Part shown: positions 1 through 64,000 of the stretch, one piece after another | Layout of the letters: each line of letters begins with the position of its first letter | Numbering within the stretch: position 1 is the stretch's first letter | Source of the DNA: Sanderia malayensis | Taxonomy: Eukaryota > Cnidaria > Scyphozoa > Semaeostomeae > Pelagiidae | Length of the DNA: 64,000 nt | Assembly (NCBI GenBank): GCA_013076295.1 | Contig: RQOL01000718.1 | Span: 4,934,081 to 4,998,080 of the forward strand | Reading direction: 5' to 3' | Translations under genes and position numbers: made by a program | Notes under the pieces: model-generated | What the model was told of the DNA's origin: nothing | The model's input: the letters and a program-made list of their open reading frames with translations, nothing else | Databases searched by the model: none

Positions 1-232
1 GCCCATCAAGTAAACAAAGCTTAATCTGGTTGGCGTGCTTCACGCGGTGCATTCCCTCCCGCTCATGCCCATACATACCTATATACATATATACATACTT
101 ACATACATACATAGATACATAAATACATACATACATAAATACATACCTACATACATACATACATACATACATACATACATACATACCTATATACATACCT
201 ACATACCTACATACATATAAACATACAGGTGT
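1..232. repeat. (CATA)n microsatellite with a dispersed-repeat flank
   Basis: A CATA/TACA tetranucleotide run fills about 68-230. The 70 bases before it (AAGCTTAATCTGGTTGG core, ending GCTCATGCCC) recur directly at about 265-330 without a microsatellite, and in inverted orientation at 27440-27520 where they again abut a TATG run. The microsatellite is therefore part of a dispersed repeat family rather than an isolated slippage event. The open frame through it has no coding meaning. Confidence 0.9.
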
Positions 233-244
233 CTTTGCGCACGT

Positions 245-490
245 TTGGTCGCTCGCCACAGCCCGTCAAGTAAAAAAAGCTTAATCTGGTTGGCATAGTT
301 TGTGCGCTGCATTCGCTGACGCTCATGCCTCTTTCAACCCCACTTACATTGGGTTAGCTCGCTGCGCTCGCCTGTCTATCTGTTATCAAGAAATATTGAC
401 TGATAGGGCGCATTTCGTGCGCTGCATTCGCTGATGCTCATGCCTCTTTCAACCCCACTTACATTGGGTTAGCTCACTGCACTCGCCTGA
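245..490. repeat. Second copy of the dispersed repeat, with an internal direct duplication
   Basis: A block reading GCGCTGCATTCGCTGA then GCTCATGCCTCTTTCAACCC and continuing to GCTCGCCT occurs twice, starting near 304 and 418, a period of about 115 bp. The spacer contains TATCAAGAAATATTGACTGA, and a close relative of that spacer appears again near 22015. It looks like a tandemly duplicated end of a non-autonomous element; no termini could be fixed. Confidence 0.7.
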
Positions 491-2697
491 CTAATGTAAA
501 TTGCAACTGTGGGTAGGTTAGCAGAACAATGGACTTAAATTTTACTAATGCACATATGGCATAACAGATGAGCACTAATTTTGTGCAAGTATTGCAGCTG
601 CATGCCAAGGATAAAAGTAATACATTGTTATTTTACCAGTGTCCCATATAAGTGTGTTATAATTAGGCAATAACCTGACACAAAAACTGATTAAATTGCA
701 ATGTGATAGAAACTTACATTAACAGAATTCTCCTTCCATGAGTTTTTCAAGGTTTCCATTGACTTTTCATGCATAGTGTAGTAAATGTTTGCTTCGGTCA
801 TTTTACATTTGCATGGTGTGAATAGCAAGTATTAGTGACATTGACAGCTTCGGTTAAGCACTTCAGTATTTGTTTCACAAAGAATCATACAGGAAAAAAA
901 GGAAGAATTAATAATCAATGAAATGACCATATCATAGTTACAGGATAATAGGACAACATGATAGTTGTGCAGCCATAATGATCAATAGCCCTTGCGGATT
1001 ACATGGAAAAGGATATTTAAAATGCAAGATAAGTGAAAATTATCTTTCCACTGGTCTATGAATACTTCATCCATCATCAATATTGAAGATAAAAATAGTT
1101 TCATAGGAATGTCAATATATTTTGCTTGTCACACATGAAGGCAATGAACAGTAAGGAATCCATCAATTGGTAAATACTTCAAGAATCATTTTAAATCCAA
1201 GCTAGCAATCGCAGGCACATGCAGTGAAGGTACCAAACATTTATTTTGTTAGCAAGTAAACTATAAAGGTATAAAATAACTAATGTAAATTCTGGATTGC
1301 ATTGCAATCAGTGAAGTTAGAATGGCCTAACCCAAATTAAGCTGGTTTAACAACTTGATGAAATTTAATGGGGAATGAGTTAAAAATAAGATCTCTATTA
1401 CCTGTAACATACATTGAAAATGTCCCCTGTAAATTTGGAAATATTTTACCAACTTTACGTTGTCCTGTGTGATGATCATTTTGTGATGCCGAAGCCAAGC
1501 TGTTTCAAAATTCTTATTTTAAAAGTTAGCGGGGGCTATTGATGGAAAAGAGGACCAAAATTTTTTCAATGCAACATAACGACCTCGTTTCAATGGGGGA
1601 TAAAGTGTTATTATTTGCAAAGAAGAACTGCAGAAATGTATCTCATTAAGAACGGACATTGATGAAGCTCAGGAAATTTGAACAGAGAGTACATTAATCC
1701 TACATTGTTTTGGTATATAATATACATACTAGTACATAAACGGTAATAAAGTAAGTATCATTGACGATGGCTTCCATTATGTGCTACACACAACTATAAA
1801 AAACTTTTAAAACATGAGCTTTAACATGCATGAATAAAAATGCAGACAAACTTCTAATGTCCATTTGACGTTCATCTTTTATATCTCAATAGTGAACATC
1901 AATGAGAGATAATTGGTTCCATCTGTAGATTGTATTGATGTCTTCATTCATCATGTGGAGTGTTCGGCGATATTGACAGCTTTGTTCAATATAAAATTCA
2001 CACGCACGTGGCACGGAGCAACAATACCGATGTCTGTTCTCTCGATGCTTCGTGCGTTCTCACCATTAAGTTTGGTCATAGTAAAAGAAAAAGATTGCCG
2101 GTTTCACTAGTTTAAAGCTCGAACACCAACTTCAAGGGGTAACCTTTGTTCGAGGTTTCCTTTTTCATGAAAACTGCAATTTAAATTTGGGATATTACAA
2201 AATAAGGGGTCAGCTATATTGTTATAATAAATAAGGACCTGAGAGGAGGGTAATCCAATGCTAATTCTTGTTAAAAACAACTATGGTTAATGGAGAGATT
2301 GCAGTTTTCACAGAGAAAAGGAAAGCCATACTCCCATAGGCAATATCGGAGAGCATGGCAAAGCATATCTCTTCTGATACAGGTGCTACCGAGGACCCAG
2401 ATCGTGTTGTTGCTGTTGGCGAACACCCCCGGACACTGGAGTGTTGTGAAAGTGTTCGGATCGTTCTTGGCGGATCTTATTGACTGGAGTGGCCTGGCAA
2501 ACCAGCAATGTTCAAAGCTTTTAACAGCTTTGCTTTCTGAGTGTTGTGCTGATATCACAACAGGGAACATCACACTGTAGTGCAATGCCGATCCGCTAAA
2601 ACCACAATCTGAGCCCCGTAATTTGTGTATGTGCATTTTGGTAGACTGACACACTCTGTGAGCAACACAATTTATGCTCAAAGGTTTGTGAAGACCT
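491..2697. other. No gene recognised
   Basis: AT-rich sequence with no convincing coding exon on either strand. The short open frames at 1913-2110 (+) and 2290-2580 (+) have no recognisable motif. The part from about 2270 to 2697 lies just 3' of the Helitron helicase stop and may be the 3' tail of that element. I could not identify the terminal hairpin and CTRR end that would fix its boundary. Confidence 0.6.
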
Positions 2698-4584
2698 TTA
2701 CAGGACTTCTTGGAAGACAAGGTTTTTTGTCTTCCTGTGTGTTTCCTCTGGGAGGAATACTTTGAGCCCGTCAAATGATGTTACTCTTGACATGGCCACA
2801 TATAACTGACCATGTGTGAACACGGGCTCAGGTAAATACAAACCAACATGCCTCAGAGATTGTCCCTGTGCCTTGTTCATAGTAAGGCAGTATGCTAGTC
2901 TGACTGGAAATTGCTGTCGTTTGATGTTCAACGGCATCTCAGTGTCTTGTGTTGACATTGCTATTCTGGGAATCATGACCTGCTGGCCTCTGTGTTCCTT
3001 GGTGATGATCTCTGCTGTGATCATGCTACATCGGAGATGGCGTACAATGAGTCTTGTGCCGTTGCAAAGACCTTTCTTTGGATTTAGATTCCTCAGAAGA
3101 ATGATTGTTGCACCAACCTTAAATAAGGAATGTTCGATATTACGATGCGTATCATGGAAGGACCATTATTAATATTTAAAATAAGTGTAGAATTAATGTA
3201 TAATTAGTACATATAGAAAAATTGTACCTTGAGTCTAAGTCGATGTAATGGCATTCCGTTAGGAGTTAGATTGTTGAGAAACTCAATTGGATATGCCGCC
3301 TCCTCATCTGGATCCTCTGTTATCACACTGTCTGTGCTGTAGTATGTTCTGTCAGGAGTTTGTAGTCTTTCCAGAATGATGCCATTGATTTGATGTGAGA
3401 AGTCATTCTTTGGGGTAAGACAACAACGTTCTGACATGGTTACAGGATCCAGCATGAGACGCGACTGTGGTGTATTAGGCTGGGGATATATGAAGTTGAG
3501 CATTTCCTCTTGCGAAGATGTGCATATTTGATGTGGCAAAGTGATATTGTCAAGTGCATCATGTGGTTCTTGTTTGTTACCGAGTCTTAGGAGCCATTCT
3601 GAGAATTCTCTGTAAGATTCATCTTGAACAGCTCTCATGTTTGTGTGCAGGCGATGTTGTTGAAACTGTGCCCACAAATCACTGATTTGATATGATTTAA
3701 GACTCTCTGATACGATTTTCTCTCTTCTTGCTTTGGGAACAACAGGTAAGACCTGTCTGAAATCGCCACCAAGTAACATGAATTTGCCACCAAATGGCTT
3801 GTCAACTCGTGTGATATCCTGAAGCAGTCTGTCAACTGCTTGTAATGCCAATGCCTGTATCATTGAAGCTTCATCCCATATGAACAGGGTTGTTTCACGC
3901 AACACTTGTGCTCTTCGGCTCTGTCTCTTGACATTGCATGTTGATTCCAGCTTCAATGGTATTGGAATTTGGAATTGTGAATGCGATGTTCTGCCATTAA
4001 TAAGCAGTGTTGCTGCAATTCCTGACCAAGCCATACACTGAACTTTATGTCCAGATGCATGAAGATTACGAACCAATGTGTTGTAGAGAAATGTTTTCCC
4101 TGTGCCGGCTGGTCCGTCGAGAAAGTGACAGTTCTGCTCTGATTGCGCTTCAATTGCTTGAATAATGGCTGTGTAAACAACTCGTTGTTCTGGATTCAAT
4201 GCAGCGCGCATTTCTTCTCCTTGCTCTCTTTCATGTTCAACGTCCATGTGATCTTCCTCTGAAAACATAAACAATAGTTTATTTGGTAGAAATAGAATTA
4301 TATATTATTGGCTAAATTATTACAGTGAATATCATCATGGTAACTTGTAAATCACCTTGTTCTGGGATGACAAAATCGGCCGGTAGCTGAGGAAGGTGAT
4401 CGTAATTCGTGATGGATAAACCATGAACCTTCAAATTGTTGTCAATATCATGTAGACATTGATACATGTGTCTGTCTTGGAAGGTTATGTCTGGATTGTT
4501 GAGTTGATCACGTCTGACAAAGTCTTCACTCATTGCTTCTTTGAAGGCGTTGAAGAGAGTTCTGATGTCTGATGGCCTCAACAA
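2698..4584 (-). CDS. Helitron Pif1-type helicase, C-terminal part (three exons)
   Basis: Helicase part of a Helitron RepHel protein, which unwinds DNA during rolling-circle transposition. Exons on the minus strand are 4356-4584, 3228-4258 and 2698-3117. Introns 4259-4355 and 3118-3227 have GT/AG ends and splice in frame (CAAG|AGGAAG and CTCAAG|GTTGGT). Visible motifs: Walker A GPAGTGKT, Walker [17 protein letters not shown], then [12 protein letters not shown], the late motif [13 protein letters not shown] and the closing [13 protein letters not shown]. The frame ends at VFQEVL and a stop, a usual Helitron helicase C-terminus. The Rep nuclease and first helicase exons are absent: upstream (above 4584) the frame soon meets a stop and BEL sequence begins at about 4.8 kb. 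So this is a 5'-truncated copy or its remaining exons are elsewhere. Within the three exons I see no frameshift. Confidence 0.85.
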
Positions 4585-4796
4585 TTAGCTGCTATTTATG
4601 TTGAGGCAACAGTCCCATTGGGAGAACTAAAAGGTGTTTAACAATGCTTAAATAATAAACATGCGTAAATAATAAACAAACAAAGCGTTTATAATTCAGT
4701 TCAATAAACCAATTGTTATCCAAATTCAACTTAAACTTTGCACAATACATCCGGCCCCAAACGTTTATTCCAAGAAGAAACAGTTTCCTTCATCCT
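4585..4796. other. Junction between Helitron and BEL remnants
   Basis: About 210 bases lie between the Helitron helicase exon and the stop codon of the BEL integrase frame. This is where the BEL 3' UTR or LTR should lie, but I cannot recognise an LTR end or a matching 5' copy, so the retroelement is probably truncated here. Confidence 0.4.
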
Positions 4797-5760
4797 TTAA
4801 TCAGTGCAAAGTTCGTCATCAGCAGGGTTTTCTTCACTGCCCTCCAACAAGCAAAGCTTATCAACTGGACGTACTAACTCAGATTGAGATGTTTTGACTT
4901 TTGCCGATCTCACAAGACCATCTCTTCCAATATGCACATCAACCACTCTGCCCAATCTCCAAGCTCCTCTTGGCAGTTGTTTTTCCACAATGAGAACGAT
5001 GTCATTTTCTCTCAGGTTTCTTTTTGGTGTTAGCCATTTCTGACGCTGTTGAAGTGTTGGAAGATATTCTTTTACCCATCTTTTCCAGAAGAGATCAGCC
5101 AAATACTGGATCTGTTTCCATCGTTTCTTGGAGTAGCTGTCTTTATTTGAGAATATTCCGGGCGGGTAACAATCGTTCGATTTTAACATCAACAAATGAT
5201 TGGGAGTCAATGCATTTGGATCTCTTGCGTCATCTGACACTCTGGTTAAAGACCTTCCGTTTAATATTGACTCTATTTCACACAAAAGTGTATGTAAGCC
5301 TTCGTCATCCAAGATTTCTTCCCTCAATACCATATTCATGGCACGCCTGATTGTACGGATTAAGCGCTCCCATACTCCTCCCATGTGTGAGGCTGATGGT
5401 GGATTGAAATACCAGCTTACTTCTTGTTGAAGGAGAAAATCGTGAACTTTCTGCTGATTCCATTGACGAATCGAATGCTTCAGCTCATTTTCAGCACTTG
5501 TAAAATTGGTTCCATTATCTGATTTTATTTCACTTGGTTTACCACGGCGTGCTATGAATCTTCTCAATGCATTGACGAAAGAATCAGTATCCAAACTGTG
5601 TGCCACCTCAATGTGAACTGCACGAGTGACGAGACAGGTAAATATTACACCATACCTTTTGACTCGGCTGCGGCCAAATTTCACATGAAACGGTCCAAAG
5701 TAATCAACGCCAACATGTGTGAATGGTGCACCTGGAACCTGGAACTATTCTACTTTGCGG
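4797..5760 (-). pseudogene. BEL/Pao integrase core and C-terminal domain
   Basis: Integrase catalytic core that would join retroelement cDNA to the host genome. The first Asp sits in VDYFGPF just upstream of the nominal start, the second in IKSDNGTNF, and the Glu region is [17 protein letters not shown], so the D,D,E triad appears intact. The C-terminal part ([20 protein letters not shown] and on) is the domain that follows integrase in BEL/Pao proteins (DUF5641-type). Only the 7-bp duplication separates it from the preceding frame. It ends with a stop at 4797. Confidence 0.85.
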
Positions 5761-6999
5761 TAAATCTGCCATCTTTTGTTGCATGGGCTGTTGGAGGTGT
5801 CTTTTGCATTTGAAGCATTGACTAGCAATTCGACGCACTGAAGCTCTGGCATTAACGACCCAATACCTTTCTCTAACCAGTGACAATACATGCTCTTTCC
5901 CGAGATGACCAGACAGATCGTGATAGTATCTGATTATCAAGTCCACCACGTGGTTCCGTTTCGGCAGTATGACGGGGTATTTCATGTTGCTTTCCTCCGT
6001 AGGCAAATGTTTCAGTCGACCACTGACACAGAGAAGGCCATTGATGATTACAGGGTCCAGGTTGAGGAGACTGCTTTGCTTCTTTAACTGCTTCTTTCCT
6101 GAGGTTAAGGCATCAATCTCTTCTTTGTAGGAGTTTCTTTGAATCCATAAAATAACCGCATGTTCTGCATTCTTCAGCTCTTCTATAGTCAACTTTTCTC
6201 TGGGAAGTGGCTTTGGATTGTCTGTTGATGACTTTGACTTCAGAATAAGCCAACTCTTGAACCTCAATATCCACGAGACAACTCTTTTTAGTCTGGTCCA
6301 GGACGAGAACTTTGAGAAAATCACTTCGTTCATATCACAAGACTTTTCGATTGCTGCAACACTGTGTGATTGTAGACTCTTCTTTATTTCCGCATCATCA
6401 TCGTCAACTTCGAGATTTTCTGTGTGCTCAGTTGGCCATGCTTCCTTACTTTGCCATAAGAACGCTGGTCCCTTGATCCACCTTGAGTCACCAACAAGAT
6501 CATTTGCAGAAACACCTCTTGATGCGTCATCAGCTGGGTTCATTTTCGTCTGTACATAATTCCACTGAGATGCATCTGATCCATCTTTTATCACAGCAAT
6601 GCGGTTGGCAACGAAAGTCTGAAAACCTTTGCTCTCATTATTGATGTACTTGATAACGGCTGTACTATCTGTCCAAAATACAGATTTGTCCACACAAATT
6701 TCCAACTCCCTCTTTAACATCCGGTCTAGTTTGGCTGCTACTGTAGCGGTAGAGAGCTCGAGCCTGGGTATTGTCATGGGCTTTAACGGTGCCAATCTAG
6801 ATTTACCAATAGCAAAGGAGCAATTTATTTTCCCTTCACGGCTGATTGTCCTCACATACGATACTGCACCATATCCATTCTCTGAGGCATCACAGAAATG
6901 ATGTAGCTCCACTCTATTGACTTCACCAAAATTCTCTGGCTGAAAACATCTTGGAACTGCCAGCTTCACAAGGTTTGGCAACTCTTTGATCCAGCTGTT
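5704..6999 (-). pseudogene. BEL/Pao RNase H and integrase zinc-binding region
   Basis: Continues the RT frame after the TGA at 7000-7002. It contains the RNase H-like segment (HHFCDASENGYGAVSYVR, and later VFWTDSTAVIKYI), then the integrase H2C2 zinc-binding region (RYYHDLSGHLGKEHVLSLVR then ASQCFKCKR). It runs out of frame after SRIVPGS because GTTCCAG is duplicated at about 5733-5746. Beyond that the coding continues in the next frame as [14 protein letters not shown]. Confidence 0.85.
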
Positions 7000-9690
7000 T
7001 CAACGGTTGATAGCAGTTTGAGGTATTTCATCGTCCCAACCAAGCTTTTCACGACATAACTCTTGCAGGATGATCTTGGCCGTCAATACGAACGGTGCTA
7101 CTATGCCAAGCGGGTCATATATTGAAGATACAAAGCTGAGAATTCCTCTTTTTGTCACTTCTCCTGCCGGGATATTCACGTCGTACTGAAAACTGTCATT
7201 GGAAACATTCCACTGAACTCCCAACACTCTGTTCACAGGTAAGAGGTCCTTTTCTACGTCAATCTTCTTCAGCTCCTTTGAATGGTCTTCCTTGGGGATT
7301 GCATCAATTACGTCTCTTTTATTGCTGATCCATTTAGTCAGATTAAATCCACCGAGGGACAAAAGGCTTTTCAGGTCATTGTAGATACTAACTGCTTCCT
7401 TGCTGTTCTTTACCGACTTTAATAGATCGTCAACATAGAAGTTTCTCTTCACGGTAGAAATCACGCTATCTTTAAAGTGAGCCTTGTGGTCTTCCACTGT
7501 CTTCTGAAGAGCAAACGTGGCGCAGCTTGGGGACCAGATGCCACCAAAGAGGTGAACCAGCATCTGTCTTTCCTCTGGGTCCTTTGATAAGTCGCCATTG
7601 GGAAACCATAGGAACCGCAGTGCACTGACATCGTCCTCTTTTACCCACACCTGGTGGAACATGGCTTCAACATCCGCGATTAAGGCAACGTTTTCTTGGC
7701 GAAATCTCAGAAAAACACCAACTAATGAATTCGTAAGATCAGGGCCTTGCATTACATGCTCATTCAGCGATTTACCTTGAAACTTGGCAGCACAATCAAA
7801 CACCACACGTGTTTTCTCTGGCGTTTTCGGGTTTATGATGCTATGATGAGGCAGGTACCATACTTTTCCGTTATTCTCGCGAAGCTTTTCTTCAGGAACT
7901 GTCCGTGAGTAACCCTTGACTTGCAAATCTTCTATAAACTCTGTATACTTCACTTGAAGGTCTTTATTCTTCAACAATTTTCTTTTCAAATAGGTCAGCC
8001 GACTTTCTGCTAGACTGCGGTTGTTGGGAAGGCAAGGTTGTGGATTCTTCCAGGGAATTGCCAACACGTAATGTCCGTTTTTCAGCTTTGCTGATTCTTC
8101 AAAAACCTTGAGTGCTTTCTTATCATTTGCTGACATCAGCTTTCTATCGTCAGAAATGCAATCGTCAAATTCATGATTGAAATATTTCTTTAATTGCTCA
8201 CTCAGGAAGTCAGTCGGTTGATTCGTGCTTATCATACCACAGTGTGCAGCTGCGACTTCTGTCTGTCCGAGGGGTCCGTTGAGCGTCCAACCAAACTTGG
8301 TTCTAACTGCAAATGGTCCTCCGGGCTCTCCTCTTCGTATTTCTTCAGGCTGCAGAGCTTCGGGCACGTCGACACCAATCAAGAGATCAACTGTACAATC
8401 TTCAAGTCTTGTTGGGAGCACGAGATCACTGAGATACGTCCATGAAGCGACATCCGTTTGACTTGCAACTGCATCCTTTGAGACGTTCAACTTCTTCACA
8501 ACAAAGGCTTGTGGCACATCAATCGATACTGTCTTGTTGAGGTCCATTATCTTTAGGCTGGCAACTGCACTGTCGCAATTCTCCATAACGTTACTGATAG
8601 TGGCTACTGAAATCTGACACTTTCTTGCTGCAATGCCAAGTTTCGCCAAAAGATCTTCCGAGCAAAATGATGCAGTCGAGCCATTGTCCAAAAGAGCGTA
8701 TGTAACGACTTCACCGGTATTCTCTGGACATCTGACCTTCACTGGAATGATCGACAAACTCTTGCGTCCACATCCGGCCCCGGTTTCACTCAATGTTCCA
8801 ACAAACTGCCTTTGATCATCACCTGGTCTTGTAGGAAGGCTGGATGACTGATTTACATTGGTCTTCGCAAGTTGCTGATTTCTCTTCATCTCGAAAGTCA
8901 CAATCGCTTCATGCAGTGATGACAGATGCTTTCTTTTCAGGTTACAACCTTGAATGGTACATGATTTCTTCTTCTTACACCCAGCAGAGAAATGGGATGA
9001 GGATAGACAATTATCGCATAGCTTTTTCAGCCGAACAAAGTTAAGTTTCTCGTTACCTGTTTTCTTCTTGAACAGCTCACAGTCTTCCAGTTTGTGATCT
9101 GCTTCGCAGAGATAGCATTTGAAGCGCATATTTCCATTCGGCTTTGAAACAGCACTGCTAGTTGCGTCTTTCGTCTGGACACTATATGTCATGTTCCGCT
9201 GGCTTGTATTTCGATTTCCTGCTGATTGCAACGATTTCTTATTCCTGGTTCCACCGTCTTTACTTCCTCCGTCCAATATCCCGCCAAACACAGGGTCATT
9301 CTTCTCTATGGCCACTTTTCTAACTGGTCTGCGCACATCTTCAATGTTTGGCTCTCTACAATCTTCTCGAATATCTTGCACCTTCGACTGCCATCTCCCT
9401 CTGATGTACCCTGGGCATCTTTCCAATATTCTCACCAGCTTGTCCTCGTTGTTTACTTGATTAAGCCTGCCAGTTGCTCTCAGAGTTATTTCACAGTTTT
9501 GAAGATCGTCTGCTAGATCCATCAATGCTTCTCTATCATTCGGTCTGATTGGTGGGCCATCAGAAACCTTATTGATCCAAGAATTCGACACCTTGTACTT
9601 GTTACCGAATCTCTCTTCTAGGAGTCGTTTAGCTTCTTTGTATCCTTCTTCTTCGTTTAGGAGAATACACCTCTCGATGACCTTCCTTGC
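7000..9690 (-). pseudogene. BEL/Pao gag, protease and reverse transcriptase
   Basis: The frame is open from the LINE junction at 9690 (reading [20 protein letters not shown]) to a TGA at 7000-7002, so the Gag N-terminus is missing. Gag carries two zinc-knuckle-like clusters ([13 protein letters not shown] and [14 protein letters not shown]). An aspartic protease motif follows ([13 protein letters not shown]), then RT with the polymerase box [10 protein letters not shown]. The TGA that ends this frame is followed in the same frame by NSWIKELPNLVKLAVPRCF, normal BEL RNase H-proximal sequence, so the stop is a nonsense mutation (probably from TGG). No Met start should be assigned; the true start lay upstream of the LINE. 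Confidence 0.85.
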
Positions 9691-11058
9691 TTTTTTTTTT
9701 TTTTTTTTTTTTATATCAATATAAAATTTAAAAATATTGAATACTGAAATTTTACTGTGACTTTTGTAGCAAGAAAAGACACATGGTCACCGAGTCCCTA
9801 CTACCAAAGCCACTTACAATGTTCTAATTAACAGTGAATTAATCTTAAAGTAACAAAAAAAAGAAAAAAAAAAAAAAAACGTAGAAGCAATACCTAAGAA
9901 AAAGGGGGCATGCTGCTGTTTTCCAAGATTTTCAATTGAACCGTCCAGAAGTTTTAATGAAAGATATAGTTGCTTCTAGAATGATTCTATTGATAAAAGT
10001 ACTATTATTTGGCTTCCCATACAATAACAAATTACAAAGATCACTTGAGTTCATGTTGGCAACATCATATCCGACATCTGAGACTTGACCAAGGAGATCA
10101 TGTCGCTGGGTTGTAAACTGGGGGCAGTGCAGGAGGTAGTGTTCATTATCTTCATTTGCTGAACCACATATACAGATTGGACTCAAACAGTCAAAGTTGT
10201 GTCGAAATCTATGTTCATTCAAAGGGCTGAAATTAACTCTTAACCTTGTCAGTAGCTTGATACCTACGTTATCATGGATGTTATAGACTGGGTTTTTCCC
10301 TGGTCTAATAATTCGCATCAAATTATTCTTGAAAATAGAGAGAGAACGAGACTCTTGTATACATCTATCTAAAAGGTTCCACTCAAATATAGCGTTATGA
10401 AAATAAGAGTTTGAAAAACGCGTCGTTCTTCCTACGTTTTGTTCATAACAACGCTGATTTCTTAAATTATACTCAATCACGCGCGGTGCAGGTATTTGGT
10501 TAAAAAGGTAATCAGGAGATTTAGTTGTTATTAAGGAGTAAAAGTGGCATAATCTACGATACCACCTTCGATCATAAAGTGTTTCCCATCCCAGCTCTTC
10601 ATATAGTCTTTGCCTATTTGTGCCCTTCCATGCACCAGAAACAACTAAGGCTGCTTTGTATTGAGTTTGCTCTAATTGTTGCGTAAAATTCAGGCGCATA
10701 TCAGGGTCGTATTTATGATAAATGATATCTCCATAGTCTAAGTGAGGTCTTACATAAAGCTTATAGGTTTGATCAAGTACCTCCCTAGATACATATTTAG
10801 AAAGGTATTTCAACAAACCGATTCCTCTTCGTGCTTTCAAAATTGCCTCTCGAATATGACCTTTAAAATCTAGCCTTGAATCAAGAACAACTCCAAGATG
10901 CTTATGCTCCGATTTTGGTATTATGACTTCACCATCCAAACAAATATTTGGATGGATTGGTTTATTCCTTTTACATGAAAATAAAACCTCTTCGGTCTTG
11001 TCCGCATTAAATTGCATTTTCCATTGCCATGCCCACAAGCTAATTTTTGCCAAATCCG
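9691..11058 (-). mobile_element. LINE (non-LTR retrotransposon) 3' part inserted in BEL gag
   Basis: The open frame at 9932-11053 (373 aa) is the end of a LINE reverse transcriptase: FNADKTEEVLFS, KHLGVVLDSRLDFKGH, then a long thumb/connection region and a C-terminal cluster CICGSANEDNEHYLLHC of the kind seen in Jockey/CR1-like elements. About 240 bases of 3' UTR follow, ending in an A22 tail (T run 9691-9712 on the plus strand) directly against BEL gag sequence. That orientation shows the LINE inserted into the BEL element. The 5' side enters the N gap, so the endonuclease, RT core and target-site duplication cannot be seen. Confidence 0.8.
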
Positions 11059-11158
11059 NNNNNNNNNNNNNNNNNNNNNNNNNNNNNNNNNNNNNNNNNN
11101 NNNNNNNNNNNNNNNNNNNNNNNNNNNNNNNNNNNNNNNNNNNNNNNNNNNNNNNNNN
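11059..11158. other. Assembly gap, 100 N
   Basis: Exactly 100 N, the conventional size for a gap of unknown length. It separates LINE sequence from the third exon of the minus-strand gene at 11159-15613, so the true distance and any sequence between them are unknown. Confidence 0.99.
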
Positions 11159-14100
11159 TCTGGCATCTTCCCTCTCTTTGTAAATAGATGATGCCGCAGC
11201 TCATTTACCTGAAAGAAGCAGAGATAATTACTAAAGAGGAAAAACAAAACTCCTTTCAGACAGCAGTAGAATTTCAACGAGTAAATAATTTTAGTAATTG
11301 GCTGGCAACTTTTAATTTTCACACAAACCAGTCGAGTCTGTAACACAGATTAAAGCAACCCCTGACTAAGGAACTAAATTCAATAGTACATACCTTTGAC
11401 AGCATACTTGTCCGATCATAAAGCAGAACGATGAATCTTTCGATCACGGCAATGCATTCGTCAGGTATTTCACTTGTCCCTTCAAGCGTGTGGAGACTTA
11501 ACAATGTTGGGGTCAGATCTGGAAGGTTTTCCCATGTGGTCCATGCTCTCTTTTTTCCATGACCAAGAAAGAAAGAGGTTGTATCACATCCTGTTAGAGC
11601 GTGAAAGAGAGGCAAACTTTGCGATTTTTCTTGCCCAACCTTCCTGGAAATTTCATGAATCGGTAGCATCCTTTCATTCTTTCCTGTTCCAAATAACACC
11701 CAGAGTTCTGAGGCTTCAATCTTATCAATAACAGCAACAGCAAGTGCGACAACGTCAGTATCGACAGATCGTATTAAGATCGAGCTGTATCCAGATGCAG
11801 CTGCATCAGCAGCATGAACCATCATTCTCGTGTCTGCTTCCTCGTGTGAACATGGTGCAAGCATGTGTGCTTCTCTTGATGGATAACAGACGACTCCTTC
11901 CCTCAGCGTAACAACAAGCTCTGTTTCTCCCGTTTCAAGGTTTGCAGCTTCGGTGGATAGAAAGGAGAAAAGCTCTTTCTTATTTTCATCCAGGCGCAAA
12001 AATGTTTTCCAGTCAGTGGGCATAGGTGCTGATGGAATTACTCTTCTTCGTTGGCCTCGTCCTCTTCTTTCCCGTGAACCTGCTTTTAAGCTCTCATCAA
12101 AATAATCATCCCAAACCAAATCGACTCGCCTTGCTTTTCTGAGCCATGATTTCAAATGTGGAAGAAACATCGAGGTACTGTAATCTTTAAACGTTTTGCA
12201 CTGTTTTGGACGAAGCATCTGAACTATTACAGCTCCATCAAGAATAATGCAGCCAGGCTTTGGGTTAATACCCTCTGTATCAATTTCCTCCATCAAGCAT
12301 TGAATAAGATCACTTTTAGTACCACTTCGAAGTTGTCCACATTCAGAAATAGCTGGAGGGCTACTCTGGTTCTCATGTGTAAAAAAATCTTCAAGATCAC
12401 CATCTCTGGATTGGCAGCCAACGTACAATCGTGCAAAGAGGCGTGTGTCTTGCTTTGCCGTTTTCAGCTTTCCCGCTGACTTTGAAGGATTCCTTTTTGC
12501 TTTCTCTTTAAACAGTGCAAATTTGTTGCGCAAGATTGGCTCATTAAAGGCTACTGATCCTGTTCTCAGTCTCTGTTCGACAAATTGGTTAAACTGTGAT
12601 TCACCTGTGGCTTTTATCCTTTTTGAGCACAGCACAGCATCCGAGCCAACAATATCTTTTGATACCAATGAAAGCAGTTCAGGCCCTTCTTCGTCGAACG
12701 GATTTCCAAGTTCCTTCATCTTCTCTAACAGAGATCGTATGTCCTTGTTGAATCTGTCTGCGTGAGCTGGTGAATTTTCATGGTGTGGATACAACTTGTC
12801 CACTTCATCTTCGCTGCAAGATTCAAATTCGGAAATTATCCTGGCCATTTCTGGACCGGATACCATCCATCGTAACAGTGCTGCTGGATTTTCTGTCAAC
12901 CCAACAGCACCACCATCGCCTTTTACAAACCTACTTAACTGCTCGTGTGCTTGATCTAAGGCCATCGCTGAAAAACTGTTAGTTGTCCTCTGTGCTGTGA
13001 ATTTGCCATATTTAAATTCTTTGTACAAATCGGGATGTGTACTACTCAGTTCCAATAAATCTTTCAGATGAACTGATACCCATCTGGCATAATTCGTTCG
13101 ATCTAGTGCAAAAAACCATTTTGCCATGGAATGCAACGAAGAACAGTAAAGTTCGAAGTTTGATTCACGCAAGGATCGAATGAAAATTAGCATTTGGATT
13201 TGAATTTCCTTTACTGTGTTCCAATAATGGAACTGGGAATTCTCGGACGCTCGATCGGAACACCAATCTAAAAATGGTAAAGCTTCAGCTCCTTCAATTG
13301 ACGTCTGGTACTTCAAATATGAATCTTGCTGCAAAAGGTTGAGAACCCCTAGTGTTACCAAATGTGCGTATCTGGTCCGCTTGACTTTAGATCCAGCTAG
13401 AAGGGACTGCGCCTTTCCTGTTGTGGTCACCTGTGCTAAAACTAGTGCCTCCGTCCAACCGCTATTTTCAAGAAAGCTTCCCAGAGCGGCCAGGAGGGCC
13501 ATTTCTACATGCAATCCACCCATCATCACCATAAAACGATCTTCCCCTAATTCTTCAGGCCATGTCCATTGGATTTGTTTTGTCAAGGCAAATAATGGCT
13601 GATCACATGTCAATACGGGAGTTTGGCCAGGGTTCAAATGATCCGTAAGCTTTACTGCAATTTTCATGCTGTGTTTTATCATTGGAATTGAATGTGCACA
13701 GTCGGGGAACATTGGTAGTAGGCATGAAGACGATTTGGGTCTGACATCAACGTCGTCGTTCCGCTGTGAATTAAATACAGGCCATGGCTTCATTTTCGTA
13801 GTCTGGGACATGTCGTTTGAAATATCAGTCATCTCATCTTCTTTAAGGGCAACATGAAGGTGTTCGAGCCAGGTATACTCGTGTTGAATTGCAACTTCCA
13901 TTGTTTCCAAGTCAACTGGCAGGGGTCCCTGTAGCATTTTAATGGGAGACTGGACACATGATTTAGCTACTGGAGGTACATTTGTATAAAAGCTAGGAAG
14001 AGGCTGTATCGATTTTCTAGCTGCAGGATTGAATGGAGGCTTCTCCAACGCTACTCCCTCTCCTCCAACCAAAGGATGCTGTATAACTGAAATGGCAGTA

Positions 14101-15613
14101 CCATGGAAAGAGTCAGCAGCTGTTGCTGACGAGGGGTTGTGGTCGATGTTATCCACAGCCATTGTCGTAAAGATATCCTTGCGGAGAGACAGTGGACAAA
14201 CTATTCCAGTGGCTTCAAACTCGGCAGACAGCAGGTTTCCAAGATCTGCAGAGACTTTTAAAACCCTCTCATAACAAACAGAAATGCCAAGCTCAAATAA
14301 TCTGTCCACGAGTCCTTTCTTTCTTGTTCGTGTGTGGATCATTGTTCCAATATAAAGGGGTAGTGGTGTTTCCATGCTATTGCAATGCCTCACAAAACCA
14401 GTGTTCTGCCTTCTACTTTTCACACAATTAAACTTAATTAATTGACCGATTGTTAAAGCAGCCTGGCTATCATGCCTTGTTGACGCCGATGCTTGATTCT
14501 TTATGTTTGATCCTTCCAGTATCATATTTATTACTGCATTCAAAGATTCGGGAATTGATTTAATTTGGCAATCAGGTTCAAAAGAACCTTGAAAACGGTA
14601 TTCATGATCTAAAATATCTCTTCTTACAATGTTTGCAGCTTTCATTAGGCACATTGCATCAGAGTCATGGTCCTGAAATAGGTTATCAGATAAGAGATCA
14701 CCAATGTCCTCGTCAAAAGATAGTAATACTTCCCTACCATTTGAAACTGCACTAAGTCCCGGAAGGTATGTAGTCAGCTTGTTTTTCAAGCGAGTTGGGT
14801 GTACACGTTGATCTGTTCCAGCCCCTAACTGTGCTAACCTCGTAGAGTACTCTTTGACTAGACTTGATAGCTTGTGAACCTTGATTTCTCCTGTCTTCCT
14901 GGCGTCTTCTAGGTATGAAATCAACTCAGCAAGAGCAATGCTATCTGCCATTTTAACATCATCACATTGCCTACTTCTCTCCTTCTTTTATCCCTTGCAC
15001 GATTATACAGACTTGTCAAACATCTCTTGTGATACTTCGCCTCAATAGCTATTAGGTCTCCTGCATTTAATTTAGCAAGAAGTTTATCATCTTCCAAAAG
15101 CAGAGCAGTGGATCGGACACGGCTGTCCAAGCCAAAGGTTGATGCTGATCTTAAAACTTCTGTGGATTTTTCATCTTCACAGAAAAAGCATAGCTCATCT
15201 TTCTTTGACATGCCAGGCAAATTTCCCAATGACAACCGTGTAGTTTTCTTTCCAGATTCTGTATTGTTTTCTCCTTCCACTTCTGTGGATTTTCTTTTCT
15301 TGGCTCTTTGCAACTTTGTTTTATTATATTGATCTCTACATGACTTATGCCAGCAAGCGTTATTTGTGAAAAGTGTTTGGAAAGTACCTGTCCCATCATC
15401 AAGTGTTTCCAGGCTAATCTCTAACGGTAGTTGGCCTAGTTTTTCAAATTCCAATAGATCTTCTACTAGCGTCCTGTATCCTGCTCCATTATCTTTGCAT
15501 TTAGATAGAGCAGGACATTGTAAATTTCCTGAAATACCCTTGCAGAACAAGCATTTCCTCCAGTCAATCAAGGTAGACACTTTTACAGCTCCAGAACTTT
15601 CATTTCCACTCAT
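11159..15613 (-). pseudogene. Large multicopy-family protein with Cys/His modules and a FEN/PIN-like C-terminal region
   Basis: Minus-strand gene, at least three exons. The first part (15613 to about 14965) holds two CxxC...HxxC-type modules (CLFCKG to CWHKSC; CFFCED to YHKRC), likely zinc-binding. The frame is lost near 14965, before CDDVKMADS, by what looks like a one-base deletion; the next frame runs 14951 to 11394. The exon ends at a good donor (AAAG|GTATGT). Intron 11209-11393 follows, and the next exon (VNELRHHLFTKRGKMP) enters the N gap. Late motifs include CIILDGAVIVQML, a loop rich in SRERRGRGQ, SHEEADTRMMVHA, IRSVDTDVVALA and HALTGCDTTSFFLGHGKKRAW. Their order resembles acidic motifs of FEN/XPG/PIN nucleases, which is my inference. 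I cannot name the family. It is probably a defective copy unless the frameshift is an assembly error. Confidence 0.65.
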
Positions 15614-16474
15614 ATCTGGTCATTTTTGGCGACTGTGTCAAACAAGAAGTCAAGATCAATAGCTCAATAGCAGAATGGGCCTAGCCCTAGCAACAGACCT
15701 AAACACCCATGACAACGGGCTCAGCCTCGTTATCAACTAGGTCAATAAATAGAAAATTCACACAAGAAAATATACCCTGATTTTTTTTATTTTTATTGTT
15801 AATGCCTCGTTACCATGGCAACGAGGTATTTTCTTTGATGGCACTATATCTGAAAATGATCAGTAAGACTTGCTCTATATGTGTGCCAAGTTTCATGCTT
15901 GCATCCAAAAGTGCACGATTCCGCTAATTTTGGGTCTTAGCCGCTGGACTAATACATCTCATTGCTAAGAAACCTTGCTAAGAAACCTAAGAAAGTCTGA
16001 TGTTCAAGATTGAGACAAATTTGTTTTCTTAAATAGGGATAGCTCTTTGAAGTGGGAATAGAATTGCATTGGAAAGTAGGTATGCATTGCAAATATGATT
16101 TGGGGCAGGGCAAAAAACATTGATTGATTTGAATTTGAGCTAAAGCAGAATTTTTGCAGGGCCTAGTCTTCAGGTTAATTATGAAAATAAAATTCCTTGC
16201 AGGGCGGGGGCTTGTTGGTGCGGGATTTTCCTGTGATAAACATCTGTGAGAAATTGACACTTCTTTAAATAAAAAAAACCTGAATATTTTGTTGCCGACC
16301 AGGGAAACCAAGGTACAAAAACAAATTGAGACTCTGCCTTAATTAACATTTGTGATACATGCAAACAACAGACAGGCGTTTTTTGCTCACATTTACACTG
16401 ACAATTTGTTAAAGTCAATGTGAGCTAAAGATTTCCAGTACATACTTTTAGTCAAAGTATTTAAGAGAACTTAC
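15614..16474. other. No gene recognised
   Basis: Apart from the X-box-like palindrome I see no exon. I looked here for the C-terminal half of the SET domain begun at 16475-16640 (the conserved RFINHS-type segment) and did not find it. The stretch near 15860-15945 resembles dispersed-repeat sequence. Confidence 0.5.
15809..15822. promoter_or_regulatory. X-box-like (RFX-type) palindrome
   Basis: GTTACCATGGCAAC fits the RFX X-box consensus (GTNNCCATGGNAAC), inside a longer near-perfect palindrome at 15805-15826 with one mismatched pair. It lies about 200 bases upstream of the start at 15613. A regulatory role is inference; it could equally be part of a dispersed repeat. Confidence 0.35.
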
Positions 16475-17115
16475 CAAAGCTCCTTGCCTTTAGAGCTAAA
16501 GAAGTACAAATAGCATCCAAGCTTTGCCTTCTCGTACTTTTTTTCGCTGATCTCCCCTTCCTTTCTTGAAACAGTCTCCCCAATATACTCTAGAAGAAAA
16601 CTTCCTTTCTCAAAGGTCTTCTTCGCTATCACACCCCATCCTGCAAAATAAAAATGTTGTAAAAATCATGATATAACAAGATAACAATTATGAAACATGG
16701 ATGAATATTTATAAATTGATAGGCATTTTTAATTATATCTTATTCAATCTCTTCAATCTCCAATATCAACCTTGAGCATTATTTGCAATCGGCAAGGTCA
16801 TGAGCCTAGCCTGACCTTAAGTCTGACCTTAAGTCTCACAGAACCCCAATGAAAAATGAACCAAGGGTGACTTTTCAAATCAATCTTCATCTATCTTCTC
16901 TAACCCATCCAAGTCAAAGCAACATACTAGGGTGCTACAGGCCTAAGAACAAAAATTGGCCACAAAGAAGGCAGAAACCAAGAAGAAACTCACTCACCGA
17001 TCGACTCGTCGATGAATTTTTTATCCAGTCCATCTTGATCTTGGTGATTCCGAATCCAAAGTTTTGCAATCTCGGCAGGATTCAAAAACGTTCTTCTGGA
17101 TCTTTTTGACAACAT
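16475..17115 (-). CDS. SET-domain (lysine methyltransferase-like) protein, first two exons
   Basis: Two exons joined by an intron of GT-AG type (16641-16997). Exon 1 (16998-17115) begins with an ATG and gives 39 codons plus one base: MLSKRSRRTFLNPAEIAK and on to KKFIDESI. Exon 2 (16475-16640) opens with the two bases completing Gly and reads WGVIAKKTFEKGSFLLEY, IGETVSRKEG and GCYLYFFSSKGKEL before a donor (CTTTG|GTAAG). This is the N-terminal half of a SET domain; the GWGV, FLLEYIGE and GCYLYFF segments resemble KMT5A/SETD8-like proteins. SET domains transfer methyl groups from S-adenosylmethionine to lysines. The second half was not found downstream, so the gene is truncated or has a distant exon. 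Both exons are intact and in phase. Confidence 0.7.
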
Positions 17116-18090
17116 TTCGAATGAAGTAAATATTTAAACTTTAAAGTAAAAGCGAAAAGCGTGGCGTTGTGGAACTGAAATCCAACAAGAATCATATAAC
17201 ACCTCGTGCGTGGCTATGATGGCCTTGATGGTAGGTGTTATCAATCTTTTGTTCTTTTCCATGCCTCAAAATGACCTTTTTACTTTTCTTTTGTTGAGTT
17301 GAATAGTTTCAGTCCAACAAGCTCTCGCGGTTGCTCGCACGCTGTTCTCGACAATTTTCCAGACTTATTTCGGGATTTGAATTCCCCAGGACTTCCACAA
17401 ATTTTCCAACTAAGTAACCCAAGCGAAGGAATTTTTATTAGGGAAATTTTGGCGGAAAATCAACAATTTTCTAAATTTGGGTAACTTTGGTAAAAAATAA
17501 ATTCTTTGCGTTCGAAATATTATCAACACAGTGTCATTATCAACATACAGTAACCTACTGTACACATACATAGCAAGATAAAATGCCAGAATCCAAAAAT
17601 GAAGGTAAGAGTTTGAAAATTTATAAAAATTTTCAAGTGCAAATACCTTCGGGATATAAAAGTTTGGAGCTAGGCCAACAATGTTCATGATGGTAAAGTG
17701 AAAAGAGTACCTAGGTATGACGTCACAAAATATCAAATTTTTTGGTTTTCTTTATATGCCTGGTTTATATAATTTGACAAAGAACAAAGAAAGTTTCCAG
17801 ATGTTGCAAAAATCACCGAAATCTAGCCAGGATAGATCAGGATATAACCATAAGAAAATACGAGTTTCCAAATTGAATTAGCTACAGGTGCTTAAATTTT
17901 TAAGTGTTTTCAATCATTGAATATTTTTAAGCGCATGTCTCGTACCTGACAAAGTTAGACGCTTTCAGAAGTATACGTAAAAAATGATGTTAAGTTCTTT
18001 TGCCAAAGACATTCTTTAATTGTTCAATTCTTTAGATGTTGAAGAAAAGGTATTGCAATCCTCACAGGCAAATATAGAGACTGAAGATAC
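17116..18090. other. No gene recognised
   Basis: Upstream region of the SET exons followed by AT-rich intergenic sequence. The open frames at 17299-17484 and 17410-17736 have no recognisable domain. Confidence 0.5.
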
Positions 18091-18091
18091 A

Positions 18092-19275
18092 CAGATGGGT
18101 CTTGATCTCACTTATAAGCATTTCATTGTAAGAAATGATAATCTGATTCTATAACAGACTACATTTTGCCTAATTCAACCCACTCTTATACATCTCGATG
18201 TTTAGAAACCTTACGTAGCTTATATGCGTCTGTTACATGGGTGTTGAACTCACTCAAAAGCATTTAATAGTAAGTAATGATAATCTGCTTCTATTACGGA
18301 CTACATTGTGCCTAATTCACCCCATTCTTATGCATCTCGTTGCTTAGAAACCTTACGTAGCTTATATGCGCATTTTTACATGGGTCTTGATCTCCCTGAA
18401 AAGCATTTCATAGTAAGCAATGATAATCTGCTTCTATTACGGACTACGGTTTGCCTAATTCACCCCATTCTTATACGTCTCATTACTTAGAAACATTGTG
18501 TAGCTTATATGCGATTGTTAATGAGTCATGATCTACTCATAAGCTTTATAGTAAGCAATGATAATCTGCTTCTATTACGGACTACGGTTTGCCAATTCAC
18601 CCCATTCTATACATCTCATGCTTAGAAACCTTGTGTAGCTTATATGCGATTGTTATAAGGGTGTTGATCTCACTCATAAGCCTTTCATAGTAAGCAATTA
18701 TAATCTGCTTCTATTACGGACTACGGTTTGCCTAATTCACCCCATTCTTATACGTCTCATTACTTAGAAACCTTGTGTAGCTTATATGCGACTTGTTACA
18801 TGAGTCATGATCTCACTCATAAGCGTTTCATAGTAAGCAATGATAATCTGCTTCTATTACGGACTACGGTTTGCCCAATTCACCCCATTCCTATACATCT
18901 CACTGCTTAGAAACCTTGTGTAGCTTATATGCGATTGTTATAAGGGTGTTGATCTCACTCATAAGCCTTTCATAGTAAGCAATGATAATCTGCTTCTATT
19001 ACGGACTACGCTTTGCCTAATTCACCCCATTCTTATACATCTCATTGCTAAGAAACCTTGTGTAGCTTATATGCGACTTGTTATAAGGGTCTTGATCTTA
19101 CTCATAAGCGTGTCATAGTAAGCAATGATAATCTGCTTCTACTACAGACTACGTTTTGCCTAATTCACCCCATTCTTATACATCTCATTGCTTAGAAGCC
19201 TGACGTAGCTCATATGCACATTGTTACATTGGTCTTGATCTCACTCATAAGTGTTTTATAATACGCAATGATAAG
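18092..19275. repeat. 143-bp satellite array 1 (about 8 copies)
   Basis: Tandem monomers of about 143 bp; each contains TAGTAAGCAATGATAATCTG, TTGCCTAATTCACCCCATTC and GTAGCTTATATGCG. Because 143 is not a multiple of three, the 60-aa frames seen in the array are incidental. The first monomers (about 18092-18300) are a distinct variant (GATTCTATAACAGACTACAT, CTCGATGTTTAG, TTGAACTCACTCAAAAGC) that also begins array 2 near 24374. Some copies have one to a few bases deleted (around 18500-18640). Confidence 0.93.
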
Positions 19276-19830
19276 CTGTTTCTATTAGCAAAAATTATTA
19301 GCCCTATATTTTCGGGTTGGCTATGTTTTTATCCCTATACAGCAATTTAACACTAAATTATCGTGATAATTCCCATTTTCACATATTATTATTATCACAC
19401 TTCGATGAGGAAATAGATTATCCCGATATTTATCCCTCAACAAGCATGCCTCTAAATTATCCCTAAAGTTTAGTGACAACGACAATTCTCTTGCCATTCC
19501 CACTGTATACTATTCTGGTCCGATGATCATGGACATATATCTTAAATATATCTCACTAGCAACTATCCTGCCACTAAAGTAGATTCGAAACTGTATACGA
19601 AATGTATGCCTCAAAGTGGTTCTTAGTTTTGTGTATATCAACATTGTTTACAATTTCTGATGATGAGATTAATGCAGAATTTTGATAGTATAAACTTCAA
19701 CATCAACACGATGTGAACACAACAGATTGATTGCGTAGAAACAAATTCCGATGTCACAAGATTTATGAAACGTGCCGTACAAAGTCCGGAGATAAGTGTT
19801 GATTTATCCCCGCACGATTCCTGATCTCAT
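19276..19830. other. AT-rich spacer, no gene recognised
   Basis: Contains repeated TTATCGTGATAATTCCCA / ATTATCCC-type short motifs but no exon or element termini that I can define. Confidence 0.5.
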
Positions 19831-19833
19831 TTA

Positions 19834-20499
19834 GGCCCCGTTTACCCGGGAATGGATCCGAGTGGATCCGTTCCAAAAAAGGTTACGATAGGTGTTTCGT
19901 TTACACGGGTACGCATGGATCCGTTCCTCTTTGGGAACGGGATCGTATCTTTTTGGGCACGCTAGAAAAGCGGATCCATTTGGGTCCGTTCCCGTATCGG
20001 TGTCGTGTAAACGCTTGAAACGGAACCAGAACAGGCACGGCACTGAACTGAGGCTGTTGCAACTGAGGTTGTGTTATCGCGGGAAGTCCAAAATATAAGC
20101 AGTACAAATGTCTGGGCCTATTGAAAAGCAAGTAATATCAATTTTGTCTCTGATGTTTTCCAATATAGCTTCTTTGTTGTGTGTGGTAAGTTTAGTTTGC
20201 GAACAACATCGACAGGGATTGAAGTTCATGTTGAACCAAACAACTAGGGCAGGTGAAGTAAGGAAATTCGTGTTCGCCATTTTCTGAGAGTGTTTTGGCG
20301 CAATTACAAGTAACTAACAACAACAAAACATGCCTTAACTTGAACAACTGCGCATGCTCAACAATTGGATCCGTTCTCGTGTAAACTCAACAGCTTTTGA
20401 GTCCGTTCCCGTGTAAACGCCATACAATCGTTTCCATATCGTACCCAAAAGGCACGGACCTTTTGGGTCCGTATCTTTTTCTCTCGTGTAAACGGGGCC
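19834..20499. mobile_element. Non-autonomous TIR element (Harbinger-like MITE), 666 bp
   Basis: Left end GGCCCCGTTTACCCGGGAAT and right end CGTGTAAACGGGGCC form terminal inverted repeats, flanked by TTA on both sides (19831-19833 and 20500-20502). A 3-bp TTA duplication fits PIF/Harbinger elements. Internally the GGATCCGTTCC and GTGTAAACG motifs recur in both orientations as subterminal repeats. No transposase is encoded. Confidence 0.85.
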
Positions 20500-20790
20500 T
20501 TAGTCACAGAATTGCAGACGGGAGTTTGTTACTACTGTCGCCGTTATTGTGTTATTTTTTGATGAAGTTATTTTTTCTTATTTTTATTGTGTTATTTTTT
20601 GATGATGTTATTTTTTCTGAGTAACTAAAGTAAATTTTTTGATGAAGTAACTGAAGTAACTACAACTGAGTCCATTTTTAACACTAAAGACTCTTATGTT
20701 AAGAAAGCACACAGCATAAAACAGGCACATCTCTCTATATAATTACATAACAAGGCCAAGGAACCTTTTCTATTCAACTCCAGTATACTC

Positions 20791-21067
20791 CATAGGCGCC
20801 GACTTTTATTTTTCCCAGGGGGGCTCAAAATTAAATAACGTACAATATACATATGTATTATGTATAACAAAAAATAAAACATTGCAATAAAACAGATATA
20901 CCATCATGGTCTACAGTATCATCAGCTCAATTCTTTGATTAGTGTTTCTTCAATAAAATAAACGTGTTTTTCAGATCCCAAACAAAATTCCCAGGGGGGC
21001 TGAGCCCCCCATAGCAATTTCCAGGGGGGGCTTCAGCCCCCAAGCCCCCACGTAGTCGGCGCCTATG
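20791..21067. mobile_element. Non-autonomous hAT-like MITE, 277 bp
   Basis: Ends CATAGGCGCCGAC and GTCGGCGCCTATG are perfect inverted repeats. They are flanked by a perfect 8-bp direct repeat GTATACTC (20783-20790 and 21068-21075), the duplication length of hAT transposons. G-rich inner repeats (CCAGGGGGGCT) occur on both sides. No coding capacity. Confidence 0.88.
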
Positions 21068-21495
21068 GTATACTCTATTTGTGACTGTGTATTATAATAA
21101 GAAATATTATTGCGAAATCATGTTGCTGATTTGAATGTATATCGAAAAATCAACACTTCCATAATTCAATAGTATTATCATTGACTCCCTGTCGGTGACT
21201 CCCTACTGTGATTTCAATAAAATCGAGATGCAAGTATAATTTCACCCCTTTTATCATGGACAACCAGGATCGAAGAAACCGGTAAAAAGAATTTTTCCTT
21301 GTTTTATGAATACAGTAAAATTTATTGTGTGCATTTCATGTTTATCAGTGTCTCTGGATTTTCTTCACTCTCTCTCTCTTTCTTTGTAGTAAGCGACCGA
21401 GACCGGAAGGTAAATTCTTTTTATATTTTCGTATTTTATTTGATGTCCTTCACTCGTGCCCATCTGGTTGCTCATGGACTAAATGTTCGACGCAG

Positions 21496-21670
21496 GTACA
21501 AATTATTAATCTTTTGCGCCCCAAATGTGTGGAAAATAATCCCAAACCATTTTTTATGTTTCAAGTAGAATTCGATGAGGAGTATGACGCCGATGATGAA
21601 GATGAGGGGGAGGGGGGGGAGGAAGAGGTGGAGGATGAAGATGACGATCACAGAGTGTATCATCTTTTTG
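21496..21670 (+). other. Possible acidic exon
   Basis: Bounded by an acceptor (TTCGACGCAG) and a good donor (CTTTTT|GTGAGT). One frame stays open across it and encodes VQIINLLRPKC followed by FFMFQVEFDEEYDADDEDEG and further Asp/Glu. The acidic stretch could reflect low-complexity GAT/GAG sequence rather than a protein. No family was recognised and no confident partner exons were found. Confidence 0.3.
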
Positions 21671-22257
21671 TGAGTAAAAATCATGAAGAAATTTTGTGAT
21701 TCACGCGTTGTCCTGCCTGTCTTTGAAACTTAGACAATTTGACTTTTATTCTAAAAGGTGAGAGGCAGAAGGATGTATTTGTTGTTGCTGGCCATTTACC
21801 ACCAGATGTTAGAGGATTCCCGACGTCGCCAAGCACTGTAAGTAATCCGTCAAACTTTGGAATCGAATTTATGCTGAAATATTGGAATTTTTGGTAAATA
21901 ATTTTTGGTAATGGCAATTTCTAATTTCTCTTCAGTGATTTGCCCCATGGCCACAACAACAAGATGGCGCGTCAGGTGATCATCATATTCTATTTGTCTA
22001 TTCTGCCTATCTATTATCAAAAAAATTGACTGATAGGACAAGTTCGTCATATTCAAATCCATAGCACACTGAGGAGTCCTGTGATAAATATAAACAGCGG
22101 AACAAACACTTGTTTCCTCAAACTGTTTCAAAGTATCTCTTTGAAGATATATCCTATTTAGGTTAATATTGCATATTTATCTATAGTCCATGCTATTTCT
22201 ATGCTCCATCTCAATTTCAGGGTTGAAGATTTTTTTTGATGAGGAGCACGAACGTGT

Positions 22258-22324
22258 TCCGACAACGACAATGATCCAGTGTTCGACGGATGAGAAATCG
22301 AACGCAGGGAATTGTCGTTGTCGG
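22258..22324. repeat. 14-bp perfect inverted repeat
   Basis: CCGACAACGACAAT (22258-22271) and ATTGTCGTTGTCGG (22311-22324) can pair with a loop of 39 bases; the loop holds CGAACGC/GTTCGAC half-matches. Likely the end or core of a small foldback element. Confidence 0.6.
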
Positions 22325-22689
22325 CGTTTTTCAATTTAATCGAATCATTATCTTGTGTTTCGACCTTCCATCTGAGTGCAACAGCAAACCTTGACAAAAG
22401 AGGGTGGAAATTAATGGAGATATGAAATGCGGAACCTGCTGCGACGTGGCACCATGACCATCATGCAATGAAACCTGTATATGGCATTACATGATTATCT
22501 CCACACGATTCATGTCATCAATGCTATTTTTGTGCTGGGGGTTTTTGCCAGTAACCGTGTCAAACACAATTGAAGTTTTGACAAGTGTTGCATGCTCTGC
22601 GAAAAGTGCATCAGTTTCCATAAATGCCCATCAATTGCATTACTCGAAAAACCAAAGCGAATGAAGAGTATGAAATGGTAGGTATAAAT

Positions 22690-22960
22690 GTTAAAAAGGA
22701 GGCAGAGAATAATTTCAATTTGCGCAAACTGCGCATTGCCTCCCTACCCCACCTTCTCAACCTTCCGCATTTGCGCAAGGTTGACAAGGCAGGCGAGGGA
22801 GGCAATTCGAAAATGAGTCCTGAGGAGAAAATAGTTCGTCACGAAATATTTTCTCTTCGGGATCGTCAAGGATATTTCCTGGATGATCCGGAAGAGAAAA
22901 TATTCGAAAATGTCGAATTTGGCGCTCAAAATTTGAAAGCCAGGAAGCTTTGGCTTGAAT
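22690..22960. repeat. Foldback sequence with nested inverted repeats
   Basis: Several inverted pairs are nested here: ATTGCCTCCCT with AGGGAGGCAAT (about 22735 and 22795), and AAATATTTTCTCTTC with GAAGAGAAAATATT (about 22840 and 22890). The open frames on both strands are by-products of this symmetry. It resembles a palindromic MITE whose outer limits I cannot fix. Confidence 0.5.
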
Positions 22961-23263
22961 TGCGCATTAAAGCTACACAAATTGTTGTTGTTGTCGGAGT
23001 GATCGAGCTCTTTTCAATATGGTTTTCGCGGGGTTGATCAATTGCCATTGTTTTCTGATTATTGTTGTGTTAATTGCTTGGGGGAACTGGGGATTCGTTG
23101 GGCGTTCTAAACAAAATCTATTGTCGAAAAGTCTATTGTGCATTGTTCTTTTAATGAGAACAAAGAAACTGGATGAAATAAGAGGGTAGAGTTTTCGGAC
23201 AAACTCTGTGGTCATTCACTAACTGAAATCGAAAGACAAGTCGGATTGTGTAATTGATGATAA

Positions 23264-23511
23264 CATGGCAGGTCAAAAAGTGAGCATTTTCTTTGGAGAA
23301 GAGAAGAAGGTAAGTTGGCTGTTTATTTTGTTCCTCTTTTTGAGAAATTGAAATGCTTTATAAGTAAATTTATTCCATTTAACTTTCCAGGTATTTGTTT
23401 GGAAAAAATGGCAGACCTTAAAGTGTCTGTGGCGCGACGATTTTGGCTCGCTTCCGATGAAAAGTTCATATTTACAGATTATCGGGGGGAAAAAGTTCGG
23501 GAGCCTAGGTA
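23264..23511 (+). other. Two possible short exons of an unrecognised gene
   Basis: An ATG at about 23264 starts MAGQKVSIFFGEEKK and runs into a consensus donor (AAG|GTAAGT). A second candidate exon begins after CTTTCCAG near 23391 and ends at CCTAG|GTAAGG near 23511. The splice signals are good, but neither reading frame of the second exon gives a family I know. It may be a fragment of a duplicated gene lying between the two satellite arrays. Confidence 0.3.
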
Positions 23512-23637
23512 AGGTTGCATCATGTTGAATATTTTATTGTTTCCGAATTTTTGTATTAGCTTCTTTTATAGTGTGACAATTTCTGAAATATTATTTTGTC
23601 TTGTATAGTAAAATGCAAACAATGTATGTATTGGTCA

Positions 23638-23763
23638 TTGGAAGAAGAGAGGAAGAGGAAAGAGGAAAGGACAAGAAGAGGAAAGGGAGAAAAGAGATGG
23701 CAGGGAGGAAAGGTGGGAAGGAAAAACGAGGAGAAAGAAGCGAGGAGAAAGAAGCGAGGAGTG
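23638..23763 (+). repeat. Polypurine tract
   Basis: About 125 bases almost entirely A and G (GAAGAGGAAAGAGGAAAGG and similar, with a tandem GAGGAGAAAGAAGC near the end). The Lys/Glu/Arg-rich open frame is low-complexity sequence, not a supported gene. Such tracts can adopt triplex structures. Confidence 0.8.
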
Positions 23764-24298
23764 CAACAACATACATAAGGCAGCAAGTTGTCATTCATCA
23801 CGTTACGAACTATAAAAACTAACTAATTTACTTTATTATTTTAGGTTTTATTTTATTACGTCCTTTTGTAATTGCAAATCGATTTTTTTTAATTATTATG
23901 AAACAAGACACAATTTCCCTTATTCGTGCCCATCTGTTTGTTCAAGGAGGACAATTTGTCGCTAATATTCGTTGGAATGAAGTTGCGTGTGGTTGTGGTG
24001 AAAGTTATTTGTTTGAATTATGGAATAGTAACACGATCAGATGATTGATACTGATATTGAGAGCAAAACAAGTTATAGATTTTATGCGCTGAAACCATGT
24101 GCTTGCCTTTTTCAATCGCGTGTGTGTGACCCTAAATCAGGTCTCTTCATCGTAACGAGGTCCCTCGGTATAACGAAATTTTCATTAACTTGTCTTTCAT
24201 TCATGACATTTATTCACCGTGTCCCCGTGTCCACGAACTACTTTCTCTTCAGGGTGATTCAGGAAATATCATTGCACGGATTCATAAAGTTTGCTGTG

Positions 24299-26715
24299 AC
24301 GTTTTGCCTGATTCACTCCATTCTTATACATCCCATTGCTGAGAAACCTTACCTAGCTTATAAGCGTATTCTTAGATGGGTCTTGATCTCACTTATAAGC
24401 ATTTCATTGTAAGAAATGATAATCTGATTCTATAACAGACTACATTTTGCCTAATTCAACCCACTCTTATACATCTCGATGTTTAGAAACCTTACGTAGC
24501 TTATATGCGTCTGTTATATGGGTGTTGAACTCACTCAAAAGCATTTAATAGTAAGTAATGATAATCTGCTTCTATTACGGACTACGTTTTGCCTAATTCA
24601 CTCCATCCTTATACATCTCATTGCTAAGAAACCTTGTGTAGCTTATATGCGACTTGTTATCAGGGTCTTGATCTTACTCATAAGCGTTTCATAGTAAGCA
24701 ATGATAATCTGATTCTATAACAGACTACATTTTGCCTAATTCAACCCACTCTTATACATCTCCATGTTTAGAAACCTTACGTAGCTTATATGCGTCTGTT
24801 ACATGGGTGTTGATCTCACTCATAAGCCTTTCATAGTAAGCAATGATAATCTGCTTCTATTACGGACTACGTTTTGCCTAATTCACCCCATTCTTATACG
24901 TCTCATTACTTAGAAACCTTGTGTAGCTTATATGCGACTTGTTACATGAGTCATGATCTCACTCATAAGCGTTTCATAGTAAGCAATGATAATCTGCTTC
25001 TATTACGGACTACGGTTTGCCCAATTCACCCCATTCTTATACATCTCATTGCTGGGAAACCTTGCGTAGCTTATATGCGCTTTGTTACAAGAGTCTTGAT
25101 CTCAATCAAGTGTTTTATAGTACGCAATGATAATCTGATTCTATTACGGACTATATTTTGCCTAATTCACCCTATTCTTATGCATCTTATTGCTTAGAAA
25201 CCTTACGTAGCTGAAATGCGCATTGTTACATTGATCTTATCTCACTCGTAAGTGTTTTATAGTACGCACTGATAATCTCCTATTACGGACTACGTTTTGC
25301 CTAATTCACTCCATCCTTATACATCTCATTGCTAAGAAACCTTGTGTAGCTTATATGCGACTTGTTATCAGGGTCTTGATCTTACTCATAAGCGTTTCAT
25401 AGTAAGCAATGATAATCTGATTCTATAACAGACTACATTTTGCCTAGCTCAACCCACTCTTATACATCTCGATGTTTAGAAACCTTACGTAGCTTATATG
25501 CGTCTGTTACATGGGTGTTGAACTCACTCAAAAGCATTTCATAGTAAGCAATGATAATCTGCTTCTATTACGGACTACATTGTGCCTAATTCACCCCATT
25601 CTTATGCATCTCATTGCTAAGAAACCTTGTGTAGCTTATATGCGACTTGTTATAAGGGTCTTGATCCTACTCATAAGCATTTCATAGTAAGCAATGATAA
25701 TCTGCTTCTACTACAGACTACGCTTTGCCTAATTCACCCCATTCTTATACATCTCATTGCTAAGAAACCTTGTGTAGCTTATATGCGACTTGTTATAAGG
25801 GTCTTGATCCTACTCATAAGCATTTCATAGTAAGCAATGATAATCTCCTTCTATTACGGACTACGTTTTGCCTAATTCACCCCATTCTTATGCATCTCAT
25901 TGCTAAGAAACCTTGTGTAGCTTATATGCGACTTGTTATAAGGGTCTTGATCCTACTCATAAGCATTTCATAGTAAGCAATGATAATCTGCTTCTACTAC
26001 AGACTACGCTTTGCCTAATTCACCTCATTCTTATACATCTCATTGCTAAGAAACCTTGCGTAGCTTATATGCGATTGTTATAAGGGTCTTGATCTTACTC
26101 ATAAGCATTTCATAGTAAGCAATGATAATCTGCTTCTATGGTACCTACGGACTACATTTTGCCTAGTTCACCCTATCCTTATGCATCGTATTGTTTAGAA
26201 ACCTTGCGTAGCTTATATGCGACTTGTTATAAGGGTCTTAATCTCACTCATAAGCCTTTCATAGTAAGCAATGATAATCTGCTTCCATGGTACCTACGGA
26301 CTACATTTTGCCTAGTTCACCCTATCCTTATGCATTGTATTGCTTAGAAACTTTACGTAGCTGATATGCGCATTGTTACATGAGTTTTTATCTTACTCAT
26401 AAGCATTTCATAGTAAGCTATGATATCCTGCTTCTATTGCAGACTACAGTTTGCCTAATTCACCCCTTTCTTATACATCTCATTGCTTTGAAACCTTACA
26501 TTGCTTATATGCGCATGATAGCATGGGTCTTGATCTCACTCATGAGCATGTCATAGTAAGAAATTATAATCTGCTTCTATTACGTACTACGGTTTGCCTA
26601 ATTCACCGCCTTCTTATACTTATCATTAGTAAGAGGCCTAACGTAGCTTATTTGCGCATCAATATGATATAGGGTTCCTGATGCCAATCATAAACATTCA
26701 ATAAAAAGCTACGAT
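24299..26715. repeat. 143-bp satellite array 2 (about 17 copies)
   Basis: Same 143-bp monomer and orientation as the array at 18092-19275. The open frames starting at 25627 and 25770 are exactly 143 bp apart. The variant monomer with GATTCTATAACAGACTACAT recurs near 24430, 24715 and 25425 within ordinary monomers, suggesting higher-order duplication of blocks. Two monomers near 26130 and 26285 share a GGTACC-containing insertion and lie one period apart. Copies become more diverged toward 26700. Confidence 0.93.
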
Positions 26716-27076
26716 AATCTGCTTGCTTATCACAATACTTAGAATTTTTAGACATACCATTGAACCTGTTTTATAGCCTATGAATATTTCTATTGTTGTC
26801 TTCGTTTCAACCATAGGCATATGTCAAAAGGAATGATTCTCTGCATCTAATGCGACAATGTTTTCTTTTATTCTCCATTTTATGCTTATTATTGCAAATT
26901 AACTCGATGTGCTTTAGTATAACACGAATCGTTATTACAATATTTGTTATTGAATATGACTGGTTCTTTAACTAGCAACAATGTTGTTTACAGATTGAAA
27001 TATAGCTAATCATTTACTTTCATAACTTATTTGCAAAATATTTGACTGGCAGATCTGCTTTATTTTACACGTATTT
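26716..27076. other. AT-rich spacer, no gene recognised
   Basis: Sequence after the decaying end of the satellite array; nothing with coding or element structure was seen up to the hairpin. Confidence 0.5.
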
Positions 27077-27133
27077 CACATACATTCTGGGGACAATTAA
27101 TTTAAAACACTAATTGTCCCCAGAATGTATGTG
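27077..27133. repeat. 23-bp perfect hairpin
   Basis: CACATACATTCTGGGGACAA plus TTA (27077-27099) pairs perfectly with its inverse complement at 27111-27133 across an 11-base loop. Partial copies (ATGTCCCCATAATG, AGTCCCCATAACG) follow to 27320. This may be the end of a small transposable element. Confidence 0.85.
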
Positions 27134-27331
27134 ACAAATACTGTGTCCCCACAACTATCAAAACATATTTTTTGATGCATTTCTTTTGTCATGGTAGATG
27201 CTGTTCAGTATCACTGAAAACACTGCACTAACAATTTTCAAAAAGCATGACCTCACTTTCATAATATATCAGAAAAACCAATGTCCCCATAATGTCTGTG
27301 ACGTATACTAGTCCCCATAACGTGTATCATG

Positions 27332-27546
27332 TGAGTATGTATGTATGTATGTATGTAGGTATGTATGTATGAAGGTATGTATGTATGTATGTAGGTATGT
27401 ATGTATGTATGTATGTATGTATGTAGGTATGTATGTATGTATGGGCATGAGCGGGAGCGAATGCAGCCCGCGAAGCGCGCCAACCAGATTAAGCTTTTTT
27501 TACTTGACTGGCTGGGGCAAACGAGCGAAGCGAGTGAAGACCCCTA
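27332..27546. repeat. (TATG)n microsatellite with a dispersed-repeat flank, inverted relative to window start
   Basis: A TATG run (about 27332-27441) followed by GGGCATGAGCGGGAGCGAAT and on through AACCAGATTAAGCTT to GAAGACCCCTAG. It is the reverse complement of the family at 1-330. The end CCCTAG followed by T, preceded by a GC-rich inverted stretch (CGAGCGAAGCGAG), would suit a Helitron-like 3' terminus; that is only a suggestion. Confidence 0.8.
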
Positions 27547-27699
27547 GTCTACTTGAATTCTAGTGCATTTTTAACTAATTAGCAGCATCAGAATATCATT
27601 TGTACCAACATTTGTAGTTTTGATGGTCCAAGCAGATAGTCAAACAACCATATTCTTGAGTCACCCAGTTTGATGTTAAGAATTCTTTAAACTTCTTGT

Positions 27700-30600
27700 C
27701 TACTGTGTAAACCGTAAATTCTTGCTGGAAAAATTTGCAGTTATCTTTTGAATCCCTTTATGTTCAACATCCATGAGAAATTTTGGTACCACAGTTTTAT
27801 TTCCAGAAGAATCTATAAACACTGGATCTTCTTTACCCGTGCTTGACATTAGTTTCCTTGATATGCAATACCAAGCACCTTTCAATTGGTCTGGAAGTGG
27901 AGATGGAATCGAATGGCGACTTGTGGAATGTTCATCAAATGATTCTCTTCCTCTGTATGCTTCTCTTGCTGTGTGTATAATGTGTAAAGATCCTGCTATC
28001 TGAAGACATGTTTTTATAGTTGTGTGCCCAGAAACTGATTGCTTGATTGGCTTTACTATGCAGTCTTCCACCCAACTGTCATGTTCAATTCCTTTCCCAT
28101 TCTTACCAGAGAGATTTATACTGGAGTTCTGCTGTAGCATCTTCCTAAATGCAAGTGGCCACTTTACCAGAAAGTTCACCACATGAATAAATGTCTCTGT
28201 GTAATAATTTCTAAATCCTAGATGAGCATAAACAGGAAGTTGTAATATATAGCATGTTTCTCTTCCCAATCCAAAATTGTAATGTGTACTGAATTCAAAC
28301 AACTGTTGAATTTTTGAATGTTGAATTTTTGAACTCATGTACAGCTGCGAAAGCATAGCTTTTACCACAATCCCTCACTGCCTCCTTGATCCACCTGAAA
28401 TTGTTTTTCTCAAATTTCTTCTTCTTAAATGCATCTTCATTTAAATGTGGTCTTTTCAAAACAGTTCTCACAATGTAATGAAATCCTCCTGGGCCTTGCT
28501 CTTTGAAGCAGCTTTCAATGAATGTGCCTTTCATGTGAAGATCCCCTGGAATAACACCCACCCATGACAGCGCTGATGACCTTTCCATGACACCCGTGTT
28601 ACTCTTGCATGTTCCTACATCACCAACCACTCCAGTGATAAACCCATCAGTTGCACGGTCAATATTTTCAGAAACATCAGATGTTGCATTACTTCCCAGA
28701 TCCTTAAGCTTAGAAAACGACAAGTCATACGACATGATAACTTCATCTTCAGCATCAGAAGAATCAGGATTGAGGATGTCATATATGTCAGCAACTTGTA
28801 ACTTACTTGCCATTTCTAATGGGCTTGGGATACCTGCAAACAGAGGACCCCTAACTGCTGCTCCGCATTTGACTAAAAGTGTGCACAAATCAGCATTCTT
28901 TTTTACTACAGCAACATTAAGTGGTGTAGCACCACAATGTTCTTTAACATTAGGATTGAATCCAGCTGTAAGTATATATTCAGCAAATAATGTGTTCCCT
29001 TGCTCCACAGCAACATGCAGAAAAGACCTGCCAAGATGGTCTCTCAGGCTTATGTACCGTTCTTTCGTCTCAGTTAAATAGTGAACATATTGATCGCCCT
29101 GGTTCTGTTCATGCATATTCCATAACTTGTTAAGAAGTTTGTCATATGTCATTGAAAACATTTTGTCTTCTTCCTTGAAAATATCTCTCTTTTCTTTCAG
29201 AGTGAGGCAAGGGATATCCCCATCCTGAACACTTCTTGTCTCTGTTTCATTGTTTCCTGGAGTTAGATGTTCAGATCCAGCATCATCTTCTGCTAAATCT
29301 AGGCCCAAATCAAATTTTGTAGCAAGGAAAGTATTGATTTCCTCATCACTTGACCAACTTTCTAATGGTACATTTGCATCTTCTATATTTTCTGATGAAG
29401 GAGCTGCCCCTTGGAGTTTCTTATCTGTTTCATTTAAGAGCTTTACAAATTCCTTCATTTCATTCTCATGGTCCTTCATAATTCTTAGGAACTCAACATG
29501 CTCTCTTGCTTGTTTCAATGAAAATTGATTTGATTGAATATCAAAGGGAATTCTTTCTTTTACCACTGTATGTGGCATTCCAAAATCTCTTGCAAGTTCT
29601 TGCAAAATAGCCCCTGTTCCTGACACAGTGGAGTTATTTTCAAGGGAAAGTGTCAATCTGTATACATTTGATTTAGTGACATCATTTATGGAAACATCTT
29701 TTGCGGTAGTGGAGGCACTATTTTGATGTTGCTATTGTCTTCTTTGTATGAGCCTTTGGAAAGCCATTTGTCAAAGTCATCCTCTGACATGCCTTTTATA
29801 TCTTGCTGAAAAGGCAGGGAAGATAGTGCATCTTTTAAAATACTTAAGTAGTAGTAATTCAGCCAGTTTTCCCATACATTAGAGTGGTCTTGGTTCCCAC
29901 CTATCAAGATATCTTCTGCTGTAACACTGTTGATATCCTGTTGACTTTCTTTTGCTGTTTCTTCATCCATAAACAGTGATTCAATTCCCATTAAGTTTGG
30001 TATGAGAAGCCCCTGTGCTGTGAAATTCTACATTTTGGGACCAAATACTTTAAACAGCCTCAAATACTTCTTACTACCTCTGTACATATTTATGTTATCA
30101 ATAAGGAAAATGAGCGGACTCATCTCATTTGTTAATTGGCTAATCTCATTTGACTTTCTTTCAATAAAGCTGTCAAGAATTTGCTTACAACTGCCCAACT
30201 GTATGTCACAAGCATGCGACAGAGCATATTCATAAGCCTTTGACCAACTCCATATGAAAGAAGAAGCAATGAAAACAACAACTTCACATCATTTTTGAGA
30301 TCTTTGTTCTTCAAACTCATCAAAAGACTGAGGGCATGAACAAAGCCTAGCTCCTTCACCTTTGATGCACCTCTTTCTTCATCATCAACAGTGAACAATG
30401 TTCCCATGATGTCAAATAGCAAAGGACAATCTTTCCTGAAGTTTACCTGAAGTTCACTAAAGTTGTCATCAGTAAAAACAAAGGCAAATGGATCTAGTTC
30501 ATTGCTTCTCAGTCCAAGATTCAATGATTGAGACAATGATGAGTACTCTTTCTCAAGCTGCATCTTCAATTTTTGAGGCAATTTGGTATACTCCTGTTTT

Positions 30601-31944
30601 TCACTTAATAACTTTGTCTCTCTTTCGTACATTTTATCAAGTTTTTCATGGTATGAGAACAATTTTTGCTCTTCATTATTGTACATGTCAAATAAGCATT
30701 TTAGCTGCAAATTATCACATTGCTTATCAGATATTGACATTCCTATTTCTGCTCTCCAGCCCTCTAATCTTACTTTGGTTGTGTTGATCAATTGCTTCAT
30801 CTTACTGATATCTGATCCTTGATCTAACTTCAACGTACTGTCCTCATCAATGGCAAATGAGGCTTGTTTCTTCAAACCTCTGTACATATTCTTCCTTCTA
30901 CTCAACGTGACAATGTCTCCAAAAGCCTTACCAACTGCAGTTGTGGCCATTTGTTTTCCCTCTCTTGAAGAAGGAAGGCAAAGCAAATTTATGACATCCA
31001 ACTGAGATACCTCACTCCCATGGCTGAAACAATATGTTTCCTTCAAAAGTGCAACTCTCTCTTCAATCCTCTCTTTGAAATAGGAACCTTTTTTATTGCT
31101 ATGATATCCACTTGCAACAGATGAGGATGAACTTGCACTGCTGGTTGGTTCATCTGAGTCAGTTATTAAATTCCTGCACGCAGCAGACTTGATGCGTTTT
31201 TGCTGTGGCTCCCTTTTCACTTTGGATGGCGTAAGCTCATGCTTATTGTCACTACTTCTACCAGCAGATTCATAACTAAATCCTAAAAGTTTTAAGACAA
31301 TACCAACAACTCACATTAGGACTAATGATCAGTGATTTATGTCATTTCATTTGGCTTTTCAATATTGACAACATTTACTAAAAATATAAAAAGACATACA
31401 GGCTTGCCCCTTCAGTATTTATCAAAATATTATATTAATAAAGGTTGACTCAAACTAAAATGTATTTCTGGCTATACACACTAACTCTTCGTTAACAGCT
31501 GTCCTTGGTGAAGAGTTTTCAGAGCTTATAGTTTTTGAGTGATTGGTTTGTTGTGGTAGTTGGGCCCACCATGTATGCAAACACGTGCATTCATACACAA
31601 GAAATACCTAGTGCCTGGTGCAGTTTTTGCAGCAATATATAGTGAAAGACCCAGAGGAGCATAAGTGTTTAATTTTTGGAGAATCTATAGATGATTGGTA
31701 ATGTTCAATTCAAGAAAAATTGGACTGATACGTGAGTCGTGTCATGATAGGAGGAGCTTTCTGGCTGTTAACTGACACTTGCTCTTACAGGCACTGGTAC
31801 TCTCCCCTATCCAGCTTAATATTGCATTTTTTAAGCAATTCAACAGAAAAAGCCGATGGTTTGCTTGGCAAATGAAAATATCTATCAATTTCAATATCAA
31901 AAGATAAACTTACCAGAGCAGGCACTTTCCGATCCGTCCGCCAT
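27700..31944 (-). pseudogene. Ankyrin-containing, transposon-associated (DUF6589-like) protein gene A
   Basis: Exon 1 (31914-31944) encodes MADGSESACS and splices (donor TCTG|GTAAGT, acceptor at 31283) into a long Ser-rich and helical region down to about 30180. The coding then passes through at least four lesions: frameshift near 30178, in-frame TAG near 30030 inside a KM-stop-NFTAQGLL context, frameshift near 29690, and a roughly 14-bp tandem duplication near 28315. Domains in order: helical N-terminal half; segment with NINMYRGSKK and FTAQGLLIPN; two to three ankyrin repeats (DHLGRSFLHVAVEQGN, CGATPLNVAVVKKN); then PGDLHMKG, EQGPGGFHYIV, and a C-terminal block with KWPLAFRKMLQQNSS and NGKGIEHDSWVEDC. 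That block matches in outline the multicopy family also seen at 41.5-43.6 and 58.9-63.9 kb. The DUF6589 label is tentative. Function unknown. Confidence 0.6.
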
Positions 31945-32196
31945 CTTGAAACCACTTGAAACCCCCTGGCTGAAATTTATTTCACGAATTGCTCTTCGCA
32001 GAACTCTCTGACGGCCAAAACAATACTTTCACGTGAAAGAGAATAGCTTATTGTGCATAACTGTGTCTTTTCATTGTTAACCAACCAATAGAAACGTAGA
32101 AAACTGGTCATGTGCATTGAAACGACTGGAATGTGCACTGAAACGACGCCTGTGTGGCAGAGGTTTCCCTTTCTTCCTTTCTTTTTTTTCGCAAAA

Positions 32197-32270
32197 TTAC
32201 GGACCACGGAATTATGGACCAAGGGAATACGGAATTAGGAATCATGGACCAAGGGAATACGGAACTAATA
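32197..32270. repeat. Short degenerate tandem repeat (GGACCA/GGAATA type)
   Basis: Repeated GAATTATGGACCAAGG / GGAATACGGA units of about 15-20 bases. Translated on the plus strand they give NYGPRNYGPREYG-like repeats, but no gene context supports translation. Confidence 0.6.
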
Positions 32271-32334
32271 TGGAAACCTCGCGGAGGAGAGTATGCTTAA
32301 ACTATTCAAAAGTAGACATCAGTAGAGTGTAAGG

Positions 32335-32640
32335 GGGGGCTCTGCCGCATCATCATGTCACGTATGATGTCATTATAATTAACTACTCTAACATCAGGTG
32401 GCGTCTTTATAGATCTTGTAGCATCATGTGATCAACCTGGGTTCTGGCGAACTATCACGTGACTTTTGACGTCATTATAATTAGCGGCCCTAAAATCACG
32501 TGACGTCATTATAGATCCTGTAACATGATGTTATGAACTTGGGTTCTGGCGCAGTATCATGTGACGTATGGCGTCATTATAATTAACTACTCTAACATCA
32601 GGTGACGTTTTTATAGATTGATAGACCTTTTCAGTTGAAT
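32335..32640. repeat. 102-bp tandem repeat, three copies, with CRE-like sites
   Basis: Units begin near 32337, 32439 and 32541 (GGGTTCTGGCG... then CATTATAATTA...). Two perfect TGACGTCA palindromes lie at 32467-32474 and 32501-32508, the second overlapping CACGTG at 32497-32502. No gene start is evident nearby apart from the minus-strand exon at 31944. Confidence 0.8.
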
Positions 32641-32689
32641 GGTTTCATGAGTTACAAACTGTTTTATTTAACAAGTTTTTTGAAATATA

Positions 32690-32815
32690 TGCAATTAAAA
32701 TATATACAACATTTTTCATTCAATTTTCAACAATTAAAATATATACAACATTTAGCATTCAATTTTCAACAATTAAAATTTATACAGCATTTATCATTCA
32801 ATTAAGAATTAAATA
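32690..32815. repeat. 39-bp AT-rich tandem repeat, three copies
   Basis: Units of AATTAAAATATATACAACAT followed by TTxxCATTCAATTTTCAAC repeat three times with few changes. Confidence 0.8.
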
Positions 32816-33060
32816 AATATATACAACAATAATTAAACAATTAAAGTAATAATTAAACATTTAAGCTAGAGTCAACAATGAGACCAGAAATATTTTTTGT
32901 TTTAAAAAGTAATCAATTGAAATGCAAGATAATAAGATAATTGAGAAGGGGAGAAAGACTAGAAAGATTTTAAAAAGTAATTATACTAACTATAGAATGG
33001 AGTTGAAGATAGAAGACTTTAGACACACTGAGATGGAAGGCTTCAATTACCACTTCAATA

Positions 33061-33480
33061 TATGGCTCGCCAAAAGGGAAAATAATACAAAGGTGCCATT
33101 TTATAATACGAATGTCGATTTCATGATACAAATGTCAATTTAATGATGCGAATGTCAATTTTATAATATCAATGCCTATTTCATAATACCAAAGTGATAA
33201 TTTTATACGACGTAGTGGCTTTTTCAGAATACGAAAACTGAACATTTTATAATACGAAAACCGCACATTTTTTCATACGAAAACTGCAGATTTCGTAATA
33301 CGAAATTTTTCCCCTTTTTATGAAAGGAAAATCTCACATTTTTAACACGAAAATCGCATGCGACATTGCTCTTCGCAAATCATACCTATGCGATTCGAAA
33401 ATTATGTTATTCCAAATCGCACTATAAAACGAAATTCGATGCCATTTTAGAATTTTACAATACAAATGTCTATTCCATCT
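33061..33480. repeat. Left terminal inverted arm of the composite element
   Basis: Starts TATGGCTCGCCAAAAGGG. It is composed of short, imperfect repeats of the form AATACGAATGTCAATTT and AATACGAAAACTGCACATTT. Order and spacing match the right arm, including the shared GTATACGACGTAGTGG-like segment (33208-33222 here). Confidence 0.85.
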
Positions 33481-33512
33481 ATGATCTTAGTTTAATGCCA
33501 TGACAACAGGAT

Positions 33513-36420
33513 TTGGCTGACAAAATGGCGTGTTCCACAAATGCCCAAGCAGTGTCCTACAGTGTTTGCAAACTTTACTTGAAGACCTTCCAGAGATTTT
33601 TGTGGAGTTTGGAAGGAACTTCTTCAACACAAACATGGAGGAAATTTTGCAGAGTATGCATGGAAGAGCGACTGCATTGTGTTCAATATTGTCTGTGCTG
33701 GATGCTGATCTTGCTGACCTGAACATTGAAAGAAATCTAGAGCTTTTTGACAATCTCCACGGTGCCTTTCAAGAAATTTGTGCAGAAGCACACAGATACC
33801 GAACGCACTTTCAAGACTCATTTGATCACCCTCTACATCGGAATTCAAATAATGGCACACAATGTCATCTTGATAATGAAGTGTCAGGAAGTGTTGGAAG
33901 ACCAAAAGTACATCTCTCTAAAGAACAAGTGTCTGTATTGATTTCTTTGGGTTTCAAGTTGATTGATATAGGTAGTATGCTGGGAGTGCACCCAAAAACA
34001 CTTCGTAAATTGCGATGGGAATGGGACCTTTCTGTTGGTGAATGTGTGTTGACTGACATCACAGATGAAGAGCTTGATGTAAGAATCACCGCAATTTTGC
34101 ATGAATCACCTAATTCTGGGGAAAGGATGATGATTGGGGCCTTACTGTCTCAAGGAATACGCGTACAACAGGGGCGGATCCAGCATAAAATCTGACCGAC
34201 GCTCTATTGCAGGCTTTTGGGCGTGGTCCATAAACCTTTTGTCGACCACGCTCTTCTAGATATTAAATGTCACTAATAACAAACTTGGCACCTCCAGTGC
34301 TGATCAAATTTGGCTTTAACATACAACGAAGTTCAATGTAAACGAGGCACAGTTTTTGTTACTTATTATACACATTTTTTTATAAGAAAACTGTTTATCA
34401 GAAACCTAGATCTAGACGCCCTAAAATTTAAGAAACTTTTAGAAATACAAGAAAATATCTAAGAAACGTTAGAAATTTCGGAAACACGTTTTTCCTTTAC
34501 GGATTCAACAAATGTCAACTACAGTAAGTATGTTTTTTGTGCAAAGCATAACAATGTCGTGTCTCCACATGACGATTTTTCACATTGACGATTTTTCTTT
34601 GTTATAATACTAATATTTTGCCACATCCACGCTTTTTTCTCGTTTCCATCACATCAACTTTTTTCACTAAACTAACCAACTTTTAAGAAACTTTCAGAAC
34701 TAAAATGTGGCCAAAAATTAAGAAATTTTTACTACTAGGCCTTGAGCCAGGTTTCCTATTAAAAAAATGTGTAATTGAACAAAATTTAACTTAGCAGAAC
34801 ATTTAAATCGAACGTTTAAATTGAACAGAGCAGAATTAAATTTAACATTATTATGATGTCTTCTCACTGAGTGAAGACTTCTCACTCACTGTTAAATTGA
34901 AACTTTGTGTTGTTATGCCACAAATGATGCAGTTCATCCTTAAATTTTTGGCTATATATGTACAGTTTTTTTATATTGTAAATTGCAATGTGTTTGCTAA
35001 TGGGCCTATTAAAGGGGAAATAAATACATGACACTGATACGACAAAGATGCTTTCCATGTAAAACTAGCAGATTTTGAAGAAGACACAAAATGTCTTGAG
35101 ATTTGTATTTTAGAAATTGAAATGTTTGAGCACAAAGTAGCATTTTTTCAATTTAGAGATGTGTTCTTACCGAACTGGTTGCAATTCACCTGCTCGATCA
35201 CATTAAGTGTCAGGGAATTGCAATCTGGAAATTCACAATATTTAGTTTTTTTGACATTATTACAAACTTGATACTTTGAGAACTTGCTAGTAAACAATTG
35301 GAAGCATAAGCATCTTTCTCGGAAGTTTTGAAGCTTTTCTTTAGCCCATTCTCGACGGAGAAAGAGCAATTTAACTCCTTGTTCAAATTAACGCCATTTT
35401 GAAGGATACATTTTGCAACAAAAATCGCAACACAACACAACACATAACACAACAGTTTATCTCTTGGTGTTATAAGTCGATCGAGAAATCAGCGCTCATC
35501 TGATTGGCTTGCATCATTTGAAATGTAAAATGATTGGTTTGCATCAGTAGGGAATGATTCTGATTGGTTTGCATCAGTTTTTCAAATTGACAAACGCTCC
35601 CCGTACTATCTCACAAGCAACATTGATAATTCGGATTGGCTTGCATCAGTAGAGAGAGAAATGTGATTGGTTTGCATCAGTTTTTTGAAATTGACAGATG
35701 CTCCCGCCACTTTTTCGTGAAGCAGCATCCGTAATTCTGATTGGTTTGCATCTGTTTCTTTGCAGACTTGCATTTTGAAGGACTAAGGCTCAGTGGCAAT
35801 GCGAGAAGTGTACCCACTTATCTGTCAACAGCTCCAGGCCCGTAAAAATGGGTGAATGAAACATTTGCTTCTGTTTATAGGGGGAAAACGATGTGAAAGA
35901 AACAAATAGATAGATTCGGGCAAAACGTTATTATTCAAACTCGAATGAAAAATTTTAATTTCTTTTTCAAAGTGAAAATAATGGTAAAATTTTTAATATT
36001 TTCCCGAAAAATTTGACCGACGCATTTGCGTCTGTTGCGTCCTTCTGGATCCGCCCCTGTACAAAGAGCAAGATTGAGAGATGCACTCCAAAGATTGGAC
36101 CCTGTTGGGAGATCTCTCAGACGGAGGCTCAAGATATGCCGAAGGGTTTACAATGTTCCAAGTGCCAACTACTTATGGCACGCAGATGGAATCATAAGCT
36201 GATTCGCTGGAGAATGGTCATACATGGGTGCATTGATGGTTTCTCCAGATTGATCACTTACCTGTGGTGTTCCAATAACAACACATCAGATACCGTGCTT
36301 GGCCTTTTCGAAGAAGCAGTGCAAAAGTTTTGATGCCCCTTAAGAATAAGAACAGACCATGGGACAGAAAATCTTCGTATGGCCGAGAGCAAAGGGGAAA
36401 AATGTTTCGAACGTCCAGCT
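33513..36420 (+). pseudogene. rve/DDE-type integrase-like transposase, split by a hAT-like element
   Basis: Candidate transposase of the composite element. Before the insertion: an N-terminal region (CPSSVLQCLQTLLEDLPEIF), then SKEQVSVLISLGFKLIDIGS and MLGVHPKTLRKLRWEWDL, a helix-turn-helix typical of an expanded animal integrase-core family, ending GIRVQ at 34168. The frame resumes at 36065 as [15 protein letters not shown] and continues [18 protein letters not shown] (first Asp), [14 protein letters not shown], then RIRTDHGTEN (second Asp). Lesions: a frameshift near 33530 at the start, one near 36190 just after the first Asp, and a TGA at about 36332 before RIRTDHG. The frame decays by about 36420 before the Glu of the D,D,E triad is reached. 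The insertion itself is exactly frame-neutral if excised. Confidence 0.7.
34169..36059. mobile_element. 1.9-kb hAT-like non-autonomous element inserted in the integrase gene
   Basis: Termini CAGGGGCGGATCCAG (34169) and CTGGATCCGCCCCTG (to 36059) are perfect inverted repeats, flanked by TACAA on both sides (34164-34168 and 36060-36064). The CAGGGGCGGATCCAG start is typical of hAT elements; the 5-bp duplication fits hAT variants with short duplications better than the usual 8 bp. No transposase frame is visible. The right half carries six copies of a GATTGGTTTGCATCA motif (35503-35760). Confidence 0.85.
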
Positions 36421-37249
36421 ATTGTTTTACTTTATATCAACTGACCAATCAGTGCACTTTAAGAACAATAGGAATGCAACCAAACGCAACAAAAGTGTCT
36501 GTCATGGCGGCTAAAATCCCGCCGAGCTGTGAGAAAGTGATGTTTTTATTTAGGGTTGCTGCCACATATAGTTTCAAAAAACAACTTCAAACTAACATTT
36601 TTCAAAAGAGCAATAATTTTTCTAAATTCCCATCAGCCTGATTTTTAAAATTCATCCTAATAACGAAGATATGAGAAAAGAAACATGCCTAATTTGCATC
36701 AATATTCTTGCCATAAATTCAAGAATGACAGAACAAAGAACGAGTTCAAATCACATGCAATTATTGGCTATTGTTGTTTCTTGGCAGGCAAAATAAAGTT
36801 TACAAATCGGCCCGAAAGGTTTCAAAGTATCGGTACCTTGGTAATTATGTAAACAAGTTCAAAGTATTTCCGATACTGAAAAAACAATGCCAAATTTATA
36901 TAAAAAATAATGCAATAACTCATAGCATGTTGATTGGAGTAACGATAAGGAAGTAGCCTTGATTAATCTAAAGGCTAATGGTTTAAGTGAGATTGGCTGT
37001 GTCTATGAAGAAATTGCAAGGGAAGAGGGGAGTTATTACTATCAAGATCTTACACATAGTTGTTTAGAGTGTTTGATTATCTGCTGCGAAAAGCTTGAAA
37101 AAAAAAGATATATATTTTCAAAATACATCACCCATTTTAAACAATAAGGTTAGCACACCACATTTTTTATTTCATGGTAATTTTGAAAATGAAAAAACAT
37201 TTTTAAAGATGTTTATAGAGACTCCATAACATCAAAACTACCAATATTA
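36421..37249. other. No gene recognised, between integrase remnant and ISL2EU-like element
   Basis: Should contain the 3' end of the integrase gene and perhaps 5' exons of the gene at 41.5-43.6 kb, but neither could be recognised. Open frames at 36771-36956 and 36959-37147 have no known motif. Confidence 0.4.
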
Positions 37250-37478
37250 TAATACACCTTTTGCATCGTGCTTATTTTAGAGGTCTGGCACTAGTTTTTG
37301 GGTGAAAAATTATTTCACCCTCAGCATCTTTGACAGTATTCGTACTGTAACGCTGAAAGTTCACTCTCATTTTGTTCGTATTTTCCACGTTTATATCTTC
37401 TTGACGTAGTCTGTAATCTTTGGAACAGCTTTCTTAAAAGCTCTTGTAAGTACTAAGCTCTTGCAAACTACGAAAACG

Positions 37479-39215
37479 ATGGATTTTCAATTGCTTTCTG
37501 CAATGAAAGTAGAGGAGTTGAAGGTCTTCCTTCGCCTTCGAGGATTGAAAGTGAGTGGTCGAAAGGAAGAACTGGTTGCCAGAGCTTTTGTGGCCATTGA
37601 AAACAATGTTCAAATTGTCCGAACAGCTGAAGAAGTTGAGGAAGCACTTGCCTGCCAATACACTGCAAAGCTAAAAGTTTTTGTTTCAGACGCAGTTGGA
37701 ATTGAAGAAATACCAGACCCTTTTGAACTTGAAGAAGGTTGGATTTCTGAAAGGGATGGAGTCAAACTGTGGCCTTCTACTTTGTATCCAGACATTTTCA
37801 ATTTTTTAAAGTTCCATCCAAATGAATTAGCAAGCAAAGATCTTTCTGATTATACAACTTCAAAGGCATACAGTTATTACCAGGATGGATGGCTGAAGCC
37901 CCTCGATTTTAACAATGTATCACCAAAAAGCTAATTGTGTTTGCTTCGTGCATCATGCCGACCATCACAGAGAGTATCTGATACACCTCACAAGCTGTGG
38001 ATTTGCTTAATGAAGAAAACTGAACGTATTATGGTTGCTCACTGCTCGTGCATGGCAGGACTTTCACAAACATGCAACCACGTAGCTGCAGCACTCTTCA
38101 GGATTGAAGCAGCAGTAAGAATGGGATTGTCAAATCCTTCATGCACATCCAAACCAAATGAATGGTTGCCAAACAATAAAGATGTGGAGCCTGTAAAAAT
38201 TAAGAATTTGAAGCTTGTTCATGGGGACTTTGGAAGAAGAGGAAAAGATAAGAAAAGATTGAATCCAACTCCAAAAACAGAAATTTGATCCTTCTATTCA
38301 TATGAGGGATCATTAACTTTGAATGAAATTGCTGCAAGTTTGCAATCTGTTTGTAAGATTGAGGAAATCCATTATTTTTTCTGCTCGGCCAAAAGAAGCA
38401 AAAACTGCATGCACAGAAACAGACAAACAAACACAAATATTAACCCCATCTGATTTGTTTGATTCGACATCAAGTGCAGATGAATTTGGTGGAAAATTAT
38501 GTTATTTGTTAGGAAACATTCCTGAAATCGAATTGGCAACAAGAGGCCAAAGTAATAATGAATTATGGTTCTCAATGAGAAAACACTTAATTACAGCATC
38601 TAAGGCACATGAAGTTAAAACAAGGATGTCAACATATAAGCGTAAAGGAGCAGCTGCAACTGATTTGTCGAATATTTTTGCAAGAATTTCAGGAAACAAA
38701 CCAGTAAACCCTAGTCTGCCTTCACTTAAATATGGCCTTGCTATAGAAGATGATGCTGTGCAAGCCTTTTTTCAGAAATTTGCCAAAGAGCATAAAAATG
38801 CCACATTAAAGGACTGTGGTTTGTTTATTTCCAACAAACTACCATTTATTGCTGGTAGTCCAGATAGAATTATTTACTGCGACTGTTGTGGAACATCCTG
38901 TCTTGAGGTAAAATGCCCTTTTCGATTGCCCATACCACCCCCAATGACCCAAACATAAAACTACCATATTTGGTAATTGATCCAGGAACTGAATCACTCC
39001 ATTTGAATAGAAGTCACAAATACTTCATGGAGTGTCAAGTTCAGATGGCAGTTACCAAATCAAAACACTGTTACTTTTTTGTTTGGACCTCTCATGACTC
39101 GTTCACAGAAAAAATTCAGTTTGACCAAGGTTTTTGGGACAATACCAAGGACACATTACAGGAATTTTACATAAATTTTTATATTCCACACCTCTTTTCA
39201 GCAAAGGCAAGTTAG
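37479..39215 (+). pseudogene. SAP/SWIM/YqaJ exonuclease-like protein of the ISL2EU-like element
   Basis: Starts at ATG 37479, just inside the left inverted repeat. Residues about 8-45 form a SAP-like DNA-binding motif (MKVEELKVFLRLRGLKVSGR). After an in-frame TAA at 37932-37934 the same frame continues with a SWIM-type zinc finger (CSCMAGLSQTCNHVAA, about 38046-38093). After a stop near 38286 and a shift, the YqaJ nuclease region follows: ITASKAHEVKTR, then AGSPDRIIYCDCCG and LEVKCPF, with the PD-(D/E)xK residues D and E-x-K present. A second shift near 38915 leads to YFMECQVQMAVTKS. YqaJ/lambda-exonuclease proteins resect DNA ends and may process transposition intermediates; that role is inference. 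At least one stop and two shifts make this copy non-functional. Confidence 0.75.
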
Positions 39216-39289
39216 AAATGAATCCATTCTTTTGTATATTTGACTTTTTACTTGCATGTACCCTGAACATTTTTCATATTATTTCACTT

Positions 39290-39640
39290 AGTTAACACTT
39301 CTAACACAATTTTAGGGGTAATTTACTTAGTTTACACTTCGAACACAATTTTGTAGTGATAATTCACTTAGTTAACACTTCTAACACAATTTTGTAGGGG
39401 TATTTTACTTAGTTTACACTTCTAACACAATTTTGTAGGGGTATTTTACTTAGTTTACACTTCCAACACAATTTTGTAGTGATAATTCACTTAGTTAACA
39501 CTTCTAACACAATTTTGTAGGGGTATTTTACTTAATTTACACTCTAACACAATTTTGTAGTGATAATTCACTTAGTTAACACTTCTAACACAATTTTGTA
39601 GGGGTATTTTACTTAGTTTACACTTCTAACATAATTGTGA
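39290..39640. repeat. 41-bp tandem repeat between the two ISL2EU genes
   Basis: About eight copies of ACTTAGTTAACACTTCTAAC ACAATTTTGTAGGGGTATTT, in an alternating pattern (GGGGTATTTT versus GTGATAATTC) that gives an 82-bp dimer. It occupies the space between the convergent gene ends. Confidence 0.88.
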
Positions 39641-39697
39641 TTTAAGCTATTTTACGAATATGGTGAAACTCTATTGCAAGAGGCATGTTGAAATAAA

Positions 39698-41221
39698 TTA
39701 ACCTTTCTTTTCTTGTATTTTGATAAGAGGGGGCTGTATATTAGCAATGGCAGCACAAGTCCTTATAATGTCATCAGCATATGGAAGCATGGTTAGAGGC
39801 AATGTGCCTTTCAATATTCGAAATGTTTTGACACGATTGATTGCACGTTCCACGTGGATTCGCAAATTTGCTATTGATTTGGTTTTCTCACACTCCTCCA
39901 CTGTCATTTGTGATTTTACTCTAGCTCCAGGTGGAACATAAAGTGAGCAATAATAATGGAGTAAATCCTCTTTAATCTGGAAACCACGATTAGCCATAAT
40001 TACATCTCCATATTCAAGGAGAGAGTAAAATCCACTGTTCTGACATATGAACTGATCAGTAGCTCTACCACCAAAGCAATCAGAAATGAACGTTATATAG
40101 CCAGATGGAGCAATGCCTATCAAAAATTTAAAAGTGTTCCTTTTTTTGTAATCTGACCACGTTGCAGCTTGATCACTAAGCGACTTAGGTCTTTCAATGG
40201 TAATTTCAGTGCAGTCAATGATACACCTGGTCTTTCTGTGAGGCCCTTTGAAAACATCAGGCAAATTTGATAATATGGTGCCCCTATCAAGCCATACTAT
40301 TAAGGCAGAGCCTAATATTTTGCTTAGAAACCTTATCCAAGTAGCAAATATTCTTGAGCAGGTGGATGAAGAAATTTGGAATCTGTAGGCAAGGTCATCA
40401 AGTAATAAGCGAAGCCGTAAGCGCATCAAGACAAGCAAAAATTGATCCTTGCCACATAATTTGTGTGTGAGCAATTCCCTCTGTCCAATGGGCTTTGCTT
40501 TTGTGGAGATAATTGACTTTGATCCCCTCCAAAACACCAACTTTGGCAAAAACGGCTTCAATAAGGCAAACATTGCATTAAAAATGGCAAGTGATTGAAT
40601 GCCAGTATAAAATTTAATTTTTGCATCAGAGTGAATTGAAGATGCTGACATTCTGTGCGAGCTTTTACAAACTTCTTTTTCCAATTTGAGGGATTTCAGT
40701 TCATATGACAGCTTGGCAACGTTGTCCTTTAAATTATCCCTTTCTTTCTTAATTAAATCAAGTTCTTCAGAGAGAGAGCCCATATTTAAACATTTGCTAC
40801 ACTCCTCTTTCCTCAAAATATCTGAATCATTGTGTGATACCTTCAATGTAGATGTAGGAGTGGTCATAACAAGCTCCCTTCTAGGTATTTTAGCAGGCCT
40901 ATCATAACCCAAATCTAATGTAGGATTTGGGTTGTCCAAAGTGGGTCTTCCATCCACAAAATGTTTTGGACAGACCATGTCACTTTGGCCTGGAGTCCAT
41001 TCCTGGTCTCCTTTTTTTACTCGTCCAAGAAGTCGTACCCATTCCTTCCTCTTGTCAGAATTCACTTTTACACTCGGAAAAATGTGCAATTTGAATGGAG
41101 GAACACACGGACAATCCTTGTGTGTTTTGCCTTCATGTTCAACACATTCCTTCTTCTCCCAAACCTTGATTTTATATCTGCTGTTCGTACAGCCGATCAC
41201 CGCGCAATTTCCATTCACCAT
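39698..41221 (-). CDS. THAP-DDE_Tnp_4-type transposase of the ISL2EU-like element, catalytic Asp replaced
   Basis: Full-length 507-codon frame from an ATG at 41221 to a stop at 39698, with no lesion. Domains: N-terminal THAP zinc finger with a Cys-rich insertion (CAVIGC near residue 6, MVCPKHF near 83); a coiled-coil-like segment (about 145-190, SEELDLIKKERDNLKDNVAK); an HTH region (RLRLRLLLDDLAYRFQISSS); then the DDE_Tnp_4 nuclease fold with IIDCTEITIERPKS (first Asp), GDVIMANRGF (position of the second acid) and RIHVERAINRVK (Glu). Family members normally have ADRGF at the second position; here codon 39989-39991 is AAT, giving Asn at about residue 411. The protein may therefore bind DNA but not cut. 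It faces the YqaJ gene, and the start lies just inside the right inverted repeat. Confidence 0.88.
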   Translation of the reverse strand: MVNGNCAVIGCTNSRYKIKVWEKKECVEHEGKTHKDCPCVPPFKLHIFPSVKVNSDKRKEWVRLLGRVKKGDQEWTPGQSDMVCPKHFVDGRPTLDNPNPTLDLGYDRPAKIPRRELVMTTPTSTLKVSHNDSDILRKEECSKCLNMGSLSEELDLIKKERDNLKDNVAKLSYELKSLKLEKEVCKSSHRMSASSIHSDAKIKFYTGIQSLAIFNAMFALLKPFLPKLVFWRGSKSIISTKAKPIGQRELLTHKLCGKDQFLLVLMRLRLRLLLDDLAYRFQISSSTCSRIFATWIRFLSKILGSALIVWLDRGTILSNLPDVFKGPHRKTRCIIDCTEITIERPKSLSDQAATWSDYKKRNTFKFLIGIAPSGYITFISDCFGGRATDQFICQNSGFYSLLEYGDVIMANRGFQIKEDLLHYYCSLYVPPGARVKSQMTVEECEKTKSIANLRIHVERAINRVKTFRILKGTLPLTMLPYADDIIRTCAAIANIQPPLIKIQEKKG

Positions 41222-41486
41222 ATCTCCTCTTTCTTGTTAACAAAGGTAGTTTGCAACAGCTTAGTACTTACAAGAGCTTTTAAGAAAGCTGTTCCAAAGA
41301 TTACAGACTACGTCAAGAAGATACAAACGTGGAAAATACGAACAAAATGAGAGTGAACTTTCAGCGTTACAGTGCGAATACTGTCGAAGATGCTGAGGGT
41401 GAAATAATTTTTCACCCAAAAACTAGTGCCAAACCTCTAAAATACGCACGATGCAAAAGGTGTATTAATTACACCAGATAAAGACA

Positions 41487-43600
41487 GTGCTTGAAAAAAA
41501 TGGTGTTATTTTGGACAATGATAGCGAGATGGAATGGGAATCTTCATATGCTGAAACCCAAAATACAGAGGAGGAACAACATGACATTGCCTGCCAAACA
41601 GAAAAGTTAGCCTTTGCAGATAAATCAAGTGAAACAAAAAATGATGACATAGAGATTGATCTTCGGCTTTACAATGATCTTTTAGAAAAATCCTCTGCTG
41701 CTATTAATCTCAGAGATGAAATAGAAAATGTGAAGCAAAAGTGTACTGATCTTTTCGGACATGATGGAACACCAGAAATGAATCCAGGAAAGTTTGAAAA
41801 AATGTGTGAGGATGCTGGTGCTACAAAAATATTCCCCTTTATTTTTAATTCTTTGTGCAGTAAGCGAATGTCCAAGGCCAGGCAAGATCTAAACCGAGTA
41901 AGAACAATGGTAATAATATATATGATGGTGTATGGACAAAGTCAAAAAGCAAATTGGTTTCAAGTTACTCTTTCCAGGACCTTGTCTCAGTATGGAATAA
42001 GTGACTTTGGCTTGGCATCCCTACGGAATCTTGGCATTGCTGCTCATCCACGCACTGTAAAAACAGCATCTCTGTCTGCAGCTGAAAACCACAGTGAAAG
42101 TGTCAAGCAATTTTTTTCCAATGCAGCAGATAATAATCATTTCCTGGTTTTCTTTGTTGATGACTACCACAACATACACACCAAGCACAGACCATCTGAA
42201 ACAAAGCAAACACAAGCTGTTCACATGCCAACATTATTAGTGAAAGAATTTAAAAATATTAAAGCCATACCAGTTGATGGAAACGCAAGTCCACTCAGTG
42301 AAAACCCTGCTGATGTTTCAATGCTGGAGGAAATGTTAAATTCCTTTATGGTTAATCTTTCAAAATCATACGTACAGGATATGCCAGACTGGATAACTGC
42401 AAAGTATTTTGACCCAAACCAAGAAAGACAAAGGCTTCTTGTGCATGATTACCTACAAACAGAATTGAGGAATATGAGGTCAATGAATGATACAAAGCTA
42501 GTGGATTGTCTGGAGATTCCGTTGAAATCTTTTGAGGATATTCTAGGAGCTGTAAAGTATATGCTCAGAAATGGCTTTTCGTTGTACCTTTCCAAGTTCT
42601 TTGCTGCACCATTTGTTGGTGATTGCCCACTCAGTTTTACATGTGGCAAATTGTATATGCAGATACATTCTATCTTCCACATCAATGTCACATCGTTCCT
42701 TTTCTTGGTCCACTGCACATATCTTTAAACTCCAGAGAAACTGTTTTCCTCAAATTTCATCCTGTCTTTAATGAGCTTTACTCTTTTTTGTTAGGACAAA
42801 AGGCAATTTTGGCTAAAAGACCAAAAGCATGGTGTCAGTCATTGTTGTTGGAGGTTCTGTATGGTGGCTGGTCTTTGATTCGAGATGAGATTACCTCTGT
42901 GTTTCATAATTGTAAGGAAGTTGAGTATGTTACGCTGTTAAATCTTGTAGATTCTTACTGTCCTCTTGTCTTGAGTCTGTATTCCATTGAATTCAAAAAC
43001 AATCATTGTGATCATTATATGGAATCACTTTTTCGTTGTTGGGTTATGTTGATGATCTGTCAAAGAAGACACTACAACAAGGCAATTCTGATACTGTTAA
43101 CAACACTGCAAAATTTGAAAAAAGCAAGCCATCAACTGTATAACATCATGCTTAATGCTCTTAATGCCTTTGATGAATATCCAGTAGAGAACTTCCACTC
43201 TGTGCTCAGAGGAAGGACAAAGGCAACAGATACTGGGGAGCAGATATTCTTAAAAGCCAGAGAAATTGATGCATGCAAACACCAGCTTCAAGATTTTAAA
43301 TCCCGGTTTGTTCTGCAAAGAAGTTATAGCTACTCTCCAGCAAAGATCAAGATCCTCAAGCTGAAGGCAGCAAAATTCTTCATAGAAAAATTTGAAAAAA
43401 TAAAAAATAGCCCCAGGAAAGCCTCAAAAATACCACTAGTTCCAAAGCAACGAAAGACGGTGACAAAGTGGACATTGCCAAACATCTTTGGTGACATGAT
43501 GGTTACAAACCAACTATTACCACATGGATTCAATGATCCATCTGTTGCACCTCAACTGCAAAGTAAGTCACACAGTTGTTTGCGAATGAAAATAATTTGA
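41487..43600 (+). pseudogene. Uncharacterised transposon-associated protein, gene B
   Basis: Two frames of one protein. The first (to about 42622) includes DLFGHDGTPEMNPGKFEKMC, SLCSKRMSKARQDLNRVR, FFVDDYHNIHTKHRPSETKQ and QERQRLLVHDYLQTELRNMR. The second (about 42623-43600) includes MWQIVYADTFYLPHQ, VPFLGPLHISLNSRETVF, WCQSLLLEVLYGGWSLIRD, ALNAFDEYPVENFHSVLRGR and a basic C-terminus. They are separated by a single-base loss at GATTG-CCCACTCAG near 42622. The 5' end is not resolved; the ISL2EU-like element lies directly upstream. In outline it belongs with the DUF6589-like multicopy families, but I cannot assign it firmly and know no function. It ends about 140 bases from the convergent HECT-like gene. 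Confidence 0.6.
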
Positions 43601-44049
43601 CAACCACAACGACAACAACATCATGCCAAACATCTAATTTAATGCGAGAAAATCAATGGGATCGGGGTTTTTGAGTTGGGATAACTATGACACTGATGTC
43701 AGGCACGGAATCTAAGTTACACTATTGCACTACAATTTAAACATTACCAAAGCCACTGCAATCCTGCAATGCTGATGTAAACAACTCCTTCATAGCTTCC
43801 CATGTACTCGCATGGCATGGAATGTAGAGTGTCAAGGTGCATGTTGAAGCTGTTGGTCTACATTTGCATCCTACAGGGCAACCGTGTTTGAAGCCAACCT
43901 TGATGGCATAGGGTAGACCAAGTGGTGGCATTGTGGCCGATCCAGTGATGAATTGTGCCAGATCTCCAATGGTTATGTCCACATCGTTCCCTGCAAAGGA
44001 TTGAGGATTTGTTATTGGTGCAGCCCATATGCCGTGATTATTGCACTAA

Positions 44050-44190
44050 AACAATTTGTGCAACATACAACAACAAGAACAGACAGAATTCAAAACCAAC
44101 TTGTGCAACATACAACAACAACAACAAATAGAATTCAAAACCAAGTTGAGCAACATACAACAACAACAACAACAACAACAAACAGAATTT
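44050..44190. repeat. (CAA)n-containing minisatellite in a HECT-like gene intron
   Basis: Three to four units of TTGTGCAACATACAACAACA plus AGAATTCAAAACCAA, with growing CAA runs. It lies in the intron before the last HECT exon. Confidence 0.85.
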
Positions 44191-45126
44191 AGAGCCAAGT
44201 ATATATTGTTACTAGCAGTACTTCACCTTCCACAGACATTTGCTCCACAAGATCACTAAAGTACCTGAAGGTATCAACCTCTTTATCAAATGCATTTGAG
44301 CCAGCAGGTGAATAAAGAACCTCGAGATTTGCTAACAATTCTTCAGGCTCTCATTTGAAAATATGACCATGCATTGTAAAGAGAGATCTACATACAGCTG
44401 GTGACTCTTTTATTGCCTGCAAGACTCCAAATAACCCCAGGCCCTCCTCAAATTGACGCAGAGATGTGTACACAGGTGAGATAATCTGCTTGTAGAACAG
44501 TGATCTACAAAACGATTGAAAACCAATACAAGACATTACAAAGCAAAGTAGGATAAGTTTCCGAACATCCAATGTTTTATACCAGCAATGGTATGATGAT
44601 GTGGATACATACTGTAGCAGTTTGAGCCTTGATGTTAGTTTTGTGTAGCCAATGAAGCCCAGCACATCAATGCCAATATCACTCATCAAAAAATCTTGAT
44701 ATTCTTCCTCTGATGATGCATTTGTTACCTGAAATAAATTTATGGTGCTGCATGTATACAATATATAAATATAATGTATATACACATGTGTTACATATAT
44801 GTTTACCATCGCAGAAGCAAGTACCTCATAGTTACCTTGTAGACAAAATCATTATATTTTGCATCCATTAGATCATAGTCAATAGGAAATACTCTGGTCT
44901 GGAAGCCTATTGTTCTAGTTTTTGTCAGTCACATGACCCAAAAGTGTGCATTGCGACGCCTTAGCAAAGCCGCGAGCACTGTGAAATGCTTACAAATCAC
45001 ATTGGAAAAGTTGAGAAATATTCTTCAAATCATATCTTCAAATAATACATTACGGTTTGTTGAGTGGCAAGAAGTTATAAAACAGTTCTTTTTAGAACTT
45101 GGTCAAAATTTATCAAAACAGTGGCT

Positions 45127-46435
45127 ATGGCTCACAATGCGAACGGTTTTGTGAGTGGAGATACACTTGACCTCATACTCGATTGGTTGGATGACGATAT
45201 TTTGGACACAGAGTTTGAAGAAGAAATTGAACAAGAAGCAGAAGAGGTACAAAGAATTCTACCACAGTAGGCTAATTTGTTGATAAATTGAAACTCATTT
45301 ATAAACCCTTCACATAAGGACACTACTTGCAGCTGTTATTTAGGTGATAACAAAATTTTAGGCCCACTAGTACAGACAGTATTTTATCAGTTTTTGAGTT
45401 ATTTTATTCGCTCTTTAATGATCTTAATACCTATTTCCAGGTAGCAAACACAGGCCAATTCTGTTGCACGTCTTGCTCCAAAGTGTATAAAACCAAAGGT
45501 GGACTTTCTCATCATGTGAACATGAAACATAACGCAGAAATAAAAAAGGCAGATGAACTTGAATGGGAAACATTTGACAGCATTTTATCTAACACACAAC
45601 AAGCGATCGCTAAGACAAATGCTATAAAGATTATGTCAGAAGGAAAATTGGTATTTGCCAGCTTACTGAAACAGAGAAGCAAACTATATATTCTGCTGTA
45701 CAAGCCCTATATGTAGACCTCGGTAGAACTGATAATGCAGAAGAATTTTATTCTTTGTACTGCAGTAAAGTGATTTTAAACTCAAAAGAATTATTTCCAA
45801 AACTTCAGCAGCCACTTTGTAGTTTGTTTGCAAAAAGGCTGGGGGACAAGCTGTTTGCCAATGCAAAAAAACCTGTTCAAGGCCCAACAGAGAAGCCACC
45901 TCCAATCACAAGCAAAGGAATGGGAGGACTTCAATTCCTTTCAGGTTATGTTGTAAGAAAATTTTTGAAAAAGTCAAAAACTAATAAAAATTACCTCAAG
46001 CAAGAGCACCAATTTATTATCAAGGTACTCACCACTTTGATTACATGTAATTATGCAGATCAGCCACTTATTCAGGCAACAAGTCAAGGAGGGCTCACAG
46101 CTGTGAGCCAAAACATGCAACAAATTTTCAGGACAGCTGAAGAGAAGTTCAGGCTGGAGACTTCAATACAGTGACTTAAAAGAATTGATACCTGCAAGAT
46201 GACTGAATGCCTCATGAGAGATACATGAATTGTCAGTGTATATGGGAACATTATTCAGGAAAGTGGAACTGACATTGACCAAGAAATCAAAAATAACCTT
46301 CTTGAGAAAGTGCTCAAGTTATATTTAAGATTTCGTGCTTTCTCTTTAGCCAAGGACATTACTAGCAAGCATCGTGTAGCTATAAAGGCTAAAAAAGCAA
46401 AAAGTCTCAGAAAAAACAATAAAGAAAGCTACTGA
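45127..46435 (+). pseudogene. Zinc-finger accessory protein carried by the P-like element
   Basis: ATG at 45127. Exon 1 (45127-45246) encodes MAHNANGFVSGDTLDLILDW followed by an acidic helix. It ends at GAAGAG|GT and joins, in phase, an exon after TTTCCAG at 45441. That exon opens with a C2H2 finger (CCTSCSKVYKTKGGLSHHVN then MKH). A one-base shift near 45650 moves the frame to QLTETEKQTIYSAVQALYVD, and the protein continues through LCSLFAKRLGDKLF and GMGGLQFLSGYVVRKFLKKS. Two TGA codons (46172, 46228) precede a basic tail (RFRAFSLAKDITSKHRVAI) ending at 46435. The GGLQFLSGYVVRK segment resembles a motif in some transposase C-termini. Function unknown; a regulator or DNA-binding helper is only a guess. 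Confidence 0.6.
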
Positions 46436-46582
46436 TAAGCCTGCTATAACTGATTAAAATATCACAACTATGTAATATAACAACTTAATGTAACATAACT
46501 ATGTAATATAACAACTATAAATTATGTTCCATAAGAAAGTATACACTTGTTAAAATGTCTCATTATGTACCAAACCCCTACC

Positions 46583-49532
46583 CTAATTGTTTTGCAAAAA
46601 AGCTGCTGGGGTTTGACCAAGATATCTTTTCTGCCATGGCTGATTGTCTACATGATACCATAATACATGGCGCTTTTTGTTGTAGCTGCCTCTAGTGTTG
46701 CCTGTCACAGGAGTAATTGACCTTTGCATGCAGATGGTATTGGACTGATAACCAAACTGTTGTATGGAAGGGTTATCACTTTTTCGGCCAAGAGCACGGT
46801 GTGTTCCAAAATATCCTTCCAAAGTATCTTGATTAAAGTTTTCAGTCAGCACAAAAGGCATTCCATTTTCAAGCCAGAATCGAGTGGCCTCTATGACTGA
46901 ATTTGCTGTGATGATCAAGCCTTCGTAAGTTTGATTGGATAAGAACATTCTTTCACGATCATTCATTGAAAAGTTTCCATTTCTTTCTTAGACACACTTT
47001 TTCCAATTCTTCAAAAAGGTTAGAAATTGATTCTGCAGCCAATCAAATCGATGATCATTGACAGATCGATAAGGTGCCAGAAAGTCTTTTCTTTGGCCTA
47101 TGCCTTCAAACTGATTTCTAACATTTAAACAATCGAAAAACTGTCCATGCACTCACACAATTCAGCAGTTGCATGTGTTGTGGCTGGGTAAAAATTTTGT
47201 AAAACTTTCGAAACACTGCTACTCAAAACCTGGACTGCAAGGAGAACATTCATCACTGAATATGGTGTAAGGTTGACATGTTCATGTGTTAGTTTTGGTA
47301 ACAGCTTCAATCCATTGTTTAGCTCGTCATCAGCCAGTTTCACAATATGATACCAAACAATATCCTTTCCATTGTTCCATAATCTCCGAGTATTTTTTCC
47401 ACTTCCTAAAATTTCAACAGTATATATATTACTAAATATGACTTTGCTTTATTTGTACCTAAACATTAGAATATTTGGGTTGGTATTTAATGAAATATGA
47501 CAGCATAAAGCCAAAATACCTGAGTGGTAAACACAATTCCTTGTAGTTTTCATAAGATGAGGTGCATCTGCAAAGAACCAAATATATCTGCGTGTTGTTG
47601 CAAAGAAATTGATGGTTCTGTAAACAACATCACTTTCAACTTTATCATCCAACAAATGGTGCATTTTATAAGTATGCATTTTCTGTTGGGAGAAGCACCA
47701 TCTGAAACTGCAGCAATGGCTGGCAATTCACATGTCATCTCTAAAACTGCAACTGCTTCCCAAAATGTCGGCATGATTTGAAAGGATGTGACACCTTTTG
47801 TACCAAAATATGCCAAACTAAACTTGAGATCAGATGCCAATCCTCTTAAATAGTACACTAGGGCATGCGTGGCTAAGTCATTAACATTGGTGAACGAGGA
47901 TAGTTCAGGCCAGGGTCTCCAAGGTCAACATACCCAATCAAATTTCCAGAGTATTTATCAAAGACCAGATTTTCTTGGACCTTGACCTCATCAAAAGACA
48001 ACACAACATACCGTTGGTAACCAGTAAGGCTTTGTGTAGTCTTGACTAATTCAGCAATGACTTCAGCATTGAATCCAGCAGACAGTCTTATTGCATTTTT
48101 GTAATCTGGTAATGTTCTTCTAGAAGGCAATTCAGCACTTGCGATGAACGTAACTCTTCATATGCTCGTGACGATTTTGAAGCAAGAGAGAGGCAAAACC
48201 TTATTATCATAGGATGATATCTAATCTGGCCATTAGAATTGGCTGCCATCCTTTGTTGTTCCCAAAACAGTTGCATAAATGGTGACACATTTTGTTGATT
48301 TTCAATCATAATTTTATTAAAATCATCGCTCATGTCCTGGCTTACTTGAACACCCTTTGATACAATTTCCCTCTTCATGCGATAAATTTTTTACTTGAGC
48401 ATATTTGTTTTTGCCCTTTCTTGCATCAAGGCAAGCTCTACACACTGACGGTTTGTTCGGGACAGTGGTGCAAATGGCTTGGCAGGAGTATTTAAACGTT
48501 GTTGTCTACTGGCTGCTTTCTTCTTGCTTTTTACCTCGAAAGCTGCACAATTGCTGCAAGAATCACTGTTCTCTTTTGAATGGACAATCATGCATGTCTT
48601 TACTCTGCTGACTAGTTCGTTCAGGCATGGTGTCCCATCAGTAAAATTGCCCAGATCAATGTGACAAGGAATAACCTGACTTGTAAGTTCAGAAGTTGAA
48701 CCAACTTCAGAAGAGTCAACAGCTACACCAATGCAAAATTTGTATGACTGAATACAGGACAAAAGATTTGAAATTGTAATGTTCCTTACTGATCTGTAGT
48801 ATTTCTTGCACAACTCATTGTCACTTGGAAGTGGCCAACCAAAAACAATACAGCTGTAATTCAAATCTTCATCAACAATGATTTCTTATTTTAGCAATGC
48901 ATAAGGATTCATCATCTGTTTGAAATGAACTGCATTATCAATGATTTTGACATCCCAAATTGATAACTTCAGGTTCTTGGTGCGCTTTAAGAAATCATCC
49001 ATGTTTTTATAGATAGCTTTTTCTTTTGGGGCTTCAATCCTGTCCTTTACAATATTTATATGCCGTCTTTTGGTAGATTTCTTGACATCATGTGACTTTA
49101 TGGGAAGATTCAGAGTGGGGACAACATCATCTTTTAGCTTTTTCATGCCAGTCCCTGATAAAAATAACAGTTAGCTGATCACAATTAAACGAAAAGTACT
49201 GCCAAAAATATTTATTACATATATGTTAGTGCCTAGGGCAAGCAAGCACAAACATGTAAATTCACATGTAAATTAAAAGCAATAACAACTCTTGTCAATT
49301 CAAAATCTTCATCTGAAAAATGTCGTTCGAATATGTAAACATTGCCAGCCAAAACCCTTTCCCTGAAGACATTATCTATCACTCTGAACCTGCTAATGAT
49401 ATCCACCATGTCCTTTCTCCATTTGGAATAAAACTCATTTTTCCTTGTTGGTATTTGGAAAAGGTTTAGGCCACCAAACTTCGTTGCCTCCGAGACGGAG
49501 CACTGCGGAAAAGCGCAGTTCTTCCCTGGCAT
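46583..49532 (-). pseudogene. THAP/P-element-type transposase (THAP9-like)
   Basis: Minus-strand P-type transposase. N-terminus (49532): THAP-like CAFPQCSVSEATKFGGLN, with W and ERHFSDEDF, but the usual Cys before ERHF is Phe (YIFERHF), losing one zinc ligand. Then NYSCIVFGWPLPSD, a predicted helical linker, YHPMIIRFCLSLASKSSRAY and LPDYKNAIRLSAG. The catalytic core follows: VVLSFDEVKVQENLVFDKYS and GNLIGYVDLGDPG, then ALVYYLRGLASDLKF, WFFADAPHLMKTTRNCVYHS. C-terminus: [20 protein letters not shown] and [10 protein letters not shown], the usual P-family end. In-frame TAA codons at 48886 and 48391 and frameshifts near 48125 and 47900 (and probably more, or introns, below 47450) disable it. Family identification is firm; exon boundaries are not. 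Confidence 0.78.
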
Positions 49533-51867
49533 ATTTCAACTTTAAATGATTATAAAGTTCTAAAAAAACTGTTTTAAGACACTCAAGAAACGTTTCTGTA
49601 CAAAATGAATGTCAGTTGACAAATATTCCTCGATCGATTACTACAATAGGGGACAAAAGTCGTGGGACACCCAGGATTTTAGCAAGTTTTACACGCATAC
49701 ATCATCCCCCTCCCCCCCACAACAATGTTGTTTGTAGAGGCGGTGTTTTTCAATATCGCCGAAATTCTTTTGGCCCGACGACAACAAAGGACTGGTGCAC
49801 AAGACAACATTGTTTTGGGGGGAGTGGGGGGTCGCATTCTGCTCACAGAGAACAAAGTGTGCAGAAGCACAGCATTATGGGATGAAATTTTCAGGTGTCC
49901 CAAGGACTTTTGTCCCCTATTGTACTTTCCAGCAAAAAATTTACGTGTTTAATGTGTTTTACCATTGGTTTTACAGTGTTTACGGAGTTGCTAAGGCGTC
50001 GCAATGCACACTTTTTGATCATGTGACAACTTTTAATCACTGACTCAAGCTCCCGGCGGGAACAATAGACCAAAACAATAGGCTTCCAGACCAGAGTATT
50101 TTCTATTGACTATGATTAGATCAACATTGTTTGCAAACTTCACATTTTGCAGCCAATCAACCAGGCAATCGTACACCCAACAAATTTGGTGATGGTCCTC
50201 CTTGACAAATTGTTGTGGCACAAAGCTCACCAGCAAGCAAGAAATCTTTGTTGGCAATGGCAATAGCATTCTCTTTCGGTATCATTCCCATAGTTGTATT
50301 CGTAAATAGTCTGCTTCTCATTTGCTGCAATGCCCCTGTGAAAAAATAAATATCTTCGATATCTTTCGCCTTTTCCCATTTCACTCCTTCCACACAAAAA
50401 ACACATTTAATTATGTTATCATATTCACATCATCCACCCATTAAATGTTAACTTGTCAAACAGTAATATACCTGCAAAAAATTCTCTGCGTGGTCCACCC
50501 TCATCCACTGCAGCTTCGCCTACAAAAACCAGAGTGAATGCACTGTTGTTCTTCACCCACTTCTTCTTCCTGTAGTCCACATAATCTTGCCACATGGTCT
50601 TTCTTTGCACATACAGTTGTCTCTTATTTCCTGCCAATTTTTCTACCAAAACAGCTATCTCTTTTCTAGCCTCAGCTGGTGCCACCCATTCATGTGTGGA
50701 ACGCACAGTAACAAGCTCTTCTTGTGGCTTCTCGGCCTCACTGCAACCATCACTGCCAAATTCAGAGAGCCGAATGTCCTGAAAAGTCAGGTCATTGTAC
50801 AATTCTTTTTCTGGTTGCATTCCACTGTCAATGCAATCATTGGTGTGTGATTGTATAATATGTACTGGAAAGTACACCAAACGTACTGGACACTGCCTCT
50901 CTGATGTGTTGATGCCTGAATTCCCACGGGAAACTGTGCCAGTTTTCTGCTGCTCAGACTGGCCACAGATCTCTTCTATGTCCACACTCTGTTTATTTTC
51001 TGCATATGGTGCTCTAGATATAGTACTGGCGGCCACTGTTACAGAAGACTGGGACTGTGTTGTGATCGTATCTGCAAACATTGATGTCAGACACAGTTCA
51101 TCATCATCATCAACATCATTATCATCATCATCACCAGAATCTTTCAGGAAATCCTTCATTCTTCCTCTGCCCAATCCAACATCCAAATATCTGTAAGAAC
51201 GAACATACAGAGGTCCTTGACCAGTCTGATGCTTCAGAATCTTATAATTCCATTCGGGTATTTCAGGAACGGAAAAAAGCCGAGGACCCACAGCTTTCAT
51301 TATCTCGAATTCTGGTTTCACAGTCAATTCGTTGAAATGCGGAATGGAATCTGCAATGGCTTTTCTTATCTCGTGTTCTACCATGGTTGACCTGAACGCA
51401 ACGTCTGAGCCAATGAGCCCAACATCGTAGTAATGTTGTCTATCATGCCTGCGGGGAACCTTCGACATTCTCGGATCGTTGATAAAGAAAACATCTTTGT
51501 ATGCCATAGTTTCCTTCTCTTCCACCACCCGCTTTCTTTTGCCTCCCTTTTCTGCCCTGTTGAAAGGATTCCTGGATTGGTTCCGAGCACGAGCAGAGGA
51601 TGGTAAAGGCAAGGATAGGAAAGAAGGCAAAGATGATGCCGGTGTACATTGTGGTCTGTTTGATGCCGAAGGTGCGATCAATCCTAAGCTAGGATACAAT
51701 CTACACAACACATCTTCACTTCTATTTCTTGGCTGTTCTACACTGCTCTTAATTCTAGTATTTTCAGTTTGCTGGTTAATTGCGCTAGATGCTGCACTAA
51801 ACAGTTCTGTCAGCCTTGCAACCATGTCGTTTGTGCTTCGTTTCACCATGATTAAAGTGCAGCATGT

Positions 51868-52315
51868 GTGACATGTGGTATCAAATTTCGTATTTTGGTA
51901 TCAAATGGTATCAATTTTTGTATTTCAGAGTTTGCAGTTTTTGCATCATAAAATGCGCAATTTTTCTATCAAATTTCGTGTAACAAAATGTCGGGTTTTC
52001 GTATCATAAAGCGGTATCAATTTCCATGTCATAAAAAATGGTATCAAATCTCGTATTATGAAATCTGCACTTTTCGTATTAAAAAATGTGCGGTTTTCGT
52101 GATATAAAATGTACAGTTTTCGTATTATGAAATACGCCACTACGTCGTATACAATTATCACTTTGGCAGTATGAAATAGGCGTTGATGTTATCAAATTGA
52201 CATTCGCATCATTAAATTGACATTTGTATCAGAAAATCGACATTTGAATTATGAAATTGACATTCGTATTATAAAATGGCACTGTTCGTATTATTTTCCC
52301 TTTTGGCACGCCATA
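51868..52315. repeat. Right terminal inverted arm of the composite element
   Basis: Inverse complement of the left arm: read on the minus strand it begins TATGGCGTGCCAAAAGGG, then AATACGAATGTCAATTTC, the CGACGTAGTGGCGTATTT segment, and AATACGAAAACTGTACAT. It lies immediately before the ATG of the HECT-like gene (51849, minus), so it probably supplies that gene's promoter. Confidence 0.85.
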
Positions 52316-52321
52316 TCAATA

Positions 52322-52412
52322 AATCCTTTTCAAATTATCACATTGAAAGTAACTGTTTTTATGAGGGGGTGATTCATCGCCCAAACTCCCTCTCAGTTGA
52401 GATTATTCACCC
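52322..52412. other. Spacer after the composite element
   Basis: Begins with the right target duplication TCAATA (52316-52321). Nothing else recognised. Confidence 0.5.
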
Positions 52413-52754
52413 CTAAGGATCAATAATCTCAACATGGGCGAGTCGAAAGACCTCCCGCCAAAGAGCCCAACAATACTCTGGTGAGAGACCCTCCAACTCG
52501 TCCCCGGAATTGGCAATGAAAATCTCAGGGGAGAAGATAACTTCCCTCCCCAAGACCCCCTGTGCGGTAATTGGAGTCACCACCTCAACTACCCCAAGGT
52601 CATCCAACTCCATCCTACAGTTAGGACAAGTTGGCCTCATTGCTGACTCTAACCACCTCATAATAAAGGGGGGTATGGAAGATACCCCTGCAAGAGGGGC
52701 ATCTTCGCATTTCAGGATCGCGAGTCTCCCGTGCGAAGAGTCTACTTTGCTCAA
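52413..52754 (-). other. Possible 3' exon with a RING-like CPNC motif
   Basis: An open frame of about 113 codons on the minus strand preceded by an acceptor-like TTTTTAG. It includes IPPFIMRWLESAMRPTCPNC followed by RMELDDLG, which looks like the last Cys pair of a RING-H2 finger, but the first half of a RING is not visible. The remainder is not recognised. It could be a 3' exon of a larger gene or a chance frame. Confidence 0.35.
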
Positions 52755-52801
52755 TTGCTAAAAAGAAAAGAGAATGTTCATTAATTCATATAACTATTAC
52801 A

Positions 52802-53944
52802 GCCTGTTCATATGGGGCGGGCTAGCCCGGCAAAACGGGCCAGCCTGGTTGGGCGAGATATTTTTTGTGCATCTTCATATGGAGGCGGGCCAGCCCGTTT
52901 AGGTGATTACAATTTGGCGAGAAAGTGAAATATGGCGGGTTTACACGAAATTACAAGTTTAGTTACTACAACTTCTTTGGCTCTTTTGTCGTTGATGTTA
53001 CAGTTACATGGCTTAGTTTTACTTTGGAAAATACATCCAATCAGGCAAGCTCAGCTTATCAGGTCATATATCGCAAGAAAAAGAAACTTTTTTATTCAGA
53101 AGCTCAAGATGGCAAAGAGGAGACGTATGCTCAGAAAGAAGAGAAGTTGTTTGTTTAAGCCTGGCAGAACAGACCAATGGTGGCAGAATATGATTGGAGG
53201 CCAGCTACCAGATGAAAACTGGAAAAAGAACTTTCGTATGCAAAGAAATGACTTCTTCAAGCTCTGCGAGGAACTGAAACCTTACATTTCTCCACAACCA
53301 TCACCAACTTCAGGGCATTGTCAGCAGAGAAAAAGCTTGCGCTTACCTTACGAGAGAAAAAGTAGCGGAATTTGAGGCTAAATTTGGTATGGCACAAGCT
53401 TTTGGGTGCATTGACGGCACCCATGTACCTATTCTTTGTCGTAAAGAAAATTTTCAAGATTACTTTTGTTACAAGCAGTATTACTCTATTAATACCCAGC
53501 TGTATGTGATTACAAAGGGTTGTTTATGGATGTTGAGTACATGTGGCCAGGCAGTGTGCACGATGCCAAAGTGTTTGCTAATTTATCCTTAAACTTAAAG
53601 CTTCAAGAGCGAACCTGTAATAATACTTTCAAATCAGTTCTGCCAGGGTGTCAAAGAATACCTAGCTACGTGATTGGCGATCCTGCTTATCCGCTAACCC
53701 CTTATTGTTCGAAAGAATACCTGACTTGCAAAGCAACGAACAAGTTGTCTTCAACCAAATGCTGAGAGCTGCCAGAAATCCCATACAGTGTGCATTTGGG
53801 AGGTTAAAGGCCAGATTGTCAATATTAACAAAAAGAATTGACTTAAAATTGGAATCAATACCAACAGTTATTTACTCATGCTTTGTTCTACACAACATTT
53901 GTGAACAAAATCAGTCATATGTTGAAAACGATTTGTTATATTAA
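52802..53944 (+). pseudogene. PIF/Harbinger transposase remnant
   Basis: A possible left terminus (GCCTGTTCATATGGGGCGGG, followed by inverted AGCCCG/CGGGCC motifs) sits at about 52801, preceded by TTACA. An ATG at 52932 opens an N-terminal frame ending in WKKNFRMQRNDFFKLCEELK. A deletion of roughly 150 bp then removes the region between SAEKKLALTL and REKVAEFEAKFG. The DDE_Tnp_4 core follows: AFGCIDGTHVPI (first Asp), a frameshift near 53505, WPGSVHDAKVF, VIGDPAYPLTPY (second Asp), a frameshift near 53710, and IQCAFGRLKARL, where the usual Glu before CAFGRLK is Gln. It ends at a TAA near 53942. No matching right terminus was found. Harbinger transposases cut at TWA targets; this copy is dead. 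Confidence 0.8.
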
Positions 53945-54151
53945 CAAGTTGAAATGAACAAACAAAGGCTGAATTTCAAAATTTGCTTGATCCTGTCTAT
54001 TCATGTAACACCGATGAAGGAGAGGTTATTAGAGCCACACTCTGTTCTTATCTTCAATTGTGTCTTCCACATTATTGAACATGTTGAAAGAATACATTGT
54101 AATGTAATATAATGTAATAACAATAAGCAATTCTTAAAAAAATTACAAAAA

Positions 54152-56762
54152 ATGCTGAAAAGTCAAAATGTTTCATCATATATGCTATCCCTTCCTGGTG
54201 GGGATGTTGGATTTTGCTTCATGGCCTGCACAATCAACACCATGTACACACAAGCTGGATGTTGCACAATCACGCAACCAGTAATTCCTGTAGGATCAGA
54301 AGAGATGGATGATAACTGTTATTTAAACGACGAAGAAGAATCATTTGTGCAGGACATCATCAACGAGAGGGAAAACCCAAGTGGTTTTGAGATCATTTCT
54401 TCAGAAATTGTAGAAAGTATCAGTGGTGAATCCTCCGAAAATATCAGCAAGCAGGACAGTTCAATACCAAGTACTGGAACTTACTCACACTGCCAGTCTG
54501 GTGATTTGTATGATGAAATAAAAGTTATTGAGGAGGCAAAATGCTTTTCATCCGTCAACCAATTGAAAGCTCTTGTTGGCAATAAATTCCGTGAGAGCAA
54601 TTGCAATAGCCAAATTATTGAAATCCTTCACAAAATGTGTGGTTTCTGCACAAAGCTTGAGTGGTTCTGTGGCGATGGTCATCGAGGCATATGGTACTCA
54701 AGTGCATTTTCTGCATCTGGCCTGGCCTTAAATTATATAATTGAAGGTGCATTACTTCTGTCTGGTGGGCAAATTAATCATTTCAGATGGTTCTGCAATT
54801 TTGTAAATATTGGAAATTGTTGCCCATCGAGTTTCTACCAGAACCAGCGGTTATATGTCACTACTGCACTTGACCAGGAATTCAATGAGTTGTGAGAAAA
54901 GATTGTAGATGAAATGCGAGAAGGAGAGTCAAATATTATATTGTGTGGGGATGGAAGGATGGATTCGCCAGGCTTCAGTGCCACTAAAGGCAGCTATACA
55001 GTCATGGACTATGCAACAAAGAAATTAATAACAATGGAAGTTGGCGATAAAAGAGAGGTGCAGCATATATATCTAAGTTTTCTCTTTAGAATTCAGCTAA
55101 GTAAATATGATTAAACCCCTTTTGCACTCTAAATGGATGAAAAGTAAACAATGTCTCTTTGATTTCCATAATAAACTTATATTTTTATAAATATTCATAA
55201 AATTGTACAATATTCTGAAATTAACACTGTATCTGTTTACAGTTTACAGTTTAACCTCAAATCAATACGCCTTGAGGTACATTTAATTGTCAAGTGCATG
55301 AACTGGGTACTTAACAAGTTGGATGGCTTGGTTAGTGAGGTTTGCACTCATGCACATAGCAGCATATCGAAACTTATGCGTGTGTTTTTATTCACAAATT
55401 TATCTTTTTACTCAGTGCCTAGTGAATGATGGTGTACTCTCTGGAGTTTTTTAAATGACTCACTAGCTACTACATCTCATAAAGTTTTGATGTTCATAAT
55501 TTTCTGCTTTGCACACGGGTCAGGAAAAGGGGGAGCTCAGTAGGCTGTAGCATCTCCCCCCTTCCATTTCAATTTAAAAGATGCTCTGCAAGATAGAAAA
55601 TATAGAAAAAGTGATGTTTCCATTTAACTGCAGGGAACCACACTGAATTTTCCAAGCTATTTCATAGCCTTGATGTCTGGCATAAATCTTCAAAGTTGTC
55701 AAAGAAGCTGACAGTGGTAAGGACAGTTCTTTTTCTAACAAATGTATACATGCCACTGAAAAATCTACATGGATAATGGAAATGCACGTTTCATATGAAA
55801 TTTGTTATTTTTATTCTTATTTCGAAATTTCATGCCGAACTTTTCACTTATAGCTTGCTAAAAAAAAACGTAATGAAGATCTGGCACCATGGATTGCGCC
55901 TATAAGGAATCATTTTTGGTATTGTTGTAGAAGTTGTGAGGGGAGTGAGTTGAAATTGAAATTGCCATGGAGTCGTCTGTTACACCACCTATGTGGTGAC
56001 CATGATTACTGTGACCATGGTGAACTTGAGGAAAAGGGCCCAAACGAAGAGAGGCAATACCTGTCTTCCAAAGAGAAAACCATGCAGCAATTACGAGCGA
56101 TCATTTTGGATCCAAAATGGCTAAAATCAATGCCAAAATATGTAAGGAACAGACACACTGGTATGCTTGAAGTGAGTATTTAAAAAACATCCTGGATCAA
56201 TTGCGGCAAACTGTTACCCTCATTTGCACTATAATTACTTTCAATTTCTTTTATGTCAGGCATTTCACAGTCTGATTCTCGAATACTGCCCAAAGCGCAT
56301 TGGCTATAAGCATGATGCTTTTACATCAAGATATCAGCTCGCATACATTGATTACAATCACCATTCAGGAAGGTCCCAAATGAAGACAAAAGGTGGCGAA
56401 CTGGTTTATATGCGAAAGTGGGGTAAAAGGACAAAGAACTGGCATGTTGTTCCTGTGGCCGAGCCAAAGAAGTACAATTACATCAAAGGTACTATAAGTA
56501 ATATCAATGGAACTTTGTACCCCTTGGTAAAACAAACAGAATCATTTTGAGTATTTACACACAATAATTATTATTTTTAGGTCTACTAGCAAAAACACTG
56601 TGGAGAAGACATATGGATAGAAATAGTGTCTTGGTTGGCAATGTTGCAAGAGCTGCCACCAAATGTTTGGCGAAAAACATTGCTTTACTTAATGCACCTG
56701 CAACTGCAGAACTACTTGCCAAACATGTTGACAGGCTTCAAATGAAGCAAAACGAGATATAG
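54152..56762 (+). pseudogene. Multi-exon transposase-like gene (Kolobok-like?), with a nonsense codon
   Basis: Exons: 54152 to about 55057; about 55247-55376; 55634-55716; 55854-56171; 56260-56488; 56581-56762, joined in phase by GT-AG introns. The 5' end may lie further upstream. Exon 1 has an acidic N-terminal half, then KMCGFCTKLEWFCGDGHRG. A TGA at 54893-54895 interrupts FNEL-stop-EKIVDEMREG; a CGA (Arg) would restore it. Then LCGDGRMDSPGFSATKGSYT, VSEVCTHAHSSISKLMR, FHSLDVWHKSSKL, a Cys/His-rich block (HLCGDHDYCDHGELEEKG), SMPKYVRNRHTGMLEAFHSL, YCPKRIGYKHDAFTSR and LAYIDYNHH. The acidic-residue pattern (GDGRMDSPG, DAHSSI-like, LDVWHK) is that of a widespread multicopy animal transposase-like family. 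I suspect Kolobok but cannot prove it. The stop lies 17 bases from the convergent gene's stop. Confidence 0.65.
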
Positions 56763-56778
56763 TATTCCCAAACAGAAA

Positions 56779-58615
56779 TCACAGATAATATTCGTTGTCC
56801 ATGAACCCTGTGTACACGGCATTGTGATCTGGGAATCTCTTCCTTATCTTATGCACAATGCAAGAAGGTATCACCTTCCTGTTACTTCTGCCAAGCTTGC
56901 CCCAAACCCAAATAGTGTACTGTCTATAAGCAGTATATCGCCAGCATGCATTGTTACTTGGATCAAATGGATAGTTCAGATGATCTGCATTGGACTGCAT
57001 TGCCAGTTCCAAGTTATGTTCAGTTAAGCAATGATTTTCGAAGAGTGGGTGTTCGTGTTTTTTTGCATCATTCTGGCAGCAAGCCCTCTCTGCCTGTGTT
57101 GGCATCTCAATGCACTGGCCACACTTACACCAACTAGGTGTCTCCACAGGTGTGTTGTTAACATCTCCAATGTCATTATTTCCTTCTTGGGAATGTGAGG
57201 GCTTTTTTACCTGATCCCAAAGAGCAGGGGAAAATTTTGCCATTCCTGCCAGAAGTTCAATTATTTCCTTCCTCTCTAGCAATTCACATTGTTCCTGAGA
57301 AATAAAAAGTATGGGATTTTATTCATGAACACGAATTTTCACAAATTTCTAAATTTTGTTGGATGTTATTACAAATTTGATATTTTTGGGGTAACAACCC
57401 TTCCCGAGCTACTGCATACACGATGATAGTGATAGTGATGTTGAAACCTTTAATGGAACAAATTGTTTTTGTGTTAAATTGTATTATTTAAGTATACCTT
57501 TGCCTGATTATAGGCAGCATCTGATCTTATGTTTTGCTTTTGACCAATGGTTTTTACGTCGATGGACTTAGCTGTTGTCTTTCTGACTGGCCCATGTTTC
57601 TCTTTTCATTGCATACATTTGTCTTTTGCACAAGCACAAAGAGAAATGCTGCAAAATACATTTGCTTCCTTGCAGGGGCATTTTCTTTGGCACTTTCCCT
57701 TGCATTGGCACTTCACCCTGCCAACGTAGCTCTCATCATCTGAGCTGGAAGAATTTAGCTGCAGAAATAAAACCAAAATTTCATTTAACTTTTGTTCTAC
57801 ACTACACAAAATATTTTTTATCATCATAAAATTATTTTAAATGGGACTTGAATGTCATTAGGTAACAATGATATCAATTCCAACCTCTGAAAGGGGAGAT
57901 AAAAGTTCTACATCAGAATCTTCACTATTGCTGGATGTGTCAGTTCCATCTTCGAAATCTTTTTCTTGCACTGCGGCCTGACATTGAATGGAATTGCAAA
58001 ATCAATAGTAGAAACATTTGTCAATACAAAAATGTTACCAATGCATACTCTGCAGACTGGTGGTAAAGGTGGTAAAAGATGTTATTTGTCATCCCAAAGA
58101 GTGTGCATGGTAGTTACAAAAGGAATAACATAGTTCCACATAATTTGCCTCTTCTTTCTTGTTTTGGCATTTTGCCTTACTGCATTTACATCTCGATCCA
58201 CATTTCGTATATGCGGAGAGGCAGGGACATTTTCTTTTGCACATGCCTCAGCACTTGCATATATTTGTTTCATGTGATCGGGCTTCTGACATTGACAACT
58301 CCAAGAACGACCAATTCAAATCCGTCAAATTCGTCCCCGTTTGTGCAGCACTGAAAAGGAAAATAGCCAGCTACATGTGTCTGTCCTGCCTGCTGTATAA
58401 TATTTACTGTCAAATATTATGAATATATGCTAGGACCAGCAAGGTAGGCTGTGAAAATTAACAGGATAAACAAACTCGTAGTCATATGGAAGTTACCTTT
58501 CACTTAGTTCGGGCCTGGCATTATTTCCAAAGATCAGCAACGAACTTCTTATTGCCGAAATATCTATTGTCTCTAAACCATCAATTGTTGGAATTTCTAT
58601 TCTTCTGCGCGCCAT
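56779..58615 (-). pseudogene. CXC-motif protein with a P2X7-type cytoplasmic (ballast) domain
   Basis: Exons on the minus strand: 58497-58615 (MARRRIEIPTIDGLETIDIS), about 58140-58350, 57885-57977 (acidic), 57498-57758, and 56779-57294. Exons 2 and 4 each encode a Cys-rich unit: CKC-stop-GMCKRKCPCLS and CGSRCKCSKAKC; VKCQCKGKCQRKCPCKEANV and CACAKDKC. These resemble CXC (tesmin/TSO1-type) repeats. The last exon encodes WCKCGQCIEMPTQAERACC, ENHCLTEHNLEL, RYTAYRQYTIWVWGKLGRSN and VIPSCIVHKIRKRFPDH, the zinc-binding ballast domain known from the C-terminus of vertebrate P2X7 receptors. No channel segments are present. A TGA at 58248-58250 (CKC-stop-GMC; CGA would restore) and a TGA after KCMQ in exon 4 make this copy defective. 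Confidence 0.7.
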
Positions 58616-58915
58616 TTTGCATTCTCTCCTCCACTGACCTCAAAATTTTCACGTGATCAGTTTATGTGACGCTTACTGCGCATGTCTACATTGAATTGAA
58701 TTTCGATCTATTTTTAAACACAGCCTATTATGCTTGCACATTCCCTTTAGGACGTTTAATATATATATACATTTTTCACTTGGTGATGAAAAAATATGAT
58801 GGCAGGCATGATCTAATTGAACTGCTTCACAACCCCAATGATAATAAAATAAACTCATATAACTTTTGATCGAGATGTGTTTTGTTGAATGACAAGGTTA
58901 TGTTATTGAAGCTGC
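58616..58915. other. Short intergenic spacer, no gene recognised
   Basis: Lies between the start of the CXC/P2X7-type gene and the stop of the next minus-strand gene. No terminal repeat matching the 53.9-54.2 kb side was found. Confidence 0.5.
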
Positions 58916-60895
58916 TTATGACAGTTTCGCATAAACATTGAGTCCCTTAAACTGTTTTAGTTGTTTCACCATCCACTGCTTCATAGCTGGAATATCTAAA
59001 TCTTTGAAGGTATTCTCAGGAAAAGTTGGATAAGCGTTATGCTTTCCGTTGGGTTTTTCCATGAAAATTTCTTGTTTCACGAACTGTTTTGCGAGAGCAG
59101 CAACATCTTTGTTGAAGTTTGGAATTGGATGTTTTCCGGATTGCCGATGAATCCCTAACACTTTGTCAAAGCCAGAAAGAATTGTTTCCATTGGTTGAAA
59201 TGAATCACTCGCTCGCTTCATGCTTTTCTCTGTTATCTTCCCATTGAAGAATTTGCAGTCTTTCTTGAATATACAGTTCCAGTGTTCCACCTCCCGATCA
59301 ATTTCTACGTTTGTATATCTTTGACCTTTGTTGTTCGTGAACCGATTATGAACTAAGTCAAATGCCATCTTTTCTGGGAGAAGATAATGAACCTGACAAA
59401 GGAGCTGAAATGTAAATCAGGCATATTTCGTCCCCCCCTTCCAGTTTGAAAAGTAGAAACAGATATTTGTAAAGAGTTATCAATCTCTTTCCATCTCCAC
59501 ATTTTCTGGCTTCGTTGAAAGTATACGCTAGTAATCCAAGAAAAAGCGCACACTGCCAATATTGAAGGACAAAATTCTTGCCATCGTGCTCTGCAACACA
59601 CTCTTCTGGTGGAACATCATGTGGCATCTGTTTGACAACTGCAGATTTCTTTACCATCATCGCAATGAACTCCTCATCATGTTCCAAGTTTGTTCCAACA
59701 TGATCAGTCTTTGCATGTCTTTTTGTACAAGCTTCCTTTACATAGACCTTGCCACAATCTTTGCACTTATAACTTGAAACAGGTGTAGGTTTTTCAACAT
59801 TCCTTGCATTGCCAGTCCTTCGAATCCTTCCAGTCAACGGCAAGACTTGGCATAACATATTTTTCCAATATGGAATTGAGTATAATTTCCATCGTTAATT
59901 TTTGCTCTTCTGCGAGTTTGTTCACAGAAAGATTATGTTTTTCCTTAATGACTCCATATGCTGTCACAATGAGGGCTTCCGTATACTGCCGAATCAGGTC
60001 ATAAGTAGCATCGATGTCTTGCATCGGATTGGATGAAACATTTTTTGCATTCGAAAAATTTTTGGCTGAGTACAGTGTACCTTGGTCCGCAGCAGACTTT
60101 GAGTCATACGGAATGCTCCAAATTACCTGGAAGATACATTATGAACGCTAATAAGATAAAACGTGTCATGGATTTTAAAGGTACATGCGGATTAGATAAA
60201 ATATGTTCGAAGAAAGAAAGTGTTTAACGAAGCCTCGCTTCAATCCCCATATGACAAGCTATTTTTGTGGTTTGTATGGCGTCGTGTTTTGTGTAGTGGG
60301 ATTTGGAGTTGGTTATGACTTTCTTATGACAGGAGGCTCATTTATTGCAGGAGGGGAAAAGTCACGTCAGAATTAAAAAATCAGATCAACTTTGATTTAA
60401 CTTGAATATACCTACCGTCAAAAAGTTTCCAAAAGCATGGAAATCTCCAATGCATGGGACTAGTTCTTCCAATCTGTCAACTGGCAGTGGACCATCGCGT
60501 TGGTCTTCCTTGTCCAGAAGCTCAAGGGGGAGTATTGCCACCCGACGAAGGAGTTTACCAGACCAAAAAAACCAAAGATAGGGACAAACAGGTAATCTCT
60601 CTGCAAATGACTAACCAAAGTGGAGCTTTATCAAAAAAACTGTTTCTAAACCAGTTTTTAGTGCAGAATTCGAATATGGATGTTGATCAGGGGAGCGAGG
60701 GCATTTTCCTGAGATTAGGGGGTTTGTCCAAAAAATGCGGAAAAGAGATCAGTAGACTGAAAACTGAAATTTTCAGGGTTGCTTCAGTAGACAACTGTTT
60801 TTAAACCAGTTTTTGGAGTAAAACTTCACACGATGGTGGGGAAATTACCGATATAATATAGGGGTTTTATGTCTAGAAATGTCCATAAACATGTT

Positions 60896-60928
60896 GTTCG
60901 CTGTCAGAGGTGAAATTCTTGGGTTTAC

Positions 60929-60961
<33 letters not shown>

Positions 60962-61282
60962 AATGTTCTCATTAATCAAGAACGAAAGTTGGAAGCTCGA
61001 AGACGATCAGATACCGTCCTAGTTCTAACCATAAACGATGCCGACTAGGGATCAGCGGGCGTTATTTAATGACCCCGTTGGCACCTTATGGGAAACCAAA
61101 GTTACTGGGTTCAGGGGGAAGTATGGTTGTAAAGCTAACAGGTCTGTGATGTCCTTAGATGTTCTTGGCCGCACGCACGCTACACTCACGATGGCAGCGA
61201 GTTTTAACCTTTGCCGATAGGTGTGGATAATCTTCTCAAACATCGTCGTGATGGGGATAGATCATTGCAATTATTGATCTTG

Positions 61283-61325
<43 letters not shown>

Positions 61326-61326
61326 T

Positions 61327-61372
<46 letters not shown>

Positions 61373-61518
61373 AATGGTCTAGCGAGACTTTCGGATTGGC
61401 ACCGCCTCGGCCGGGAACGGCTGAAGTGGAAAGCCGAGAAGTTGTTCAAGTTCGATCATTTAGAAGAAGTAAAAGTCGTAACAAGGTTGCCTTGGGTGAG
61501 CCTGCGGAAGGATCATTA
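60896..61518 (+). rRNA. 18S rRNA 3' part, pseudogene
   Basis: Begins around CTGTCAGAGGTGAAATTCTT and ends at CTGCGGAAGGATCATTA. Signature segments include GATCAGATACCGTCCTAGTT, AGGAATTCCTAGTAAGCGCG and TGTACACACCGCCCGTCGCT. At about 61136 sequence near AAAGCT jumps directly to AACAGGTCTGTGATG. From the known order of eukaryotic 18S, several hundred bases (including the AATTGACGGAAG region) are missing. With the 5' half also absent this cannot be a functional gene. Confidence 0.9.
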
Positions 61519-61732
61519 CCGAGAGTTGGGAGTTGCCTTGACAACTGTGAATTTGTACAGATTCGTGTGAGGTGGCTGGAGCTTGACCGGTCCGGCCTTG
61601 AATGACAGGCAGCAGTCCTGTCGGCCTCACACGCAGACCTTTTCTATATTTTTGAGAAAATTTTTTGGAGAAATATCATGAGTAGGAGTGTTTTCTGTTT
61701 ACAGAGAGACTGTAGTTGCAAACATATGAGAC
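61519..61732 (+). other. ITS1 remnant
   Basis: Lies between the 18S 3' end and the 5.8S start in the normal rDNA order. Confidence 0.8.
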
Positions 61733-61860
61733 AACTTCTAACGGTGGATCTCTTGGCTCGTACATCGATGAAGAATGCATCCAGTTGCAATAAGTAATCT
61801 TTGGAAGCAAATGGCGCTGGTTGGTCTCCCAAGGAGCATGTCTGTCTGAGCGTCATGACA
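61733..61860 (+). rRNA. 5.8S rRNA pseudogene with internal deletion
   Basis: AACTTCTAACGGTGGATCTC and TTGGCTCGTACATCGATGAA identify the start; CAAATGGCGCTGG and CATGTCTGTCTGAGCGTC the end. After GCAATAAGTAAT the sequence passes straight to CTTTGGAAGC. The conserved central stretch containing GAATTGCAGAATTC is missing (about 30 bases). The copy also shows C-to-T type changes, for example GAATGCATCC. Confidence 0.9.
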
Positions 61861-62044
61861 AAAACTCACGGACCCAGCCTCGTGGGAGGAGTTGCAGCAT
61901 TGAGACGTTGCAGCCACGGTAGTGCTATGTGCCTTGAAATTCAGTGCTTGCAACCCGGCTGGCCTTCTCTCTGAACAGCAGGGCAGCGAAAAAGCCTTTG
62001 AACTCCCTCGCTCAGAGCACTCTCCAAGCCACTCTCTGACACGC
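61861..62044 (+). other. ITS2 remnant
   Basis: Spacer between 5.8S and 28S sequence; short (under 190 bases), consistent with a compact ITS2 or a further deletion. Confidence 0.75.
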
Positions 62045-62262
62045 TGACCTGAGATCAGGCAAGACTATCTGCTGAATTTAAGCATGATAATAAGCGGAGG
62101 AAAAGAAACTAACAAAGATTCCCTCAGTAACGGAGAGTGAAGTGGGAATACCTCAAGCTTGAAATTTCCGTTGCTTGCAATGGCGAATTGTAGTTTGGAG
62201 AAGCATTTTCCCGGTGGACTTGTCCTGTCCAAGTTGCTTGGAAGAGCACATCCAAGAGGGTG
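62045..62262 (+). rRNA. 28S rRNA 5' part, truncated pseudogene
   Basis: Starts TGACCTGAGATCAGGCAAGA and includes AAGCGGAGGAAAAGAAACTA and CCAAGTTGCTTGGAAGAGCA. It stops abruptly after AAGAGGGTG near 62262 and gives way to unrelated sequence before the right inverted arm. Several positions show T or A where the conserved 28S has C or G (GACTATCTGCTGAATTTAAG). Confidence 0.9.
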
Positions 62263-64000
62263 CCCAGATAGATCCCCACAAAGTCGTTCATTTAATATAT
62301 AGCAACAATTTAATGTCTACTCTACACTGGATCAATAAAATTTCGTCTGGTAACGTTACCCCATAAATAGCAATAGCTGGGTGAAAAGTTTTTGGACAAA
62401 CCCCCCTAATCTCAGAAAAACGCCCTCTCCCCCCTGATCAATATCCATTTTCGAATTCTGCACTAAAAACTGGTTTAGAAAAAGTTTCTTTGATAAAGTT
62501 CCACTTTGGTTAGTCATTTGCAGAGAGATTACCTGTTTGTCCTATCTTTGGTCAAAAGCCCCCCATACTTCGGAAAAGCGTCCTCTCCCACCCAATCAAC
62601 ATCCGGATTCGCATTCTACACCAAAAACTGGTATAGAAAAAGTTGGTCTGGTAAACTCCCTCGTACGGTGACAATACTCCCCCTTGAGCCTCTGGACTAT
62701 CCTGGGCATTTTGCTCACATTTGCAAGTCGATTCGTCTTCAAAAGATAAAACAGGATGTATTTCTCCAGCCTCTTCAGGCACAAATTTGTGGAGGAAGTG
62801 CATTATTTCAATGATGTCTTCTCCGACATTCTCATCTTTGTCAAGAACCCTGAGGCAAAGCTGTGTGATGAAAATATTGCACTATACATACATCAAAAAT
62901 ACTAAGGATTTGATAGTCTTGTTCTGCTAAGAATAACCTTGAATTTATATTCTTTGCAAGCTCATGTTAAAGCAACAGCTTCACTACACACTTTTTATAT
63001 AGCAATATAGTCTAATATCTGGAATCTCATTTAAGAGATTGTGCACATTATGTTAATTCACACACCATGTTCGGAACGACTTGAAGAATAATGTTTACTA
63101 CTTGAAGAATTACTACTTGAAGAATAATGAACCAGTCGACCTCTTCAAAGTGTTTAATTAAGGTTTTCGCAATTATGAATTTGAAGTCCAATTTCAGCTG
63201 CAAGTCATCATCCTCATTGGGAAGGAAAATACTCAATGGAACATTCTCTGTGCGTTCATCTATTGGTAGCCTATTTTTGAACGTGCCACTAACAAATGGC
63301 ACTCTTGCTTCACTAGCAATGCAGTTAAATATACTTAGTTGCTTGTATCCCTTCTCTCTTGATGTATGTTTGGCTTTCAAACTCAAATTGACGTTGTCTC
63401 CTGCCAGAATTAAAGTGTCTATCTTTTTTTTGTTTCTTTGTCATTCAAGCTTTTTTCGGAATGATTCTCCATATCATTTGAAATAGAAACTTCTTGTAAA
63501 GTTGCTGAAATGTCCAGAATTCCTGTGTCTTGTCCGTCTCCTGGGATGCTATTATTTGCAATATTGTCTTCCACAGATTGCGATAAAGCATCAGTTAAGC
63601 TCTCATCGTCGTCGCTCCAGTTAATTTCAGAAATTTTCAAAATTTCAGTTGCAACAGCTTCTGCATTTTGCATATTGCCGTTGCCATCCTCGTGCCGGGA
63701 GTCAATTGCTGGTGCTTCATTGGAGCCATTACACCAACTTTTTATAATGTGGACAGTGTCAGTGCCCAACTGCCCCTGGTACTTCAAAGATTCACCATAT
63801 GACAGACAAATTGCTAATCTGTTGAATGGTTTGTTGGTCATCTTGTCAGCACCACCCCGTCTCAATGCAAGTGCATTTAGTGTTGCATTCAGGTTAACCT
63901 ATCTATTCCGTGTCCGAAGTATCATGGCCACTAAGGATAGCAAAGCTGGTTTTATGAGTTCACATTTTTTAAACTTATTTCGTAACATTCCTCTTCGTAA

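What the first reader, a model, noticed from the sequence alone, without database searches (positions are those of the whole stretch)
33061..52315. A 19.3-kb nested element whose native genes are an integrase, an unknown protein and a HECT ubiquitin ligase
Seen directly: inverted arms of about 430 bp starting TATGGCxxGCCAAAAGGG, flanked by TCAATA on both sides, and three transposons nested inside. With these removed, about 7.9 kb remains, holding an rve-type integrase, gene B, and a convergent HECT-domain gene. The integrase and HECT genes start just inside opposite arms, as transposon-carried genes do. DNA transposons using retroviral-type integrases (Ginger, Polinton) are known, but I know of none with this trio. 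It is a candidate new superfamily or lineage.
Basis: partly seen in the sequence, partly recalled or inferred. Interest (0 to 1): 0.88.

Follow-up and report, generated by a model that had tools for sequence, protein, structure and literature searches.

The report
IS3EU-type transposon carrying HECT ligase
The window holds a broken copy of a mobile element that recurs in this genome (likely that of the jellyfish Sanderia malayensis), in which a gene for a retrovirus-integrase-like enzyme, the likely transposase, lies tail-to-tail with a gene predicted to encode a HECT ubiquitin ligase, which would tag host or transposon proteins and so likely helps the element to move.

Summary
The element is real: 33061-52315, ends TATGGC..GCCATA, arms of about 270-295 bp, TCAATA on both sides. 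Its ends, 6-bp duplication and transposase domain match IS3EU/GingerRoot, a known DNA-transposon superfamily, so a new superfamily is not supported. A second copy without the inserts (C655, 6,043 bp, duplication CTTTTG) shows two native genes: a 467-aa integrase (PF24764) and a convergent HECT gene. Gene B is not native; it belongs to another transposon family (X) lying inside. Four elements are nested, not three, and both native genes here are broken.

The new part is the HECT gene. Of 91 scored integrase loci in this genome 38 have a HECT match within 2 kb, 38 of 38 tail-to-tail (0.39 expected); 53 do not. L041 (483-bp arms, GAAAAT duplication) carries an unbroken integrase and an unbroken HECT frame. 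The catalytic cysteine is kept in 12 of 12 aligned copies. No paper in the searched library holds both 'IS3EU' and 'HECT'; Repbase could not be searched. So: a known superfamily with an apparently unreported, recurrent ubiquitin-ligase gene. Its substrate is inferred; I favour a protein that limits transposition. It is not universal: 3 of 3 short sponge-associated contigs with the integrase show no HECT.

The parts
33055..33060 (.). left target-site duplication TCAATA
   Evidence: sequence
33061..33332 (+). left inverted arm, starts TATGGC
33530..34168 (+). N-terminal part of the integrase (transposase) gene, about 89% aa identity to the C655 copy over 213 codons
34169..36059 (.). nested element A, ends CAGGGGCGGATCC..GGATCCGCCCCTG, duplication TACAA; absent from the C655 copy (hAT-like by recall)
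36060..36387 (+). integrase core piece; frame interrupted; the part with the catalytic Glu that follows in C655 is missing here
36388..43579 (+). nested element X carrying gene B; independent family elsewhere in the genome; right arm missing here (left boundary good to a few bases)
37252..41465 (.). ISL2EU-like element nested inside X (THAP plus DDE_Tnp_4, YqaJ and SAP frames; TA on both sides)
41487..43579 (+). gene B region, part of X and not of the IS3EU-type element
43740..44045 (-). HECT gene, last coding stretch with the catalytic Cys
44222..44737 (-). HECT gene, inner coding stretches, with one in-frame stop
44876..50115 (.). nested P-element-like transposon (weak PF21789 match), duplication TTAGATCA, inside the HECT gene
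50114..50345 (-). HECT gene, second coding stretch
50464..51849 (-). HECT gene, first coding stretch with finger-like motif (one Cys changed) and start of the HECT domain
52020..52315 (-). right inverted arm, ends GCCATA
52316..52321 (.). right target-site duplication TCAATA
   Evidence: sequence

Best explanation
The window holds a broken copy of a two-gene DNA transposon whose features match the IS3EU/GingerRoot superfamily: an integrase-like gene, the likely transposase, and a convergent gene predicted to encode a HECT ubiquitin ligase, which would likely tag a protein that limits transposition. The transposase would bind the inverted arms, probably through its N-terminal helix-turn-helix-like region, cut the element out with its D-D-E site and join it to target cuts staggered by 6 bp (inferred from the family and the 6-bp duplications). 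The ligase would take ubiquitin from a host E2 onto its C-lobe cysteine and pass it to a substrate; finger-like and CUE-like N-terminal regions in some copies could hold ubiquitin or substrate. Shown by sequence: gene content, ends, duplications, conserved catalytic residues and the recurrent tail-to-tail pairing. Inferred: enzyme activities and substrate. Among roles I favour a host factor or a post-transposition complex that limits transposition (about 0.5) over turnover of the transposase itself (about 0.3) and no role (about 0.2).
For: Second copy with both genes and its own 6-bp duplication; PF24764 E 2.4e-73; HECT frame over 5 exons and independent public models with consecutive gene numbers (P0001, P0121). 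38 of 91 scored integrase loci have a HECT match within 2 kb, 38 of 38 tail-to-tail, 0.39 expected. L041, L042 and L044 have arms and 6-, 6- and 5-of-6-bp duplications. HECT Cys in 12 of 12, Asp-2 and Glu in 12 of 12, Asp-1 in 11 of 11 that reach it. Profile matches both lobes of E6AP and AREL1. Integrase and HECT distances correlate, r 0.66, p 0.00025, 11 families. Family criteria.
Against: 53 of 91 scored integrase loci, the window's own among them, have no HECT match within 5 kb. 42 of 72 single-piece HECT loci have no listed integrase within 5 kb, though 3 of these 42 do. The distance correlation falls to r 0.35, p 0.085 when the closest families are dropped (8 families) and the trees disagree on L036. 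0 of 3 sponge-associated contigs show HECT. dN/dS of 0.5-0.6 between the window and C655 copies is only a weak sign of constraint. No expression, activity or substrate data.
Confidence: 0.7

Rival explanations
1. The HECT gene is a passenger: host HECT sequence captured now and then by IS3EU-type elements, with no role in transposition.
For: 53 of 91 integrase loci lack a HECT match; 0 of 3 sponge-associated contigs have one; HECT proteins of different families are only 21-23% identical to L041's; L036 sits differently in the two trees.
Against: 38 of 38 pairs share one orientation, the catalytic Cys is kept in 12 of 12 copies, and distances correlate over 11 families.
Confidence: 0.2
2. The element is a Ginger or Polinton relative, or a new superfamily.
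For: The integrase also matches PF00665 rve (E 5.4e-8) and retroviral integrase weakly.
Against: Best domain PF24764; the 6-kb C655 copy shows no further long frames suggesting polymerase or capsid genes (read by eye); Pfam reports no HHCC-type domain; ends and 6-bp duplication fit IS3EU.
Confidence: 0.05
3. Arms and genes came together by chance or by nested insertions: the HECT gene is a host gene and the element only inserted beside it.
For: The window is a nest of at least four other elements.
Against: The C655 copy has both genes between its arms at an unrelated site with its own duplication; 38 tail-to-tail pairs against 0.39 expected; L041 and L042 have both gene types between arms.
Confidence: 0.02

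Closest known systems
IS3EU/GingerRoot superfamily (PMC10045372, PMC12730594; the GingerRoot paper itself is not held)
   Same: integrase-type DDE transposase, TA..TA ends (TAYGG..CCRTA in fungi), 6-bp duplications, a second gene opposite to the transposase in fungal TET+ families
   Different: second gene is a HECT ligase; in the fungal TET+ families it is an alpha-kinase
Ginger1/Ginger2, Polinton
   Same: rve-type integrase fold
   Different: PF24764 best domain, no HHCC domain reported, IS3EU-type ends
Helitrons with VTD or OTU domains (PMC9741609, passages)
   Same: transposons that carry a ubiquitin-pathway enzyme
   Different: deubiquitinases, not ligases; rolling-circle element, not a DDE transposon
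E6AP, AREL1 and other HECT E3 ligases
   Same: both lobes and the C-lobe cysteine align
   Different: transposon-borne, 21-23% identical to L041's across families, other N-terminal regions

Membership tests
IS3EU/GingerRoot | integrase-type DDE transposase of this clade | tested here: inconclusive
   PF24764 E 2.4e-73, D-D-E residues kept; Repbase members were not available for a tree
IS3EU/GingerRoot | TA..TA ends | tested here: met
   window, C655, L041, L042, L044: TATGG..CCATA in 5 of 5 elements whose ends were read; L043 not covered to both ends
IS3EU/GingerRoot | 6-bp target-site duplication | tested here: met
   TCAATA, CTTTTG, GAAAAT, TGTTGC exact; L044 CACTTT/CACTTG 5 of 6
IS3EU/GingerRoot | no HHCC domain before the core | tested here: met
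   Pfam shows only weak HTH matches there
IS3EU/GingerRoot | phylogenetic grouping with named members | not tested
   no Repbase or GingerRoot sequences held
Ginger1 | HHCC domain upstream of the core | tested here: not met
   not reported by Pfam
Polinton | polymerase, capsid and other genes in a large element | tested here: not met
   C655 copy of 6,043 bp with two recognisable genes
HECT E3 ligase | bilobal HECT domain with catalytic Cys | tested here: met
HECT E3 ligase | ubiquitin thioester and ligase activity | not testable with these tools
   needs biochemistry

The most novel reading that the evidence does not exclude
Animal IS3EU transposons are two-gene machines in which a HECT ubiquitin ligase is an ancient, largely co-inherited partner of the transposase that promotes transposition, so that part of the HECT gene expansion in this genome, and perhaps in other animals, is transposon cargo rather than host genes.
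Probability: 0.45. Interest if true: 0.75.

Novelty: new variant of a known kind. Interest (0 to 1): 0.62.

Why it matters
Transposons that carry deubiquitinases are known (PMC9741609, passages). A DNA transposon with a recurrent, catalytically conserved ubiquitin ligase beside its transposase would suggest that such elements steer host protein turnover in order to move. It also gives a rule for telling transposon-borne HECT genes from host ones (next to PF24764, tail-to-tail), and intact-looking pairs such as L041 make the role of the ligase testable.

Tried and rejected
Three-gene element and new superfamily: rejected by the C655 copy and by independent copies of X. Arms as stray MITEs: 7 arm matches. 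The pair outside this genome: the two HECT searches returned 6 proteins each from capped candidate lists. P0124 (HECT) and P0019 (integrase N-terminal part) are both on a contig of 4,513,672 bases in an ENA source, which suggests but does not prove a second genome with the pair; P0125 and P0126 lie on contigs (66,526 and 79,816 bases) whose lengths do not recur among the 120 integrases listed of 1,546. IMG/VR scan: 48 pattern matches, 0 relatives. GTDB scan: 3 relatives, in contigs of a sponge-symbiont MAG, 0 of 3 with HECT at E 0.1 (contigs of 3.4-4.2 kb, one of them ending inside the integrase). Structure prediction of the L041 HECT protein from 5 sequences was poor (mean pLDDT 48); the 50 Foldseek matches listed of 252 are HECT ligases, with TM-scores of 0.4 or less, so I lean on sequence profiles. 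A tree of host against transposon HECT genes was not attempted. Genome counts rest on capped lists: integrase 91 of 519 candidates scored, HECT family 129 of 222, P0121 60 of 231, X arm 40 of 151. Rows dropped before the distance test: L018, L019, L023, L030, L033, L034, L040 as near copies of kept ones, L032 for its short integrase. In one search the 21 multi-piece loci come alone; the transposon HECT gene of C655 is itself spliced and multi-piece and appears only. Papers: IS481EU paper (part 1 of 5 and passages), TET paper (passages), VTD paper (passages), jellyfish genome paper (passages); all others as search listings only, among them the 17 papers that hold HECT, DNA transposon and transposase, which I did not open. 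The claim of no print record rests in this library alone; the GingerRoot paper and Repbase were out of reach. The labels hAT-like (element A) and Harbinger-type (52932-53375) are from recall.

Full report
1. Observation. The element spans 33061-52315. Its ends are TATGGC..GCCATA and TCAATA stands at 33055-33060 and 52316-52321. The inverted arms align over about 270-290 bp at 83%, shorter than the 430 bp claimed. The genome is 184.0 Mb in 918 contigs; with medusozoan relatives among the best protein matches this suggests the jellyfish Sanderia malayensis, published at 184.4 Mb in 970 scaffolds (PMC7305137, passages). The name is an inference.

2. Second copy. The left arm has 7 matches: this element's two arms, three pieces on contig C655 and two short ones on C781. 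On C655 they bound a copy of 6,043 bp with CTTTTG on both sides, 89-95% identical to the window in four long pieces and without the inserts. It has a 467-aa integrase in one frame (PF24764, E 2.4e-73) and, convergent to it, a HECT gene that joins into a 773-aa frame with GT/AG at each of four introns, one of several in-frame choices. Public models with consecutive gene numbers fit this locus: P0001 (integrase, identical) and P0121 (HECT, PF00632, differing in splicing).

3. What is nested in the window. Against C655 the window has four inserts. Element A, 34169-36059, has TACAA on both sides and a matching empty site in C655. Element X, 36388-43579, carries gene B, lacks its right arm, and replaces about 1.1 kb of native sequence that includes the integrase part with the catalytic Glu. 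An ISL2EU-like element, 37252-41465, sits inside X. A P-element-like transposon, 44876-50115, with TTAGATCA on both sides, sits in the HECT gene. X is an independent family: at C859:6241204-6244998 its left arm, gene B (96%) and an inverted arm follow one another; other arm copies form short inverted pairs; gene B has 15 matches in the genome including this one. Both native genes are broken here: the integrase by two inserts, a stop, a frame change and the missing end; the HECT gene by one insert and an in-frame stop. The window copy is a fossil.

4. The pair recurs. A HECT family search gave 134 matches, 93 loci after merging. The 30 loci cut out by that search are 26 after removing overlaps; 15 contain an IS3EU-type integrase in their 1.5-kb flanks, and by the coordinates all 15 are tail-to-tail. 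An integrase search gave 92 matches, 91 loci. With the HECT matches joined, 38 of 91 integrase loci have a HECT match within 2 kb, no further ones within 5 kb; 38 of 38 are tail-to-tail; 0.39 are expected by chance at 2 kb and 0.79 at 5 kb. 53 have none, among them the window's own, whose HECT pieces the inserts have pushed away. From alone, 0 of 21 multi-piece HECT loci, as ordinary spliced genes appear, and 30 of 72 single-piece loci have a listed integrase within 5 kb; three of the other 42 (L021, L027, L032) do have one. The C655 HECT gene is spliced too, so the number of pieces is a rough guide only.

5. Other elements with ends. Four loci were cut longer. L041: 5,023 bp, 483-bp arms at 97%, GAAAAT on both sides, a 485-aa integrase and a 744-aa HECT protein, each in one frame. 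L042: 5,279 bp, 285-bp arms at 99.6%, TGTTGC on both sides, a 642-aa HECT frame, integrase split over two frames. L044: 4,708 bp, arms at 98.6%, CACTTT/CACTTG, a 609-aa HECT frame and a 508-aa integrase frame. L043: not covered to both ends, integrase split over two frames. Under a looser rule (up to 5 mismatches in 18 bases, observed 0) shuffled L041 and L042 gave an end pair in 1 and 3 of 100 shuffles; the arms of hundreds of bases were not part of that control.

6. Conservation. In 12 aligned copies (11 families) the HECT cysteine is present in 12 of 12, the second Asp and the Glu of the integrase in 12 of 12, the first Asp in 11 of 11 that reach it. A profile of five HECT proteins matches E6AP and AREL1 over both lobes. 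A finger-like motif before the HECT domain is shared by the relatives of the C655 protein, with one Cys changed in P0124 and in the window copy; L044 has a zf_C2HC_14 match and L043 a CUE match, each just below Pfam's cut-off. Integrase and HECT distances correlate: r 0.66, p 0.00025 (11 families); 0.49, p 0.0024 (10); 0.47, p 0.024 (9); 0.35, p 0.085 (8) as close families are dropped. The trees agree on L041, L024 and L038 and disagree on L036. dN/dS between the window and C655 is 0.5-0.6 for both genes, a weak sign of constraint.

7. Family. PMC10045372 gives IS3EU TA..TA ends, usually 6-bp duplications, no HHCC motif, and one lineage with GingerRoot. PMC12730594 gives fungal TET+ IS3EU families TAYGG..CCRTA ends, 6-bp duplications and an alpha-kinase gene opposite to the transposase. 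The elements here meet the end, duplication and domain criteria. That PF24764 marks IS3EU is my reading; a tree with Repbase members could not be made. No paper in the library holds both IS3EU and HECT, none holds HECT, Ginger, transposon and integrase; 17 hold HECT, DNA transposon and transposase and I did not open them. Repbase entries may record the HECT gene.

8. Mechanism. Integration with 6-bp staggered cuts is inferred from the family and the duplications. The role of the ligase is inferred: fixed orientation, conserved catalytic Cys and correlated distances argue against a mere passenger, and transposons with deubiquitinases (PMC9741609, passages) show that ubiquitin control can travel with transposons. 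I commit to a helper role against a factor that limits transposition, at about even odds, with transposase turnover next.

9. Limits. Counts come from capped lists and are not totals. The pair outside this genome rests on one suggestive case (equal contig length for P0019 and P0124), and 3 sponge-associated contigs show the integrase without HECT. Expression and activity are untested.

Noticed in passing
window 36388-43579; G000 C859:6241204-6244998: Element X with gene B: a transposon family with arms of about 300-370 bp, whose arms also occur as short inverted pairs (MITE-like); gene B has no Pfam match at or above cut-off.
   Followed up: partly
window 37252-41465: ISL2EU-like element with THAP plus DDE_Tnp_4, YqaJ and SAP frames and a 41-bp tandem repeat at 39269-39665; TA on both sides.
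   Followed up: partly
window 32337-32842: Two tandem repeats left of the element: 102 bp x 3 and 39 bp x 4.
   Followed up: no
G000 C781:4616411-4616521 and 4636075-4636121 (L009, L010): Two short arm-like matches in the same orientation about 20 kb apart; no element resolved.
   Followed up: partly
L045-L047 (contigs of a Cycloclasticus sp. symbiont MAG from a Poecilosclerida sponge): IS3EU-type integrases in a bacterial MAG, likely sponge DNA that came along; L046 also has a retroelement-like frame beside it.
   Followed up: partly
window 52932-53375: ORF of 147 aa right of the element that by eye resembles the start of a Harbinger-type transposase; not searched.
   Followed up: no
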